Part shown: in pieces, positions 1 through 64,000 of the stretch
Layout: every line of letters begins with the position of its first letter
Numbering within the stretch: position 1 is the first letter of the stretch
Assembly: GCF_024347455.1 (NCBI RefSeq)
Contig: NZ_AP025483.1
Span: 1,302,001 to 1,366,000 of the forward strand
Direction: 5' to 3'
From: Vibrio echinoideorum
Lineage (GTDB): Bacteria > Pseudomonadota > Gammaproteobacteria > Enterobacterales > Vibrionaceae
DNA: 64,000 bases
The notes under the pieces: model-generated
Database searches by the model: none
What the model saw: only the letters and a program-made list of their open reading frames with translations
Told to the model about the DNA's origin: nothing
Program-made: the position numbers and the translations under genes

Positions 1-1572
1 CAAATCGACTTTGCATTGCGAGTGATGGAAGAAGCCATCATCGCAGCGGGTGGTGGTTTACAACAAGACCAAACACAAAGCGAAGAATCAAATCAGGAAT
101 GGAACAAGCATTTCATCCAGACGGGTTTAGGCGGTAGCGACGAATTCGCTAACGTGATGAACCAAACCACTCAGGCGATGAAAGCGGTTTTTGAACAGGT
201 TGAAAAACCTTATTCGGGTTTAGATCCAAAAGTGCTAGAAGCAGCTATCAATGCTGTTGACCTCGATAATAACCAACACGCTTTGGTTGATGTTGTGGAT
301 AGCACAGCTGACTTAGTCGCAGCAAACTCCATCTTTGTACAACACCCACACTGCATTGCACACCTTCACACTCCACCTCTTATGGCTTCTGTCGCTGCGG
401 AATCGATTATTGCTGCTTTGAATCAATCAATGGATTCATGGGATCAAGCATCGGCTGCGACCTATGTTGAACAACGAGTCGTTGATTGGATGTGTGAAAA
501 GTATCAACTTGGCGAACAAGCTGACGGTGTTTTCACCAGCGGCGGCACGCAAAGCAATCTAATGGGCTTGTTGCTAGCGAGAGACTGGGTTGCCGATAAG
601 CACGATGGTCATTCTATTCAAAAGTTGGGCTTGCCAGAGTACGCGAAGAAACTGCGTATCTTATGTTCAAAGAAATCTCACTTTACGGTTCAAAAATCCG
701 CCTCTCTAATGGGATTGGGCGAAGCGGCAGTGTGCTGTGTTGATACCAATGCAAACGGCACTATTAAAGCTGACTTGTTAGATGCAGAAGTGAAAGCGCT
801 TAAAGCTCAAGGGTTGGTTCCTTTTGCTGTGGTAGGTACTGCAGGCACAACCGACCATGGTGCTATTGATGACCTGGAAGCGATAGCTGATATCGCCAAC
901 CAACAAGGTCTTTGGTTCCATGTCGACAGTGCTTACGGTGGCGCGCTTATCTTAAGTAGCCATAAAGCTCGTCTGAAAGGCATCGAAAAAGCGGACTCAG
1001 TCAGCGTTGATTTCCACAAGTTGTTCTTCCAAACAATCAGCTGTGGTGCTGTGCTTCTCAAAGACAAAGCAAACTTTAAGTACCTACTGCATCACGCAGA
1101 CTACTTAAACCGCGAGCACGATGAGCTGCCGAATCTAGTCGATAAGTCTATCGCAACCACCAAGCGTTTCGATGCACTGAAAGTCTTCATGACGATGCAA
1201 AGCGTTGGGCCAAAGCAACTGGGTGATATGTACGATCATCTCCTAGAGCAGACACTTCAAGTTGCTGACCTGATTCAGAAGCATGACGATTTTGAACTAC
1301 TTGCTGAGCCATCATTGTCTACTGTGCTGTTCCGTTCGGTGCCTAGCAATGGGCCATCAGTAAACAGCGCTATGGATTTGGACAAACTGAATCAAACGTT
1401 AAGACTGGAAGCGCTGACTCGTGGTGTTGCCGTGCTTGGCGAAACGGTCGTTGATGGTAAAAGTGCGCTGAAATTCACTATCTTGAATCCGTGCTTAACG
1501 ACATCAGATTTCAAATCTCTAATTAACAAAATTCAAACTTTAGCTATTGAGCTAGCAGAACAACAAGGGTAA
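1..1572 (+). CDS. Diaminobutyrate aminotransferase/decarboxylase fusion, C-terminal part (5' end outside window)
   Basis: The reading frame is open from base 1, so this is the 3' part of a longer gene. The first ~15 residues look like the end of an aminotransferase domain. The rest is a group II PLP-dependent decarboxylase: HVDSAYGG carries the PLP-contacting Asp, and VDFHK carries the Schiff-base Lys near window codon 340. In Vibrio, L-2,4-diaminobutyrate aminotransferase and decarboxylase are fused (about 960 residues). The fusion makes 1,3-diaminopropane from aspartate semialdehyde for norspermidine synthesis. The next two genes supply the remaining steps, which supports this substrate over glutamate or tyrosine. 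A TTG at 16 could pass as a start but has no ribosome site. The fusion itself is inferred because the N-terminal half is not visible. Confidence 0.9.
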   Translation, partial: QIDFALRVMEEAIIAAGGGLQQDQTQSEESNQEWNKHFIQTGLGGSDEFANVMNQTTQAMKAVFEQVEKPYSGLDPKVLEAAINAVDLDNNQHALVDVVDSTADLVAANSIFVQHPHCIAHLHTPPLMASVAAESIIAALNQSMDSWDQASAATYVEQRVVDWMCEKYQLGEQADGVFTSGGTQSNLMGLLLARDWVADKHDGHSIQKLGLPEYAKKLRILCSKKSHFTVQKSASLMGLGEAAVCCVDTNANGTIKADLLDAEVKALKAQGLVPFAVVGTAGTTDHGAIDDLEAIADIANQQGLWFHVDSAYGGALILSSHKARLKGIEKADSVSVDFHKLFFQTISCGAVLLKDKANFKYLLHHADYLNREHDELPNLVDKSIATTKRFDALKVFMTMQSVGPKQLGDMYDHLLEQTLQVADLIQKHDDFELLAEPSLSTVLFRSVPSNGPSVNSAMDLDKLNQTLRLEALTRGVAVLGETVVDGKSALKFTILNPCLTTSDFKSLINKIQTLAIELAEQQG

Positions 1573-1580
1573 TTAAAACT

Positions 1581-2831
1581 ATGGCTATTCTACAAATTGG
1601 TGCAGGCGGCGTCGGTTGGGTTGTTGCACATAAAGCAGCACAAAATAACGAAGTACTGGGTGATATCACGATCGCTTCTCGCACAATCGCGAAGTGTGAA
1701 AAAATCATCGAATCTATCAAGGGTAAAAACAACCTTAAAGATTCAACTAAGAAACTAGAAGCACGTTCAGTAGACGCTGACGATGTTGATGCGCTTGTTG
1801 CTTTGATTAAAGAAGTTAAGCCGGATCTAGTTATCAACGCTGGTCCTCCTTGGGTAAACATGGCGATCATGGAAGCGTGTTACCAATCGAAAGTCTCTTA
1901 CCTAGATACATCGGTAGCGGTTGACCTATGTTCTGAAGGTCAACAAGTACCACAAGCTTACGATTGGCAGTGGGGTTACCGTGAGAAGTTCGCTGAAGCG
2001 GGCATCACTGGTATTCTTGGTGCTGGTTTTGATCCAGGTGTGGTATCAATCTTTGCTGCGTACGCGGTTAAGCACTTGTTCGATGAGATTGATTCAATTG
2101 ACGTGATGGACGTGAATGCTGGCGATCACGGCAAGAAGTTTGCGACAAACTTTGACCCAGAAACCAACATGCTTGAGATCCAAGGCGATTCTTTCTACTG
2201 GGAAAACGAAGAGTGGAAACAAGTAGCTTGTCACTCTCGTATGCTTGAGTTCGAATTCCCTAACTGTGGCTCTCATAAAGTGTACTCAATGGCACACGAT
2301 GAAGTTCGTTCAATGAAAGAGTTCATCCCTGCTAAGCGTATCGAATTTTGGATGGGCTTTGGTGATGCATACCTGAACTACTTCAACTGCATGCGTGATA
2401 TCGGTCTTCTAAGCCCAGATCTGCTAACACTGCACGATGGCACGGTAGTTCAACCTCTTCATGTTCTTAAAGCACTACTACCAGATCCAACATCTTTGGC
2501 TCCGGGTTACACGGGCTTAACGTGTATCGGTACTTGGGTTCAAGGTAAGAAAGACGGTAAAGAGCGCAGCGTATTCATCTACAATAACGCAGACCACGAA
2601 GTGGCTTACGAAGACGTTGAGCACCAAGCAATCTCTTACACAACCGGTGTTCCTGCAATTACGGCTGCACTTCAGTTCTTCCGTGGTGAATGGGCTGACA
2701 AAGGCGTGTTCAACATGGAACAGCTAAACCCAGACCCGTTCCTTGCAACGATGCCTGAAATCGGTCTAGATTGGCATGTTCAAGAGCTAGAGCCTAAACA
2801 AGGTCTACCTCTGATCCACACTTTGAAGTAA
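1581..2831 (+). CDS. Carboxynorspermidine synthase/dehydrogenase (saccharopine dehydrogenase family)
   Basis: This 416-residue cytosolic enzyme begins with a Rossmann nucleotide-binding motif (IGAGGVGWVVAHKAA, residues ~6-20). It has the saccharopine-dehydrogenase fold, including the GAGFDPG segment near residue 145. In the Vibrio pathway it condenses diaminopropane with aspartate semialdehyde and reduces the Schiff base with NADPH to carboxynorspermidine. It starts 9 nt after the decarboxylase stop, so the two are co-transcribed. nspC follows after 211 nt holding a palindrome and a terminator. Lysine-pathway saccharopine dehydrogenase is an alternative by family alone, but the neighbours make carboxynorspermidine dehydrogenase far more likely. 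Confidence 0.93.
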   Translation: MAILQIGAGGVGWVVAHKAAQNNEVLGDITIASRTIAKCEKIIESIKGKNNLKDSTKKLEARSVDADDVDALVALIKEVKPDLVINAGPPWVNMAIMEACYQSKVSYLDTSVAVDLCSEGQQVPQAYDWQWGYREKFAEAGITGILGAGFDPGVVSIFAAYAVKHLFDEIDSIDVMDVNAGDHGKKFATNFDPETNMLEIQGDSFYWENEEWKQVACHSRMLEFEFPNCGSHKVYSMAHDEVRSMKEFIPAKRIEFWMGFGDAYLNYFNCMRDIGLLSPDLLTLHDGTVVQPLHVLKALLPDPTSLAPGYTGLTCIGTWVQGKKDGKERSVFIYNNADHEVAYEDVEHQAISYTTGVPAITAALQFFRGEWADKGVFNMEQLNPDPFLATMPEIGLDWHVQELEPKQGLPLIHTLK

Positions 2832-2840
2832 TTTCTGGTT

Positions 2841-2918
2841 CTTTGCCCTTGTCGTGTTGTCCATCGTGCTCATTTACGTTCGTAAACTCCGCGCGATGTC
2901 CTAGCGACAAGGTCAAAG
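2841..2918. repeat. REP-like imperfect palindrome
   Basis: Fourteen-base arms (CTTTGCCCTTGTCG at 2841-2854 and CGACAAGGTCAAAG at 2905-2918) pair with one mismatch. Inside them lies a second imperfect stem (CCATCGTGCTCA against CTCCGCGCGATG) closed by TTTACG-TT-CGTAAA at 2873-2886. The element is GC-richer than its surroundings and non-coding, in the gap between two co-functional genes. Its shape resembles dispersed bacterial palindromic repeats. Only one copy was noticed in this window. Confidence 0.55.
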
Positions 2919-2968
2919 CTCTGCGAATTACATCCAAAGCCATATGATGGACAAGAACGTATAATTAC

Positions 2969-2997
2969 AAGCCGATGCATGAGCGTCGGCTTTTTTC
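2969..2997 (+). terminator. Intrinsic terminator before nspC
   Basis: A ten-base stem (2969-2978 with 2983-2992, one G-U pair), a four-base loop and a run of six T. It lies 46 bases before the nspC start, so transcription from the upstream pair should largely stop here. Confidence 0.75.
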
Positions 2998-3042
2998 GAT
3001 TATCATGTGCCCTCGTTAAGTCGAGGGCAGCAAGGTATTAAC

Positions 3043-4176
3043 ATGCAAAACAACGAACTAAAAACGCCTTATTTCATGATCAACGAAGAGAAGTTGATTG
3101 CGAATTTAGAGATAGCTAAACAGCTGAAAGAGATTTCAGGTGTGAAGCTGGTATTGGCACTCAAGTGTTTTTCGACATGGGGTGTGTTTGACATCATCAA
3201 ACCTTATCTCGATGGCACGACAAGCTCTGGCCCATACGAAGTAAAGCTTGGCCACGAAACCTTTGGTGGTGAAACGCACGCTTACAGTGTCGGTTACAGC
3301 GAAGATGACGTGAGAGAAGTCGCTGACATCTGCGACAAGATGATCTTCAACTCGCAAAGCCAGTTAGCGGCTTACCGTCATATTGTTGAAGGTAAAGCTT
3401 CACTGGGTTTACGTTTAAATCCGGGTGTGAGCTACGCAGGGCAAGACTTAGCAAACCCTGCACGCCAATTCTCGCGTTTGGGTGTTCAAGCTGATCACAT
3501 CAAGCCTGAGACCTTCGATGAGATTAATGGCGTCATGTTTCACATGAACTGTGAGAACAAAGACGTCGATTCATTTATCGGCTTGCTTGATTCAATCTCA
3601 GAACAATTTGGTGAGCATTTAGATAAATTGGGCTGGGTGAGCATGGGCGGTGGTGTGTTCTTCACATGGCCGGGTTATGACATTGAGAAGCTGGGTCTTG
3701 CGCTAAAATCCTTCTCTGAAAAGCACGGTGTACAAATGTACCTTGAGCCGGGTGAAGCCATCATTACTAAAACGACGGATCTTGTCGTGACAGTAGTTGA
3801 TATCGTAGAGAACGTGAAGAAAACGGCAATTGTCGATTCAGCTACCGAGGCGCACCGCCTAGATACGCTTATCTATAATGAACCAGCATCGGTATTGGAA
3901 GCGTCTGAAAATGGCAGCCATGACTATGTGATTGGTTCGTGTTCATGTCTTGCGGGCGATCAGTTCTGCGAAGCAAGCTTTGATGAGCCGTTGAAAATTG
4001 GTCAAAAGCTGCATCTGTTAGACAGTGCGGGTTACACCATGGTGAAACTGAACTGGTTCAACGGCCTTAAAATGCCTTCAATCTACTGCGAGCGCAGCAA
4101 TGGCGAAGTTCAAAAGTTGAATGAGTTTGGCTATGAAGACTTCAAACGTTCTCTGTCACAGTGGTCAGTTAAGTAA
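3043..4176 (+). CDS. nspC: Carboxynorspermidine decarboxylase
   Basis: A 377-residue fold-III (alanine-racemase-like) PLP decarboxylase that turns carboxynorspermidine into norspermidine. The N-terminal LALKCF segment carries the PLP lysine. MGGGVFF and the GEAI motif near residues 203-252 bind phosphate, and GSCSCLAGD near residue 305 carries the catalytic cysteine region. ATG 3043 was chosen over the in-frame GTG at 3007. It follows an AAGG site, and the resulting length is usual for NspC. Norspermidine in vibrios feeds biofilm control through NspS/MbaA, which are not in this window. A strong terminator follows. Confidence 0.95.
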
Positions 4177-4200
4177 CTGAGTCATAGCTTCAGAATAATA

Positions 4201-4229
4201 AAAAGAGCAGCCGATGAGCTGCTCTTTTT
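4201..4229. terminator. Bidirectional terminator after nspC
   Basis: A perfect 11-base stem (4201-4211 with 4218-4228) and a six-base loop, flanked by A-rich and T-rich tracts. It can serve nspC on the plus strand and the convergent ACT-domain gene on the minus strand. Confidence 0.85.
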
Positions 4230-4262
4230 GTTTTCTTGTTCTCACCGTTAAGCGTGATTCGT

Positions 4263-4775
4263 TTAACTCTCAATAATCACACGAGTATCTTCGCTGAGGG
4301 TTTCTAGTTCATTGACCACGTCATCGATTAGAACTTCAATTGGTAGTTTAACAGCGATCTTGGACGTAAATAGGCTTGAGCTAACGCCACCACCACCGGC
4401 GATGAAGACTCGGTGACAATCCATATCGAGAATGCTGATACCTTGCCTATCTAGGACATGTGTTACTTCGTTGACGATGCCAGCTCGGTCGTTAGAGTCG
4501 AGTCGCAAGTGGTGTATTGTATCTTGAACATTATGTATATGGTCTGAATCGACAAACTGTACAATGAGGTCGGCGTTGGCGCTAAAGGCGTCTTTCACTA
4601 CCGATTCGTTAATGGCTGGAAGTTGAACTTTTAATACGCCTGCGACTTGGTCTTCAATAAAGTTAACTTTACTGATGAGCCATTTCCCGTCGTTTTCGTG
4701 AGTAACCGCAGCAAGTTGCTTGATTGTTGCTGGTGATGCTTTTCCGATGAAATTTACGATAAATGTACTGTTCAT
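4263..4775 (-). CDS. ACT-domain regulatory protein, GcvR-like
   Basis: A 170-residue protein with two tandem ACT-like halves. The second (about residues 85-165) has the typical ACT opening LRLDSNDRAGIVNEVTHVLD. This matches the layout of the glycine cleavage repressor GcvR and related regulators, which bind amino acids rather than DNA. The first half starts FIVNFIGKASPATIKQLA, as in GcvR-type proteins. ATG 4775 was chosen because GGGGGC lies just upstream; the in-frame TTG at 4787 has no such site. It stands alone and convergent to nspC. The exact ligand and partner cannot be told from sequence. Confidence 0.75.
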   Translation of the reverse strand: MNSTFIVNFIGKASPATIKQLAAVTHENDGKWLISKVNFIEDQVAGVLKVQLPAINESVVKDAFSANADLIVQFVDSDHIHNVQDTIHHLRLDSNDRAGIVNEVTHVLDRQGISILDMDCHRVFIAGGGGVSSSLFTSKIAVKLPIEVLIDDVVNELETLSEDTRVIIES

Positions 4776-5073
4776 ATCAGCCCCCAAAGTCTCAATTAAT
4801 CGTTGCTAATTAAATGTTTGATATCACGCGATAAAGTTCTTTAATTTCAGTGTAGAAGTTTACATCGAACAATGTTTGACCTACGTCAATTTTTGAAACT
4901 AAGCTGCGGGGCAAAAAAAGAGAATGAAGAGTAGGGCACAAAAAAAGCGGCTAGAGAGCCGCTTTTTAGAAGAGTTATCGCTGTTATTTGTGATTCGGAA
5001 GCTTATCAAGCAACGAGTAAACGGCTGGGTAAGCTACTGAGTAAACAACTTAGCAAATAACGTGGAAGTTGGT
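4776..5073. other. Intergenic stretch
   Basis: Holds the upstream region of the ACT gene (minus strand) and the terminator at 4942-4967. No other supported feature was seen. Confidence 0.5.
4942..4967. terminator. Bidirectional terminator
   Basis: A perfect 11-base stem AAAAAGCGGCT / AGCCGCTTTTT with an AGAG loop. It lies downstream of the DUF3943-type gene on the minus strand, where the A-run reads as the terminal U-run. Confidence 0.82.
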
Positions 5074-5997
5074 TTAGAAGGTTACTTTGAAGTTCATACC
5101 AACAAACTGAGAATCATATCGTGCACCAGCATCGTAGGCGAATCGAGCAGCATCTTGGTTATCCCACCAAGGGTTAGTATTCAGGTTAACTTCTGCGTCA
5201 CCACCCCAAGCATCACTTACCCAATAATGGATATGGCCAACAGGGTTTAGGAAGAATAGAGACACATCGCCCATGGTTTGAGAGCCCATCACTTCGCCAC
5301 CAGAAGAGACAATATCTTGCTCCGCTTCTAGCATCAATTCACCGACAACAGCACCGAAGAATGGAGTGATGAAGAGATCTTGCCAAGACGGTACTTCAGC
5401 AAATGCTTCTACACCGTATTCCCAGAAGAATGTAGACATAGTCCAAGAGTACAAGAAAGACTCAAATTCATCGTAACCAGCGTGTCGAGCTGCGGTGTAG
5501 TAAACACCACCAAAGTATGGGTGCATGACGTAGTTCAGGAAGTGCTCGTCACGGTCCCATACAGGACCTTCAGAAACATTGTCCTTCCACTTCTTACCTA
5601 GCGCACTGATATCACGTTGGTCATCATCCCACTTAGTGATGCTTTCAGGTAGCATAGTCATTAGACCAACCGTTGCGACACTTAAACCAAGAATGGTGTA
5701 GGTTTGACCCATAAGGTAGTCCCAATCTTTGCCATCGCTAACGGTAAGATAGATAGGTTGTTTGTCGATCGAGAGATCGTACTGATCACTTGATTCGCTT
5801 AGTGCATAGTTCTTGCTAGGCTTGTAGGTGTACAAGCTTTCATTAACACAGTAGTCTTGAGCACATTCATCCGAGTAAGAAAGGTTGATTGGCTGGTCGA
5901 AGTCGTATTGGCTTGCAACCGAGTTAACTGACATTAGCATTGAAAATGCAGCAGTAACCTTCATTAATAACGGTGATTTGGCCACAAGGGTCTCCAT
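5074..5997 (-). CDS. Exported DUF3943-type protein
   Basis: A 307-residue protein with an N-terminal signal peptide (hydrophobic LLMKVTAAFSMLMSVNSVAS) and a mature region rich in Trp, Tyr and Phe. A central helix (GLSVATVGLMTMLPES, ~residue 100) is followed by a segment with conserved H-P-YFGGVYYTAAR (~162) and FFWEYGVEAFAE (~191). The C-terminus ends FKVTF, as in outer-membrane barrels, where a terminal Phe is common. This resembles DUF3943 family members of unknown function. The ATG lacks a ribosome site, whereas GTG at 5985 has GGAG seven bases upstream and may be the true start (303 residues). Confidence 0.75.
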   Translation of the reverse strand: METLVAKSPLLMKVTAAFSMLMSVNSVASQYDFDQPINLSYSDECAQDYCVNESLYTYKPSKNYALSESSDQYDLSIDKQPIYLTVSDGKDWDYLMGQTYTILGLSVATVGLMTMLPESITKWDDDQRDISALGKKWKDNVSEGPVWDRDEHFLNYVMHPYFGGVYYTAARHAGYDEFESFLYSWTMSTFFWEYGVEAFAEVPSWQDLFITPFFGAVVGELMLEAEQDIVSSGGEVMGSQTMGDVSLFFLNPVGHIHYWVSDAWGGDAEVNLNTNPWWDNQDAARFAYDAGARYDSQFVGMNFKVTF

Positions 5998-6194
5998 GAG
6001 ATGTTAAGAATTGATCAGGGTCACAATTATCTATTAAATGCCTGATTTAGGGAACTAATAATTTATCGCTTTTCCTAATAAAACCTTAGATTTAACATTA
6101 TTAATATTTGTGAAAAGGCGAAATGTCTCAAATTCAACCATAGACCAGTTTGTAAATAATGCAGTGTCTTTTTATGACTACAAGGGATAGAAAT

Positions 6195-7433
6195 ATGACG
6201 AAAATCGCAATGTTAAGCACCGGTGAAGAAGTTCTTCATGGAGACATTGTAGACACAAACGCAGCTTGGATGTCTGCTGAGTTTTACCAGCATGGTTTTG
6301 CTCTGGCTAAACGTTCAACTGTGGGTGACCAAATGAATGCTCTGATCGAAGAACTTTTGATGCTGAGCTTTAACTATGATGTGGTTATCGTCAACGGTGG
6401 TTTGGGACCGACAACTGATGATATGAGTGCTGCGGCCGCTGCTGCTGCTTCAGAACAGAGGTTGGTTATGTTTCCTGAATGGCTTACTCGTATGGAAGAG
6501 ATGTTTTCTGGACGTGATATGCCGATGCCTGACAGCAACCTAAAACAAGCGCTGTTGCCAGCTAGCTCAGAGATTGTTGATAACCCTGTAGGTACCGCTT
6601 GCGGCTTCAAACTACAAATCAACGATGCGACTTTCTATTTCACGCCGGGTGTACCGAGTGAGTTTAAGCGTATGGTGACGTTTGAGATTCTTCCTGATCT
6701 GTCGCGCACTTATCCTCAAGTGGTTGCGTCTGAATGCAGCCGACTGTTTACGTTTGGTTTATCTGAGTCAGGCATCTCTGACGTTCTGGACCAATTAAAG
6801 CTTCCTGAAGGCTATGAGCTAGGCTACCGCTCTTACTTGCCATTTATTGAGGTGAAGCTGTTTGGGCCAAAATCTGGGTTAGAAACTCGCGTTAAGTTAA
6901 TGCAGATGGTTTACAAACTGTTAGAAAGTAACGTGGTAAGTGTTGACGAGCCGATGATTGATCACATTGGTCATATTATGGCTGAGAGAAAGAAGACCTT
7001 ATCAGTATCGGAAGTGTCGACCAAAGGTGCGCTGTCGGCTTGGCTGCAATCGAATGAGCAGGTTGAAGATTGTTTTGGACACTCTTGGGTAATGGCTGAG
7101 CCCAAAGAGAGCGAGCTTGAAAAGAGTGACCCATTGGCGGCTACTTTTGCATTAGCTGGCGCAACAAGAGAAAAGTGCGGTACTGAATTAGCCTTGGTGA
7201 CCGGTAAGTTGGAAGGCAACACATTCAGTATTGCGTTGTCGAGCGAAGCGGGTGAGTGGGGCCAAGTACTTGAGTTCTATCGCCAATATAATCGAGAAGA
7301 CGCGCGTACCATTATCAAAACCGTTGCGGCAGATATGTTGAGAAGGCATCTAGATAACAAGCCGATGTTTGGTGATTACTCTTCACTAAAACGAGTGAAG
7401 GATATGTTTATTCCAGCGGCGATTCTCAAGTAA
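6195..7433 (+). CDS. CinA-like protein (MoCF/CinA domain)
   Basis: A 412-residue protein. Residues ~1-170 form a MoCF_biosynth domain with STGEEVLHGDIVDTNA at the start and VNGGLGPTTDD near residue 70, the signature of CinA N-domains (pyrophosphatase or molybdopterin-binding fold). A linker region follows, then a divergent C-terminal CinA/PncC-like part that would be the NMN deamidase. The residues usually forming that active site are not clear to me, so it may be degenerate. ATG 6195 with AAGGGA upstream was preferred to 6159. It stands alone, with a terminator downstream. Confidence 0.85.
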   Translation: MTKIAMLSTGEEVLHGDIVDTNAAWMSAEFYQHGFALAKRSTVGDQMNALIEELLMLSFNYDVVIVNGGLGPTTDDMSAAAAAAASEQRLVMFPEWLTRMEEMFSGRDMPMPDSNLKQALLPASSEIVDNPVGTACGFKLQINDATFYFTPGVPSEFKRMVTFEILPDLSRTYPQVVASECSRLFTFGLSESGISDVLDQLKLPEGYELGYRSYLPFIEVKLFGPKSGLETRVKLMQMVYKLLESNVVSVDEPMIDHIGHIMAERKKTLSVSEVSTKGALSAWLQSNEQVEDCFGHSWVMAEPKESELEKSDPLAATFALAGATREKCGTELALVTGKLEGNTFSIALSSEAGEWGQVLEFYRQYNREDARTIIKTVAADMLRRHLDNKPMFGDYSSLKRVKDMFIPAAILK

Positions 7434-7515
7434 GCATTTAAGCTAGAGAACAAAGTTTCTACCCAACTAGGCTTCTAGCTAAATCTCAAACTAACGCTAG
7501 AACCGAGCGGTATAA

Positions 7516-7552
7516 AAAGGCCCCACGTCCAAATGGTTGCGGGGCCTTTCGT
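7516..7552 (+). terminator. Terminator between cinA-like gene and dmsC
   Basis: A nine-base stem AAAGGCCCC (7516-7524) / GGGGCCTTT (7541-7549) with a 16-base loop. It is convergent between the CinA-like gene and dmsC and could serve both strands. Confidence 0.7.
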
Positions 7553-7621
7553 TTATCTAGCCTTCTAGATAAGCCGACAAACAGCGATGTTTACACGTAG
7601 CTCACGACTGTAAGAACTCGA

Positions 7622-8467
7622 TTACAAACCGCTTGTCATATGTAGGCTGTAGAACAAACCACGGCCAATTAATTCTGAAGCTAAGAACAGTATCAGTGCT
7701 AAGCCTAGGTTTACTGGGTTCACTTTTGCTTTGTTCAGCATAGGTAGAATCCAAACCAGTAAGCTTGCCATCAACAATGCCACTTGAAGAATCACATAGC
7801 TGCCTAAACCGTCAACCAACTCAGATGCTTTTGCCGCTGAAGTTTGAATGTCACCGATTAGGTTCAGTTTTCCTACTGTCACAAGCAAGCTGATAGCAAC
7901 TGCGATAACAGCCAGCATCGTGATGTTACGGTCAACCGTAAAGCGGCTGTCATTTGCGAATACCATCACGAACTGAGATAGCAGCAAGCCGCCCACAACC
8001 ATCGTCATGATGAAGCTCAATGGTGTGTAGATGTTGTCCCATGTTGGTACTGTGTTGATCATGTATACGTTAATCATCGCGTACATGAAGATAGCGCCCA
8101 GCACCATAGCTGCAACCGTCAGTGCTTTTTGGATGGCAACGCCACCTTTCTTAAGCACAGACAATAGCCATTGTAGCCCGCCAACCGCGAAGAATGCCGC
8201 ACCGAAGAACACTTCGTTAGACAACCAAGCTGAACCTAGTTGGTTAAAGGCATTAAACGCGCGCAGTGGAGAACCAAGATGCGTTGTTGAAAACATGAAA
8301 CCAAGCCCCATTAATGCCCACAGAATGAACATTGGAACCTTGTAGCTGTTTAGTTTCTCTTCGTCATGCCCAAGTACCAGCGCGCGTGCGCCAATAAGTA
8401 AGTAACCACCCACTGCAGTTTGCGCCAGCACCGTAAAGAAGATCAAAGACCACTCATGAAAAATCAT
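7622..8467 (-). CDS. dmsC: DMSO reductase membrane anchor subunit C
   Basis: A 281-residue integral membrane protein with about eight hydrophobic helices, of the DmsC anchor family. It takes electrons from menaquinol and hands them to the DmsB iron-sulfur chain while holding DmsAB to the inner membrane. The N-terminal EWSLIFFTVLAQTAVGG segment and the later STTHLGSPLRAFNA loop are typical. GGAGG lies just before the ATG. It starts one base after the dmsB stop and is the last gene of dmsABC. Confidence 0.92.
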   Translation of the reverse strand: MIFHEWSLIFFTVLAQTAVGGYLLIGARALVLGHDEEKLNSYKVPMFILWALMGLGFMFSTTHLGSPLRAFNAFNQLGSAWLSNEVFFGAAFFAVGGLQWLLSVLKKGGVAIQKALTVAAMVLGAIFMYAMINVYMINTVPTWDNIYTPLSFIMTMVVGGLLLSQFVMVFANDSRFTVDRNITMLAVIAVAISLLVTVGKLNLIGDIQTSAAKASELVDGLGSYVILQVALLMASLLVWILPMLNKAKVNPVNLGLALILFLASELIGRGLFYSLHMTSGL

Positions 8468-8468
8468 C

Positions 8469-9089
8469 TTACACCTCCTTCGGGTTTGCTAGGTGACCAC
8501 TGGTATCGCCAGTAGGCTTCGCGTTTTTGTTCAGCTTAATCACGATGTTTGGCAGCGTTTCATTTGAAGATGGCAGTGGTGCTACATCTGCACCAGAGCC
8601 GTACTTCTCACGAAGTGTATTGATCTCACCAAACTCCAATGCACGAAGTGGGCAAGATTCAACACAGATAGGTTGTTTGCCTTCCGAAACGCGCTGGTAA
8701 CAACCGTCGCATTTGGTCATGTGACCTTTCTTCGCATTGTATTGTGGTGCGCCGTAAGGGCACGCATTGCTACAGTGTTGACAACCAATACACACACTCT
8801 CGTCAACCACAACCAAGCCATCTTCGTCACGTTTGTGCATGGCACCTGATGGGCAAACTTTCACACACGCAGGGTTAGTACAGTGGTTACACGCAATAGA
8901 AAGGTAGTAAGAAAAGACATCTTTCTGTACCCAGGTGTCGCCATCTTGGGTGAAGCCACCACCGGCGTATTCGTATACGCGGCGGTAGTTCGTTTTGATA
9001 TCTAGATCGTTATAATCTTTACAAGCAAGCTGACAGGTTTTACAACCCGTGCATTTACTTGAATCAATGTAAAAGCCGTATTGTTTCAT
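8469..9089 (-). CDS. dmsB: DMSO reductase iron-sulfur subunit B
   Basis: A 206-residue electron-transfer subunit carrying four [4Fe-4S] clusters. The motifs are CTGCKTCQLAC (from residue 15), CNHCTNPACVKVCP, CIGCQHCSNACP and CDGCYQ...CVESCP. This is the standard DmsB layout linking DmsC to the molybdenum subunit. The gene lies 11 bases after dmsA and 1 base before dmsC. Confidence 0.95.
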   Translation of the reverse strand: MKQYGFYIDSSKCTGCKTCQLACKDYNDLDIKTNYRRVYEYAGGGFTQDGDTWVQKDVFSYYLSIACNHCTNPACVKVCPSGAMHKRDEDGLVVVDESVCIGCQHCSNACPYGAPQYNAKKGHMTKCDGCYQRVSEGKQPICVESCPLRALEFGEINTLREKYGSGADVAPLPSSNETLPNIVIKLNKNAKPTGDTSGHLANPKEV

Positions 9090-9100
9090 TCCAACCTACC

Positions 9101-11539
9101 TTATGCTTTATTTAGCGCTTTGATTTGTACTAGGTTTGTATGCTGAGGATTACCCTTAGCAAGTGGACTCGGGCGCTGAGTGGTCAGCACATTAATAGAG
9201 CCCGCATGGTCGATCTTCTGACCATCTGGTGCATACCATGCACCTTCACCTAGTGCGACAACTCGAGGAAGGATCCTTGGTGTCACTTTTGCTGGAATAT
9301 GAACTTCGCCACGGTCGTTGAAAATGCTGACCATGTCGCCATTTTTAATACCGCGCTCTTGAGCATCTATTGGGTTGATCCACAACTCTTGCGGTGCCGC
9401 TGCTTTGATTTCTGCAACGTTGCCATAAGTTGAGTGAGTACGAGCCTTGTAGTGGAAGCCGGTTAGCTGAAGTGGGTACTTCTCTGCTAGTGGGTCGTTG
9501 TGGCCTTCAAAAGAATCGGCGTAAATCGGAAGCGGGTGAATCACTTCGTCTTCTTTCAATTTCCAAGTCTTAGCGATATCAGCTAACTGCTCAGAATAGA
9601 TCTCGATCTTGCCACTTGGTGTGGTCAGTGGGTTCGCTTCTGGATCGTTACGGAAGTCTTCGTAAGCGATGTAGTGGTGGTTGTAGCTACGTTTGTAGAT
9701 ACCCAGCTCTTTCATTTCTTCGAAGGTTGGAAGTGTTGGGTCGTTCTTACGAGTTTCAGCGTAAAGGTGTTCAACCCATTGCTCTTGTGTACGACCTTCA
9801 GTGAACTCTTTTTCCACGCCCATGCGCTTCGCTAATTGAGAACACATTTCATAGATAGATTTCGCTTCGAACTGAGGCTCGATCGCTTTCTGCGCGAAGA
9901 TGAAGTAAGGCATGTTCGCCGCTTTACCATCCATACACCAGTCGTCTTGCTCTGATGTTGTTAAATCAGGCAAGATGATGTCAGCGTATTTCGCAGAAGA
10001 CGTCATGTGGTTATCGACCACAACAATCATTTCACACGCACTTTCATCTTGAAGAATAGCGTGAGTTTTATTGATGTCTGAGTGCTGGTTAATAAGACAG
10101 TTACCCGCGTAGTTCCAGATCATCTTGATTGGGTTCTTAAGGCGCTCAGCACCGCGAACACCATCAGTTACGTCGGTCATTTCGTCGTGACGGTAAATAG
10201 CGTCTGTCCACATGAACATTGAAATAGAAGTTTCAACTGGGTTTGGCACGGTAGGGAAGCGAACAAATGGAATGTTGATGTCGCTTTCACGAGCGCCAGT
10301 AGAACCACCAGATACGCCAACTGAACCTGTCAGTAGTGACAGCATTGCGATTGCACGACAAGCTAGCTCACCGTTCGCTGTGCGTTGTAATCCCCAACCT
10401 TGGTGAATAGCACACGGTTTTGCTGTGCCCATTTCACGGCCAAGTTTGACAATCGTATCCACTGGAATACCCGTGATTTTTGATGCCCATTCAGGTGTCT
10501 TCACTACGCCATCTTCACCTAAACCTAGGATGTAAGATTTGTAGTCGCTGTTTTTAGGCGCTGATGCAGGCAGAGTTTTCTCATCGTAACCGACACAATA
10601 TTTGTCTAGGAACGGTTGGTCGACAAGGTCTTCCGTGATCATCACGTGTGCTAGGCCGGCAACCAAAGCAGCATCAGTAGACGGGCGAATTGGGATCCAT
10701 TGGTCTTCACGGCCACCAGCAGTATCTGTGTAACGTGGATCGATGATGATCGTTCTTGCGTTCGACTTGTTTTTACTTTCAACGTAGTGGTGGATCAAAC
10801 CGCCGCCAGACATACGAGTTTCAGCTGGGTTGTTACCAAACTGGACATTAAGTTTCGTATTCTCTAAGTCAGAGAAAGAGTTGTTGTTTGCCCAACCACC
10901 GTAGGTGTAGCTCAAGCCTTTCGCGATTTGTGCCGTTGAGTAGTCACCGTAATGGTTTAGGTAACCACCACTTAGGTTCATTAAGCGTGCAATCAATGTT
11001 TGTGCGGGTGGCCAAGATCTAGTCACCGTACCACCAAGCGTACCAGTACCGTAATTTAGGTAAATGGTATCGTTGCCGTAGTCTTTGATAAGGCGTTGCA
11101 TCGTGCCAGCAATTTCGTCGTAAGCTTCTTCCCAGCTAATACGTTTGAATTTACCTTCACCACGTTTGCCAATGCGTTTCATTGGGTATTTCAGGCGATC
11201 TGGGTTGTAAACACGGCGTCGCATAGAACGACCACGTAGACAAGCTCGAACTTGGTGATGACCGTATTCGTCAGTACCAGTGTTGTCGGTTTCTACGTAT
11301 TTGATTTCACCGTTTTGCACATGCATACGTAATGGGCAGCGAGAGCCACAGTTTACAGTACATGCACTCCATACGATTTTCTCATCCACACTCTCAGCAA
11401 CCGCAGCCGCTACTGGTTTGGATTTGAAAGGTAAAGCGATACCGCCCGCGAGTGCGGCTGCGCTACCTACCGCAGAAGAAGCTTTCATGAAGCCTCTTCG
11501 AGTAAGATTCATTACCCCAGATTCTTTCTTATTCGTCAT
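9101..11539 (-). CDS. dmsA: DMSO reductase molybdopterin subunit A
   Basis: An 812-residue catalytic subunit reducing dimethyl sulfoxide (possibly also amine N-oxides) as terminal electron acceptor. A Tat signal is present (LTRRGFMKASSAVGSAAAL), so the folded enzyme is exported to the periplasm. CTVNCGSRC after it binds the FS0 [4Fe-4S] cluster. GDYST near residue 185 is where the Ser ligand to molybdenum sits in this family. The C-terminal molydopterin-binding domain includes FHYKARTHSTYG. ATG 11539 was preferred to the TTG/CTG-side extension; a shorter start at MNLTRRGF is possible. Expression is probably driven by the FNR box at 11617-11630. Confidence 0.95.
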   Translation of the reverse strand: MTNKKESGVMNLTRRGFMKASSAVGSAAALAGGIALPFKSKPVAAAVAESVDEKIVWSACTVNCGSRCPLRMHVQNGEIKYVETDNTGTDEYGHHQVRACLRGRSMRRRVYNPDRLKYPMKRIGKRGEGKFKRISWEEAYDEIAGTMQRLIKDYGNDTIYLNYGTGTLGGTVTRSWPPAQTLIARLMNLSGGYLNHYGDYSTAQIAKGLSYTYGGWANNNSFSDLENTKLNVQFGNNPAETRMSGGGLIHHYVESKNKSNARTIIIDPRYTDTAGGREDQWIPIRPSTDAALVAGLAHVMITEDLVDQPFLDKYCVGYDEKTLPASAPKNSDYKSYILGLGEDGVVKTPEWASKITGIPVDTIVKLGREMGTAKPCAIHQGWGLQRTANGELACRAIAMLSLLTGSVGVSGGSTGARESDINIPFVRFPTVPNPVETSISMFMWTDAIYRHDEMTDVTDGVRGAERLKNPIKMIWNYAGNCLINQHSDINKTHAILQDESACEMIVVVDNHMTSSAKYADIILPDLTTSEQDDWCMDGKAANMPYFIFAQKAIEPQFEAKSIYEMCSQLAKRMGVEKEFTEGRTQEQWVEHLYAETRKNDPTLPTFEEMKELGIYKRSYNHHYIAYEDFRNDPEANPLTTPSGKIEIYSEQLADIAKTWKLKEDEVIHPLPIYADSFEGHNDPLAEKYPLQLTGFHYKARTHSTYGNVAEIKAAAPQELWINPIDAQERGIKNGDMVSIFNDRGEVHIPAKVTPRILPRVVALGEGAWYAPDGQKIDHAGSINVLTTQRPSPLAKGNPQHTNLVQIKALNKA

Positions 11540-11616
11540 TCTAAGATGCCTATTGTTATTGATGACTAGCACTTTATAGGTAGTTTAGTCTCTATGTTTT
11601 TATTTCTAATTATTGA

Positions 11617-11630
11617 TTGATTGGCATCAA
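11617..11630. promoter_or_regulatory. FNR box between dmsA and dmsD
   Basis: TTGAT-TGGC-ATCAA matches the FNR consensus TTGAT-N4-ATCAA at all ten specified bases. Its centre lies 84 bases before the dmsA start, so a start of transcription near 11582 would place it at the class II position (-41.5). A TATAAT at 11701-11706 faces dmsD, about 80 bases from the box, so it may serve both directions. Confidence 0.82.
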
Positions 11631-11737
11631 ATAAGATCGGAATTAAAATATTATGAATCGAATGTATAAAATAGATCAAAGAATTCAATCGTATTATTTA
11701 TATAATTGTCGTTAAACCAATTACGGTATAAATAAGA

Positions 11738-12304
11738 ATGATTATTGATACGCATAAATTGCTCGGTTCATTATTTTATCAAGCAACTAATAAAGAACAG
11801 TTAATAGATATTGTTCAGGCCTTAGTAGAGAGCCAAGTTTTATCAGAAGATTGTTTACTGGCACTCCAAAACGAACAGGAAGATGCGCTCGCTGCAGAGT
11901 TTAGTCGACTGTTTGAAGGCGTTGGGGATATGCCAGCTCCGCCTTGGGGCTCTGTTTATCTCGATAAAGACCGTATTGTGTTTGGCGCATCGACTGTGGA
12001 ATATCGACAGTTTTTAGAATTGAATCATATAGAGTTAGATACAGGCTTAAGAGAGCCAGAAGACCAATTTGGTTTAATGTTACTCGCTCATGCGTATTTG
12101 TTAGAAAATAATAATATTGATTCAGCGCGTGAATTACTTGAGCTTCATTTATTAACTTGGTCTTCTGTTTATTTAGAGAAATTTAATTCAGTATCAGAGT
12201 TATATTTTTATAAGAAGCTATCAAGTGATGTAATAGATTGGCTTAATAAATTAACATCTGAATGTAATTTAAACGTTGTTAATAAAAATATATATATCGA
12301 TTGA
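11738..12304 (+). CDS. dmsD: Tat proofreading chaperone, DmsD/TorD family
   Basis: A 188-residue all-helical chaperone of the TorD/DmsD family. It binds the Tat signal of the molybdoenzyme precursor until cofactor loading is complete. The family motif appears as PPWGSVYLDKD with a following FGASTVEYRQF near residues 66-90, then LAHAYLLENNN with the conserved aspartate region. Placement divergent from dmsA supports DmsA as client. The 3' third is AT-rich. It overlaps the next gene by one base (TGATG). Confidence 0.85.
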   Translation: MIIDTHKLLGSLFYQATNKEQLIDIVQALVESQVLSEDCLLALQNEQEDALAAEFSRLFEGVGDMPAPPWGSVYLDKDRIVFGASTVEYRQFLELNHIELDTGLREPEDQFGLMLLAHAYLLENNNIDSARELLELHLLTWSSVYLEKFNSVSELYFYKKLSSDVIDWLNKLTSECNLNVVNKNIYID

Positions 12305-12819
12305 TGTCTGAACAAATAAATTCAAATAGGCGTGGTTTCTTAACTCGGCTCTCTAAACCGGTTAAAGCAGCTGCGAATTATGAAGATAAATCACAACGTT
12401 TGCATGCAAGGCCGCCAAGAGCTGTCGATGAGGTGCTGTTTGAGCGTCTTTGCGACGGTTGTAGTTTGTGCGAGCAAGTGTGTCCGAATAGCGTTATTGA
12501 GATGCTAGAGGGCGGTGCGCTGCTGAACTTAGATTACAACAGTTGTTCGTTGTGTGATAAGTGCAGCGAAGTGTGTCCTACAGGTGCGCTTCATCAAACG
12601 GTCACGCCCTATATCGACCTTAAGCCTAGCTTTGCTGATAGCTGTAACAACTACATGCAAATGGATTGCAATGCATGCCAGACCGCTTGTTCAGCGGGTG
12701 CTATACACATCGAAGTTGGGGAGTTGCCTATGTTAGCTCAAGATAAGTGTAATGGTTGTGGAGAGTGCCGAAGTGCTTGTTATATTGGTTCCGTGACTCT
12801 GAACCTGACTCAGCAGTAA
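12304..12819 (+). CDS. NapF-like 4Fe-4S ferredoxin
   Basis: A 171-residue cytosolic iron-sulfur protein with several [4Fe-4S] motifs: CDGCSLCEQVCP, CSLCDKCSEVCP, a looser CNNYMQMDCNACQTAC, and CNGCGECRSAC. The N-terminus (NRRGFLTRLSKP) is like NapF, which helps assemble the nitrate reductase NapA. No nap genes are in view, so here it probably serves DMSO reductase maturation or electron supply. It is translationally coupled to dmsD (one-base overlap). A strong terminator follows. Confidence 0.8.
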   Translation: MSEQINSNRRGFLTRLSKPVKAAANYEDKSQRLHARPPRAVDEVLFERLCDGCSLCEQVCPNSVIEMLEGGALLNLDYNSCSLCDKCSEVCPTGALHQTVTPYIDLKPSFADSCNNYMQMDCNACQTACSAGAIHIEVGELPMLAQDKCNGCGECRSACYIGSVTLNLTQQ

Positions 12820-12858
12820 ACGTCTGGCTTGGTGTCAGAGGCCTAAAGACATGAATAG

Positions 12859-12897
12859 AAAAAGGGTCCGCATTCCTAGAGAAGGCGGACCCTTTTT
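12859..12897 (+). terminator. Terminator after dmsD-ferredoxin operon
   Basis: A perfect 13-base stem (12859-12871 with 12885-12897) including GGGTCCGC and ending in five T. Confidence 0.9.
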
Positions 12898-13032
12898 AAT
12901 ACTTGTTATCTTTGAAGAAGCGTTGCTTTAAACCTAAAGCGTTTCAAAAATAAAGCGTTTGAACTTACGTGATTTTATCTAAAGTGAAACCAAACAAAAT
13001 AAAACCAAGCAAGCGAACTTATGCCGAATGGG

Positions 13033-13311
13033 TTAGGCGCGTTTCTGCTTACTTCTGTGAATCACGTTACTCAGCGACAAATCGGTTTTTGCTTTGCAGA
13101 TGCATGGCAAAATTTCATCACCTTGTGTGTAAGCCATAGCAAAACCAACGTACTCAACTTCACCTGAATCCAACGTGCAACGACAAGCGCCACAGTGCCC
13201 ATCTCGGCAGTTGTATTCTGGTTCTAAGCCCGCTTGTTCCATTGTTTCCAATAGAGTATTCGACGGGTTAGATTCAATCGAAGTCAGCTTGTTGATTTTG
13301 ATTGTTGGCAT
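13033..13311 (-). CDS. yfaE: [2Fe-2S] ferredoxin, ribonucleotide reductase maintenance (YfaE)
   Basis: A 92-residue plant-type ferredoxin with C-RDGH-CGAC-RC near residues 35-44 and a distal Cys in LPCICKA. In E. coli, YfaE supplies electrons to rebuild the diferric-tyrosyl cofactor of NrdB. The start codon overlaps the nrdB stop by one base (TAATG), so translation is coupled. This is the nrdA-nrdB-yfaE order of enterobacteria. Confidence 0.92.
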   Translation of the reverse strand: MPTIKINKLTSIESNPSNTLLETMEQAGLEPEYNCRDGHCGACRCTLDSGEVEYVGFAMAYTQGDEILPCICKAKTDLSLSNVIHRSKQKRA

Positions 13312-14444
13312 TACAGCTCAAATCCTTCAAAGTCATCAGCTTTTACTTCGTTGTCGATTTGACCAACTAGGTAAGAACTGATTTCAGCTTCTTGCGGAGC
13401 AACCTGCACGTTATCTGAAGATAACCATGCGTTAATCCATGGGATTGGGTTCGATGTTGCTTCTGGGTAAGCTGTACCTAGACCAACCGCTTGCATACGG
13501 ATGTTCGTAATGTATTCAACGTATTGGCAAAGAATATCTTTGTTCAGACCAATCATAGAGCCATCTTTGAATAGGTATTCTGCCCACTCTTTTTCTTGCT
13601 CTGCTGCTTCTTTGAACAGGTCGAAACATTCTTGCTTACACTCTTCAGCGATCTGCATGAATTCGAAATCATCTTGACCGTTACGTAGCAAGTTGATCAT
13701 GTGCTGTGTGCCAGTAAGGTGAAGTGCTTCATCACGAGCGATTAGCTTGATGATCTTCGCATTACCTTCCATTAGCTCACGTTCAGCGAATGCGAATGAA
13801 CATGCAAAGCTCACGTAGAAACGAATCGCTTCCAGTGCGTTTACAGACATTAGACATACGTAAAGTTTCTTCTTCAGGTCGTGAAGTGAAATCTTAACGT
13901 TTTCGCCGTTGATGCTGTGATTGCCTTCACCGTAACGGTGGTAGTCAGCAGTTAGCTTGATTAGGTCATCGTAGTAAAACGCGATGTCTTTCGCTCGCTT
14001 CAGGATCTCTTCGTTTTCAACGATGTCGTCAAATACTACGCCTGGATCATTCACGATGTTACGGATGATGTGCGTGTATGAACGAGAGTGAATCGTTTCA
14101 GAGAATGACCATGTCTCAATCCAAGTTTCAACTTCTGGCAGTGATACCAAAGGAAGCAGGGCAACGTTAGGGCTGCGGCCTTGGATAGAATCTAGAAGTG
14201 TTTGGTACTTCAAGTTAGAGATGAAGATGTGCTTTTCATGCTCAGGAAGCTTGTTGTAGTCGATACGGTCGCTAGACACGTCTACTTCTTCTGGGCGCCA
14301 GAAGAAAGAAAGCTGCTTTTCGATCAACTTTTCGAAGATTTCGAATTTCTGCTGGTCGTAACGTGCAACGTTTACCGACTGACCTAAGAACATTGGTTCT
14401 TTTAATTGGTCATTTTTTTGTTGAGAAAAAGTACTGTAAGCCAT
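13311..14444 (-). CDS. nrdB: Class Ia ribonucleotide reductase beta subunit
   Basis: A 377-residue R2 subunit that houses the diiron-tyrosyl radical. Visible ligand motifs are [10 protein letters not shown] near residue 117, which contains the Glu-His pair and the radical Tyr, and [12 protein letters not shown] near residue 240. The length equals the E. coli protein within a residue or two. GAGGC lies nine bases before the ATG. A hairpin separates it from nrdA, and yfaE is coupled behind it. Confidence 0.97.
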
Positions 14445-14503
14445 AAATGCCTCAAATCCTTTAAAAGATCCGCAGTAAAAACGGACCCTGTTAATGCTTT
14501 AAA

Positions 14504-14527
14504 CCCAGAGAAGATAACTTCTCTGGG
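14504..14527 (-). other. Hairpin between nrdA and nrdB
   Basis: A perfect ten-base stem CCCAGAGAAG / CTTCTCTGGG with an ATAA loop. On the minus strand it is followed only by TTTAAAG, so it is a weak terminator at best. It may set the nrdA/nrdB ratio or protect the nrdA message. Confidence 0.6.
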
Positions 14528-14547
14528 GTCTTAATGTTTATTGCGGT

Positions 14548-16830
14548 TTAGATCTTACAACCGCCGCCTTCACAATCTTCTTCAGGCACTTGAACTGCAT
14601 CGCCTTGGTCGTCTTTAGCACCATCACGAGTGTTATGGTAGTAAAGCGTCTTAACACCGTATTTGTACGCTGTTAGCAAGTCTTTAAGCAGTTGTTTCAT
14701 TGGAACCTTGCCGCTCTCGTAACCACTTGGATCATAGTTAGTGTTTGCAGAGATAGCTTGGTCAACGAATTTTTGCATGATACCCACTAAGTGAAGGTAA
14801 CCATCGTTCGAACCAATGTTCCAAAGTAGCTCGTAGTTCTCTTTAAGGTTTAGGAAATCAGGAACAACTTGCTTCAGGATGCCGTCTTTCGACGCTTTCA
14901 CTGATACGTAACCACGTGGTGGCTCGATACCGTTAGTTGCGTTCGAGATTTGAGACGAAGTCTCAGAAGGCATAAGCGCTGTTAGCGTAGAGTTACGCAG
15001 ACCGTGCTCCATGATCTCTTCACGTAGCGTATCCCAATCGTAGTGCAGTGGCTCTTCACATACTAAGTCGATATCTTTTTTATAAGTATCGATTGGCAGT
15101 AGGCCTTTCGCGTAGTTGGTCTCGTGGAAAGATGGGCAACGGCCTTGCTCTTTCGCTAGTTCAACAGACGCTTTTAGCAGGTGATATTGAATTGCTTCAA
15201 AAGTACGGTGAGTCAGGCTATTTGCGCTGCCATCAGAGTACTTAACACCATTTTTCGCTAGGTAGTATGCGTAGTTGATTACACCCACACCTAGAGTACG
15301 ACGGTTCATTGTCGACTTACGTGCTGCTGGAAGTGGGTAGTCTTGGTAATCAAGCAGTGCATCAAGTGCACGAACAACCAATTCAGAAAGCTCAGCCAAG
15401 TCGTCTAGCTCGTTGATTGCGCCTAGGTTGAACGCAGATAGCGTACATAGTGCAATCTCACCTTCGTCATCTTCTACGTTAGAAAGCGGCTTAGTTGGTA
15501 GCGCGATTTCTAGACATAAGTTCGATTGACGAACAGGTGCTACTTCAGAATCAAACGGGCTGTGTGTATTACAGTGGTCTACGTTCTGAATGTAGATACG
15601 ACCAGTAGAAGCACGCTCTTGCATTAGCAGAGAGAATAGCTCAACCGCTTTAACGGTTTCACGCTTAACTGATGGATCGTTTTCATACTTAACGTAAAGC
15701 GCTTCAAAACGGTCTTGGTTTTCGAAGAACGCGTCGTAAAGGCCAGGTACGTCAGAAGGAGAGAACAGGCTGATGTTGCCACCTTGAACTAGGCGAGAGT
15801 ACATAAGCTTGTTCAGCTGTACGCCATAATCCATGTGACGAACACGGTTCTCTTCAACACCACGGTTGTTTTTCAGAACCAATAGAGACTGAACTTCACC
15901 GTGCCATAGTGGGTAGAATACCGTTGCTGCACCGCCACGAACACCACCTTGAGAACAACATTTTACTGCTGTTTGGAAGTATTTGTAGAAAGGGATACAG
16001 CCAGTGTGGAACGCTTCACCATTACGGATTTCAGAACCAAGCGCACGAATACGGCCTGCGTTGATACCAATACCAGCACGTTGAGATACATAACGAACAA
16101 TAGAGCTTGCTGTTGCGTTGATAGAATCTAGGCTGTCACCACATTCAATCAGTACACAAGAACTGAATTGACGAGTAGGCGTACGTACACCAGACATAAT
16201 TGGTGTAGGTAGAGAAATCTTAAACGTAGACGAGGCATCGTAAAAACGTTTGATGTAATCCAGACGAGTTGATTTCGGGTATTTACCGAATAAACACGCA
16301 GCAACTAGGATATAAAGGAACTGAGCACTCTCGTAGATTTCTTTTGTTACACGGTTCTGCACGAAGTATTTACCTTCAAGCTGCTTAACCGCCGCGTAAG
16401 AAAAGTTTAAGTCACGCTTGTGGTCGATGTACGCGTCAAGCTCTTCGAATTCAGCTTTCGTGTAGTCTTCCATCAGGTGGCTATCGTATTTACCCATATC
16501 AACCAGTTTTGCAACGTGGTCATAAAGAGCTGGTGGCTCGTATTCACCGTACGCTTTTTTACGTAGGTGGAATACTGACAGGCGAGCTGCTAGATATTGG
16601 TAATCAGGAGTCTCTTCAGAGATTAAATCCGCCGCTGACTTGATGATAGTTTCATGAATGTCAGTAGTGGTGATGCCATCGTAAAACTGAATGTGAGCTT
16701 TCAATTCTACTTGTGATACAGAAACATTGTGCAAGCCTTCAGCTGCCCATGTGATCACGCGATGGATTTTCTCTAAATCGATGGTTTCTTTACGTCCGTT
16801 ACGCTTGGTAACAGTAAGTTGTTGGTTCAT
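14548..16830 (-). CDS. nrdA: Class Ia ribonucleotide reductase alpha subunit
   Basis: A 760-residue R1 subunit, the usual length. An N-terminal ATP-cone (residues ~1-95) gives allosteric activity control. The barrel core follows with N-x-C-x-E style radical-site segments (NLCLEIALPT near 437). The C-terminus ends DCEGGGCKI, the redox-active Cys pair reduced by thioredoxin or glutaredoxin. ATG 16830 was chosen over 16851 because MNQQLTVTKRNGRKE is the standard N-terminus. NrdR and DnaA sites lie upstream. Confidence 0.97.
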   Translation of the reverse strand: MNQQLTVTKRNGRKETIDLEKIHRVITWAAEGLHNVSVSQVELKAHIQFYDGITTTDIHETIIKSAADLISEETPDYQYLAARLSVFHLRKKAYGEYEPPALYDHVAKLVDMGKYDSHLMEDYTKAEFEELDAYIDHKRDLNFSYAAVKQLEGKYFVQNRVTKEIYESAQFLYILVAACLFGKYPKSTRLDYIKRFYDASSTFKISLPTPIMSGVRTPTRQFSSCVLIECGDSLDSINATASSIVRYVSQRAGIGINAGRIRALGSEIRNGEAFHTGCIPFYKYFQTAVKCCSQGGVRGGAATVFYPLWHGEVQSLLVLKNNRGVEENRVRHMDYGVQLNKLMYSRLVQGGNISLFSPSDVPGLYDAFFENQDRFEALYVKYENDPSVKRETVKAVELFSLLMQERASTGRIYIQNVDHCNTHSPFDSEVAPVRQSNLCLEIALPTKPLSNVEDDEGEIALCTLSAFNLGAINELDDLAELSELVVRALDALLDYQDYPLPAARKSTMNRRTLGVGVINYAYYLAKNGVKYSDGSANSLTHRTFEAIQYHLLKASVELAKEQGRCPSFHETNYAKGLLPIDTYKKDIDLVCEEPLHYDWDTLREEIMEHGLRNSTLTALMPSETSSQISNATNGIEPPRGYVSVKASKDGILKQVVPDFLNLKENYELLWNIGSNDGYLHLVGIMQKFVDQAISANTNYDPSGYESGKVPMKQLLKDLLTAYKYGVKTLYYHNTRDGAKDDQGDAVQVPEEDCEGGGCKI

Positions 16831-16926
16831 TCTGCTTAATTTCCCTAACAAAACTGAACAAGGCCGTGTTTTTGTGTATTTCTGTGTAATTTGTGTAAAT
16901 TACGTTTCGGCTTTGTGATCTTGGTC

Positions 16927-16963
16927 TACCCATATATTGTAGCTCAAACACTACATATAGGGG
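16927..16963. promoter_or_regulatory. Tandem NrdR boxes upstream of nrdA
   Basis: Box 2 at 16948-16963 matches the NrdR consensus ACACTATATATAGTGT at 13 of 16 bases. Box 1 at 16927-16942 keeps all the strongly conserved positions but fewer in total. Centres are 21 bases apart, two helical turns, as expected for cooperative NrdR repression of ribonucleotide reductase genes. Confidence 0.75.
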
Positions 16964-17032
16964 TCATTTGTTTGTTGGGTTACAAGATAGTGCTACAACT
17001 GATATTTTTCAAGGTAAAGAAATGGGAGTACT

Positions 17033-17041
17033 TGTGGATAA
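17033..17041 (-). promoter_or_regulatory. DnaA box upstream of nrdA
   Basis: TGTGGATAA is the reverse complement of the strong DnaA box TTATCCACA, with no mismatch. DnaA regulates nrdAB in E. coli, and this site sits about 200 bases before nrdA, outside the NrdR boxes. Confidence 0.65.
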
Positions 17042-17338
17042 GTGGTGAATTGAAAAAAAACTGTAAGTGACCACTAACTGATGAAGATAGATGTGACTTG
17101 ATTGTATAAAAGTCGGCTTTTAATGATGCTTTATTTTTGCACGCCCATAAAAAAAAATCCCTTGATCTTTGAGTAAAACGGGCGAAGGATTTTGGGTGAT
17201 TAAATTTAAAACGAGGTGCTCAAAATGGAAGCTAGCGCACGAAATTTAGACTGAAAAAAGTCGCAAACTTATGTTAATTGCAACCTTTTTCATTCGTCTT
17301 TTTTTTGAAAAGATTTTACAGCAGGAGAGCTGATTTAT

Positions 17339-18049
17339 TTAAGCGAAGTTTTGCGTATGCACGATGTAATTAACTTCTACACTACGACCTAAACGGTAGG
17401 TGTCTGTCAGTGGGTTATAGTGAAGCCCAGTGATGCCTAATTCTTGTAGAGGCGTGTTATCGACCATCTTGATAAGTTCTGCAGGACGAATGAATTTTTC
17501 ATGATCGTGAGTGCCTTCAGGGACTATCTTCAATAGCTTCTCTGCTCCGACAATCGCAAATAGGTAAGATTTGAAATTACGGTTTAATGTAGAGAAGAAA
17601 ACGTGGCCACCTGGTTTTACCAATTTTGAACAAGCGGTAATAACAGATTGCGGATCTGGCACATGCTCCAACATCTCCATACAGGTAACTACATCGTAAG
17701 CTTGTGGGTTCTCTTCGGCATGGTCTTCAATCGTGCTTTGGATGTAATCTAGCTTGGTGCCTGTTTCAAGAGCATGGAGACGCGCTACTTCTAAGGGCTC
17801 TTTACCCATATCTAGCCCGGTCACTGCCGCACCTTCAACAGCCATGCTTTCAGCCAAAATGCCACCACCGCAGCCTACATCAAGGACTTTCTTACCAAAA
17901 AGGCCTTCGGTTTTCTCTAGCACGTAATTTAAGCGCAGCGGATTGATTTGATGTAGTGGCTTAAACTCGCCTTCTAGATCCCACCAGCGCGACGCCATGT
18001 CTTCGAATTTTTTGATTTCTGCTGGGTCTACGTTCTGTGATTTAGTCAT
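17339..18049 (-). CDS. ubiG: Ubiquinone biosynthesis O-methyltransferase
   Basis: A 236-residue SAM-dependent methyltransferase that performs both O-methylations in ubiquinone synthesis at the inner membrane face. [19 protein letters not shown] at the N-terminus is the UbiG signature. [13 protein letters not shown] near residue 54 is SAM motif I. ATG 18049 gives the family-typical N-terminus and length; 18082 would add an unsupported extension. It is divergent from gyrA, as in E. coli. Confidence 0.96.
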
Positions 18050-18340
18050 AATCGGCATTTCCAAGTTAAATAATGCATCCATGAAATTGCAGGCATTATA
18101 ACTTGCCTTTTCCTGCTGACCAGAAGATCTACAATTTTGCTAGTTTATTGGGTGTAAAGTGACCATGTTTCAGCAAGATATGATGCTGAGGTGCAATTTC
18201 TCATCAATAGATTGGCTACAAGGGTCACAAGATGGTAAAAGGAGAGGGAAAGTGATGCCTCCGTAGGTAAATTTGTGTTATATTTTTCGGTCTTATGCGT
18301 ATTCAAAAATACGATCTGACTATAGAGGGAAAATGGCTCT

Positions 18341-21028
18341 ATGAGCGATCTAGCGAAAGAGATCACGCCCGTAAATATTGAAGATGAGCTTAGAGGTTCA
18401 TACCTAGACTACGCGATGTCCGTCATCGTTGGTCGTGCCCTTCCAGATGTGCGTGATGGCCTAAAACCAGTACACCGCCGCGTTTTGTTCGCGATGAATG
18501 TATTAGGTAATGATTGGAACAAATCATATAAAAAGTCTGCTCGTGTAGTAGGCGATGTAATCGGTAAATATCACCCACACGGTGATAGTGCGGTATACGA
18601 GTCAATTGTTCGTATGGCTCAGCCGTTTTCACTACGCTATATGTTAGTCGATGGCCAAGGTAACTTTGGTTCGGTTGACGGCGATTCAGCTGCGGCAATG
18701 CGTTATACCGAAGTTCGTATGTCAAAAATAGCTGGTGAGCTATTAACGGATCTTGATAAAGAGACGGTTGACTTCGTTCCTAACTATGATGGAACCGAGC
18801 AAATACCAGCAGTTCTACCAACAAAAATACCAAACCTATTGGTTAACGGTGCTTCTGGTATCGCAGTAGGTATGGCTACCAACATCCCGCCGCATAACCT
18901 TGGCGAAGTTGTTGATGGCTGTTTAGCATTTATCAATAATGAAGACATCACTATTGATGAGCTAATGGACTACATCCCTGGTCCTGACTTCCCGACAGCA
19001 GCATTAATCAGTGGCCGTAAGGGCATTGTCGATGCATATAAGACTGGTCGTGGCAAAGTCTACATGCGCTCGAGAGCCAACATTGAAATGGAAAAGAACG
19101 GTAAAGAAACTATTATCGTTACTGAAATTCCGTATCAAGTGAACAAAGCTCGTCTTATCGAGAAGATTGCAGAACTTGTAAAAGACAAGAAAGTTGAAGG
19201 CATCAGTGCTCTACGTGACGAATCTGATAAAGATGGTATGCGTATTGTTATTGAATGTAAGCGTGATGCTGTTGGTGAAGTTGTTCTAAACAACCTTTAC
19301 TCACAAACTCAACTGCAAACGACTTTCGGCATCAACATGGTTGCTCTGAACAACGGCCAACCACAGCTGTTCAACATTAAAGATATGTTGAAGTGTTTTG
19401 TTGATCACCGTCGTGAAGTTGTAACTCGTCGTACTATCTTCGAATTGAAGAAAGCACGCGACCGTGCACACATCCTTGAAGCCTTGTCTCTAGCACTTGC
19501 AAACATTGATGAAATCATTGAACTGATCCGAAACGCACCAACACCGGCAGAAGCGAAAGCTGGCCTTGTTGCTCGTGGCTGGGAATTGGGCAATGTTGCA
19601 GCAATGCTTGAACGTGCAGGTACTGATGCGGCTCGTCCAGATTGGTTAGAAGATCAATACGGCATCCGCGATGGCCAATACTTCCTAACGGAAACTCAAG
19701 CACAAGCTATTCTAGAACTTCGTCTTCACCGCCTAACTGGCCTTGAGCACGAGAAGATTCTAGACGAGTACAAAGCACTTCTAGAAGAAATCGCTGAGCT
19801 AATGCACATTCTTGCAAGCACTGAGCGTTTGATGGAAGTTATCCGTGAAGAACTTGAAGCGGTACGTGAAATCTATGGCGACGAGCGTCGTACAGAAATC
19901 ACAGCAGCAGTTCATGATATCGACATGGAAGAGCTTATTGCTCAAGAAGACGTTGTAGTAACGCTTTCTAACGCAGGTTACGTTAAGTACCAAATCCTAA
20001 ACGACTACGAAGCTCAGCGTCGTGGTGGTAAAGGTAAGAGTGCGACTAAGATGAAAGATGAGGATTACATTGAGCGTCTGCTTGTTGCTAATACTCACGA
20101 TAACATCTTATGTTTCTCTACTCGTGGTAAAACATACCGTCTGAAAGTGTATCAACTACCGCAAGCGAGCCGCACAGCTCGTGGTAAGCCTATCGTTAAC
20201 ATTCTTCCTCTAGAAGATGGTGAACGTATTACGGCTATCCTGCCTGTGTCTGAATTCTCAAACGAGAAGTTCATCTTCATGGCGACGGGTGACGGTACCG
20301 TTAAGAAGACATCACTGGATCAATTTGCAAACGTACGTGCTAACGGCTTAATCGCAGTTAACCTACGTGACGATGATTCACTGATTGGCGTTGATATTAC
20401 TGATGGTAATAGTGACATCATGCTGTTCTCGAAGTCGGGCAAAGTTGTTCGCTTCAACGAGGACAAAGTGCGCCCAATGGGTCGTACTGCCTCTGGTGTT
20501 CGTGGTATGAAGCTTCCAGAAGACGATCAAGTGGTTTCACTGATTGTTCCTTCAAACGAAGGCGATATCCTAACTGTGACTCAAAACGGTTACGGTAAGC
20601 GTACTGAGCTGGCTGAATACCCAACGAAAGGCCGTGCAACGCAAGGTGTAGTATCTATCAAAGTCTCTGATCGTAATGGCCCAGTTGTTGGTGCTGTTCA
20701 GGTTGAAGAAGGCGATGAAATGATGATGATCACCGACGCAGGTACGTTAGTACGTACTCGCGTAGCGGAAGTGAGCCAAGTTGGTCGTAACACTCAAGGT
20801 GTAACACTGATTCGTACTGCTGAAGACGAGAATGTTGTAGGTCTACAACGTATCGACGAAGTAGAAGAAGCTGAGATTGTTGAAGGCGAAGAAACTGAAG
20901 AAGCAAATGCTGACGCAGTAAACGCTGAAACTATTAATGCAGAAGGAACAGTTGTTTCTGAATCAAGTGAAGAGCAAGCATCCGATGCTTCTGACTCTGA
21001 AAGTGATAGCGAGCAAGACACTGAGTAA
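18341..21028 (+). CDS. gyrA: DNA gyrase subunit A
   Basis: An 895-residue topoisomerase subunit. The N-terminal breakage-reunion domain carries the catalytic Tyr122 (AMRYTEVRM) and a quinolone region [14 protein letters not shown] coiled coil follows. The C-terminal beta-pinwheel starts near the GyrA-box QRRGGKG (~residue 557). The tail beyond residue ~845 is strongly acidic, rich in Glu, Asp, Ser and Ala, and longer than in E. coli. Ser83 is wild type, while position 87 is Glu rather than the usual Asp. The start is fixed by the family N-terminus [17 protein letters not shown]. It ends at a clear terminator. Confidence 0.98.
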
Positions 21029-21063
21029 TCTCGATTACGTAAAGTAATTAAGTTTACCAATGG

Positions 21064-21092
21064 AAAAACCGAGCCTAAGTGCTCGGTTTTTT
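21064..21092 (+). terminator. gyrA terminator
   Basis: An 11-base stem AAAAACCGAGC / GCTCGGTTTTT with a six-base loop, continuing in T. Confidence 0.9.
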
Positions 21093-21126
21093 ATTGCCTA
21101 TCGTTTTTTATTATTCCGAGCATTTT

Positions 21127-21153
21127 GCTTAGTGCTTAGTGCTTAGTGCTTAG
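21127..21153. repeat. 7-bp tandem repeat (GCTTAGT, ~3.9 copies)
   Basis: Uninterrupted GCTTAGT units between the gyrA terminator and nrfG, intergenic and identical in sequence. Such perfect short arrays change copy number by slippage. Confidence 0.9.
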
Positions 21154-21266
21154 ATCTTGGTTTTGGGAAACTTTGAGCACTAAATCTCGAACGCTAAACT
21201 TTGATCAATAACGAGATAACACAAAAACGATAAAGTAGCAATAGAGCTAAACAAAAGGGAAGTGAG

Positions 21267-21896
21267 ATGGACATGTGGTTGCTTGTAGCGTTGATATTGA
21301 TGAGCTTATTTTTAGTCGTGGTTGTTATTGCCGCGAGTAAAAATAGCAGTAACCTCAAAGGTAATATTCTCGTATCACTTATTGCAGTGTTTCTCAGTGT
21401 TACGGTTTGGTCTCAACTTAAACAAGACACACCTCAACGACCTTCTGATGACAATGATGGTTACACGGCAACAGATTTCCAAGACGAGCTTCAGCAGAGC
21501 CTTAAGCAAGACCCGAATCAATCCGATTTATGGTTCAAGCTTGGTGGTGTCTATATGCAGAAAGGGGAGTTTGATGCAGCGTTTACCTGTTACGACTATG
21601 CTATTCGCCTAGATCCTCAAGCGCCTTCTGGCCTCTATGCTGCCAAAGCAACGGCACTTTATTACCTCAGTTCTCAAGCCATGAGCGATGACGTGAATGC
21701 GCTATTGGATCACTCCATGCAGCTTGATCCTGATGATCGTACGGCATTAATGTTGATTGCAACCGATCACTTCATCAGTATGCGTTATCAATTAGCGATC
21801 GATGCATGGACTAAAATCCTCGATTCCAATCAAAAAGGGATCGATCGTGTTTCCATTATTCATTCGATCAACCAAGCAAAGCAGATGATCCGTTAA
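21267..21896 (+). CDS. nrfG: TPR protein of cytochrome c nitrite reductase maturation, NrfG-like
   Basis: A 209-residue protein with two N-terminal membrane helices (~4-24 and ~33-50), then a periplasmic region with TPR units (DLWFKLGGVYMQKGEFDAAF at ~92 and YQLAIDAWTKIL near the end). This is the CcmI/NrfG layout: the TPR domain presents the apocytochrome to the haem lyase. In E. coli, NrfG with NrfE and NrfF attaches haem to the special CxxCK site of NrfA. nrfA, nrfE and nrfF are nearby, which supports NrfG over CcmI. GGAAGTGAG precedes the ATG. It is separated from the other nrf genes and convergent to the rhodanese gene. Confidence 0.78.
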   Translation: MDMWLLVALILMSLFLVVVVIAASKNSSNLKGNILVSLIAVFLSVTVWSQLKQDTPQRPSDDNDGYTATDFQDELQQSLKQDPNQSDLWFKLGGVYMQKGEFDAAFTCYDYAIRLDPQAPSGLYAAKATALYYLSSQAMSDDVNALLDHSMQLDPDDRTALMLIATDHFISMRYQLAIDAWTKILDSNQKGIDRVSIIHSINQAKQMIR

Positions 21897-21957
21897 GCTT
21901 GGAGGATTGAGTCGTAATCTTTAGTCGATAGATTCTGTTAGCTTCAGCCGCTAACCG

Positions 21958-22302
21958 CTAGTTACTTTCTTGCATTTCAATTAAGCCACCAGCATTGTGG
22001 ATCTGAGTAAACCCTTGTGCACGCAAGAACTGATACGCTTGTCCTGAGCGATTGCCACTACGGCAATACAAAACGATGGGTTGGTCTTTCTCGATGTTAG
22101 CAAAGTGAGTAGCCACTTCAGAAAGAGGGTAGTTAATGGCATTGCTTAGGTGTCCGTTTGCGAACTCGGCAGGTGTCCTTACATCAACCACTAGTGCCCC
22201 TTTTTCAATTAACTCCCAACCTATATCAGCACGTTCAGAAGCGTAAACTCCAGAACTTAACAACGTAATGCACAGTGCAGAAAGCGAAAGTAAGGTCTTC
22301 AT
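21958..22302 (-). CDS. Periplasmic single-domain rhodanese
   Basis: A 114-residue protein with a signal peptide (MKTLLSLSALCITLLSSGVYA) and one rhodanese domain. The active loop YCRSGNRSGQA near residue 82 has the catalytic Cys, as in PspE-type sulfurtransferases. ATG 22302 was chosen because AAGGAATTAAGA precedes it; the longer frame adds 31 residues before the signal peptide. It lies downstream of nrfA on the same strand (141-base gap) and may be transcribed with it. Its role in nitrite or sulfur chemistry is only suggested by position. Confidence 0.88.
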   Translation of the reverse strand: MKTLLSLSALCITLLSSGVYASERADIGWELIEKGALVVDVRTPAEFANGHLSNAINYPLSEVATHFANIEKDQPIVLYCRSGNRSGQAYQFLRAQGFTQIHNAGGLIEMQESN

Positions 22303-22442
22303 TCTTAATTCCTTGAATGAGTAAATGGGTATTCGAAGGTAGACACGATTTGAATGCGTTAAAAGCTTAAGATTCAAAATAGAAAAACCAGCCATACTAC
22401 AATAGTGTGACTGGTTTTTACTTAATGGTCTAATTGAAGAAA

Positions 22443-23873
22443 CTAGTATTCGTAGTTGGCTTCACGCTTTTCAGCTTGCTCTTCCCATTGAGGAACAACG
22501 GTGTCTAAGAAGTGTTGTTTCTCAGCGTTCATCTTATCCATGTCCATTCCAAGCGCTTTTTGAGCCGCTTCTTTTGTCGAGATATCTGGAATCTCGATTG
22601 GATCGGTGATGCCTTTCTTCGCCAGTAGACGAACAATCTTAGTTCGAGCATCCGCTGCGCGGTCAACGGCAGTACCTAGCACTTCTAGAGCGATTTCAGG
22701 TGCATGCATATGAATGCCGTGAGACGCAATAGCGTAGTCCCAACGCCATTGAGCGTGACGGATATCGATTAAGATAGGTTCCATCTCTTGCTCTGTCGCA
22801 CCCGCTTCCCATGCTGCGCCTGCTTCAAAGTGAGCAGCAACGATTTGTTTCTCTGCTGTCAGCTTCATGTTTAGTACTTGCGCTTTACGGCTTGAAACGA
22901 TGTTACGCATGGTTTCTTTCGATTGAGTGTGACAGTTTGCACACGTATCTTCGAAGCGGTCGAATGGGTTACCCACTTTATGGTCGGTATAAACAGTGCC
23001 ATCTTCTTTGGTCACTTTCGGCATATGACAGTCAGCACAAACGACTTTGTTCTTACCATGGATGCCTTCGCGCCATGTTTCGAAACCTGGGTGCTGTGCT
23101 TTCAGCATGGGTGCTTTCGATACTTTATGCGTCCAATCTTTAAAGTTGATTGCATCATAGTAGCGTTCCATGTCACCAACGGTTGTACCTTGGTCCCAAG
23201 GGAATTTCACACCTTTGGTTGGCCCTGTGAAGTAGTATTCCACGTGGCATTGTGCACAAACAGAAGCTTGTTGGTCTAGTCGGCTTTGTTCATCAAACTT
23301 TTTACCAATCGTTTCAAATGCACGTTCAACGTAAGGACGAGTCACCTTAAGTGCTGGTTCACCATTTTTAAAGCCTTCGCTTTTGGTATCGTGACAATCA
23401 GAGCAACCGATAGGGTTAATAATTTCATTACCCAAACGAGCCCATTTACCCTCAAAGTAACCGTCTTCACCACGTTCTTCAATAACACGTGCTACGTCTG
23501 GGCTCTTACAACTCCAACATGCCATTGGCATCGGGCCAGAGTTTTCGTCTGTTGGGCCGCCAGTACGAAGCGTTTGTCGTACATCGTCAATTGCATAAAA
23601 GTGACCACGTGCCTTGTTGTAATCTTTTGCGAAGCCGTAACCAGCCCACATGATAACCATGTTGGGATCTTCTTTTAGTGCGTCTTCTATGGTTTCGCTT
23701 TCTGAAGTCTGTCTCCATGAATGATATTGATCAGGGTGGTTTTGCTCGAACTGGTCGTTACGAGGGTCGCCAATTTCTTTTTGTTCAGACGCAGCAAAAC
23801 TGGTCGCGCTTGCTAGTGATGCGCTAACCATTAATAGTGCTGTGACTGAATTACGTATCCAATGCTTTTTCAC
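22443..23873 (-). CDS. nrfA: Cytochrome c nitrite reductase (ammonia-forming)
   Basis: A 476-residue periplasmic pentahaem enzyme that reduces nitrite to ammonium with six electrons. A signal peptide is present. The active-site haem motif is CWSCK (C119-K123), the NrfA hallmark in which Lys ligates iron. Four CxxCH motifs follow (CSDCH, CAQCH, CADCH, CANCH). The length matches E. coli NrfA. Unlike E. coli, the gene is divergent from nrfBCD rather than heading one operon. An FNR-like box and NarP-like sites lie upstream. Confidence 0.97.
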
Positions 23874-24000
23874 AGTGATATCTCCAATATACTGATTTTT
23901 ATACCAAGCGTTGTGAGTTTGCTATTCAAATTAAGAACTGGAGAATTCCTGTTTATATTAATTCATAACTAAACACATTTTGTTACGTGTTGGGTATAGC

Positions 24001-24014
24001 TTGTTTTAGATCAA
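24001..24014. promoter_or_regulatory. FNR-like box
   Basis: TTGTT-TTAG-ATCAA matches nine of ten specified FNR bases, centred about 134 bases before the nrfA start. Confidence 0.65.
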
Positions 24015-24050
24015 TTAATGGTAGTGACTTCAATCACGTTGAAGTTTATA

Positions 24051-24066
24051 TACCCCTTTAGGGGTA
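24051..24066. promoter_or_regulatory. NarP/NarL 7-2-7 site, perfect
   Basis: TACCCCT-TT-AGGGGTA is a perfect inverted pair of heptamers fitting TACYYMT, with the two-base spacing preferred by NarP. Confidence 0.75.
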
Positions 24067-24094
24067 TTGGTGGCTAGATTTTTTAGAATTCAAG

Positions 24095-24109
24095 TGAGAA
24101 TTATTATCA
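24095..24109. promoter_or_regulatory. Fur box in nrf control region
   Basis: TGAGAAT-T-ATTATCA matches the 7-1-7 Fur consensus TGATAAT-N-ATTATCA at 13 of 14 specified bases. Confidence 0.65.
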
Positions 24110-24191
24110 TATATAACAAGTAATTACCCAAATTGACCATGTCATAAATAGGGTGATTGCGTTCACACATTAACCCATCCAAATTTCGTAT

Positions 24192-24207
24192 TACCTCATT
24201 AGAGGTA
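24192..24207. promoter_or_regulatory. Second NarP/NarL 7-2-7 site
   Basis: TACCTCA-TT-AGAGGTA has one exact heptamer and one with a single mismatch to TACYYMT. It is centred 141 bases from the first site. Confidence 0.6.
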
Positions 24208-24354
24208 TATTCTAATTATAGAAAGCGTTGTGGCTTATCCAAAATAAGAATTGATATCATTTAAACGGTAATAATATCGTTTAAGGGTACTTTTGTTTAA
24301 CCGGAATATTATTTAGTTGAGAGTTAAATAATGCCGGTATAAGGAAAGGATAAA

Positions 24355-24939
24355 ATGGGCAATATTAAATTGGCCATAGTCATAATGCTTAAATCCCTTC
24401 TAGCATTCTGCCTCTATGGTTATTCCATTCATGCTGTTGCTGAGCCTGCTGTTACGCCAGTAGGAGAATCAACAAGACATGAAGTCGAATTAATCCGTGA
24501 TAAAGACTACAAGTGTGTTCAATGCCATAAAGATTCAAAAGAAACGGTATTGGGTTCACATGGTGAAAGTGCACACGCTTTGCTTGGCCGCGAAGTAAAT
24601 TGTACCGATTGTCATAGTTCTATTAGCCCCGATCACCGTGAAGGTGCACCTAAAGTGGTGAAGTATCGTGAGGCTCAATCACAGCCTGGAACCGAGAAGG
24701 TTTTCTTAGACCCTAAATTAATCCTAGATGCCAATAGTCAATGTGTGGATTGTCATAAACCTGATGATCTCCGCGAAGCTAGCTGGACTCACGATGTTCA
24801 CGCGCAAAACTTAACTTGTTCAAATTGCCACGATGTTCATGCGACCGAAGCGAAGGTGTTGGGCTTAGATAAAAAGCAAACCATTAAGCTGTGTGTGGAT
24901 TGCCATTCAGACTTCAACCAGAAGAAAGAAGGGGAGTAA
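24355..24939 (+). CDS. nrfB: Pentahaem cytochrome NrfB
   Basis: A 194-residue exported cytochrome with a signal peptide and five CxxCH motifs (CVQCH, CTDCH, CVDCH, CSNCH, CVDCH), the haem count of NrfB. It passes electrons from the quinol dehydrogenase NrfCD to NrfA. AAGGAAAGG lies before the ATG. It heads nrfBCDE-dsbE-nrfF, with nrfC only three bases away. Confidence 0.93.
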   Translation: MGNIKLAIVIMLKSLLAFCLYGYSIHAVAEPAVTPVGESTRHEVELIRDKDYKCVQCHKDSKETVLGSHGESAHALLGREVNCTDCHSSISPDHREGAPKVVKYREAQSQPGTEKVFLDPKLILDANSQCVDCHKPDDLREASWTHDVHAQNLTCSNCHDVHATEAKVLGLDKKQTIKLCVDCHSDFNQKKEGE

Positions 24940-24942
24940 TCT

Positions 24943-25629
24943 ATGAGCTGCTCAAGAAGAAACTTTTTAGCGGGCGCAGGTGCCGTAATCTTTACGACCG
25001 GTGTTGCAGGAACGGCGGCGGTGACAAGTCGTAAAACGCTAGCCAATGTCCAAGAAGATGGCGTTAAGCGTTACGGAATGATTCATGACGAAACCGCTTG
25101 TATTGGTTGTACCGCTTGTACAGAAGCATGTCGTGAAGTGAACAATGTGCCTGAAGGTGTATCGCGCTTAGAAATTATTAAGAGCGAGCCACAAGGCGAA
25201 TATCCAAATGTTGATTACCGTTTTACTCGTAACTCTTGCCAACATTGTGATAACGCGCCGTGTGTCATGGTTTGCCCAACAGGTGCAGCCTACAAAGATG
25301 AAAAAACGGGCATTGTTGATGTCCACAAAGAGAAGTGTGTCGGCTGTGGTTACTGTTTGTTAGCGTGTCCATATCAAGTGCGCTTTTTCCATCCAGAGAA
25401 CAAATCAGCCGATAAATGTAACTTCTGTCGTGATACCAATCTAGCGCAAGGGAAGTTGCCTGCTTGTGTCGAATCTTGCCCAACCAAAGCGCTGACATTC
25501 GGCGATTTGAATGACCCTGAGAGTGAGATAAACCAAGTACTTCAATCCGAGGTGGTTTACAGAGATAAAGCCTATCTAGGCACTCAACCAAAACTCTATA
25601 AAGTGCCACACCAAAAAGGGGAGATTTGA
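24943..25629 (+). CDS. nrfC: NrfC iron-sulfur protein
   Basis: A 228-residue periplasmic ferredoxin-like subunit with a Tat signal (SCSRRNFLAGAGA) and four [4Fe-4S] motifs: CIGCTACTEAC, CQHCDNAPCVMVCP, CVGCGYCLLACP and CNFC...CVESCP. It connects the membrane quinol oxidase NrfD to NrfB. It overlaps or abuts its neighbours on both sides. Confidence 0.95.
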   Translation: MSCSRRNFLAGAGAVIFTTGVAGTAAVTSRKTLANVQEDGVKRYGMIHDETACIGCTACTEACREVNNVPEGVSRLEIIKSEPQGEYPNVDYRFTRNSCQHCDNAPCVMVCPTGAAYKDEKTGIVDVHKEKCVGCGYCLLACPYQVRFFHPENKSADKCNFCRDTNLAQGKLPACVESCPTKALTFGDLNDPESEINQVLQSEVVYRDKAYLGTQPKLYKVPHQKGEI

Positions 25630-25631
25630 TT

Positions 25632-26606
25632 ATGAGTGCATGGGATACAGCTTTTCAGTCTGGTACGGTGGTATGGGACTGGATTATTGCAATCTATCTA
25701 TTTCTTGCAGGGATGTCGGCCGGTGCAGTGATGATCTCAATTTACCTTAAGAGAAAGGTAATTGAAGGCGATCCTGCTCATAATGGTGTATTAAAGGCTA
25801 CCGCTTTTCTTGCTCCGTTTGGGATCATTGCAGGCCTGTTGATCTTGGTTTTCCATCTAACTAAGCCCTTGTCATTTTGGAAGATCATGATCTTTTATAA
25901 CCCAACGTCTGTGATGTCGATGGGTGTGATCTTATTCCAAGTGTATATGGTGATCTTGTTCCTTTGGATCGGCATTATATTTAGAGATCAAATTGTGGTG
26001 TTCTTGAATGACCAAACATGGTTGAAAGGGCGCCTCGACTTTGTTGGAAAATGGATCGGTAAGTTAGAGGTGTTTGAGAATGCTTTGGAAATATTCTTAG
26101 CGGTTCTCGCATTGATGCTTGCTGCTTATACGGGCTTCTTGCTTTCAGCTTTAAATACCTTCCCATTATTGAATAACCCAGTTTTGCCGATTTTATTCTT
26201 GTTTTCGAGTCTATCTTCGGGAGCGGCTGCGTGTATTTTGTTTGGTGTATTGGTCTTCAAAGAGTCACCACACAGCCCGAGTATTTCTTGGATACATGGA
26301 TTTGAACGTCCGGTTGTGATGTTTGAACTGTTTGTTCTTATTACTTTCTTCACTGGGCTTATCTTCGCGGGTGGCCAAAGTGAACAAGCGGTATGGAACG
26401 CGATTGGCAGTGGTTTTTGGGCAAGTTGGTTCTGGTATGGCGTGATCGGTGTCGGTATGGTTCTACCATTGCTGCTAAATGCGGTAATGCCAACGTCTAT
26501 CCGTCATAGCGCGGTGTATATTTTCTCCGTGACTTCGCTAAGTCTGATGGGCGTGTTAATGCTACGAACTTTTGTCCTTTATGCAGGGCAGCTAACGATA
26601 GCTTAA
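25632..26606 (+). CDS. nrfD: NrfD quinol dehydrogenase membrane subunit
   Basis: A 324-residue membrane protein with eight to nine hydrophobic helices, of the NrfD/PsrC family. The first helix carries IAIYLFLAGMSAGAVMIS, typical of the quinol site region. It oxidises menaquinol and feeds NrfC. ATG 25632 (MSAWDTAFQSG) is two codons inside the TTG that overlaps the nrfC stop. Confidence 0.93.
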   Translation: MSAWDTAFQSGTVVWDWIIAIYLFLAGMSAGAVMISIYLKRKVIEGDPAHNGVLKATAFLAPFGIIAGLLILVFHLTKPLSFWKIMIFYNPTSVMSMGVILFQVYMVILFLWIGIIFRDQIVVFLNDQTWLKGRLDFVGKWIGKLEVFENALEIFLAVLALMLAAYTGFLLSALNTFPLLNNPVLPILFLFSSLSSGAAACILFGVLVFKESPHSPSISWIHGFERPVVMFELFVLITFFTGLIFAGGQSEQAVWNAIGSGFWASWFWYGVIGVGMVLPLLLNAVMPTSIRHSAVYIFSVTSLSLMGVLMLRTFVLYAGQLTIA

Positions 26607-26623
26607 TTTAGCTCAAGTTAATG

Positions 26624-26659
26624 AGTAAGTAGATGTTGGATACTGGGCATCTGCTTACT
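26624..26659 (+). other. Intercistronic hairpin nrfD-nrfE
   Basis: A 12-base stem AGTAAGTAGATG / CATCTGCTTACT (one G-U pair) with a 12-base loop and no T-run. It lies between the structural genes nrfBCD and the maturation genes, so it may stabilise the upstream message or attenuate downstream expression. Confidence 0.55.
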
Positions 26660-26738
26660 TGGCTTCTGTTTATCGGAACAGTATAAGCGAACAATTGTTT
26701 AACTTGGCTCTGCTTCGGTAGAGTCTTATTGAGGTGAT

Positions 26739-28661
26739 ATGGTCGGTTCTTTGGGGCTGTTTAGTTTAGTGTTGGTTGCTGTACTCAGTAGCATTATTGG
26801 TGTGCATTCGTTTTACCAAATGCTAAATAAACGGGCGCAAAATCTAGGTTTAATCCGCAGTTTCTCTCTTTCAAGTGCGCTGTTCTCTCTCACTTCTGTC
26901 GCATTACTTGGCTATGCCTTTGTCAGTGACGACTTCTCTATTCTCTATGTCGCTGAACATTCCAATACACAGTTACCCTCATTTTTTAAGCTTGCGGCCG
27001 TATGGGCAGGACATGAAGGTTCCTTGTTGTTTTGGGTCCTGACGATCAGCGTCTGGTCTGGCGTTATTGCCTTGCAAAAACACTATTCGAATGAATACCA
27101 AAGCCGTGTGTTGTGGGTCATGAATGCGTTGCTCGCGATATTTGCGTGGTTTACGCTATTTGCTTCAAACCCATTTGAAATGAATTCAACACTGCCTCTT
27201 CAGGGGCGCGACCTTAATCCTATGTTGCAAGATGTGGGGTTGATTTTTCATCCACCTTTGCTTTATCTCGGTTATGTGGGCTTTTCTGTGGTTCTGGCAT
27301 TTGCTGTGGCCGCTTTGCTGGTTGATCCAATTGAGTTTGATTGGGTTGCTCATTGTCGCAGTTGGTGTTTAGTCGCTTGGATCTTTTTAACCGCAGGGAT
27401 CATTCTTGGCTCTTGGTGGGCGTATTACGAATTAGGTTGGGGCGGCTGGTGGTTCTGGGATCCTGTTGAGAATGCCAGCTTGTTGCCATGGCTTACTTCA
27501 ACAGCTTTACTGCACAGTCTAGGCGTTGCCAAGGGCAAGCAACAGCTTCTGAAGTGGTCTCTTAGCCTTGCTTTCATTACATTTTGCTTGAGTATCCTAG
27601 GCACCTTTATTGTTCGTTCTGGCGTACTAACGTCGGTGCATGCTTTTGCTGTCGACCCAACTAAAGGTATCGCACTGCTGCTTATATTAGTGCTGGTACT
27701 TGTTAGCTCATTTTCTCTGCTTATCGTCAGAGGTGAATCTTTTGAATCTAATCCGATTACCAGCTTCGCCAGCAAAAGCTTTTTGAGCCTAGTCGCGGTA
27801 CTCATCTTTGTACTGGCAACGGCCGTGGTTGTTTTCGGTACTTTCTATCCAATGGTATTTGAACTACTTGGACTGGGCAATATATCGGTCGGCGCGCCTT
27901 ACTTTAATTTGTTGATTGCACCTTTGGCTTTGCTTGCGTTAGGTGTAGTGGGCTTAGCTCCGTTGTTGAGTATTAAACCTCAAGCAACTAAAGGTATTAT
28001 TGCCTCGTTAGCTCTGGTGTCATTTTTGCTTGGGTACATTTGTTATTCTTGGCAAGTGGAACAGGTACAACTACAAGTGATGGCACTGCTGACTTGGGGG
28101 CTCGCATTCTGGGTGTTACTGTCGCATATTTACGGCTTAGTGGTTACCCGAAGTTCTAAGTTCCAACGCAAAGTATGGGTGATGACTTTTGCTCATGTCG
28201 GGGTTGCGGTACTCGCAGTAGGCGCTGCAATGAATAGCTATCACTCGTTTGAGCGCAGCTATAAACTAAGTCCTGGTACACAAGTAGAGTTCATGGATTG
28301 GACGCTTTCGCATCGTGATACTGAGCTTTATGTCGCCTCAAATTTTAGCGCTGAGAAGGCAATACTAAACTTAGATGTTGGTGAGAAAAGCTTTTCCATC
28401 GCGCCAGAAAGAAGACACTACCAAGTTCGTGTGATGAACATGAGTGAGCCTGCAATGAAGTGGTTCTGGCATGGCGATGTTTATATCACCATGGGAGAAA
28501 AAGTGGATTCTGCCGCTTATGCGTTCCGAGTTCAGTATAAAGCGTATGCTCGTTGGATTTGGTTTGGTGGGCTTTTCTCTATCTTGGGTGCCTTACTCTC
28601 ATTGATACTTCGTAGAAAGAAAACGGTTAAGGCTTCACAATATGCATTCCAGCGTTCGTAA
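26739..28661 (+). CDS. nrfE: Haem lyase subunit NrfE (CcmF family)
   Basis: A 640-residue multi-span membrane protein of the CcmF/NrfE family. The haem-handling WWD motif is visible as GWGGWWFWDPVENASLLPW (~residue 231). HEGSLLFW (~89) and HPPLLYLGYVGF (~171) carry conserved His ligands. It transfers haem to apocytochrome. Its setting among nrf genes indicates NrfE, dedicated to the CxxCK haem of NrfA. GAGGTGAT precedes the ATG. It overlaps the next gene by 20 bases. Confidence 0.92.
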   Translation: MVGSLGLFSLVLVAVLSSIIGVHSFYQMLNKRAQNLGLIRSFSLSSALFSLTSVALLGYAFVSDDFSILYVAEHSNTQLPSFFKLAAVWAGHEGSLLFWVLTISVWSGVIALQKHYSNEYQSRVLWVMNALLAIFAWFTLFASNPFEMNSTLPLQGRDLNPMLQDVGLIFHPPLLYLGYVGFSVVLAFAVAALLVDPIEFDWVAHCRSWCLVAWIFLTAGIILGSWWAYYELGWGGWWFWDPVENASLLPWLTSTALLHSLGVAKGKQQLLKWSLSLAFITFCLSILGTFIVRSGVLTSVHAFAVDPTKGIALLLILVLVLVSSFSLLIVRGESFESNPITSFASKSFLSLVAVLIFVLATAVVVFGTFYPMVFELLGLGNISVGAPYFNLLIAPLALLALGVVGLAPLLSIKPQATKGIIASLALVSFLLGYICYSWQVEQVQLQVMALLTWGLAFWVLLSHIYGLVVTRSSKFQRKVWVMTFAHVGVAVLAVGAAMNSYHSFERSYKLSPGTQVEFMDWTLSHRDTELYVASNFSAEKAILNLDVGEKSFSIAPERRHYQVRVMNMSEPAMKWFWHGDVYITMGEKVDSAAYAFRVQYKAYARWIWFGGLFSILGALLSLILRRKKTVKASQYAFQRS

Positions 28662-29199
28662 TAAACTCATCACTCTGTTTTCAATTGCTCTCGCTTTGGT
28701 CGTTGCATTTTCTTTTGCGCTCGACAGTAAGCAGCAATCGACCACCGTATCGAAACAGAAAAGAGCATTTCCTGAATTCATATCCTCTGAGCTAGTGGGT
28801 GATGAAAGAGACAGTCGTGATACGCAAGATCTTACGCTTGCTGATATCACTCAACACCCATACCAATTGGTTAACGTGTGGGCGTCTTGGTGTGGAATAT
28901 GTAAAACGGAACACGCTTTTTTGCTCAAACTTCAAAATAAGGGCATTCCCATTGTTGGGCTCAATTATCGAGATAACCCCGCAGCAGCGATAAAAGTGTT
29001 ATCGAATGATGGAAATCCGTACTCTAAAGTTATCAGTGATCCTCAAGGCGAATTGGCTTTAGAGTTGGGTGTAATAGGAACACCTGAAACATATTTAGTT
29101 GATGCAGATGGTCAAATCATTAAGAAACTATTGGGTGTGTTGAATGAATCTGTTTGGCAAGATGAACTGGCAAGGTACTTTAATGGTGCGAAGGGATGA
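28642..29199 (+). CDS. Thiol:disulfide oxidoreductase, DsbE/CcmG-like
   Basis: A 185-residue membrane-anchored thioredoxin-fold protein with one N-terminal helix (~9-27). The active site WASWCGICKTE (C84, C87) replaces the more usual CPTC/CEPC of CcmG. The cis-Pro loop GVIGTPETYLVD near residue 146 is kept. It should hold the apocytochrome cysteines reduced for haem attachment. It is coupled on both sides, overlapping nrfE by 20 bases and nrfF by 4. Confidence 0.9.
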   Translation: MHSSVRNKLITLFSIALALVVAFSFALDSKQQSTTVSKQKRAFPEFISSELVGDERDSRDTQDLTLADITQHPYQLVNVWASWCGICKTEHAFLLKLQNKGIPIVGLNYRDNPAAAIKVLSNDGNPYSKVISDPQGELALELGVIGTPETYLVDADGQIIKKLLGVLNESVWQDELARYFNGAKG

Positions 29200-29636
29200 T
29201 TAAACTTCTAGTACAAACCTTAATTACGTTATCTGTGGTTTTTTTTACCTGCTTTCCTACCATGGCGGAAGGGCTGTTTACCGCCAGTGACAAGGATAAG
29301 AGTATTCAAGTTGAGCTGTTTGAGTTTGAAAACCCACAACAGCAGCAGCGTGCAATTGCATTAGCCAAAACGTTGCGCTGCCCACAGTGTCAGAATCAAA
29401 ACCTGATCGAATCCAATTCACCCATAGCGAAAGACCTCCGTCTTGTGGTTTTTGATATGATTAAAAATGGGAAGAGCAACCGAGATATTACTCAATACAT
29501 GACGGAAAGGTTTGGTGAATTTGTACTGTATAAGCCGACAATGAGCGCTTCTAATGCACTACTTTGGTTTATACCAGGTGTTATTTTCCTGTTGTTTATA
29601 TATCTATCAATAAAAAGTGTTAGAAACAGCTCATAA
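29196..29636 (+). CDS. nrfF: NrfF / CcmH-type maturation protein
   Basis: A 146-residue protein with a signal peptide, the family motif LRCPQCQNQNLIESNS near residue 60, and a C-terminal membrane helix (~118-137). The Cys pair reduces or hands over apocytochrome thiols to the haem lyase. It starts ATGA-coupled to the DsbE-like gene. It is the last recognised gene of the nrf operon. Confidence 0.92.
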   Translation: MIKLLVQTLITLSVVFFTCFPTMAEGLFTASDKDKSIQVELFEFENPQQQQRAIALAKTLRCPQCQNQNLIESNSPIAKDLRLVVFDMIKNGKSNRDITQYMTERFGEFVLYKPTMSASNALLWFIPGVIFLLFIYLSIKSVRNSS

Positions 29637-29725
29637 AAATTATGTATTACTGTTTACCAATCGACCTGTATTTTGTAACATTAAAGGATTATAAAGGCTA
29701 AGCACTGTTATATAAGGATGTATCT

Positions 29726-29902
29726 GTGGACAACGTAATCTCAAATTTAAAGAAAGAGTTCCATACCCATGTCCAGTCTGACAAATGGGCAGAAAGATAC
29801 AGTGCCAAGTCGAGTGTTTCTACTCTGACTTCAGAAGAATTAACAGAGCTACAGAATGCTTGGGTTCAGCTTGTCATTTGGAAACAAACTCAAATAAGTT
29901 GA
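29726..29902 (+). CDS. Small hypothetical protein (58 residues)
   Basis: The frame starts at GTG 29726, preceded by AAGGATG, and ends in TGA at 29902 with a good terminator 45 bases later. The predicted product is soluble and helical (SNLKKEFHTHV..., LTSEELTELQNAWVQLVIWK), with three Trp in 58 residues and no membrane segment. Codon use looks like that of its neighbours. I do not recognise it. The terminator and ribosome site support a real gene. Confidence 0.5.
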   Translation: MDNVISNLKKEFHTHVQSDKWAERYSAKSSVSTLTSEELTELQNAWVQLVIWKQTQIS

Positions 29903-29947
29903 TCGTTCTGTAAAAAATGTAGTATTAGCCACAATTGATAAATTTAT

Positions 29948-29984
29948 AACCCCATATTGATCATCCCAATGTGGGGTTTTTTCT
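29948..29984 (+). terminator. Terminator before ribA
   Basis: A 12-base stem AACCCCATATTG / CAATGTGGGGTT (one wobble), followed by TTTTTT. Confidence 0.85.
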
Positions 29985-29998
29985 TGCTTCGGAAATTA

Positions 29999-30015
29999 TT
30001 GTTATAATATAACAA
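29999..30015. promoter_or_regulatory. Palindrome upstream of ribA
   Basis: TTGTTATA-A-TATAACAA is a perfect 17-base palindrome that embeds a -10-like TATAAT at 30003-30008. This suggests an operator over a promoter for ribA. The regulator is unknown. Confidence 0.5.
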
Positions 30016-30150
30016 TTTGTACGTGTTCGACCTTGAAAAAAATTGTTAACAGCCCCATAGTGTCTAATATTAGATAGTTCGCTACAAAATATTGCCTAGA
30101 CAAATAGAGTAGTGTTGTTAAATACATCGAATTTTCAAGTGAGTATAACT

Positions 30151-30747
30151 ATGGCGGAAGTGCGTGCCAGAATAGATTTCAAAGTAGGGGTTACAAGTAG
30201 CATTGATGCTGAACTTCTGTCTTTTCATGGATTGAAAACAGACAAAGAGCACGTTGCTGTCATATTCAAATCAGCAGACAAGACACAAGCCATACCTCTG
30301 GTGCGTATGCACTCTGAGTGTCTTACTGGTGATGTTTTCCATTCCTCCCGCTGTGACTGTGGCGAACAGCTAGACGAAACCATAAGAATTATGGGTGAAA
30401 CAGGTGGCGTGATTCTTTATCTACGTCAAGAAGGTCGTGGTATTGGTTTATACAATAAAATCGATGCGTATCGTCTTCAAAGTGAAGGTATGAACACCTA
30501 CGAAGCCAATAACCACTTAGGTTTTGGTGATGATTTGCGCGATTTCACTGAAGCGGCAGAGATGCTACGAGCTTTAGGTACGACTAAAATCCGTTTGGTG
30601 ACTAACAATCCTAAAAAAATCAATGAACTTAAATCTTTTGGTATTGAGATCGATGAAGTGGTGAATACTTCTGCTCATATTAAGGAGGGTAATGAAAGTT
30701 ACCTTAAAGCAAAAGTCTCACACGGTAAGCATAATCTGGATATCTGA
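30151..30747 (+). CDS. ribA: GTP cyclohydrolase II
   Basis: A 198-residue enzyme that opens GTP to start riboflavin synthesis. It contains the zinc-binding cysteines in [18 protein letters not shown] (residues ~55-72) and the catalytic RQEGRGIGL (~92). ATG 30151 ([12 protein letters not shown]) was chosen over 30112, as the N-terminus then fits Vibrio RibA and AAGTGAG lies just upstream. A symmetrical terminator follows, separating it from the iron operon. Confidence 0.96.
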
Positions 30748-30787
30748 TTAGCCTCTTTTGTTGCGCCTAACACGAAAATGTTTAAAG

Positions 30788-30812
30788 ACCTCACATATGT
30801 GAGGTTTTTTTG
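30788..30812 (+). terminator. ribA terminator
   Basis: ACCTCACATATGTGAGGT is a perfect 18-base palindrome (seven-base stem with a four-base loop) followed by T7. Confidence 0.85.
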
Positions 30813-30857
30813 TATTTATCTTGCAATAAAATTGTAAGTTTGTATTATTCTCATCCG

Positions 30858-30884
30858 TAGTGCAAATGATAATGGTTTGCACTA
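30858..30884. promoter_or_regulatory. Fur box before imelysin operon
   Basis: The core GCAAATGATAATGGTTTGC (30862-30880) matches 13 of 19 Fur consensus bases. It sits inside a longer inverted repeat with perfect nine-base arms, TAGTGCAAA / TTTGCACTA. It lies 41 bases before the first gene of an iron-related operon. Confidence 0.75.
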
Positions 30885-30924
30885 TTACTACGAATAATAA
30901 TTTAAAGCTCAACAAGGATGCTTC

Positions 30925-32184
30925 ATGACCATTAAATCTTTAGTGACCAAAGCCGTAACTTCGTCACTCATTTTTGCCTCTGCTTCTTCTTTCGCAGCAG
31001 TAACTCAAGATCAAGTTGTAGAACATTATGCAGATATTGCTCATGCGGTGTTTGCAGATTCAGTAATTACAGCAAAAGCGTTGAACTCTTCTATTGATAC
31101 CTTCTTAGCTTCTCCTTCTGCTGGTAACTTCGAACAAGTAAAACAAGCTTGGCTTGAATCTCGTGTACCTTACCAACAGTCTGAAGTGTTCCGTTTTGGT
31201 AACGTCGTTGTTGATGATTGGGAAGGTCAATTAAACGCATGGCCACTTGATGAAGGCCTTATCGATTACGTATCTTCTGATTACCAATATGAGCTTGGTA
31301 ACGAAGGCGCTAGCGCAAACATCGTTGCGAACAAAACGTTCCAAATTGGTCAGACTACAGTCGACGCAACCAACATCACACCTGAGCTAATCGCAGATCT
31401 TAATGAAATTGGCGGTTCTGAAGCAAACGTAGCGTCTGGCTACCACGCGATTGAATTCCTACTTTGGGGCCAAGATTTAAACGGCACAAACAGCGGTGCA
31501 GGTGAGCGTGCTTACACTGACTTCGTTGTTGGTGCTGAGTGTACTAATGGCAACTGTGACCGTCGTGGCGCATACCTAAAAGCATCAGCTGAACTACTTA
31601 TCCAAGATCTAGAATGGATGGAAAAACAGTGGGCTGAAGGCGAGAAAGGCAACTACCGTCAAGAGCTTCTTTCTGAATCTAGCGACAACGGCCTACGTAA
31701 AATGCTGTTCGGCATGGGTTCACTGTCTCTAGGTGAACTAGCGGGTGAGCGTATGAAGGTTGCACTAGAAGCAAACTCTACTGAAGATGAGCACGACTGT
31801 TTCTCTGATAACACGCACAACTCTCATTACTACAACGAGCAAGGTATCTACAACGTATACACTGGCTTGTACAAGCGTGAAGATGGTTCTTTACTTTCAG
31901 GTCCTAGCCTGTTTGACCTAGTTGAGCAAAAAGACGAGCAAGCTGCGAAAGAGATTCAAAAGCAGTTTGACCTAGCACGTGCACAAGTGGGTGAGCTAGT
32001 AACGTCTGCTGAGAAAAACAACCAACATTTCGATCAGCTAATTGCTGCTGACAATGCTGCGGGTAACGCACTAGTAAACAAAACAATTGTTGCGCTAGTG
32101 TCTCAAACCGCTGCTATCGAACGCGCTGCTGGTGTGATTGGCGTTGATAGCCTAAACCCAGACACAGCGGATCACGAGTTCTAA
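30925..32184 (+). CDS. Imelysin-family iron-regulated protein (IrpA-like)
   Basis: A 419-residue periplasmic protein with a signal peptide (SLIFASASSFAA). It has the imelysin fold with the GxHxxE motif as SGYHAIEFLLWGQ near residue 171. Other conserved parts are KQAWLESRVPYQQSEVFRFG (~73) and NDNTHNSHYYN-like metal-rich loops. Family members bind iron at the cell surface or in the periplasm; proteolytic activity is doubtful. The Fur box and AAGGA ribosome site mark it as first gene of the operon. V. cholerae has an equivalent gene next to ribA. Confidence 0.92.
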   Translation: MTIKSLVTKAVTSSLIFASASSFAAVTQDQVVEHYADIAHAVFADSVITAKALNSSIDTFLASPSAGNFEQVKQAWLESRVPYQQSEVFRFGNVVVDDWEGQLNAWPLDEGLIDYVSSDYQYELGNEGASANIVANKTFQIGQTTVDATNITPELIADLNEIGGSEANVASGYHAIEFLLWGQDLNGTNSGAGERAYTDFVVGAECTNGNCDRRGAYLKASAELLIQDLEWMEKQWAEGEKGNYRQELLSESSDNGLRKMLFGMGSLSLGELAGERMKVALEANSTEDEHDCFSDNTHNSHYYNEQGIYNVYTGLYKREDGSLLSGPSLFDLVEQKDEQAAKEIQKQFDLARAQVGELVTSAEKNNQHFDQLIAADNAAGNALVNKTIVALVSQTAAIERAAGVIGVDSLNPDTADHEF

Positions 32185-32296
32185 GAACCTGAGTCCAAAA
32201 CTATTGTAAGGGCTCTTATTGAGCCCTTAATTGTTTGTTACTCAAGAAAGTTACACCCACATAAAAACTAAAATCAAAAACACAGCAAGGCAATGT

Positions 32297-33685
32297 ATGA
32301 AGTCGTATCTATCAGCCTCACTATTAACCGCACTGTTTTTCTTATCCCCGTTACATGCCCATGAAACCTACTCTGGTGGTAAAACAACGGTGAAGAAAGA
32401 GGGAGCGAATGCTTTTTCTCTTCCTGCAGCCAACCTACCAATGAGCAAACGCTTGGATTTCAGCGTAGGTAACAGCTTCTTTAGAAACCCTTGGGTTCCT
32501 GCGCCATCATCAACCGATGCACGTGATGGATTGGGCCCATTGTTCAACACCAACGGTTGTCAAAACTGTCACATCAAAGATGGTCGTGGCCACGCGCCAG
32601 AAAAAGGCGATGAGAACGCGGTATCCATGTTGGTTCGCTTGAGTATTCCTGCTGAAACACCAGAACAGAGACAAGCCTTTATTCGCGATGGTGGCATTCC
32701 AGAACCGACTTACGGCGGACAGCTACAAGATTTCGCGCTTCAAGGTATTAAACCAGAGGGTAAAGTGAACATCAGTTACACCGATGTTCCTGTTGAATTC
32801 AAAGATGGTACGGTCGTTACTCTGCGTAAACCTACTTTAAAGATTACTGAACTTGCTTTCAGCGAGATGCATCCTAAAACTGAATTTTCTGCTCGAGTTG
32901 CGCCTCCAATGATTGGGCTTGGCCTACTCGAGAGCATTCCGAAAGAAACCATTCTTGGATTTGCTGAGCAGCAACTAGCTGACAAGCAAGGCGTGTCGGG
33001 TAAAGCCAACTACGTACTCGATGTTCAAACTAATGACATGACGTTAGGTCGTTTCGGTTGGAAAGCAGGACAGCCTAATTTAATGCAGCAAAATGCTGCA
33101 GCGTTTAATGGTGACTTAGGTTTAACGAGTCGTCTATTTCCAAATGAAAATTGCACATCAGCACAATCAACGTGTGATGACTTCCCGAATGGTGGTGCTC
33201 CAGAAGTTAGCGACAATATCCTAGATTTTGTTGAGTTTTACTCACAGCACTTGGCAGTACCGATTCGCCGTGATGTTAAAAACACAACTGTCATTAAAGG
33301 TAAAACACTGTTTAAAGACATTGGTTGCCAAAGTTGTCACCAAGCTGAAATTCGTACCGGAGAGCGTGAAGGTTTACCTGCTCTGTCGAAGCAGTTAATC
33401 AGCCCGTACACCGATATGCTATTACATGATATGGGGGAAGGTTTAGCCGATAATCGCCCTGAGTATCTTGCAAATGGTCAAGAGTGGCGCACAACACCAT
33501 TGTGGGGACTCGGTTATACCAAAGAAGTAAACGGTCACACGTTCTTACTTCATGATGGCCGAGCAAGAAACGTAATGGAAGCTGTGCTTTGGCATGGCGG
33601 TGAAGCAGAAATGGCGAAGCAAAACGTCTTAGCTCTTAGTAGCAGCGAGCGTGAAGCGCTATTGGCGTTCTTAAACTCGTTATAG
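32297..33685 (+). CDS. Di-haem oxidoreductase (putative thiol oxidoreductase)
   Basis: A 462-residue exported cytochrome of the DHOR family, with a signal peptide and two c-type haem sites (CQNCHIKDGRG ~residue 93 and CQSCHQAE ~residue 348). Members accompany imelysins in iron loci and probably change the iron redox state or a protein partner. ATG 32297 was preferred to 32231 as it begins the signal peptide and follows AAGG. It lies 112 bases after the imelysin. Confidence 0.9.
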   Translation: MKSYLSASLLTALFFLSPLHAHETYSGGKTTVKKEGANAFSLPAANLPMSKRLDFSVGNSFFRNPWVPAPSSTDARDGLGPLFNTNGCQNCHIKDGRGHAPEKGDENAVSMLVRLSIPAETPEQRQAFIRDGGIPEPTYGGQLQDFALQGIKPEGKVNISYTDVPVEFKDGTVVTLRKPTLKITELAFSEMHPKTEFSARVAPPMIGLGLLESIPKETILGFAEQQLADKQGVSGKANYVLDVQTNDMTLGRFGWKAGQPNLMQQNAAAFNGDLGLTSRLFPNENCTSAQSTCDDFPNGGAPEVSDNILDFVEFYSQHLAVPIRRDVKNTTVIKGKTLFKDIGCQSCHQAEIRTGEREGLPALSKQLISPYTDMLLHDMGEGLADNRPEYLANGQEWRTTPLWGLGYTKEVNGHTFLLHDGRARNVMEAVLWHGGEAEMAKQNVLALSSSEREALLAFLNSL

Positions 33686-33843
33686 GCTGAGTTGAATTCA
33701 TTTTAGTTAACGGCTAGTTACTTAAGAAAGCCGCTATCAAACCACTTAGCACCGCTGAACTTGTAGGAATACGAGGCCAGCGGTCGTTTCGTATTTAATG
33801 AACTCATATAATTAAAAGAAAAATTAGGAAGTAAGGTAACAAC

Positions 33844-34905
33844 ATGACGCATAAATTTTTATTAATGCCTTTGTCGGTACTAATCATGGCAGGCTGCCAA
33901 TCATCGGGTGAGCAAACCGCTTCATCTGAGGTTAACGGTGTGTCTTATCAAGCGGACACGACCGACCACATCAGTCGCAGTGTCTACCAACAAGAGTTTG
34001 ATTCAGCCATCCTATTCGCCAAGCAAGCCAATGAGCTAGAAGTCTTGATGCAGGGTTACTGTCAAACTCACGACGTTGAGTTAGATGCGTTGAAAACTCA
34101 GTGGCAGCTCACCATGAACAGTTGGATGGCACTGCAAGGGCAAGAAAGAGGCCCAACAGCGGCGCTTGAAGAGAGCTGGAATGTTCAGTTCTGGCCAGAC
34201 AAAAAGAACACCACTGGTCTTAAAATGCGCCAGTTGACTCAGCAAGATAAAGTTTGGTCTCAAGTTGAAATTGCTCAACAGAGTGTGACAGTTCAAGGGC
34301 TAGGCGCATTGGAATGGTCGCTTTATGACGAGCAATCGCCACTGCTTCAAGACAAAGCGTTAGGTTGCCAATCGTCGCAAGCGATTACTGAAAACTTAGC
34401 GATTAAGTCGTCTTCGATTGCACAGGCATGGCAAGTTAACCCTTGGTTAGCGCTAGACGAGACTCGTTGGGAGTCTGAATACATCGCTTTATTGACCAAC
34501 CAACTTGATTACAGCATGAAAAAGCTGAGTCGTCCGATGGCGAAAATCGGTCATCCGCGTCCGTATTTTTCAGAATCATGGCGTGCACAAACCTCGATGA
34601 CTCAACTAAAAGCGAATGTAGCAGCACTTCAAAAGCTTTATCTGGCTGATGGCAATGGTCTTGATGGCTTGTTAAGAGAGAAGGGCCTAAATGACCTTGC
34701 TGGTCGCGTTGCTGACCAGTTCACGTTGACGCTAGATACATGGCCTACAGACTCAAGCTTGTTTGAGTTATTGCAGAGCAAAGAGGGCTACCGAGATGTG
34801 TTGACTCAATACAACAAACTAGAACGTTTGAAGTACCTCATTCATGAAGAAGTGGCGATAGAGCTTGGTGTCGTAATAGGATTTAATGCTACCGATGGTG
34901 ACTGA
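33844..34905 (+). CDS. Imelysin-family lipoprotein
   Basis: A 353-residue lipoprotein with lipobox LIMAGC (Cys18). The rest is an imelysin-type helical domain (for example WQLTMNSWMALQGQERGP near residue 80). The GxHxxE motif is replaced by GLGALEWSLYD (~155), so metal binding may differ from the first imelysin. It overlaps the DUF1513 gene by 20 bases. It is probably a second iron-binding component. Confidence 0.88.
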   Translation: MTHKFLLMPLSVLIMAGCQSSGEQTASSEVNGVSYQADTTDHISRSVYQQEFDSAILFAKQANELEVLMQGYCQTHDVELDALKTQWQLTMNSWMALQGQERGPTAALEESWNVQFWPDKKNTTGLKMRQLTQQDKVWSQVEIAQQSVTVQGLGALEWSLYDEQSPLLQDKALGCQSSQAITENLAIKSSSIAQAWQVNPWLALDETRWESEYIALLTNQLDYSMKKLSRPMAKIGHPRPYFSESWRAQTSMTQLKANVAALQKLYLADGNGLDGLLREKGLNDLAGRVADQFTLTLDTWPTDSSLFELLQSKEGYRDVLTQYNKLERLKYLIHEEVAIELGVVIGFNATDGD

Positions 34906-35983
34906 TACTACACGAAGAAGGTTACTCAAGGCTGCATTGGGTTGTGCAGCTGTTCCTGTACTTCCATTTGGCTGCGCTAGTCGCTCTGGTGCTGTGAGCT
35001 CATCTCGTGAGCCTCAATTAATCGGTTGTGCGCTGAATGGGCGAGGTCAATATTCAGCGGTTGTGGCTGACGAATATGGAACGCCATTGAGTCAACTGCC
35101 GATACCAGATCGTGGCCATGGCGTCGCGATTTGCCCAACCTCATCACATGCGGTGGTTTTTGCTCGTCGTCCTGGTGACTATTTTATGGTGTTTGACTAT
35201 AAAAACGGTCAGCAGATCAAAATGGTCGTGAAAGGTAACAACCGTCACTTCTATGGTCATGGCGTTTACTCATTAGATGGCAAGTTACTGTATGCCACTG
35301 AAGGGAAAACGGACAGCAGCCAAGGTGTGATTGGCGTTTACGATGTCGCGCAAGGCTATCGTAAGGTCGAAGAGTTCAGCGGTTTTGGTATTGGGCCTCA
35401 TGAAGTGATCATCATGCCGGATGGTAATCTCGCGATCGGCGTTGGTGGCGTTCATACTGATGGTAGAACACCGAAAAACTTGGATTCAATGCAACCGAGT
35501 TTAAGTTATGTTTCTCCTGAAGGTGTGTTACTTGATCAGGTTGAATTGTTGGATAAGAAGCTGAGCATTCGACACTTAGCCCATGATGGTGCTGAAACCG
35601 TGCTTTGTGGCCAGCAATATCGTGGTGAACCAGATGAGTATCCTTCGCTATTGGCGATGCATACTAAAGGCGGACAGTTTGAATCACTGAACGCAGAGCC
35701 AGAGCAATGGGCAAGGTTTAATCATTACATTGCGAGTATCGCAGCTTCTGATGACTGGATTATCGCTACTTCGCCAAGAGGGAATTGTTACGGTATTTGG
35801 TCTAAAGCGACTAAAGAGTTAGTGGAACTGTCTGCTTTATCAGATGCTTCTGGCGCAGTGTTGCTTGATGGGGAGTTTAGACTCAGCTCTGGAGCGGGTA
35901 GCGTAGTGAGCCAACGCAAGCCTTATGAAAAATCCAGTCAGCAATCATCCGTCCAGTGGGATAACCACTGGAGTGCAGTCTAA
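34886..35983 (+). CDS. DUF1513 beta-propeller protein
   Basis: A 365-residue protein with an N-terminal Tat-like signal (TTRRRLLKAALGCAAVPVLPFG), then a WD40-like propeller. DUF1513 members show repeated GHGV- and FxxRPGDY-type strands, here RGHGVAICP (~70) and FARRPGDYFMVFD (~89). The role is not established. The family nearly always sits with imelysin and DHOR genes, and here it is translationally overlapped with the lipoprotein, which points to the same iron system. AGGA lies close before the ATG; 34895 is an alternative start. Confidence 0.87.
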   Translation: MLPMVTDTTRRRLLKAALGCAAVPVLPFGCASRSGAVSSSREPQLIGCALNGRGQYSAVVADEYGTPLSQLPIPDRGHGVAICPTSSHAVVFARRPGDYFMVFDYKNGQQIKMVVKGNNRHFYGHGVYSLDGKLLYATEGKTDSSQGVIGVYDVAQGYRKVEEFSGFGIGPHEVIIMPDGNLAIGVGGVHTDGRTPKNLDSMQPSLSYVSPEGVLLDQVELLDKKLSIRHLAHDGAETVLCGQQYRGEPDEYPSLLAMHTKGGQFESLNAEPEQWARFNHYIASIAASDDWIIATSPRGNCYGIWSKATKELVELSALSDASGAVLLDGEFRLSSGAGSVVSQRKPYEKSSQQSSVQWDNHWSAV

Positions 35984-36064
35984 TGCATAAAACCCCTTAA
36001 AAAATAACATGCTTACTCCAATTTCTTTGCCATACTTATGAGATGATTGGTGATGGGGTTAAGC

Positions 36065-37603
36065 ATGTTAGCGAAATACTTCTGTGGATTATTGGTGTTA
36101 GTTTCTGTGCATGCATGGAGCTATACGAGTTCTGACGAGAGCCGATTTATCCCGGCTGATTCAGAACTCTCTTTCATGCTCATTTATCCTGAGCTTACTC
36201 AGAGCATTTACCAAGACTCTTCTCTTCCTATCCTTTGGGATTCGCCTGAACTTGTTAAGGCGTTTGAATTCCAATTGTCACTTATAGAACAAGCGCACAT
36301 GGCGCCACTTTTTGATAGACAACTTAAACAAATCCGTCAGTATCAATCCCGCGGTCAATGGCAAGAGTTGGACGTTCTTTTAACCGATACCTTCATCTAC
36401 TACTTAAGTTACGTTGAAAATGCGCCACTAATGGGAAAGGAATGGTACTTTTCCGGAAAGCTACATTCCAAGTTGCCCGCGCCTTCTCCTCATATTCTGA
36501 TGAGATTAAAAAGCAGTGTTTCCGATGATTATTTATTGGAGATGGTGTTGTCCTACGCTCCGCCTGTAGGGGATTTTGACCAATTTAAGGCGACCTACTC
36601 AGTCTTAGAAACCGCATCGGAACTTTCCATCGAACGATACAAACAAAAAGGCTTAAAGCGCTTGGGCGATGAGCTTTCAGACAAGGCTGTTCTTGTGGAA
36701 CGCATAGCTTTAGTCGGTGTCGACACGTCGTTGGTCGCTGTTGACTTTCCTAAGTTCGATCGTGACCTAGAAAGTGCAATTAAATCGTTTCAACAGATGC
36801 ATGGCCTTACGGCTGACGGGATCATTGGGCCAGATACGATCAAGTGGATCAATATGAGCTTCGATGATCGATTGAACTCATTAGCTTTGAATGCAGAACG
36901 CGTTCGCTTGTGGCCAAGAGACCGAGATTCTCTCATCGTGGTTAACGTGCCCAGCTTTGATATGAAGTATTGGGAAGATGGCGAAGAGGTATTTGAATCC
37001 AAAGTCGTCGTGGGTAGAAAGTCTCGAAAAACGCCGCTTTTAGAGATAAACCTAGATTCGGTCATTCTAAATCCGACTTGGAATGTGCCATGGAAAATCA
37101 TGGTGAAAGACATTTTGCCTAAGGTGAAAGCGGACGAAAGCTATCTAGAAACACACAATTTCCAAGTGATTGACGGTTGGCGCACGATGGAAACGGTTGA
37201 TACGACAGATATTGACTGGCAGACCATTAATTTCAATTCGTTCCCATATCGAATGCGTCAACAGGCCGGCTCGCGTAATGCGTTAGGTTTGTACAAGTTC
37301 AATACACCTAATAAGCGTGCGATTTATTTGCACGATACGCCAAGTAAAGGTCTGTTTAATGACGACTTTCGTGCTTATAGTTCAGGTTGTATACGAGTCG
37401 AACATGCCGAACAACTGGCTGAGTTACTGTTCGCGACCAAGGTCAGAAAGGTTCCTAATCAAGGTGGCGACTTAGCGCCTAATACCAAGGTGCGACTCAA
37501 GAAGCGAATTCCAGTGCATATCATCTATCAAACCGTGTTGTTTGAGGAAGGGGGCATACAGTATCGTGGTGACATCTATCAATATGATAAAGAGGGTGGT
37601 TAA
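36065..37603 (+). CDS. ldtD: L,D-transpeptidase, LdtD/YcbB family
   Basis: A 512-residue periplasmic enzyme that makes 3-3 crosslinks in peptidoglycan. A signal peptide is followed by a scaffold domain, a PG_binding_1 motif (FQQMHGLTADGIIGPDTIKW, ~242), and a YkuD domain. The catalytic segment is LHDTPSKGLF...SSGCIRVEH with Cys442. YcbB-type size and context (mepK and gloC follow, as in E. coli ycbB-ycbK-ycbL) support LdtD. The start 36065 follows GGGG by six bases; 36053 is an alternative. Confidence 0.92.
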   Translation: MLAKYFCGLLVLVSVHAWSYTSSDESRFIPADSELSFMLIYPELTQSIYQDSSLPILWDSPELVKAFEFQLSLIEQAHMAPLFDRQLKQIRQYQSRGQWQELDVLLTDTFIYYLSYVENAPLMGKEWYFSGKLHSKLPAPSPHILMRLKSSVSDDYLLEMVLSYAPPVGDFDQFKATYSVLETASELSIERYKQKGLKRLGDELSDKAVLVERIALVGVDTSLVAVDFPKFDRDLESAIKSFQQMHGLTADGIIGPDTIKWINMSFDDRLNSLALNAERVRLWPRDRDSLIVVNVPSFDMKYWEDGEEVFESKVVVGRKSRKTPLLEINLDSVILNPTWNVPWKIMVKDILPKVKADESYLETHNFQVIDGWRTMETVDTTDIDWQTINFNSFPYRMRQQAGSRNALGLYKFNTPNKRAIYLHDTPSKGLFNDDFRAYSSGCIRVEHAEQLAELLFATKVRKVPNQGGDLAPNTKVRLKKRIPVHIIYQTVLFEEGGIQYRGDIYQYDKEGG

Positions 37604-37802
37604 TTATCAGTGAACCCAATAAGGGTGATCTTGACCAAAAAATGACAACCAAGCTTTTACTGATAAAATTATAATGTGTATCAATAACTAACCGTGAAAA
37701 GGTTACAAATAGTAACCTATTGAGCGGTTTTCGTACGTTGACGCAGCAATTCTCATTATGTATCGTGCATTTTTCGTTCGATCTAATTGGTTTTTTTGCT
37801 GT

Positions 37803-38351
37803 ATGTCTCAAAGTTTATTTTCACGCCGTCAGTTTCTGACTTACGCTGGTGGTACCGCTGTTGTCGCCTCAATCACACCCTCTATCGCTTTTGCTTCATA
37901 CCCAGATCAGCCAAGAACGATCAGCATGAACAATCTTCACACTGGTGAAAGGTTAGAAACCTGCTATTTCGATGGTACTAACTATGTTGGTGATGAGATG
38001 GCTCGACTAAGCAAATTGTGTCGTGACTTCCGTCGCAACGAAATCCACCCAATGGACAAAAACCTGTTTGATCAGATCACTCAGATTCAAAATGTTCTAG
38101 GTATTCAAAAAGAAGTTCAGATCATCTCTGGTTACCGCTCTCCTGCGACTAATGAAGCATTGCGATCCAAGTCGAGTGGTGTAGCGAAGAAGAGCTACCA
38201 CATGTTAGGCAAAGCGATCGATTTCCGTATTGATGGCGTTAACCTAAAAGAATTAAGAGACGTCGCCAAAAGCCTGAACGCGGGTGGTGTCGGTTATTAT
38301 GCACGTAGCAACTTTGTCCATATAGATACTGGTCCAGTACGTAGTTGGTAG
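37803..38351 (+). CDS. mepK: Murein endopeptidase MepK-like (DUF882 / peptidase M15)
   Basis: A 182-residue exported zinc peptidase with a Tat signal (SRRQFLTYAGGTAVVA). The M15 zinc site is visible as SYHMLGKAIDF and FVHIDTGPVRSW (His, Asp, His). YcbK/MepK in E. coli cuts 3-3 crosslinks made by LdtD-type enzymes, and the gene follows ldtD here too. ATG 37803 starts the Tat signal; the longer frame from 37758 is unsupported. Confidence 0.92.
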   Translation: MSQSLFSRRQFLTYAGGTAVVASITPSIAFASYPDQPRTISMNNLHTGERLETCYFDGTNYVGDEMARLSKLCRDFRRNEIHPMDKNLFDQITQIQNVLGIQKEVQIISGYRSPATNEALRSKSSGVAKKSYHMLGKAIDFRIDGVNLKELRDVAKSLNAGGVGYYARSNFVHIDTGPVRSW

Positions 38352-38450
38352 CGTTGAGCTGAATTTGCGAGCGAATGCTAGGTACTTGTCAAAGTAGACA
38401 TCCAATGTCATAGTTTGCCCAAATTTCAGTTCGCCCTCTAAGGTTTGTAT

Positions 38451-39104
38451 ATGTCTCTTAAGTATCAAGTTGTGCCTGTTACCTCATTCTCTCAAAATTG
38501 CTCGATTGTGTGGTGTGATGAAACCATGGAAGGCATCGTTGTCGATCCGGGCGGTGATGTTCAGCAGTTAGCGGCTATCATTGAAGAGTTAGGTGTTAAA
38601 GTGGTGAATTTGGTACTGACACACGGCCATTTAGATCATGTTGGTGGCACGGTTCCACTTGCTGAGATCTTGAAGGTTAATATTGTTGGCCCACATAAAG
38701 CTGATAACTTTTGGCTTCAAGGCTTAGAGAATCAAAGCCAGATGTTTGGTTTCCCATTGTGTAAAGCTTTTGAACCAAATACTTGGTTAGAAGAGGGTGA
38801 TAAAGTCACTTTTGGTAACCAAGTTATCGATGTGATTCACACTCCTGGTCATACTCCTGGCCACGTTGTGTTATTCAGTGATCAGGCGCGCATGGCGTTT
38901 GTTGGCGACGTTTTATTTAACGGTGCTATTGGTCGTACGGATTTCCCACAAGGTGATTTCAACACACTGATCGCTTCAATCAAGACTAAGCTTTGGCCAT
39001 TAGGCAGTGACGTAACATTCGTCCCGGGTCATGGCCCTGAATCTACATTTGGACGTGAACGAGCATCAAACCCGTTCGTTGCAGATGAAATGCCACTATA
39101 TTAA
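38451..39104 (+). CDS. gloC: Glyoxalase II-type hydrolase GloC (YcbL)
   Basis: A 217-residue metallo-beta-lactamase-fold hydrolase with LTHGHLDHVGG (THxHxDH) near residue 57, HTPGHTPGHV (~126), FVGDVLF (~146) and a late PGHGP His. Type II glyoxalases hydrolyse S-lactoylglutathione. YcbL occupies this position in E. coli. ATG 38451 follows AAGG. A terminator hairpin and a heptamer repeat lie downstream. Confidence 0.9.
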   Translation: MSLKYQVVPVTSFSQNCSIVWCDETMEGIVVDPGGDVQQLAAIIEELGVKVVNLVLTHGHLDHVGGTVPLAEILKVNIVGPHKADNFWLQGLENQSQMFGFPLCKAFEPNTWLEEGDKVTFGNQVIDVIHTPGHTPGHVVLFSDQARMAFVGDVLFNGAIGRTDFPQGDFNTLIASIKTKLWPLGSDVTFVPGHGPESTFGRERASNPFVADEMPLY

Positions 39105-39196
39105 TTAAGTCTTTGACTAAAATTCGATTATTTACGTCAAGTGCCAGCTTGTATTAAACGAACGATGGTCTTGAACGATATATTGCAAATGAAGTG

Positions 39197-39259
<63 letters not shown>

Positions 39260-39283
39260 ATTTTGCGTACGAGCGTTTTGGTT

Positions 39284-40045
39284 TTAGTTAGGAATGCTCT
39301 CGGCTGCAGCCAAGTAACGTCGAGCCAATCCAATAAACTCTTCCCCACTCATATTCAAATCTTGAGTTGATATGAAAATATCATAACCGTGAAAGCCTCT
39401 TTGATACTTCATTCGGTTGGCAAGCATTGCTTGTAACCCTGAGTAATCTTTAACAATCACATTTTCAGGATTGGGTTGAATCTGTGACTTACTCGTATCT
39501 TCTGGGTCTCTATTTTTACTCTGTTCCACACAACCACTCTCTATACAACGAGTATGGTAATGCGATGAGTCGAGAACCATATCTTCAAAGTTTGACTCTT
39601 TACCCGCTTGCTTGGCGCCCAGGTACAAAAGTGCTCGCTGGCTCAGCAATAATTCGCAGGTTATTTTGGGGCAGATAGAGTCAAGGTAGGGCGAGTAATC
39701 TTTCATTTTAATGCCCACCCAAGGGAGAGGTTGATGCCACCCCTCTTGTTCGTAAGTACATAGGCCAATCTTTTCAATATTGCTCCACTTTAAAACCCAG
39801 CCACCTTTATAAAAATGCTGTTGAAAGTGAGTGGGGGTGAGCGTGAACATTACTCTGCTACGCAGCATCAAATAATAGCCAGTGCCCAAAAGCGCGCTAA
39901 TGCAAAATGCGCCCACGATCAGTAACTTTGGATTGTCACTGTATAGAGCAATGATTAAGCATACGAACCCCAAAATGACAGCGACAATTCGGTATGAACG
40001 TGTGAAAGCAGGCAAAGAGAAATTTGTAAGGTGACGAGTGTCCAT
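39284..40045 (-). CDS. DUF2982-type membrane protein
   Basis: A 253-residue protein with two adjacent N-terminal membrane helices (~18-34 and ~40-57), then a PH-like cytosolic region (FTLTPTHFQQHFYKGGWVLKWSNIEKIGL, split across ~70-100). This fits DUF2982, seen mainly in vibrios and relatives, function unknown. A Cys/His-containing insertion (HYHTRCIESGCVEQ, ~163) lies before the C-terminal domain. ATG 40045 was chosen over the TTG at 40057. Confidence 0.75.
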   Translation of the reverse strand: MDTRHLTNFSLPAFTRSYRIVAVILGFVCLIIALYSDNPKLLIVGAFCISALLGTGYYLMLRSRVMFTLTPTHFQQHFYKGGWVLKWSNIEKIGLCTYEQEGWHQPLPWVGIKMKDYSPYLDSICPKITCELLLSQRALLYLGAKQAGKESNFEDMVLDSSHYHTRCIESGCVEQSKNRDPEDTSKSQIQPNPENVIVKDYSGLQAMLANRMKYQRGFHGYDIFISTQDLNMSGEEFIGLARRYLAAAESIPN

Positions 40046-40265
40046 AGGCAACACCAAGTTTTCATATTTTTGTCTGGATGGATAACCAGTGTATATGACC
40101 CTGAATTGATAAGTCGATGTTTAAATAATAGACGTTAGTAGACAATATCGGTATTTTTCGTCGACTTTCGGCGCTTCACTCTACAAATAGCTCCTGTTTT
40201 TTGGTATAAATCGCGCTTCAAATTTTCACCACTGCGAAAAGAGCAGTGAACTGGAGAAATATTCA

Positions 40266-40658
40266 ATGAGACTTGCTCATAAGCGTAAGGTGCAGGCTAA
40301 ACTGCAGAAACGCACTAAAGCGGCTGTAGTTAAAGCAGTGGCAACGCCGAAAAAAGCGAAGCCTGTCGCAGAGAAAGTTGTAGCAGAAAAAACTGTAGCA
40401 GCAAAACCAGCGGTAGAGAAGACAGTAGCAGCAACGAAAGAAGTTGCAGTAGCACTGACTCCTAAGCAACAACAAGTTCTAGACATCGTTGTTAGCAATG
40501 CTGAAGGCATTAACCCTAAAGGTATCGGCCTAGCAGCTGGTCAAGAAGACGCGAAAGCAGCTTCATGGGCAACAGGCGCATTGAAAAAACTTCTTGAAGA
40601 AAACCTAGTAGCGAAAGAGCAACTTGCAGGTAACAAGGTTATCTACAAAGCTATCTAA
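40266..40658 (+). CDS. Histone H1-like N-terminus fused to winged-helix domain
   Basis: A 130-residue basic protein. Residues ~1-62 are a low-complexity Lys/Ala/Val tail with imperfect repeats (VAEKTVAAKPAVEKTVAA), similar in composition to bacterial histone H1-like proteins. Residues ~63-130 look like a winged helix (TPKQQQVLDIVVSNAEG, then WATGALKKLLEENLV and GNKVIYKAI), related to MarR- or replication-type folds. It probably binds DNA without strict specificity. GGAG precedes the ATG and a terminator follows, so it is monocistronic. Confidence 0.82.
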   Translation: MRLAHKRKVQAKLQKRTKAAVVKAVATPKKAKPVAEKVVAEKTVAAKPAVEKTVAATKEVAVALTPKQQQVLDIVVSNAEGINPKGIGLAAGQEDAKAASWATGALKKLLEENLVAKEQLAGNKVIYKAI

Positions 40659-40692
40659 TCCCGCGGGATGACATTCGCTTCGTTAAGTTTTT

Positions 40693-40717
40693 AAGCCTCG
40701 ATTTTCGAGGCTTTTTT
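40693..40717 (+). terminator. Terminator after H1-like gene
   Basis: An eight-base stem AAGCCTCG / CGAGGCTT with a five-base loop, followed by T's. Confidence 0.85.
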
Positions 40718-41257
40718 GTATCTGACGGATCATGTTAATCCCAAATCCAAATCCTAACCCCCTAAACTCATATTCATATTCAAACCTAGCATTCGAACCT
40801 AGCCTAAGAAGCCTTATTTCCAATCGGCTGACCCCTTCCGTTATTCCTCTGTCTTTCGCGTGTCCGATGTTTCGAATCAGTAAGCACCAAAGTAGGGCGT
40901 CTGATTCTGTGAAACCTTGATTCTCATGGATTTAATGCATTCAGGTGCGTATTTGATCTGTGGTGTGAATAGAGCCTCATCACGAAATGGCAATCAATTG
41001 TTAACGGTATTTAATTATTAATACTTAGGTACTTATCAATAAGCATTCTCCTGATGAATAGAGTAAGTCCTTTAAAACCGATATAACTCAATTATTTCCT
41101 ACGTAGTTCTACGTAATCCTTTGGTCTAATACGCAGTTTGTGTGGGCCTGTCGTGCGTGCTCTCCCTGATATCTTGTCGCGTCATCACGGTGCACTCTTA
41201 TGTTGAATCATAAAAAATGCTCATAGAAAGAGTGTTAACCCAACAAAGGACGTGAAC
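40718..41257. other. Intergenic stretch before TRAP operon
   Basis: No supported gene; an open frame at 40732-40920 has low-complexity Pro/Asn content and no ribosome site. It holds the 7-2-7 palindrome at 41100 and presumably the TRAP promoter. Confidence 0.6.
41100..41115. promoter_or_regulatory. 7-2-7 palindrome before TRAP operon
   Basis: TACGTAG-TT-CTACGTA is a perfect inverted pair of heptamers two bases apart, the geometry used by NarL-family regulators. It lies 143 bases before dctP. A NarL-type regulator is encoded by the same gene cluster at 45936. Confidence 0.6.
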
Positions 41258-42352
41258 ATGAGTCTCATCTCTAACTCCCTCACACGAGTTTTTAAAAACG
41301 TTGCGGTAACTGCAGCGGCTTGTTTAGCTTTGGTCGCTACTGGTGCAACAGCTGCTGATAAGGTTTACCGTTTAAAGCTTGCAGAGACATGGGGACCAAA
41401 CTTCCCTGTCTTCGGTGACGCAACGAAGAACATGGCTGCGATGGCTGAGAAAATGTCTAATGGTAGACTTCAAATCCGAATCGATTCAGCAAACAAACAT
41501 AAAGCACCGCTTGGCGTATTTGACATGGTTAAATCTGGTCAATACGACATGGGTCACTCAGGCTCTTATTACTGGAAAGGTAAAGTTCCAAACACTCTTT
41601 ACTTCACTTCTATGCCTTTCGGTATGACGCCTGCTGAGCAATACGCGTGGTTCTATCACGGTGGTGGTATGGAGTTGATGGATCAGGTTTACTCTCCACA
41701 CAACTTGATGTCGTTCCCGGGTGGTAATACTGATATTCAAATGGGTGGTTGGTTTCAAAAAGAGATCAACAGTGTTGAAGACCTACAAGGCTTGAAAATG
41801 CGTATCCCAGGTTTTGCTGGTGAGATTCTGGCAGAGCTAGGTGCGAAACCAACAAATATTGCACCGGGTGAGCTATACACTTCTCTAGAGCGTCGCACAA
41901 TCGATGCGCTTGAGTGGGTAGGCCCATCACTGGATTTACGAATGGGCTTCCACAAAATCGCACCTTACTACTACACAGGTTGGCATGAGCCGGGTTCAGA
42001 GCTTCAATTCCTAGTGAACAAACGTACATGGAACAAGTTGCCTGAAGACCTACAAGAAATCCTGCGTGTTGCAATGCGTACCGCTGCTTACGATATGTAC
42101 ACGCAAGCAACGCACGAAAGTGGCAAGAACTGGGTTTCAATGAAAACAGAATACCCAGACGTACAAGTTAAAGATTTTCCGCCAGAAGTTATGGCTGCAT
42201 TGAAAGAAGCAAATGATCGCCTGCTCGCTAAGCATGCTGAGAAAGATGCATTGGCGAAAGAGATACAAGCTTCACAAGCAAGCTACCTAGAACAAGTTCG
42301 TTCATGGACGGATATTTCACACAGAGCTTATTTAAATAGCCAAGCGAAATAG
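41258..42352 (+). CDS. dctP: TRAP transporter substrate-binding protein (TakP-like)
   Basis: A 364-residue periplasmic DctP-family protein with a signal peptide ending ATGATAADK. The conserved binding segment GLKMRIPGFAGEILAELG (~residue 178) holds the substrate Arg. RRTIDALEWVGPSLDLRMGF (~211) and KIAPYYYTGWHEPGSELQF resemble TakP and related 2-oxo-acid or lactate binders more than C4-dicarboxylate DctP. ATG 41258 sits seven bases after AAGGA. The permease genes follow after a gap of 292 bases that carries the octamer array. Confidence 0.92.
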   Translation: MSLISNSLTRVFKNVAVTAAACLALVATGATAADKVYRLKLAETWGPNFPVFGDATKNMAAMAEKMSNGRLQIRIDSANKHKAPLGVFDMVKSGQYDMGHSGSYYWKGKVPNTLYFTSMPFGMTPAEQYAWFYHGGGMELMDQVYSPHNLMSFPGGNTDIQMGGWFQKEINSVEDLQGLKMRIPGFAGEILAELGAKPTNIAPGELYTSLERRTIDALEWVGPSLDLRMGFHKIAPYYYTGWHEPGSELQFLVNKRTWNKLPEDLQEILRVAMRTAAYDMYTQATHESGKNWVSMKTEYPDVQVKDFPPEVMAALKEANDRLLAKHAEKDALAKEIQASQASYLEQVRSWTDISHRAYLNSQAK

Positions 42353-42644
42353 TCGACTGTTGTTGAACTAAAGATAAATGGACCCAAAGCAAACGTACTG
42401 TTGTATCACTTGTGCCTGAGGGCTTAAGTATCTAAGTATCTAAGTATCTAAGTATCTAAGTATCTAAGTATCTAAGCAGATAAGCAGATAAGCAGCGGGT
42501 TCATTTTAACCATAATAATTAAGCAGGATAAATCCTGTAATACGCTCAAGAACCCTTTCTACGTCGTGCATCTTGTTAGCGCTACTCGTTGAAGCTGCAC
42601 TAACTCTAATACGCGATGTCTTTTCAAATTCCATGGAGTCGGGA
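42353..42644. other. dctP-dctQ gap
   Basis: An unusually long gap inside a TRAP operon, dominated by the octamer array at 42425-42495. No gene or clear terminator was seen. Confidence 0.6.
42425..42495. repeat. 8-bp tandem repeat array (TAAGTATC x6, TAAGCAGA x3)
   Basis: Six perfect TAAGTATC units (42425-42472) run without a break into two TAAGCAGA units and a partial third (42473-42495). All nine share TAAG at the same phase, so the second type arose from the first, or both were amplified by slippage. Confidence 0.95.
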
Positions 42645-43190
42645 ATGCGAAGTCTAATTTATATTGAACGCCTATTTAATCGTATCGGTGATGCACTGGG
42701 ATGGCTTTCCAGTATGTTGTTTATCCTTCTTGTTGCTAACGTTGTGTATGACGTTGTGATGCGATACGCCTTTAACGATGTGTCTATCGCCTTCCAAGAG
42801 ATGGAATGGCACCTTTTCTCAGCCGTATTTTTGCTAGGTGTTCCTTATGCCATCAAAGCCGGTGGCCACGTGCGAGTTGATGTTTTTTACGAACAACTCA
42901 GCTTCAAGGCACAAGCGATTATTGACCTAATAGGCACCGTTGTCTTCCTGCTTCCTTTTTGTTTGCTGGTTGCTTGGTTTGGAATCGATGTTGCGAAAGA
43001 AAGTTATAACCTCGGTGAAACGTCGGGCGATCCCGGAGGCCTTCCTTACCGATGGATCATTAAAGCGATGATCCCACTTTCATTTTTCTTGATGGCACTC
43101 AGCGGAGTCGGTTTGATCCTGCATTCACTGAACAAAATTTTTAATCCGCATCTTATTCATGCAAATAACATTCATACAAATAACAAATAG
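42645..43190 (+). CDS. dctQ: TRAP transporter small permease
   Basis: A 181-residue four-helix membrane protein of the DctQ family, with FQEMEWHLFSAVFLLGVPYA near residue 53 and AGGHVRVDVFY just after. It pairs with DctM to form the sodium-driven translocator. ATG 42645 lies six bases after GGAG; the longer frame from 42573 has no ribosome site. Confidence 0.9.
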   Translation: MRSLIYIERLFNRIGDALGWLSSMLFILLVANVVYDVVMRYAFNDVSIAFQEMEWHLFSAVFLLGVPYAIKAGGHVRVDVFYEQLSFKAQAIIDLIGTVVFLLPFCLLVAWFGIDVAKESYNLGETSGDPGGLPYRWIIKAMIPLSFFLMALSGVGLILHSLNKIFNPHLIHANNIHTNNK

Positions 43191-43199
43191 AGGCTGAAC

Positions 43200-44483
43200 A
43201 TGATTGGAATAGTAATGTTTTTCGTAGCCTTGTTTGCACTTTTACTTGGCTTCCCGGTCGCGTTCACGTTTGGTGGTATCGCGTTAATCTTTGGTGTTTG
43301 GGCTGAGGGCATCGAAATGTTCGCCTTCATGCCATATCGAATTCAATCGATCATGGAAAATACGGTGCTGATGGCCGTTCCATTGTTTGTTTTTATGGGC
43401 CTTGTTCTACAAAAGACCAAGCTTGCTGAGCAGTTGCTTGAGTCAATGGGTCGATTGTTTGGTGGTGTTCGAGGTGGTATTGCTATCTCGACGGTGCTGG
43501 TGGGCTCGCTACTTGCCGCATCAACGGGTGTCGTTGGTGCTTCTGTGGTGGCAATGGGGCTTATCTCTCTGCCCGTTATGCTCAAGTATAACTACGATAA
43601 AGGCTTAGCCTGCGGCACCATCTGTGCTTCTGGCACCTTAGGGCAAATCATTCCGCCATCCATCGTATTGATTTTATTGGGTGATGTATTGGGTGTACCG
43701 GTTGGGGACTTGTTCCAAGCTGCGATTTGGCCGGGTGTGATGCTAGTGGGTGCTTACATTGTTTATATCTTGATATACGCGAAACTCAACCCTGAATCGG
43801 CTCAACCGATTGAGCGTGATGACTCCATTAGCCGTAAGCAAGAAGTGTTTAATGCGCTTAAAGCGATTGTTCCACCTTTAGCGCTAATCATTGTTGTATT
43901 GGGCTCTATCTTTGCTGGTGTGGCAACGCCGACCGAATCGGCGGCGCTAGGTGGTGCTGGTGCATTGGTACTTGCGCTGTTATACGGTCAGTTTAGTTGG
44001 TCGATGGTGTTTGCTGCGTCGAAAGAGACAGTTAAAGTGACCGCGATGGTCTTTGCTATCCTGCTAGGTGCAACGGCATTCTCGATGGCGTTTACTTACA
44101 CGGGTGGTGATTACCTTGTTGAAGAGTGGATGCTGCAACTGCCAGGAGAAAAGTGGGGCTTCCTGATCATCACCATGTTGGTTATTTTGATTCTGGGCTT
44201 TTTCATCGACTTCGTAGAGATCTGTTTCATCATCGTGCCAATCATTGCACCTGTGGCTGAACTGATGGGCATCAACATGACATGGTTTGCTATCCTTATC
44301 GCAATGAACCTACAAACCTCATTCTTAACGCCACCATTTGGCTTCAGTTTGTTCTATTTGAAAGGGGTTGCACCGAAAGGCGTCACCACTAAAGACATCT
44401 ACCGAGGCGTGATGCCGTTCATTCTGATTCAAATCCTTGTGCTTGGATCACTTCTCGCTTTCCCATCTTTCTATGGAATGTGA
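43200..44483 (+). CDS. dctM: TRAP transporter large permease
   Basis: A 427-residue membrane protein of about 12 helices, DctM family. Typical features are GFPVAFTFGG at the N-terminus, ASGTLGQIIPPSIVLI (~140) and the late FLTPPFGFSLFYLKGVAP. It forms the transport channel with DctQ. It starts 9 bases after dctQ and ends before a strong terminator, so the sensor genes beyond are a separate unit or rely on readthrough. Confidence 0.95.
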   Translation: MIGIVMFFVALFALLLGFPVAFTFGGIALIFGVWAEGIEMFAFMPYRIQSIMENTVLMAVPLFVFMGLVLQKTKLAEQLLESMGRLFGGVRGGIAISTVLVGSLLAASTGVVGASVVAMGLISLPVMLKYNYDKGLACGTICASGTLGQIIPPSIVLILLGDVLGVPVGDLFQAAIWPGVMLVGAYIVYILIYAKLNPESAQPIERDDSISRKQEVFNALKAIVPPLALIIVVLGSIFAGVATPTESAALGGAGALVLALLYGQFSWSMVFAASKETVKVTAMVFAILLGATAFSMAFTYTGGDYLVEEWMLQLPGEKWGFLIITMLVILILGFFIDFVEICFIIVPIIAPVAELMGINMTWFAILIAMNLQTSFLTPPFGFSLFYLKGVAPKGVTTKDIYRGVMPFILIQILVLGSLLAFPSFYGM

Positions 44484-44539
44484 GTGAAGCCTAGAATGTG
44501 AATGATATGTTTCAACGGTTAACTATAAATTGCTAAAAT

Positions 44540-44576
44540 AAAACGGCTTATTGGTGTTCAATAAGCCGTTTTTTGT
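44540..44576 (+). terminator. Terminator after dctM
   Basis: A perfect 13-base stem AAAACGGCTTATT / AATAAGCCGTTTT with a seven-base loop, followed by T's. It ends only 12 bases before the kinase start. Confidence 0.9.
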
Positions 44577-44587
44577 GAGGAAAAGGA

Positions 44588-45943
44588 ATGCCTCTAAAAG
44601 CTAAGCTGATTTTGCTGACGCTACTCCCGTTGCTGCTTGTAACGGCGAGTATTAGTTGGATCTCGTTACATCAAACCAAAACGTTGGGTGCTAAAGAAGT
44701 TGAGATCTTCAGAGACAGCCTAATCAAGGCTCGTGAAAACGCCCTCAAAGACACTGTTGACCTCGCATTTGATGCCATCGAACATATCTACAACGACCCT
44801 GATATCCAAGAAGCCCAAGCCAAAAGAGAAGTTCGAACCATATTGTCTAAACTTAGATATGGCTCCGATGGCTATTTCTTCGCATACGACCGTTACGGAA
44901 CCAATTTGGTTCATCCGATCCAGCCAGAATTGATTGGACAAAATCTACTTCAACTTCAAGATGAAGATGGCGATTTTCTAATCGAAGCGTTGTTGAAAGA
45001 GGCGCAAACCGGAGGAGGATTCCACCAGTATTTGTGGCAAAAGCCCTCGACAGGGGAAGTGGTCTCTAAGCTGAGTTACGCCGCTTGGTTAGAGCGTTGG
45101 GATTGGATGATTGGCACGGGTTTATACATTGAAGATGTGCACCAAGAAGTCGCCTCGATGCAGGCTGCGATAAACAAGAATATTGAAACCACGTTCTTTT
45201 CCATTGTGGTCATCCTGAGCGTGACCGTCGCGGTCATTATCGTGCTGACCTTAGCGATTAACATGCACGAGCATCGAATCGCGGATAACAATTTAAAAGA
45301 GCTCGCCCATAAAACTGTGATGTTTCAGGAAGACGAGAAGAAGCATTTAGCGCGAGAACTACACGATGGAATCAACCAGTTATTAGTATCGAGTCGTTGC
45401 CACTTAGAGCTACTTGGTAATAAGTTACAAAGTGAAGACCTCAAAGCGCATTTGAATAAGTCGCAGCATTCCTTGATGCGAGCGATCGAAGAGGTAAGGC
45501 ACATCTCACATCAACTTCGTCCAAGTTCATTGGATGATATTGGTTTAGAAGCGGCGTTGTCTTCGTTGCTATTGGATTTTCAGGCGCACTCGGGCATTGA
45601 AGTGGAGACCTTGTTCAGCACTCAACCCGGAAAGTTGAAATCAGAAGCGGCGACGACCTTGTATCGAGTGGTGCAAGAATCTTTGAACAACATAGAAAAG
45701 CACGCCCAAGCGACTAAAGTGACGGTTATCGCGCAGCAAATTGGCAATGTATTGCAACTACTGATTCAAGACAACGGTGTGGGTTTCAATACTTATAAAG
45801 CGATGGAAAAACGAGGGATCGGTCTGCGTAATATGAGAGAGCGGGTGGAGTTCATTGGTGGTGATTTTGAACTGATGAGTGAGATTGGCCTCGGAACGGA
45901 AATTACAGTGTTACTGACACTAGAGGGATTAATGAATGAGTGA
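44588..45943 (+). CDS. Sensor histidine kinase with single Cache domain
   Basis: A 451-residue membrane kinase. A helix (~7-27) is followed by a periplasmic sCache_2-type sensor (YGSDGYFFAYDRYG ~96, LERWDWMIGTGLYIEDV ~168) and a second helix (~197-220). The HisKA_3 dimerisation domain follows, with phospho-acceptor LARELHDGINQ (~257), then a HATPase_c domain (DNGVGFN ~396, GIGLRNMRERVEFIGG ~410). sCache_2 domains often bind small carboxylates, which fits regulation of the adjacent TRAP transporter. It overlaps the regulator gene by 8 bases. Confidence 0.92.
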   Translation: MPLKAKLILLTLLPLLLVTASISWISLHQTKTLGAKEVEIFRDSLIKARENALKDTVDLAFDAIEHIYNDPDIQEAQAKREVRTILSKLRYGSDGYFFAYDRYGTNLVHPIQPELIGQNLLQLQDEDGDFLIEALLKEAQTGGGFHQYLWQKPSTGEVVSKLSYAAWLERWDWMIGTGLYIEDVHQEVASMQAAINKNIETTFFSIVVILSVTVAVIIVLTLAINMHEHRIADNNLKELAHKTVMFQEDEKKHLARELHDGINQLLVSSRCHLELLGNKLQSEDLKAHLNKSQHSLMRAIEEVRHISHQLRPSSLDDIGLEAALSSLLLDFQAHSGIEVETLFSTQPGKLKSEAATTLYRVVQESLNNIEKHAQATKVTVIAQQIGNVLQLLIQDNGVGFNTYKAMEKRGIGLRNMRERVEFIGGDFELMSEIGLGTEITVLLTLEGLMNE

Positions 45944-46574
45944 AGTTATTCGAGTTGTGATCGCTGACGATCACCAAGTGGTACTGGATGGCTTTATGGC
46001 GAGATTGGAACTTGAGCCAGATATTAGCGTGATAGGTACGGCCAGTAATGGATTAGAAGCGGTTGAGGTCGTTAAATCTCTGCGCCCTGATGTGGTGTTG
46101 ATGGATATCAGCATGCCTATAATGAATGGCATTGACGCCACCCACCTGATTAAAGAAGAAGACCCGGAAGCGAAGGTGTTGATGCTGACCATGCATAACA
46201 ACCGTGAATACATCATGAAAGTGATGCAGTCGGGTGCAGTCGGCTATATGTTGAAAGAGATTTCCGCGGAAAAGATGGTACAGGCGATTAAAACGGTGAA
46301 CCAAGGTTCGACCTATTTCTGTGAAAAAGTAACACAGAATTTGTTCACACAGCCTATTACTCCCACGCAATCTGTAAAGAATCCATTGAGCAGGCGTGAA
46401 GAAGCAGTGTTGAAATTGGTGGCGAAAGGGGAGAGCAGTAAAGAGGTCGCAAAGGCGCTGAATATCAGTTATCGAACCGTCGAAACTCATAGACAAAACA
46501 TTAAGCATAAGCTGGATATTCACTCTACGGCAGAGCTAGCTAAATATGCTGTTAATTCTGGGCTTGTGGAGTGA
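45936..46574 (+). CDS. NarL/FixJ-type response regulator
   Basis: A 212-residue regulator. The receiver domain (~1-125) has acidic residues DDHQ at the start, phospho-acceptor Asp in VVLMDISMPIMNG (~58) and Lys in MLKEISAEK. The C-terminal LuxR helix-turn-helix (~145-210) reads LSRREEAVLKLVAKGESSKE and then SYRTVETHRQNIKHKL. It is coupled to the kinase. A likely target is the TRAP promoter with the 7-2-7 palindrome at 41100, possibly also the BCCT genes beyond. Confidence 0.95.
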   Translation: MSEVIRVVIADDHQVVLDGFMARLELEPDISVIGTASNGLEAVEVVKSLRPDVVLMDISMPIMNGIDATHLIKEEDPEAKVLMLTMHNNREYIMKVMQSGAVGYMLKEISAEKMVQAIKTVNQGSTYFCEKVTQNLFTQPITPTQSVKNPLSRREEAVLKLVAKGESSKEVAKALNISYRTVETHRQNIKHKLDIHSTAELAKYAVNSGLVE

Positions 46575-46583
46575 TCTTACGCT

Positions 46584-46625
46584 AAATTACATTAAATGTG
46601 TAATTTAATTACTAAAGTTGTAATT
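46584..46625. promoter_or_regulatory. Tandem operator-like palindromes before first BCCT gene
   Basis: AAATTACA-N7-TGTAATTT is a perfect inverted repeat (46584-46606). A second, AATTAC-N7-GTAATT, follows at 46607-46625, offset 20-22 bases (two helical turns). The pair looks like a dimeric repressor or activator site about 120 bases before the BCCT gene. Confidence 0.5.
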
Positions 46626-46743
46626 TATGCCTGATTTTTGGCGGTTTTTTTAGTATTTTTGCGACAGGTTGATATCCTTCTTTTCGAAATTTAAGCGCCG
46701 AATGCAATGTTGCAAACTGTGCGCTACAAATTAGAGAGGAAAC

Positions 46744-48342
46744 ATGGAGCCTGTAAAAGATAGGTATAGTATTGAAAATACCGATTATACAGTAGGACAA
46801 GATAACGTTCAGAAATGGGGTTTTGACGTCCATAACCCGGTATTTGGAATTAGTGCAGGAGCGATCATTGTCTTCTTGGTTGCACTTCTAGTCGCAGATC
46901 CAGAAACCGCAAAAGCGGCACTGGATGGAATCAAATGGAAAGTCATCGGTAACTTCGATGGTTTCTTCATGTGGGCAGCTAACATCTTCGTTATCTTCTG
47001 TTTTGCCCTCATTGTCTCCCCGTATGGCAAGATACGTATTGGTGGCAATGATGCCAAAGCAGAGCACTCTAACCTGTCTTGGATGTCGATGTTATTCGCC
47101 GCAGGAATGGGTATTGGCCTGATGTTTTGGGGTGTAGCTGAACCCGTCGCTTACTTTACTGGTTGGTATGAAACACCGCTCGGTGTTGAAGCTTATTCTC
47201 CTGAAGCAGCTAAGTTGGCATTAGGTGCAACCATCTACAACTGGGGTCTTCACGGTTGGTCGATTTACGCTGTTGTTGCTCTAGCCCTCGCTTTCTTCAC
47301 ATTCAATAAAGGCTTACCGCTTTCAATTCGCTCAATCTTTTACCCACTATTAGGTGATAGAACTTGGGGTTGGTTTGGTCATATTGTTGATATCGTTGCG
47401 GTATTGGCAACACTATTTGGCCTTGCAACATCATTGGGCCTAGGCGCACAACAAGCGACAAGTGGTATTAACCATGTGTTTGGTACCGATGGTGGTATTG
47501 GCATGCAGCTAGTTGTTATCGCAGTGGTTACTTTCTTAGCAACAATGTCAGTCATTCGCGGCATTAACGGTGGTGTAAAGGTTCTGAGTAACATCAATAT
47601 GTTGGTTGCTTTGGGTTTACTTATCTTTGTGACGATCGCTGGTGGTATGGCGGGTATTAAAGCAATCCCAACCGCGCTAATGGGTTACATTGAAAACTTT
47701 ATTCCTCTAAGTAATCCTCATGGTCGTGATGATGAAACTTGGATGCAAGGCTGGACGGTATTCTACTGGGCGTGGTGGATGTCTTGGTCTCCATTCGTAG
47801 GCATGTTCATCGCTCGTATCTCTAAAGGTCGTACTATTCGTGAATTCATCGTCGCTGTATTGTTCATCCCAACGACAGTAATCATCATCTGGATGGCTAT
47901 TTTCGGTGGTATCGCGATTGATCAAGTGGCGAACAAGGTGGGTGAGATAGGCGTGAATGGTTTGCAAGATATTACGCTTTCTCTATTCCACACTTATGAT
48001 GCGCTGCCAATGAGTTCTATGCTTTCTGTAGTATCGATTGGTTTGATTATGGTGTTCTTCATCACCTCGTCAGATTCAGGCTCATTAGTTATCGACAGCA
48101 TTACTTCTGGCGGTAAAGTTGATGCTCCTGTTCCTCAACGTGTATTTTGGGCGTTGATGGGCGGTGCGATTGCAGCCGTTCTATTGTGGGTTGGCGGTAC
48201 GGAATCCATTCAAGCACTGCAAGCTGGAACGGTATCAATGGCGCTACCATTTGCGTTCATATTATTGCTTATGTGCCTAAGCTTATTGTTAGGTTTACGA
48301 ACTGAAAATCAATTAGTTAACCAGCAAAATGCTTTGAGCTAA
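46744..48342 (+). CDS. BCCT-family betaine/choline/carnitine transporter (copy 1)
   Basis: A 532-residue transporter with 12 expected helices. The family signature TVFYWAWWMSWSPFVGMFIA (~residue 340) and GMGIGLMFWGVAEPVAYF (~residue 122) are clear. It takes up glycine betaine or related solutes (DMSP, carnitine, choline) with sodium for osmotic balance or catabolism. AGAGGAAAC precedes the ATG. The N-terminus (YSIENTDYTVGQDNVQKWGF) is nearly the same as in the next gene, so the two are tandem duplicates. Confidence 0.93.
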   Translation: MEPVKDRYSIENTDYTVGQDNVQKWGFDVHNPVFGISAGAIIVFLVALLVADPETAKAALDGIKWKVIGNFDGFFMWAANIFVIFCFALIVSPYGKIRIGGNDAKAEHSNLSWMSMLFAAGMGIGLMFWGVAEPVAYFTGWYETPLGVEAYSPEAAKLALGATIYNWGLHGWSIYAVVALALAFFTFNKGLPLSIRSIFYPLLGDRTWGWFGHIVDIVAVLATLFGLATSLGLGAQQATSGINHVFGTDGGIGMQLVVIAVVTFLATMSVIRGINGGVKVLSNINMLVALGLLIFVTIAGGMAGIKAIPTALMGYIENFIPLSNPHGRDDETWMQGWTVFYWAWWMSWSPFVGMFIARISKGRTIREFIVAVLFIPTTVIIIWMAIFGGIAIDQVANKVGEIGVNGLQDITLSLFHTYDALPMSSMLSVVSIGLIMVFFITSSDSGSLVIDSITSGGKVDAPVPQRVFWALMGGAIAAVLLWVGGTESIQALQAGTVSMALPFAFILLLMCLSLLLGLRTENQLVNQQNALS

Positions 48343-48357
48343 AAGTATTTTCTGAAT

Positions 48358-48384
48358 AAAGGTCGACAGGGTCGGCCTTTTTTT
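48358..48384 (+). terminator. Terminator after BCCT copy 1
   Basis: A ten-base stem AAAGGTCGAC / GTCGGCCTTT with one wobble, followed by T's. The two BCCT genes are therefore likely separate units. Confidence 0.82.
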
Positions 48385-48613
48385 CGTCATATACTTAAGT
48401 GATTTCGTGAATTTTGTTGGAAAATTAATCGAACCGATTCTGGTTTACTGAAAACAATAAGTTAACCTGCTAAACTTCAGACATCCAAGTATTTGAATTA
48501 TTGTGACAACAGCTTGTACTACTTGGATTGTATGTTCGAGTTTGTGATTAAGTCGCAGGTAAGTAAGGAATACGAGGTCAATAGACCCTATTAGTATTCC
48601 GTAGAGAGGGATA

Positions 48614-50185
48614 ATGACTAAAGGTATAGATAAATACAGTATCGACAGTACGGATTACACTGTCGGTCAAGATAACGTCCAAAAATGGGGTTTTGATGTT
48701 CATAACCCAGTATTTGGTATCAGTGCAGGACTTATTGCTTTGTTCCTGATCGGTATTCTGATTACAGATACCGCTTCAGCAAAGGCAGCATTAGATGGCG
48801 TTAAAGGCCAGATCATCAATTCGTTTGATTGGCTTTTCATCTGGTCGGGTAATGTTTTCGTTGTTTTCTGCTTAGGCTTAATTGTTTCTCCGTATGGTAA
48901 AATCCGCCTTGGTGGTGTTGATGCGACGGCAGATTACTCATTCTTCTCTTGGCTATCGATGCTGTTTGCCGCAGGTATGGGTATCGGCCTAATGTTCTGG
49001 AGTGTGGCGGAACCCGCTGCTTACTTCACGGGTTGGTTTGAAACCCCGTTAGGTGTTGAACCAAATACACCAGAAGCTGCTAAGTTGGCGCTAGGTGCAA
49101 CCATGTATCACTGGGGTCTACACCCTTGGGCGATTTATGGCGTAGTAGCACTGTCACTTGCGTTTTTCTCTTACAACAAGGGATTGCCTCTTTCTATTCG
49201 TTCTATTTTCTACCCAATCTTGGGTGATAGAGCGTGGGGTTGGGCTGGTCACATTGTTGATATTCTGGCGGTTCTTGCAACGCTGTTTGGTTTGGCGACG
49301 TCGCTGGGCTTAGGTGCACAACAAGCAGCAAGTGGTATTCAACATGTCTTCGGAATCGAGGCAGGCTTAGGGTTACAAGTTGTTGTTATTACCGTAGTAA
49401 CGTTATTAGCGGTCGTGTCAGTGCTTCGCGGTATTGATGGCGGCGTTAAAGTTATCAGTAACATCAACATGTTGGTTGCTTTCCTACTGCTTATCTTAGT
49501 GGCTCTAATCGGCTATGCGGTGAGTTTAGGTTCTATCCCAACAACCTTTATGGCATACGTTGAAAACATCATTCCTTTGAGTAATCCTCATGGTCGTGAA
49601 GATGAAGCGTGGATGCACGGTTGGACGGTATTCTACTGGGCTTGGTGGATTTCATGGTCACCATTCGTAGGTATGTTTATCGCGCGTGTTTCTAAAGGCC
49701 GTACGGTTCGTGAGTTCATCACAGCGGTTCTGATTGTTCCAACGACTGTTACTATCATTTGGATGTCAGTATTTGGTGGCATGGCGATTGACCAAATCGT
49801 GAATAACGTTGGTATCCTTGGTCAAGATGGTTTGACTGATGTATCACTAGCGATGTTCCAAATGTTTGATGCTCTACCGTTCGGTACGCTGCTATCAATC
49901 ATTGCGGTTATCTTAGTTCTAGTATTCTTCATTACGTCGTCTGACTCAGGCTCTCTAGTAATCGACAGCATCACCGCAGGTGGTAAAGTTGATACGCCTG
50001 TACCTCAGCGTGTGTTCTGGGCGTTCCTAGAAGGTGCAATTGCAGTAGCTCTATTGTGGGTTGGCGGTACTGAAGCAGTACAAGCTCTACAAGCGGGCGC
50101 AATCTCTACGGCATTGCCATTCACCATCATTCTATTACTGATGTGTGTTAGCTTGCTAATGGGTATGCGCACCGAGAAACGATAG
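48614..50185 (+). CDS. BCCT-family betaine/choline/carnitine transporter (copy 2)
   Basis: A 523-residue transporter very close to the preceding gene over its whole length, with the same signature TVFYWAWWISWSPFVGMFIA. GAGAGGGATA precedes the ATG. Differences cluster in the N-terminal helix (FLIGILITDT versus FLVALLVADP) and some loops (MWGWAGH, QMFDALPFGT), so substrate or regulation may have split. It is 271 bases after copy 1 with its own upstream region and a terminator downstream. Confidence 0.93.
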   Translation: MTKGIDKYSIDSTDYTVGQDNVQKWGFDVHNPVFGISAGLIALFLIGILITDTASAKAALDGVKGQIINSFDWLFIWSGNVFVVFCLGLIVSPYGKIRLGGVDATADYSFFSWLSMLFAAGMGIGLMFWSVAEPAAYFTGWFETPLGVEPNTPEAAKLALGATMYHWGLHPWAIYGVVALSLAFFSYNKGLPLSIRSIFYPILGDRAWGWAGHIVDILAVLATLFGLATSLGLGAQQAASGIQHVFGIEAGLGLQVVVITVVTLLAVVSVLRGIDGGVKVISNINMLVAFLLLILVALIGYAVSLGSIPTTFMAYVENIIPLSNPHGREDEAWMHGWTVFYWAWWISWSPFVGMFIARVSKGRTVREFITAVLIVPTTVTIIWMSVFGGMAIDQIVNNVGILGQDGLTDVSLAMFQMFDALPFGTLLSIIAVILVLVFFITSSDSGSLVIDSITAGGKVDTPVPQRVFWAFLEGAIAVALLWVGGTEAVQALQAGAISTALPFTIILLLMCVSLLMGMRTEKR

Positions 50186-50238
50186 ACTGATCGTTAATCG
50201 ACTTTCCATTTGGTTGAAGTCGAATATAAAGTAAAAAG

Positions 50239-50271
50239 AAAGGCAGAAGAGGAAACTCTCCTGCCTTTTTT
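50239..50271 (+). terminator. Terminator after BCCT copy 2
   Basis: A stem AAAGGCAG...AGAG / CTCT...CTGCCTTT with one mismatch, followed by T's. Confidence 0.82.
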
Positions 50272-50483
50272 GTATCTATTTTACAGTCTAGAGAACAGTA
50301 TATTTCGATGGAATTACCTTCAAAATAACGTCTTAAATTTGGCGATTAGCCAAGTAATTGACATTCGATAAGCCAATGGTTTGCTTAAAATTATATTACG
50401 TTATTAAATTATAAAATCGCTCGAATTTAATACTGATATTGGGTAGTATGCGCGAGATTTCCCACTACTCGTGAAACTTTGAC

Positions 50484-52367
50484 ATGAAACTAACACTTAA
50501 GCAGAAGTTAATAGGTGCTAGCCTATCTGCTGTTGTCGTTATGGCAACAGCGTTAACTTGGTTATCAGCAAACCAATTATTTGAACAGACTCGTAACGGC
50601 GTATACCTGCGAGCTGAAAGCGTATCAGAAGCAGCATCTGAAGGTATTAAAAACTGGATTGATATCCGCACCGATATCGCATCAGCATTTAATGACTTTT
50701 CACGAGAGGATGATGTTGTTCCTTTCCTTAAGCAAGCTCGTGTAGCGGGTGGCTTTGACGATATCTTTTTAGGTACTCCAGAAGGCGGAATGTACCGTTC
50801 ACACCCTGAACGTAATCGTGCTGGTTACGATCCTCGTCAACGTCCTTGGTACCAAGAAGCAAACGCTGCAGGTAAGCAAATCATCACAACGGCTTACCAA
50901 GATGCGATCACCAAAGCATTGCTAGTAACGATTGCAGAACCTGTGCGTCATAACGGCAAACTTGTTGGTGTAGTGGGTGCAGACGTACTTATCGACCAAC
51001 TAGTGAACGATGTAATCAGCCTTGATGTTGGTGACAATGCGAACGCAATGCTAATTGATGCCTCTGACGGCACATTCCTAGCACACCCAGATTCTGCACT
51101 GAGCCTGAAGCCGGTAAGCCAGCTTTCAAACGACATCTCTATGCCAATTATCGAGAACGCAGTGCGTACGGGTAGCATCGAGATCATCAAAGAACGTGGC
51201 GCTGAGAAGCTGCTTTACTTCACGAAGGTGCCTAACACTAACTGGATCTTCGCGGTTCAGATGGACAAAGCAACAGAAGAAGCGAACCACTCAACACTAC
51301 TTACTCAGTTGATCACAACGGCTGTCATTATTACGTTAATCGTAATCGTATTAGTGTCTTGGTTAGTGAGCTTCCTATTCCGTGATTTGAACCGTGTTTC
51401 AGCGGCACTTGAAGAAATTGCTTCAGGTGAGGGCGACCTTACTCAACGTCTTGAGCCTAAGAGCGATGACGAGATTGGTAAGCTTGCTGAAAACTTCAAC
51501 CGTTTTGTAGGCAACATGCACACCATGGTGATCAAGCTAAGCGAAGTATCTGCTGCGCTAGGTAACCAAGCACGTCAAACGGCTTCTCAAGCTGAAGAAC
51601 GTAGTGCTCGTATCCAAATGCAACAAGACGAGATCAACATGGTAGCAACAGCCGTTAACGAAATGGCTGCAGCGACACAAGAGATCGCGGGTAACGCTGA
51701 CCACACAGCACAGAATTCATCTGAAGCGGTTGGCGCGTGTGAGCACGGTACTGGTCAAGTGACACAGACTCAAAGCTCTATCCAAAACCTTGCTCAAGAA
51801 GTTCAAATCGCAACTAACGTGATCCTAGAACTTGAAGAGCACGGCAACAGCATCAACGCTATCTTGTCTAACATTCAAGGTATTGCAGAACAAACGAACC
51901 TACTTGCACTTAACGCCGCTATTGAAGCAGCACGTGCGGGTGAACAAGGTCGTGGTTTCGCGGTTGTAGCTGATGAAGTTCGAGTTCTGAGCCAACGTAC
52001 ACACGGTTCAACGCAAGAGATTCAGCAAACGATTGAGTTGCTACAAGGTACAACAGGCAAAGCGGTTAGCATCATGAACGATAGCCGTAGTCTTGCTGAA
52101 ACCAGTGTTGATGACGCGAACTCAGCGGCTGCAAGCCTAACGCAAATCCATGCTGCTGTTGAACGCATTAGCGACATGGCAACACAGATTGCTTCTGCTG
52201 CAGAAGAGCAAGCGTCAGTAACGTCTGAGATTACTCGTAACACTGAGGGAATCCGTGACGTATCTAACGAGCTAGCAGACGAAGCGCACCAAGCTGCAGA
52301 ACAAGCAGCTCAGCTGTCTGAACTGTCTCACGAGCTAGAAAGCGAAATCAGCCGCTTCAAGCTGTAA
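50484..52367 (+). CDS. Methyl-accepting chemotaxis protein with dCache domain
   Basis: A 627-residue chemoreceptor. The first helix (~10-28) leads to a periplasmic double Cache domain (~35-265). A second helix (~272-294), a HAMP domain (~296-350) and a cytoplasmic signalling domain with the hairpin tip [20 protein letters not shown] (~470) follow. The dCache region includes [11 protein letters not shown], a later Tyr in TTAYQDA and an Asp in VVGADVL, resembling the amino-acid-binding dCache_1AA pattern. It is a single gene with its own terminator. Confidence 0.93.
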
Positions 52368-52385
52368 GCGCTAATAGGTAATTTG

Positions 52386-52419
52386 AAAGCCGAATGTGAT
52401 TATCACATTCGGCTTTTTT
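52386..52419 (+). terminator. Terminator after chemoreceptor gene
   Basis: A perfect 14-base stem AAAGCCGAATGTGA / TCACATTCGGCTTT with a three-base loop, followed by T's. Confidence 0.92.
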
Positions 52420-52450
52420 GTGCGTGCTAGTTAGAGTTATGAATCCCTAA

Positions 52451-53857
52451 CTAGTTGTTAGGATAGCCTGGGAATTTAGCTTTAAAGGCAACTCGCTTAG
52501 GGAAGTGCTGCTCCATAAATTTAACCATCGCAGGGTCGTTCGCTTGCAGCTCAGTGAAAGTCGCAGAACTTAACTCTTGTGCGTTGTAACCCTTAAAGTT
52601 GAGGTCGTAGTAGGCATACAGAGAATAGGCTAGGTACTCTTGATCGTATGACTCAGCATCTAGATCAGCTTCGACAATTGTTGAGTCTTTACCGTTTGGA
52701 AAGTAAGAGCCTGCAAGAATCGCTTTCTCATTGAGTACATCTAACTCTTTTTGCATCACACTCCATTTCGATGAAGATGATTGTACTGCTAAGTTCATCA
52801 CGCCGTAATCGTGAACAAAGTGAATAATCTCTTCAAACGCAGCGTCTCGTTGAGTGACTAGATCCGGTTTATTCTCGCCTGTTGTTGTGTCAGTAGTTTC
52901 AGTCGCAAACAGATCTTGGAAGCGGTAATTTTCATCTAAGAAGTCGCCGCCATCTCTGTCAGACCAATCTTCATCATAAAAGAATCCCATGGTCGCTTTG
53001 CTGTCGTAAATTGCCTTAGTCACTTCTGCTGGAAAGCTATCAAGGTAGTACTCCATGATGTTTTTAACGTGAGCGACCTTTGCTTCGGAATTGTTTACAG
53101 ATTTGTCTTCAATTAATAGTGGGATCTTATAGCCATGAGCTTCTACGCAAGTTCGTTGCTTGATGCCATTTGTAAGCAGCTCCCCCGTTGTATTTGAGAT
53201 AACAGAACAGTCAGTTGTAGGCACTCGTGAGAATGTCTTTGAGGCGCTTTGAGCGAAGGATGGAACAAATTGAATACCATTGCTCAGAGTGTTGCCAACT
53301 CGAACGTAGAGGTTCATTGGCCTTTGATCTGTTATATCAAATTTAATTGAACTGTTGGCGTCGATAAAATCGTTATCGATAGTTATCGTATCTGTGTTTT
53401 GCCATAAAACAACGTTGTTTATATTGTTCTCAACTTCGGCGATAGCAAGGTCTTCAGGAGTCGATGTTGACCTAAAGTCTTCGTAGTAAATACTGAAATT
53501 TTCAACATTAAACGTTTTACCCGCAGAGTTTGTTGCTGTCACAGAGAAGGTAATATCAGCATCGTTTTGGGTTTTGTAATTGCGCTCAGGAACACCGTGA
53601 ACTTGTGCGAAGCTGCCGCTAGATTTTAGATTATTACCATACTGAGTAATATCAATGTTCACGTTTTTGTCTGTACCCGCAGCAAGCGACTTCACGCTGA
53701 AATGCAGTGAGTAATTGCTTCCTAAGCTAACAACGGATGTTGCGCTTGATGCATCGATGACATTCTTTGACGCGCTAGTGTTATTGCTGTCGCTGCCGCC
53801 GCATGCAGTGAGCATCGTAGTCAGAACAAGAGTTGGAATAGTGAGTTTGTATACCAT
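52451..53857 (-). CDS. Unrecognised lipoprotein
   Basis: A 468-residue lipoprotein with lipobox MLTACGG (Cys19), a Ser/Asn linker and a ~140-residue beta-rich region (LHFSVKSLAAGTDKNVNIDI style). An alpha-rich C-terminal domain includes EEIIHFVHDYG (~residue 345) with Glu/His/His spacing that could bind metal. I do not recognise a family. ATG 53857 starts the lipoprotein signal; the frame upstream to 53878 is a TTG extension. It stands alone and convergent to the chemoreceptor. Confidence 0.75.
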   Translation of the reverse strand: MVYKLTIPTLVLTTMLTACGGSDSNNTSASKNVIDASSATSVVSLGSNYSLHFSVKSLAAGTDKNVNIDITQYGNNLKSSGSFAQVHGVPERNYKTQNDADITFSVTATNSAGKTFNVENFSIYYEDFRSTSTPEDLAIAEVENNINNVVLWQNTDTITIDNDFIDANSSIKFDITDQRPMNLYVRVGNTLSNGIQFVPSFAQSASKTFSRVPTTDCSVISNTTGELLTNGIKQRTCVEAHGYKIPLLIEDKSVNNSEAKVAHVKNIMEYYLDSFPAEVTKAIYDSKATMGFFYDEDWSDRDGGDFLDENYRFQDLFATETTDTTTGENKPDLVTQRDAAFEEIIHFVHDYGVMNLAVQSSSSKWSVMQKELDVLNEKAILAGSYFPNGKDSTIVEADLDAESYDQEYLAYSLYAYYDLNFKGYNAQELSSATFTELQANDPAMVKFMEQHFPKRVAFKAKFPGYPNN

Positions 53858-54049
53858 AGGGAACCAAGTTATCTGCAAGCTATAAAGCCAACATGTTACT
53901 AGAGATGGTATTTCCTATTCGTAAGGCTTTGTAAGCTATGTACTGGCTTTTGTAAGTTGCGTATTAATAATGCTTACAAATGAATGGCTTGTTATTTATT
54001 GATATTACTAGGTCGGTAGCTGCTCGATACTAGAATCACAGACACAAAA

Positions 54050-54073
54050 AAGCCCGAGTATAAACTCGGGCTT
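54050..54073 (-). terminator. cydC terminator
   Basis: A ten-base stem AAGCCCGAGT / ACTCGGGCTT with an ATAA loop. The minus strand continues in T's. Confidence 0.87.
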
Positions 54074-54103
54074 AGAATGGTTTTCTTTATAACTTATGAG
54101 GAG

Positions 54104-55825
54104 CTAGATTGCCTGACGAAGTTGGAAATAACGTCCTGCTTCGTTTAACAGTTTCTCATGAGAGCCGTGCTCAACAATCTCGCCTTGTTCAATCAGAACG
54201 ATGGAGTCCATCGATTCCAGACCAATCAAACGGTGCGTGATGAAGATAACCGTCTTGCCTTCAAAGTGCTTCTCGAACAGCGTCATGATGCTGTGTTCTG
54301 TTTGCTTATCTAAGCCTTCTGTTGGCTCATCTAGAAGCAGGATAGGAGCATCATGAAGAATCGCACGTGCGATGCCAATACGGCGCTTCTCACCACCAGA
54401 CAGTTGACGACCACCGTCACCTAACCAGCTATCAAGTGCGTTATTCTCAAGCAGCTTTTCTAGGCCAACATCTTTTAGGATATTCGCTAAGTGATCATCG
54501 GTTGCTTCTGGTCTTGCAATCAACAAGTTGTCACGCAAAGTGCCATTTAGAATGTCGACACGTTGGCTTACTACACTGATTGATTCACGAAGTTGTGATT
54601 CGTTCCACTGCGTCAGTTCAATGCCCGCGATTGAGATGTAACCCTTGTTAGGATCCCAGTAGCGAGTCAGAAGCTGAATTAGAGTCGATTTACCAGAACC
54701 CGTTTGACCAACAACCGCAACCTTGTGTGTGGCAGGAATCGTTAGGTCGACAGCGTTCAGAACATTGCGCTCAGAATCAGGGTAGTTGAACGTCACGTTT
54801 GAGAACGTAATATCAAGCGGCTTGTTGATGTCGAGTTTCTCTTCAGCAAACTGAACTTCAGGCTCTGACAGAATAACTTCGTTCAAGCGACGTGCTGAAG
54901 ACAGAGTTTGACCTAAATGCTGGAACGCACCTGCAATTGGCATTAATAGCTCGAAGCTTGCCATGGTTGCGAATGCCATTAGCGCGATGAACGGGTCTGG
55001 TGCATTACCACCCACACCGTCAGCCGCAAGCCAAAGCATAAGAACAAGCGTCAGACCGTTGAACAGCATTAGTGCTGCTGAAGCCATACCGGTTAGGTTA
55101 GCATTCACAAACTGATTAGCCATCAGCTTGCGTTGCGTTTCTAGAATGGCATTACGGTAACGCTCTTCAGCACCGAACAGAGTCAGTTCGCTGTAGCCTT
55201 CAATCCAATCTAGCGTAGTCACACGAAGATCAGCTTTGTTCTGTGTCAGTTCACCACCGTTACGTTTACCCAATTTGTAGAACAAGATTGGCCAAACCAA
55301 AAGCATGATCAGAAGGATAGAACCTAAGATTAAACCTAGTGAGCTATCGAACCACATCAAGAACAGAGTCAGGAAGAAGATCCCGAACACACCCACCGTC
55401 ACAGGGCTTACTAAGCGCAAGTACACGTGATCCATGGCGTCGACATCAGCAACCAAGCGGTTCAGAAGATCAGCATCACGAAGGTTTGAAATACGACCTG
55501 GGATCAGCGGAGCCAGCTTCTTGAAGAAGAAGATGCGCAGATCAGTTAATAGCTTGAATGTTGCATTGTGGCTAACAACACGTTCACCCCAACGACCCGC
55601 AGTACGGCTCATTGCCAAACCACGTACACCACCGCCCGGTAGCATGTAGTTGAAGGTTTCTCGTGCAATCGTAAGGCCAGCAACCGCAGAAGCTGAAATG
55701 AACCAGCCTGATAGCGTTAACAAGCCGATAGAAGCCGACAGAGTAGCAAAAGCCAATAGCATGCCTAGCGATAGGCCAAACCAATGCTTTTTATAGAGTT
55801 TCAGGTAAGGCAGTAAATCACGCAT
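54104..55825 (-). CDS. cydC: Thiol reductant ABC exporter subunit CydC
   Basis: A 573-residue half-transporter with an N-terminal six-helix membrane domain and a C-terminal ATPase. The ATPase has Walker A GQTGSGKST (~376), signature LSGGEKRR (~483) and Walker B ILLLDEPTEGLD (~503). With CydD it exports cysteine and glutathione to the periplasm for assembly of cytochrome bd and c-type cytochromes. It overlaps cydD by 8 bases. Gene order trxB-cydD-cydC matches E. coli. Confidence 0.96.
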   Translation of the reverse strand: MRDLLPYLKLYKKHWFGLSLGMLLAFATLSASIGLLTLSGWFISASAVAGLTIARETFNYMLPGGGVRGLAMSRTAGRWGERVVSHNATFKLLTDLRIFFFKKLAPLIPGRISNLRDADLLNRLVADVDAMDHVYLRLVSPVTVGVFGIFFLTLFLMWFDSSLGLILGSILLIMLLVWPILFYKLGKRNGGELTQNKADLRVTTLDWIEGYSELTLFGAEERYRNAILETQRKLMANQFVNANLTGMASAALMLFNGLTLVLMLWLAADGVGGNAPDPFIALMAFATMASFELLMPIAGAFQHLGQTLSSARRLNEVILSEPEVQFAEEKLDINKPLDITFSNVTFNYPDSERNVLNAVDLTIPATHKVAVVGQTGSGKSTLIQLLTRYWDPNKGYISIAGIELTQWNESQLRESISVVSQRVDILNGTLRDNLLIARPEATDDHLANILKDVGLEKLLENNALDSWLGDGGRQLSGGEKRRIGIARAILHDAPILLLDEPTEGLDKQTEHSIMTLFEKHFEGKTVIFITHRLIGLESMDSIVLIEQGEIVEHGSHEKLLNEAGRYFQLRQAI

Positions 55826-57602
55826 CTAAATTACCCTTATTATCTTGTTGAGCTAAGTTCGCGTTCAGCATCTCTTCGAACAAACCACCCGCAGTTGAAA
55901 GCTGAGAGTAATGACCTTGTTCAACCAGACCACCATCGCGCATCACCAGAATATTATCGACTGATTTAAGAGGAGCGAGTTGGTGCGTCACAAGTAGGGC
56001 AGTGCGGTTTTCAATATTGCTATTGATGCCTTTCATCACTAACTGTTCGCTACGAGTATCTAGGCTGGCTGTTGGTTCATCTAATAACCAGAACTGACCG
56101 TCTTGAATCATTGCGCGAGCCAGAGCCAAACGCTGAGATTGACCAACAGAAAGGCCGCCAGAGCGATCAGAAATCATGTAATCCAAGCCGTGCTCGTTTA
56201 CAAATTCGCTAGCAAATGATTGCTCAAGTGCATTCTCGACAACTTGGTCAGCAATATCGTGCTTACCGAGAGTGACGTTGTCACGAATGCTGCCGTGCAG
56301 TAGCAACGGGTTTTGACCAACCCAGCTAATGGTTTTACGCCAAGAGGCTAAGTCGAGGTCACGCAATTCAATGCCATTGATTTTCAAGCTTCCTTCATAA
56401 GGCATGAAACCAAGAATAGCGTTAATCAAACTTGTTTTACCCGCACCACTTGGGCCAACTAACGCAGTCGATTGGCGAGTGTTCAGTGCGAACGAGATAG
56501 GACCAACTAATTGAACACCTTCAGGGCTTAACACTTTTAGGTCGGTAGCTTCAATATTGATGCCTTGAGCTGAATCGAGTTGAGTGTTACCTGATTTAAC
56601 CTTAGTGATGTCTGTTTCTAGGAACTCGACAATACTTTCGGCTGCGCCAACCGCTTGTTGCTTCGCGTGGTAGAAAGTACCTAAATCACGCAGAGGTTGG
56701 TAAAACTCTGGCGCTAAGATAAGGATAAACAAACCTGCAAATAGCGTAATGCCTGCACCGTAGTGGCCGAAGTTCAGCTCACCAATGTAGGTGAAACCAA
56801 AGTAAACCGCGGTCATCGCGATAGAGATCGACGTGAAGAACTCAAGTACCGCAGAAGACAAGAAAGCGATTTTCAACACATCCATGGTACGCGTTCTGAA
56901 CACTTCAGATGCACCTTTAAGTACTTCTGTTTCAGCGTTGGTGCGATCAAATAGACGAATAGTCGTCATTGATTGCAAACGGTCGTAAAAGTGACCTGAA
57001 AGACGCTGCAGCGCTTTGAAGTTTTTACGGTTTGCATCAGCCGCTTTCATACCAACAAGTGCCATGAACATCGGCACCAGTGGAGCTGTAATCAAGAAGA
57101 TCAGTCCTGCTGCCCAGTTTACTGGGAATACCACCACCAAAATAATGAATGGAATCATTACCGAAAGAGACATCTGAGGTAAGTAACGAGAGAAGAAGTC
57201 TTGCATGTCTTCTACTTGTTCTAGCAACAGCGTTGCCCACGTACCGGCAGGTTTACCTTTAATGTAAGCAGGGCCTAACTCACGTAACTTATCAAGGATG
57301 AGTTGCCTTATGTAGACCCGGATCTGTTCACCACAGCGATAACCTGCGATTTCACGTCCCCATGTACAGCCAGCACGGCCAACGACCGATAATGCCAAGC
57401 CTGCGAAATGACCAACCAGTTCAGATTTATCGACATTCTCGATGATCAGCTGGTGAAGAATAGAGGCGAGAAGAGCTGCTTGAGCAATTAAGAACACGCT
57501 TGAAAGTACGCCAAGGCTAATCGCAATCATAAGCCAGCGTTTCGCTAACTTACTCTGTTGCTTAAGCCACTTGTTCAAGCTGCGTTGTTTTTTCTTATCC
57601 AT
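55818..57602 (-). CDS. cydD: Thiol reductant ABC exporter subunit CydD
   Basis: A 594-residue partner of CydC. The membrane domain (~20-320) is followed by an ATPase with GPSGAGKTS (~387), signature LSVGQSQRLALARAM (~487) and WLLDEPTASLD (~508). The Fur-like box at 57616-57630 sits in its leader, and the start codon is 162 bases past trxB, which has its own terminator. Confidence 0.96.
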   Translation of the reverse strand: MDKKKQRSLNKWLKQQSKLAKRWLMIAISLGVLSSVFLIAQAALLASILHQLIIENVDKSELVGHFAGLALSVVGRAGCTWGREIAGYRCGEQIRVYIRQLILDKLRELGPAYIKGKPAGTWATLLLEQVEDMQDFFSRYLPQMSLSVMIPFIILVVVFPVNWAAGLIFLITAPLVPMFMALVGMKAADANRKNFKALQRLSGHFYDRLQSMTTIRLFDRTNAETEVLKGASEVFRTRTMDVLKIAFLSSAVLEFFTSISIAMTAVYFGFTYIGELNFGHYGAGITLFAGLFILILAPEFYQPLRDLGTFYHAKQQAVGAAESIVEFLETDITKVKSGNTQLDSAQGINIEATDLKVLSPEGVQLVGPISFALNTRQSTALVGPSGAGKTSLINAILGFMPYEGSLKINGIELRDLDLASWRKTISWVGQNPLLLHGSIRDNVTLGKHDIADQVVENALEQSFASEFVNEHGLDYMISDRSGGLSVGQSQRLALARAMIQDGQFWLLDEPTASLDTRSEQLVMKGINSNIENRTALLVTHQLAPLKSVDNILVMRDGGLVEQGHYSQLSTAGGLFEEMLNANLAQQDNKGNLDA

Positions 57603-57615
57603 TATGAAGGCTTAA

Positions 57616-57630
57616 TGATAATTATTATTT
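57616..57630. promoter_or_regulatory. Fur-like box in cydD leader
   Basis: TGATAAT-T-ATTATTT matches 12 of 14 specified bases of the 7-1-7 Fur consensus, and the surrounding 19-mer (57611-57629) matches 15 of 19. A -10-like TATACT on the minus strand (57643-57648) would put the box just past the start of transcription. Confidence 0.55.
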
Positions 57631-57657
57631 GTTGAGGGCGGCTAGTATACAAAAGAA

Positions 57658-57682
57658 AGCCCAGTGGATATACCACTGGGCT
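57658..57682 (-). terminator. trxB terminator
   Basis: A perfect ten-base stem AGCCCAGTGG / CCACTGGGCT with a five-base loop. The minus strand continues TTTCTTTTG. Confidence 0.82.
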
Positions 57683-57763
57683 CTAGGGATTTACAACAAA
57701 ATGTGATGATGCCCTGCATCTACTGAGGCGAGAGCACCGATAATCAAATCTGCAATCTCAGAT

Positions 57764-59166
<1,403 letters not shown>

Positions 59167-59634
59167 TTATAATTTACATACTACGTCGTTAACTTTACGC
59201 CACGTAGATAAGAACTCAAAGAGACCGTAAATTAAGGTGTAAAAGCCAATCAATAGAAAAAAATTGTCCCAGTTGAGCTTGAAGCTAGTCTTCAAAAACC
59301 AAGAAAACATATCATTTTCGGGCATGAAAATAGAAAACACCATAAATATACAACTCGTGATTAAGGCTAAACCTGTGGTTGCGAGGTTTTCCATCAGCGG
59401 GTGGTACAAGTTGGTGCTCTTCATGTTGGCGATGAGTTGATTTTTGGAATTAGAAGAAATAAAAGTTATCGATGCCATTACAAATCCAAACAAAATACCA
59501 GCTACAGTAGCCAATGGGCTAGCTATAGCTATGATTCTGTCGTGTGTTGGCTCTGCAGTAAAAGTGAGTACAGGGCATATAACAACAGCACTGTAAAATA
59601 ACTTCGATTTACTAAACTTAAATTCTGATATCAT
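59167..59634 (-). CDS. Four-helix membrane protein, RexB-like topology
   Basis: A 155-residue protein with four hydrophobic segments (~residues 13-28, 33-58, 86-106 and 122-143). A basic, polar loop (SSNSKNQLIANMKSTN) separates the second and third. It starts 6 bases after the upstream soluble-protein gene and ends at a terminator, so the two form a unit. Size, topology and order resemble lambda RexB (144 residues, four helices), the membrane-depolarising partner of RexA. Sequence identity was not computed, so this is a structural guess. Other four-helix effectors of abortive infection are possible. Confidence 0.7.
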   Translation of the reverse strand: MISEFKFSKSKLFYSAVVICPVLTFTAEPTHDRIIAIASPLATVAGILFGFVMASITFISSNSKNQLIANMKSTNLYHPLMENLATTGLALITSCIFMVFSIFMPENDMFSWFLKTSFKLNWDNFFLLIGFYTLIYGLFEFLSTWRKVNDVVCKL

Positions 59635-59640
59635 TTTTCA

Positions 59641-60609
59641 CTATCTTTTTTGATGGTAGTACTGCAACAAGGTATCTTGGCACCTCGTTTTTGCAAAAAC
59701 TAATGTCTGACGCATACCTTGTAATGTCGGATAGCCTTTAACTACGTTTACATCTAGTTTAGTCGATAGATCTTGGTTGAGAAGAGTTTGTTTCTTTCCA
59801 CCACTTTTTAAAGTGACTTCCGCTTTTTTGATTGCGGGCTCCGATTTACCAAGTCTACGACTTGTGCCATAAGTACTAATTAACTCCTTGATACCGGCAC
59901 GAATATTATCATTAAGATAGCCTTTCTCAGTTTTTCTACCTGCTCGACCCCAAAAGTTTATCGCAAGACGACTCATACCAGTAGATGACATCATACTAAT
60001 GATCTCTTTGCTCCAAGAATTAGACAAATCTAAGTTTGATTCAGAGAAGTTACGTGGTAGAGCAAGTGTTAAAGACCCATTTTTGATCACATTGTTATTT
60101 TCTAGCAGAGCTTTGATATCTGCGTCTTTCCAAATAGGTTCAAAATGTACTCTTTTTAGACCTCCAAACATGTATAACAGGTACCCCAAGTCATCGGCAC
60201 GAGGGCCAAGGTGGTTTTGGTGGAATACGAGAATGTCTGTTTTTGGGTAATACAAGAAATAACTTTTTTCCATAATCTCTTCTTGGTTGTCCAAGTCGAT
60301 ATTTTGGTCAATCAGTGTATCTTTATTAAACTTTGTTGGTAGCGTCGTGTCTCTAAATGTACCGACATAACCGAAATAAAATTCAGCATCTTTGTCCCAT
60401 TCAATAATGGAAAGAACTAGGTCACGTGTAGATGTTTTGGTTGTCGAATTGTTAGTCAACACACGAGTTTGCAACTTTGGTTTTGTTGACTTAGAGAAAT
60501 GGTCTTTCCATAAGCTACCAAATTGTAGTGGGGCATTTAGAGTTTTACTCTTATCATCTTGCCCAGTTATAAAAAAAGTCACTTTAACTTTTTTAGTATC
60601 AACGCTCAT
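59641..60609 (-). CDS. Unrecognised soluble protein, RexA-like position
   Basis: A 322-residue protein without signal peptide or membrane segment, beta-rich in the first half (KVTFFITGQDDKSKTLNAP, FYFGYVGTFRDTTLP). A striking segment is SYFLYYPKTDILVFHQNHLG (~136), followed by ADDLGYLLYMFGG. The C-terminal third is basic (KKAEVTLKSGGKKQ), possibly for nucleic-acid binding. I cannot assign a family with certainty. Together with the membrane protein behind it, the pair looks like RexA (279 residues, cytosolic DNA-bound sensor) followed by RexB. It is AT-richer than its neighbours. Confidence 0.72.
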   Translation of the reverse strand: MSVDTKKVKVTFFITGQDDKSKTLNAPLQFGSLWKDHFSKSTKPKLQTRVLTNNSTTKTSTRDLVLSIIEWDKDAEFYFGYVGTFRDTTLPTKFNKDTLIDQNIDLDNQEEIMEKSYFLYYPKTDILVFHQNHLGPRADDLGYLLYMFGGLKRVHFEPIWKDADIKALLENNNVIKNGSLTLALPRNFSESNLDLSNSWSKEIISMMSSTGMSRLAINFWGRAGRKTEKGYLNDNIRAGIKELISTYGTSRRLGKSEPAIKKAEVTLKSGGKKQTLLNQDLSTKLDVNVVKGYPTLQGMRQTLVFAKTRCQDTLLQYYHQKR

Positions 60610-60660
60610 TAATTTACCATACTTGAATTTGATATGCTGTTGCGGCGCATTATGCTACTT

Positions 60661-60687
60661 AATTGATTTAAAGGAAATTAATCAATT
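60661..60687. promoter_or_regulatory. Inverted repeat upstream of accessory unit
   Basis: AATTGATT at 60661-60668 and AATCAATT at 60680-60687 form perfect eight-base arms 51 bases before the soluble-protein start. It is a possible operator over its promoter. Confidence 0.45.
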
Positions 60688-60721
60688 GCAATTATTTGAA
60701 GTGCAAAGTAGTTGATAGTTG

Positions 60722-60763
60722 GTCGAATTTACCCCCGTGATACAACACGGGGGTAAATTCGAC
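60722..60763. repeat. 18-bp perfect inverted repeat with 6-base loop
   Basis: GTCGAATTTACCCCCGTG (60722-60739) and its exact complement (60746-60763) flank ATACAA. There is no T-run on either side, so it is not an ordinary terminator. Confidence 0.85.
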
Positions 60764-60883
60764 GAACAGCATTAGAAGAATGGATAACTTCTAGTAGGGC
60801 AAAACCCCATGAACAGGGTGTGAATGAGTAAAAGGTTTAAGCAACTTTAGGGCATCAACGTGTTAGCTAATAACACTTAGTGT

Positions 60884-60991
60884 TTATGATTGCCTGCCGA
60901 TAAATTTGAAGAGACATCCATTGTCATAGTGGATTTCCAAAGCTTCGTACTCTTGCTTCAAATCCCACCCGTAACATTCCACTTCAAACAT
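60884..60991 (-). pseudogene. Short open frame, possible remnant
   Basis: A 35-residue frame (starting MFEVECYGWD, containing EYEALEIHYDNG) with a weak ribosome site. The last two thirds read like the end of a small folded domain, reminiscent of KTSC-type proteins. This is a low-confidence call. Confidence 0.25.
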
Positions 60992-61557
60992 CTTCGAGAC
61001 TAAAAAAACTATCAAGTTGCTCTTCTAAAAGAAATGAGCCATTTGGGGCGGCCGAGTTCCCCCCGAACTCGACCTGTTCCAGACGCGCAAGCAAAGGCGT
61101 TTGGTTTCTGGCGTACTCATAAATTAACCAATTTCAGTTTGTTGTGTAAATAATCAATAGTTTGGCAATTGATAGGTAGGTCGTATTTTGCTGTGCAAAA
61201 GCATAGAAATGAATGATGGCGAGAGTGATGCCTGAGCTCATGCAAGGAGGCTGGCGTATTGAAGTGAAAGGGCTGACACAATATGAAACATAGCTTGCTA
61301 GTTAATAATATCGTTAAATTTTAATTTGTAGGGATTTATAACTAGCTAGTGGAGTGTGCTAGTTTTAAGAGTTGGTCATCTTTTATTCTGGTGTTATACA
61401 CTGCTTTTGAATTTCAAGTTGGATTTAGTGTCTGAATTATTAAATCTGACGGGATAAATGATTGTTTAATGTTGATTTGACAAGATCTTCAAGTATCCTT
61501 TATGTAAATAAAACGTTAAATATCGAAAGTAAATTAACAATCATTAAGGAGTCGATG

Positions 61558-62214
61558 ATGTTACATGCTCACGAAAATACCCTACATATTACCCACCTCA
61601 GTAACCACGCAGTTAAGGAGTTGTCACCATCATTCTCTAAGCTACCAAGCACAGAGCATGCGGATGGCCAGTTTCGATTGAGAAGGTACTCAGTGGTTCA
61701 ATTCAGTAATGGACAAGTCGTTGAGCAAGACAAACATAACTTTGTTCAGTCTGAAGATGTTAATCACTTTCAAGGTGATGTGGTTCGTCAATTCGAAGCT
61801 GTTGAACAAAATATTCTAAACGGTCAAGGCATGCAGGAAATGTGTGAGCTGTTTATTGAAACCAACGGGCTTGAAGACGGGCAAGAAATCGAAATCCATC
61901 AAATCCGTATCGCTGCTATTTATGAAGAAACTCAAGTAGCACCAGAAGGTGTTCATCAAGACGGTTTTGACCACATTGCGATTATTGGTGTTACTCGCCA
62001 CAACATTGTTGGTGGTGAAGTGATGCTTTATCAAGACAGTCATGAAGCGCCATTTTTTAGAAAAGTGTTAGGTGATGGCGAGGTTGCGATGCTGGCAGAC
62101 AGTAAGCTTTGGCACAATGCACAACCGATTCGCACCATTGACCACGATGAGATGGGCTATATGGATGTGTTTGTTCTAACGGCTAAGGATGCGCGCAATG
62201 TCCTTCACTCTTAA
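61558..62214 (+). CDS. 2OG-Fe(II) dioxygenase family protein
   Basis: A 218-residue protein of the 2OG-Fe dioxygenase type related to free amino-acid hydroxylases. The iron triad is visible as GVHQDGFDH (HxD, ~residue 139) and WHNAQPI (distal His, ~190), followed by Arg in the cosubstrate position. ATG 61558 lies six bases after AAGGAG, with another ATG three bases upstream. It overlaps the next gene by 17 bases, so the two work together. The substrate is unknown. Confidence 0.85.
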   Translation: MLHAHENTLHITHLSNHAVKELSPSFSKLPSTEHADGQFRLRRYSVVQFSNGQVVEQDKHNFVQSEDVNHFQGDVVRQFEAVEQNILNGQGMQEMCELFIETNGLEDGQEIEIHQIRIAAIYEETQVAPEGVHQDGFDHIAIIGVTRHNIVGGEVMLYQDSHEAPFFRKVLGDGEVAMLADSKLWHNAQPIRTIDHDEMGYMDVFVLTAKDARNVLHS

Positions 62215-63433
62215 TGATGTACGCCAACAATTTAGTGCTTTAGGCCAATATCATAACGGCAAGCCTGTGACCTTTTTTGATGGGCCCGGTGGATCTCAGG
62301 TGCCTGAGAATGTTTTAGCTTCAATGACCGAATACCTAGGGCATTTCAATTCAAACCTAGGTGGCCACTATTTTTCTAGCCAAAAGACCACGAGCTTAAT
62401 GCAGCAAGCAAGAGAAGCGGCGCAAGCACTGCTTAATGCTGAATCTTCTGGCAACGTTGTGTTTGGTGCGAACATGACATCGTTGACCTTCCAACTTAGC
62501 CGAGCGATCAGCCGCGATTGGAAAGAGGGCGATGAAGTTATCGTCACGGCGTTAGACCATTACTCAAATGTATCGAGCTGGCAGCAAGCGGCAGACGACA
62601 AAGGCGCGATTGTTCGCCAAGTTCGCGTAGACGAGTCGGATTGCAGTTTGGATATGGCGCATTTTGAGTCGCTGCTTAACGAGAAAACCAAGCTTGTCGC
62701 GGTGACGTTTGCGTCGAACACGACAGGCTCGATTGTTGATATGGCGAAAGTTGTCGAGCTTGCCCATCAGCATGGTGCTCAGGTTTATGTCGATGCTGTT
62801 CATTACGCACCGCATCATTTGATTGATGTTCAGCAACTGAATTGTGATTTCTTAGCGTGTTCCGCTTATAAGTTTTTCGGCCCGCATGTGGGCATCGCTT
62901 ATGTTGCGCCTCAATGGCTACATACGTTAAAGCCTTACAAGGTTGAACCTGCAACCAATATCGGCCCAGGCCGTTTTGAGACAGGCACACAAAGTTTTGA
63001 AGGCCTTGCTGGTGTGATTGCGGCGGTAGATTACTTGGCGCAGTTAGGGAAACCCGCTGATTCACTGCGTTCTCGTTTAGAGCAAAGCTACGCGCTTTAT
63101 AATAAGCATGAAAGCCAACTCAGTGAGTACTTTCTTAAACGTTTGACCGATCTTGAAGGTGCAAAACTTTATGGTAAAACCGAGTTTGATTCGAATCTAA
63201 GAACTCCCACGTTTGCGATTACCTTTGATGATCACTCTCCAGAGTTCATTGCCAAGAAGTTGGGTGAGCATAATATCTGTGTGTGGAACGGACACTTCTA
63301 CGCATTAGGGCTGGTGAAGCAGTTGGGTATAGAAGAGCAGGGCGTGGTGCGTATTGGTTGTATGCATTACAACTCGATTGAAGAGATCGACTTGTTGTTC
63401 AATGTGCTTGAAGGGATCTTGCGAAGTCACTAG
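62198..63433 (+). CDS. Class V aminotransferase, cysteine desulfurase-like
   Basis: A 411-residue PLP enzyme of the SufS-like subfamily typified by V. cholerae VC1184. FFDGPGGSQVP is near the N-terminus and FASNTTGSIVD in the middle. VYVDAVHYAPH has the PLP Asp, and ACSAYKFFGPHVG contains the Schiff-base Lys (~residue 227). Whether it acts on cysteine is uncertain. ATG 62198 follows AAGGA by eight bases. It is coupled to the dioxygenase gene, and a terminator follows. Confidence 0.9.
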   Translation: MSFTLNDVRQQFSALGQYHNGKPVTFFDGPGGSQVPENVLASMTEYLGHFNSNLGGHYFSSQKTTSLMQQAREAAQALLNAESSGNVVFGANMTSLTFQLSRAISRDWKEGDEVIVTALDHYSNVSSWQQAADDKGAIVRQVRVDESDCSLDMAHFESLLNEKTKLVAVTFASNTTGSIVDMAKVVELAHQHGAQVYVDAVHYAPHHLIDVQQLNCDFLACSAYKFFGPHVGIAYVAPQWLHTLKPYKVEPATNIGPGRFETGTQSFEGLAGVIAAVDYLAQLGKPADSLRSRLEQSYALYNKHESQLSEYFLKRLTDLEGAKLYGKTEFDSNLRTPTFAITFDDHSPEFIAKKLGEHNICVWNGHFYALGLVKQLGIEEQGVVRIGCMHYNSIEEIDLLFNVLEGILRSH

Positions 63434-63455
63434 CACTTAATAGCTACAGAATTAG

Positions 63456-63505
63456 AAAAGAGCATACTTCTCTCAATAATATTGAGTAGGAAGTATGCTC
63501 TTTTT
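63456..63505 (+). terminator. Terminator after class V aminotransferase gene
   Basis: A perfect 15-base stem AAAAGAGCATACTTC / GAAGTATGCTCTTTT, with an inner CTCAAT / ATTGAG stem in the loop. Confidence 0.9.
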
Positions 63506-63550
63506 GTTTCATGAACTTAAATCTGTTTAGCGAAGTCTATTTAGACTAAA

Positions 63551-63584
63551 ATCGCTAATCGCTAATCGCTAATCGCTAATCGCT
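63551..63584. repeat. 7-bp tandem repeat (ATCGCTA, ~4.9 copies)
   Basis: Four perfect ATCGCTA units and a nearly complete fifth, ending 17 bases before the stop of the DJ-1-type gene. Confidence 0.92.
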
Positions 63585-63600
63585 TAAATCCTTGATTTAA

Positions 63601-64000
63601 CTAAGACAATTGCTTAACGAGAGCTGCACCTACTGCGTGCGCACTGGTTGGGTTCTGACCTGTTATCACTCGCTCATCAATGATCACAAGTTCATGCCAA
63701 GGTTGAACCTTGTTGAAACGCGCTGCACTACGAGCAAGAGATTCTTCCAATAGAAATGGAATGTCGTTGATTGTGCCAAAGTCGATTTCTTCTTCACGTG
63801 TAAAGCCAGTCACCGATTTCGAGCTTAGTAGCTTCTCGCCATTGCTTAGGACAATCGGAAGCAGTGCTGCTGGGCCGTGACATACTGATGCAATCACGCC
63901 GCCATCTTCATAGTGCTTTGCCGCGATAGCAGCAAACTGCTCGTCGGTTGCTAGGTCTGAAAGCAAACCAAAACCACCTGGGTAGAAGATAGCATCGTAG
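63601..64000 (-). CDS. DJ-1/PfpI-family protein (5' end outside window)
   Basis: The minus-strand frame is open through the right edge, so the N-terminus is missing. Visible parts are YDAIFYPGGFG, then SVCHGPAALL with the nucleophilic Cys, and HELVIIDERVITGQNPTSAH near the end. This is a type 1 glutamine-amidotransferase-like fold of the Hsp31/PfpI group, with proposed chaperone, glyoxalase or deglycase roles. The subgroup cannot be settled without the start. Confidence 0.9.
   Translation of the reverse strand, partial: YDAIFYPGGFGLLSDLATDEQFAAIAAKHYEDGGVIASVCHGPAALLPIVLSNGEKLLSSKSVTGFTREEEIDFGTINDIPFLLEESLARSAARFNKVQPWHELVIIDERVITGQNPTSAHAVGAALVKQLS

What the first reader, a model, noticed from the sequence alone, without database searches (positions are those of the whole stretch)
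59167..60609. Two-gene unit with RexA/RexB-like layout
A soluble 322-residue protein with a basic C-terminal third is followed 6 bases later by a 155-residue protein with four membrane helices, ending at a shared terminator. The order, sizes and topology match lambda RexA (279) and RexB (144), which abort phage growth by depolarising the membrane. The pair lies in an AT-rich, gene-poor stretch between core genes (trxB and the dioxygenase/aminotransferase pair), as chromosomal phage-defence units often do. I recognise no standard family for either protein, so it may be an undescribed or very divergent member.
Basis: partly seen in the sequence, partly recalled or inferred. Interest (0 to 1): 0.75.

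Follow-up and report, generated by a model that had tools for sequence, protein, structure and literature searches.

The report
Chromosomal RexAB-like phage-exclusion gene pair
Two adjacent genes in a chromosome that is probably from Vibrio encode a protein predicted to fold like the phage lambda RexA sensor and a membrane protein distantly similar to RexB, and they likely stop phage infection by shutting down the infected cell; relatives of the pair sit in E. coli, Mu-like and tailless-phage prophages, so it widens a defence family of which very few examples have been studied.

The parts
59641..60609 (-). RexA-like soluble protein, 322 aa; predicted split globular domain (about 1-160 plus 296-322) around a four-stranded dimerization-like domain (about 175-290)
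59167..59634 (-). RexB-like membrane protein, 155 aa, four predicted membrane helices
   Evidence: (PADLOC RexB is the model hit by most family members, 9 of 22, best 1.6e-5)
59149..59168 (-). Terminator-like hairpin with T run just after the second stop codon
58846..59180 (.). Left border of the insert; pieces of it recur at other filled copies of the site; 58957-59009 resembles the 3' end of a 128-aa gene (DUF6575 in G005) that is intact at other copies
60720..60870 (.). Right border module, matched (whole or in part) in 9 of 38 site loci searched, next to different cargo
60718..60767 (.). 22-nt inverted repeat (95% complementary, 6 nt between arms) upstream of the pair, inside the right border
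57764..58723 (-). Left anchor of the insertion site, trxB core gene
   Evidence: (147 of 148 genomes)
61462..62214 (+). Right anchor of the insertion site, 2OG-Fe dioxygenase-like gene
   Evidence: (108 of 148 genomes)

Best explanation
The first gene encodes a protein predicted to have the fold of lambda RexA and the second a membrane protein distantly related in profile to RexB; together they likely form a Rex-like abortive-infection pair carried as swappable defence cargo. Proposed working, by analogy with studied Rex systems and untested here: the RexA-like protein forms a DNA-binding dimer that senses a phage replication or protein-DNA intermediate; once triggered it activates the four-helix membrane protein; that protein oligomerises into a channel or pore, the membrane loses its potential or integrity, ATP falls, macromolecular synthesis and growth stop, and the phage cannot finish its cycle. 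Shown here: the two genes, their order and spacing, the match of the predicted fold and the profile match, co-occurrence of the two genes in the 12 loci read, phage and hotspot location, patchy distribution. Inferred: DNA binding, sensing, activation of the second protein by the first, channel formation, protection.
Against: No Pfam RexA or RexB match for either window protein at E up to 10, no RexA match among all 35 members of the first family, and no PADLOC hit at all for the first protein. hmmsearch of the A1 and A2 profiles against PDB sequences finds nothing, RexA included; the family HMMs give lambda RexA only E 0.059 and RexB 0.022 in 11-sequence sets. hhalign probabilities are low (23% and 49%; 12.5% with the smaller RexA-side alignments; under 2% against the single lambda proteins). 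RexA is not in the 50 rows that Foldseek shows; only the second aligner lists it. The membrane model's PDB matches are generic helix bundles, and its viral hits have E 0.046 or worse. In the window the pair is not beside a repressor gene. Several other filled copies of the hotspot hold non-defence genes. The Sbash pair, an accepted Rex-like system, is not detected from these families by hhalign, nor gp30 from the RexA family; gp31 against the RexB family is reached by 5 of 100 shuffled and 0 of 60 reversed decoys. No phage assay of this family appeared in my paper searches.
Confidence: 0.72

Rival explanations
1. Butters-type arrangement: the soluble RexA-like protein is the toxic effector and the membrane protein holds it inactive until infection.
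For: One described Rex-like system, mycobacteriophage Butters gp30/gp31, is reported to work this way (PMC12894663 section 12). Gene order and topology would look the same.
Against: Four of the five described systems use the membrane protein as effector. The membrane protein is the more uniform of the two in the alignments (mean column identity 61% against 50%), which does not decide the matter.
Confidence: 0.12
2. Kiwa-like system: a four-helix membrane protein with a DUF4868 KwaB-like DNA-binding partner.
For: One relative (P0023) carries the source name DUF4868 domain-containing protein; the membrane protein has a weak PADLOC KwaB hit, E 0.02.
Against: No DUF4868 match among the 35 members; the KwaB hit falls on the membrane protein and on 1 of 22 members; gene order is soluble first (Kiwa order kwaA-kwaB is recalled).
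Confidence: 0.04
3. A lysogeny-switch modulator left on the chromosome: the RexA-like protein acts on phage or host DNA and the pair has no defence role now.
For: Lambda RexA can bias the bistable switch independently of RexB (abstract of PMC11077077); one relative sits straight after a CI-like repressor gene.
Against: In the window and in the four E. coli elements opened no repressor adjoins the pair; G497 has the same flanks; both proteins are 99% identical between G000 and G497; the site holds defence genes in other genomes.
Confidence: 0.08
4. An ordinary accessory membrane-protein operon with no link to phage.
For: Some filled copies of the same site hold plainly non-defence genes (a GGDEF protein; pteridine, transport and other genes by my recognition).
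Against: Match of the predicted fold, phage location of relatives and constant pairing in the loci read.
Confidence: 0.04

Closest known systems
Lambda RexA/RexB
   Different: Outside Pfam RexA and RexB models; 322 against 279 residues; not linked to a repressor in the window; on a chromosome between core genes rather than in an immunity region.
P. putida prophage P1 RexABpp (PP_5643/PP_5644)
   Different: I had no sequence of these two proteins and did not search for one, so there is no direct comparison; its anti-phage activity was tested there, untested here.
Sbash gp30/gp31 and CarolAnn gp44/gp43
   Same: Same architecture and membrane topology; a 165-residue Sbash protein, by length gp31, is the third viral structure hit of the membrane model (E 0.39, probability 0.87).
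   Different: No sequence link detected between Sbash gp30/gp31 and this family; CarolAnn was not compared.
Pfam DUF6731 (PF20505)
   Same: 8 of 35 members (window included or not is not told by the call) match it, best 1.2e-7, and the window matches at E 0.0095; RefSeq labels the cdtI-type E. coli relatives DUF6731 family protein in the 10 of 23 records shown; a G102 protein over the DUF6731 cut-off is also followed by a 162-aa membrane protein.
   Different: The window protein itself is below the DUF6731 cut-off (15.9 against 27 bits).

Membership tests
Rex-like (RexAB-type) two-gene systems in the broad sense of PMC12894663 | First protein with RexA-like two-domain fold | tested here: met
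Rex-like (RexAB-type) two-gene systems in the broad sense of PMC12894663 | Adjacent second gene for a small four-helix membrane protein | tested here: met
   first segment weak at the stricter cut-off
Rex-like (RexAB-type) two-gene systems in the broad sense of PMC12894663 | Both genes needed for phage exclusion; membrane protein as effector | not testable with these tools
   needs plating and membrane assays
Rex-like (RexAB-type) two-gene systems in the broad sense of PMC12894663 | RexA-like protein dimerises and binds DNA without sequence preference | not testable with these tools
   shown for lambda, Sbash, CarolAnn and Toast proteins (PMC11077077 passages); here only the predicted fold and the basic C-terminal third
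Lambda RexA/RexB sequence families (Pfam PF15969, PF15968) | Match to the Pfam models | tested here: not met
   no RexA match for the 35 members at E up to 10; none for the window membrane protein (only 25 of 59 families shown for its relatives)
Lambda RexA/RexB sequence families (Pfam PF15969, PF15968) | Profile-level relatedness above decoys | tested here: met
   0 of 300 (each family), 0 of 102 and 0 of 156 decoys reach the observed scores; hhalign probabilities only 23% and 49%
Lambda RexA/RexB sequence families (Pfam PF15969, PF15968) | Co-transcription with the cI repressor | tested here: not met
   no repressor gene beside the pair in the window; such an arrangement is seen in one distant relative, G102
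Kiwa | DUF4868 KwaB protein | tested here: not met
   no DUF4868 match among the 35 members

The most novel reading that the evidence does not exclude
DUF6731 and its relatives are a third large Rex lineage that moves between viruses of two realms (tailed lambdoid and Mu-like phages; tailless PM2-like phages of Varidnaviria) and into a chromosomal defence hotspot, where it works as a stand-alone abortive-infection system free of any prophage or repressor.
Probability: 0.6. Interest if true: 0.72.

Novelty: new variant of a known kind. Interest (0 to 1): 0.6.

Why it matters
RexAB is described as the first Abi system linked to phage defence, yet how it is activated remains unknown, and a 2026 paper counts only five described Rex-like systems (PMC12894663 section 12). 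This family adds a lineage with at least 34 further soluble homologs and members in E. coli prophages (23 and 73 of 5426 genomes for two subtypes), so the trigger and the membrane step can be compared across independent pairs in laboratory E. coli. It also gives a testable meaning to DUF6731, PHROG 7651 and PHROG 8552, which are labelled unknown, and it marks the trxB-dioxygenase interval of this genus as a place to look for further defence genes.

Tried and rejected
Single-profile searches were not enough: Pfam, NCBIfam and PADLOC gave weak or no hits; PDB sequence search with either profile gave nothing; back-translated scans of viral contigs and genome contigs found no relative, while tblastn, the protein search and whole-genome search did. 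A search for PADLOC RexB in 369 genomes of the class found 1. A search for DUF6731 in 321 genomes of the class found 2, one over the cut-off. The PADLOC KwaB and Pfam GntP permease hits of the membrane protein were dismissed as membrane-helix matches. VIA-align rows for the membrane model (NINJ1, vinculin and others) were read as generic helix bundles. KwaB is not in the listed rows; that absence says nothing. Two other soluble-plus-membrane cargo pairs at the same hotspot (G598, G477) were tested as possible Rex relatives: all 8 hhalign scores (9.9-17.5) lie below the best decoys (28.1 and 21.3); hmmsearch gave one hit, the G598 membrane protein against the family HMM, E 0.002 in a 9-sequence set with bias (9.2) larger than the score (7.3). 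Sbash gp30/gp31 could not be linked by hhalign. Organism: no call names it; Vibrio is inferred from named close homologs.

Rows dropped: P0001 (identical to the window) and P0031 (fragment) from A1; P0037 from A2; P0059, P0067, P0074, P0082, P0094 from the RexA set A3; L011-L020 (98% or more identical to lambda) and L024 (partial) from the RexB set; two of its 7 sequences are identical. The 34 homologous soluble proteins come without genomic context, so their pairing was not checked; records NC_009514 and ON470622 were not opened. Hotspot counts: 148 genomes searched, 108 with the dioxygenase match, 101 with trxB facing it on the same contig within 30 kb, 7 not. Cargo of G486 and G617 (44 of 98 ORFs) and of G011 was listed but not scanned; 54 ORFs of 23 genomes (25 of 39 families shown) and 9 chosen ORFs of 5 genomes were scanned.

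Full report
What is there. The two ORFs are as described: 322 aa, then 6 bases, then 155 aa, both on the - strand, then a terminator-like hairpin at the second stop codon. The stretch is AT-rich and otherwise free of long genes between trxB and a 2OG-Fe dioxygenase-like gene. Both proteins belong to phage protein families of unknown function, PHROG 7651 (4e-65) and PHROG 8552 (1.2e-29).

Sequence test of the RexA and RexB link. hhalign of 43 family members against 33 RexA-family sequences scores 33.7 (P 9.1e-4), over residues 63-163 of the window protein; 30 members of the membrane family against 7 RexB sequences (6 distinct) score 32.0 (P 1.7e-4), in register with RexB. None of 300 column-shuffled decoys for either family, and none of 102 (RexA) or 156 (RexB) reversed and rotated decoys, reaches the observed value; the best decoys score 28.1 and 21.3. 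PADLOC's RexB model is hit by 9 of 22 members, more than any other model, best 1.6e-5. The links are nevertheless remote: probabilities are 23% and 49%, smaller comparisons gave less, and single-profile searches do not find RexA or RexB with significance.

Pairing. Twelve loci with a relative of the soluble gene were read: window, G497, G609, G011, two contigs of G102, Vibrio phage PQ189356, phage cdtI, phage 733R5, and records CP054241, NZ_CP104632 and CP031370. In each a relative of the membrane gene lies directly downstream; for the second G102 contig it is a 162-aa protein with four hydrophobic segments and a weak match to the family HMM. Spacing ranges from an 8-base overlap to 23 bases in the ten pairs measured. 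In CP031370 the soluble gene matches in two pieces and carries no annotated CDS.

Where relatives live. In cdtI, 733R5, CP054241 and NZ_CP104632 the pair lies between the Q antiterminator and the lysis genes, on the opposite strand; in cdtI and CP054241 a methylase and a small ORF also lie between. In the Vibrio phage PQ189356 (Varidnaviria, Vinavirales; annotated PM2-like capsid protein) it follows the integrase. In G011 a distant pair lies beside an integrase 98.4% identical to that of PQ189356, in an element whose capsid protein is 98.9% identical, next to a dusA-like gene (my recognition). The G011 and PQ189356 soluble proteins are only 24% identical and the membrane proteins 30% over the parts aligned, so two almost identical tailless-prophage backbones carry two different lineages of the pair. 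Most copies of that backbone do not carry a near relative: 44 phage records hold the capsid protein, 30 of them at 80% identity or more, and 1 Vibrio record matched the window protein. A survey of tailless Vibrio prophages reports a variable accessory locus enriched in defence genes, and integration in dusA (PMC11630473, passages and section 35); the word Rex does not occur in its main text. In G102 a protein like phage CI-like repressors (28-31% identity in the rows shown), the RexA-like gene and the RexB-like gene follow one another, the lambda order, in an element with a Mu I-like protease gene. In 5426 E. coli genomes the cdtI subtype occurs in 23 and the NZ_CP104632 subtype in 73 (72 over most of the query); overlap between the two sets was not counted.

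Distribution and site. The soluble family is found in 4 of 227 same-genus genomes and 2 of 274 of the class sample, one of them the window's own genome. G497 has the same pair at the same site, 95% identical DNA over 4.6 kb, 99.7% and 99.4% identical proteins. Of 148 same-genus genomes, 101 have trxB and the dioxygenase gene facing each other within 30 kb; 68 gaps are 993 bases or less (65 of them 316-675) and 33 are 1.4-24.7 kb. Cargo of filled sites includes PD-Lambda-1 (G009, 2.8e-178), Thoeris ThsB (G006, 3.3e-60), AbiJ_NTD4 (G018, 2e-21, Pfam), and, among 54 ORFs of 23 more genomes, PADLOC hits at 1e-10 or better to AriA, NsnB, PD-T4-2_B, HEC-03B and several candidate families (25 of 39 families shown). 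Against this, other filled sites hold a GGDEF protein (G017) or, by my recognition, metabolic and transport genes (G024, G569, G011) and transposases. Border pieces 58846-59180 and 60720-60870 recur around different cargo, most clearly in G018, so cargo has probably been exchanged between shared borders.

How it most likely works. In lambda, Sbash, CarolAnn and P. putida the RexA-like protein is thought to sense infection and activate the membrane partner, with loss of membrane integrity and growth arrest. Predicted fold, pairing and setting make the same scheme the best reading here. Steps from sensing onward are inferred.

What is new. Searches of the paper library for DUF6731 (0 papers), RexA with RexB and Kiwa (0), RexAB with Vibrio and defence from 2020 (11; titles and starts of abstracts seen, none on such a system), RexA, RexB, homolog and phage exclusion from 2024 (2, both cited here) and trxB, hotspot, Vibrio and anti-phage (0) show no description of this family or site; most subscription papers and all preprints are missing from that library.

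Noticed in passing
L079 (G598) 897-2528 and L085 (G477) 3703-5092: Two other soluble-plus-membrane gene pairs occupy the same trxB-dioxygenase site; the first soluble protein matches PADLOC candidate PDC-M18A (2e-65), the second has no Pfam match. No clear sequence link to the Rex families.
   Followed up: partly
L058 (G011) 7878-10524 and L003 (PQ189356) 181-2896: Two tailless prophages with 98-99% identical integrase and capsid proteins carry RexAB-like pairs that are only 24-30% identical to each other, at the same place beside the integrase.
   Followed up: partly
window 58957-59009; L061, L062, L084, L086: Apparent 3' remnant of a 128-aa gene (DUF6575 in L062) that is intact at several other copies of the site, suggesting it belongs to the hotspot scaffold.
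   Followed up: partly
window 60718-60767: Strong 22-nt inverted repeat upstream of the pair, within a border module shared with other filled sites; role unknown.
   Followed up: no
L062 (G005) 300-4136: A 1278-aa protein without any Pfam or PADLOC match at E 0.01 sits at the same hotspot; possible unknown defence gene.
   Followed up: no
L093 (G102) 894-2229: Second DUF6731 gene with a membrane partner in the same genome, again near a Mu I-like gene by my recognition.
   Followed up: partly
L057 (G609) 8197-9704: A distant pair lies on a chromosome near rpoD-like and msrA-like genes (my recognition), with a small HTH-like gene upstream and no phage gene recognised in the 18 kb read.
   Followed up: no
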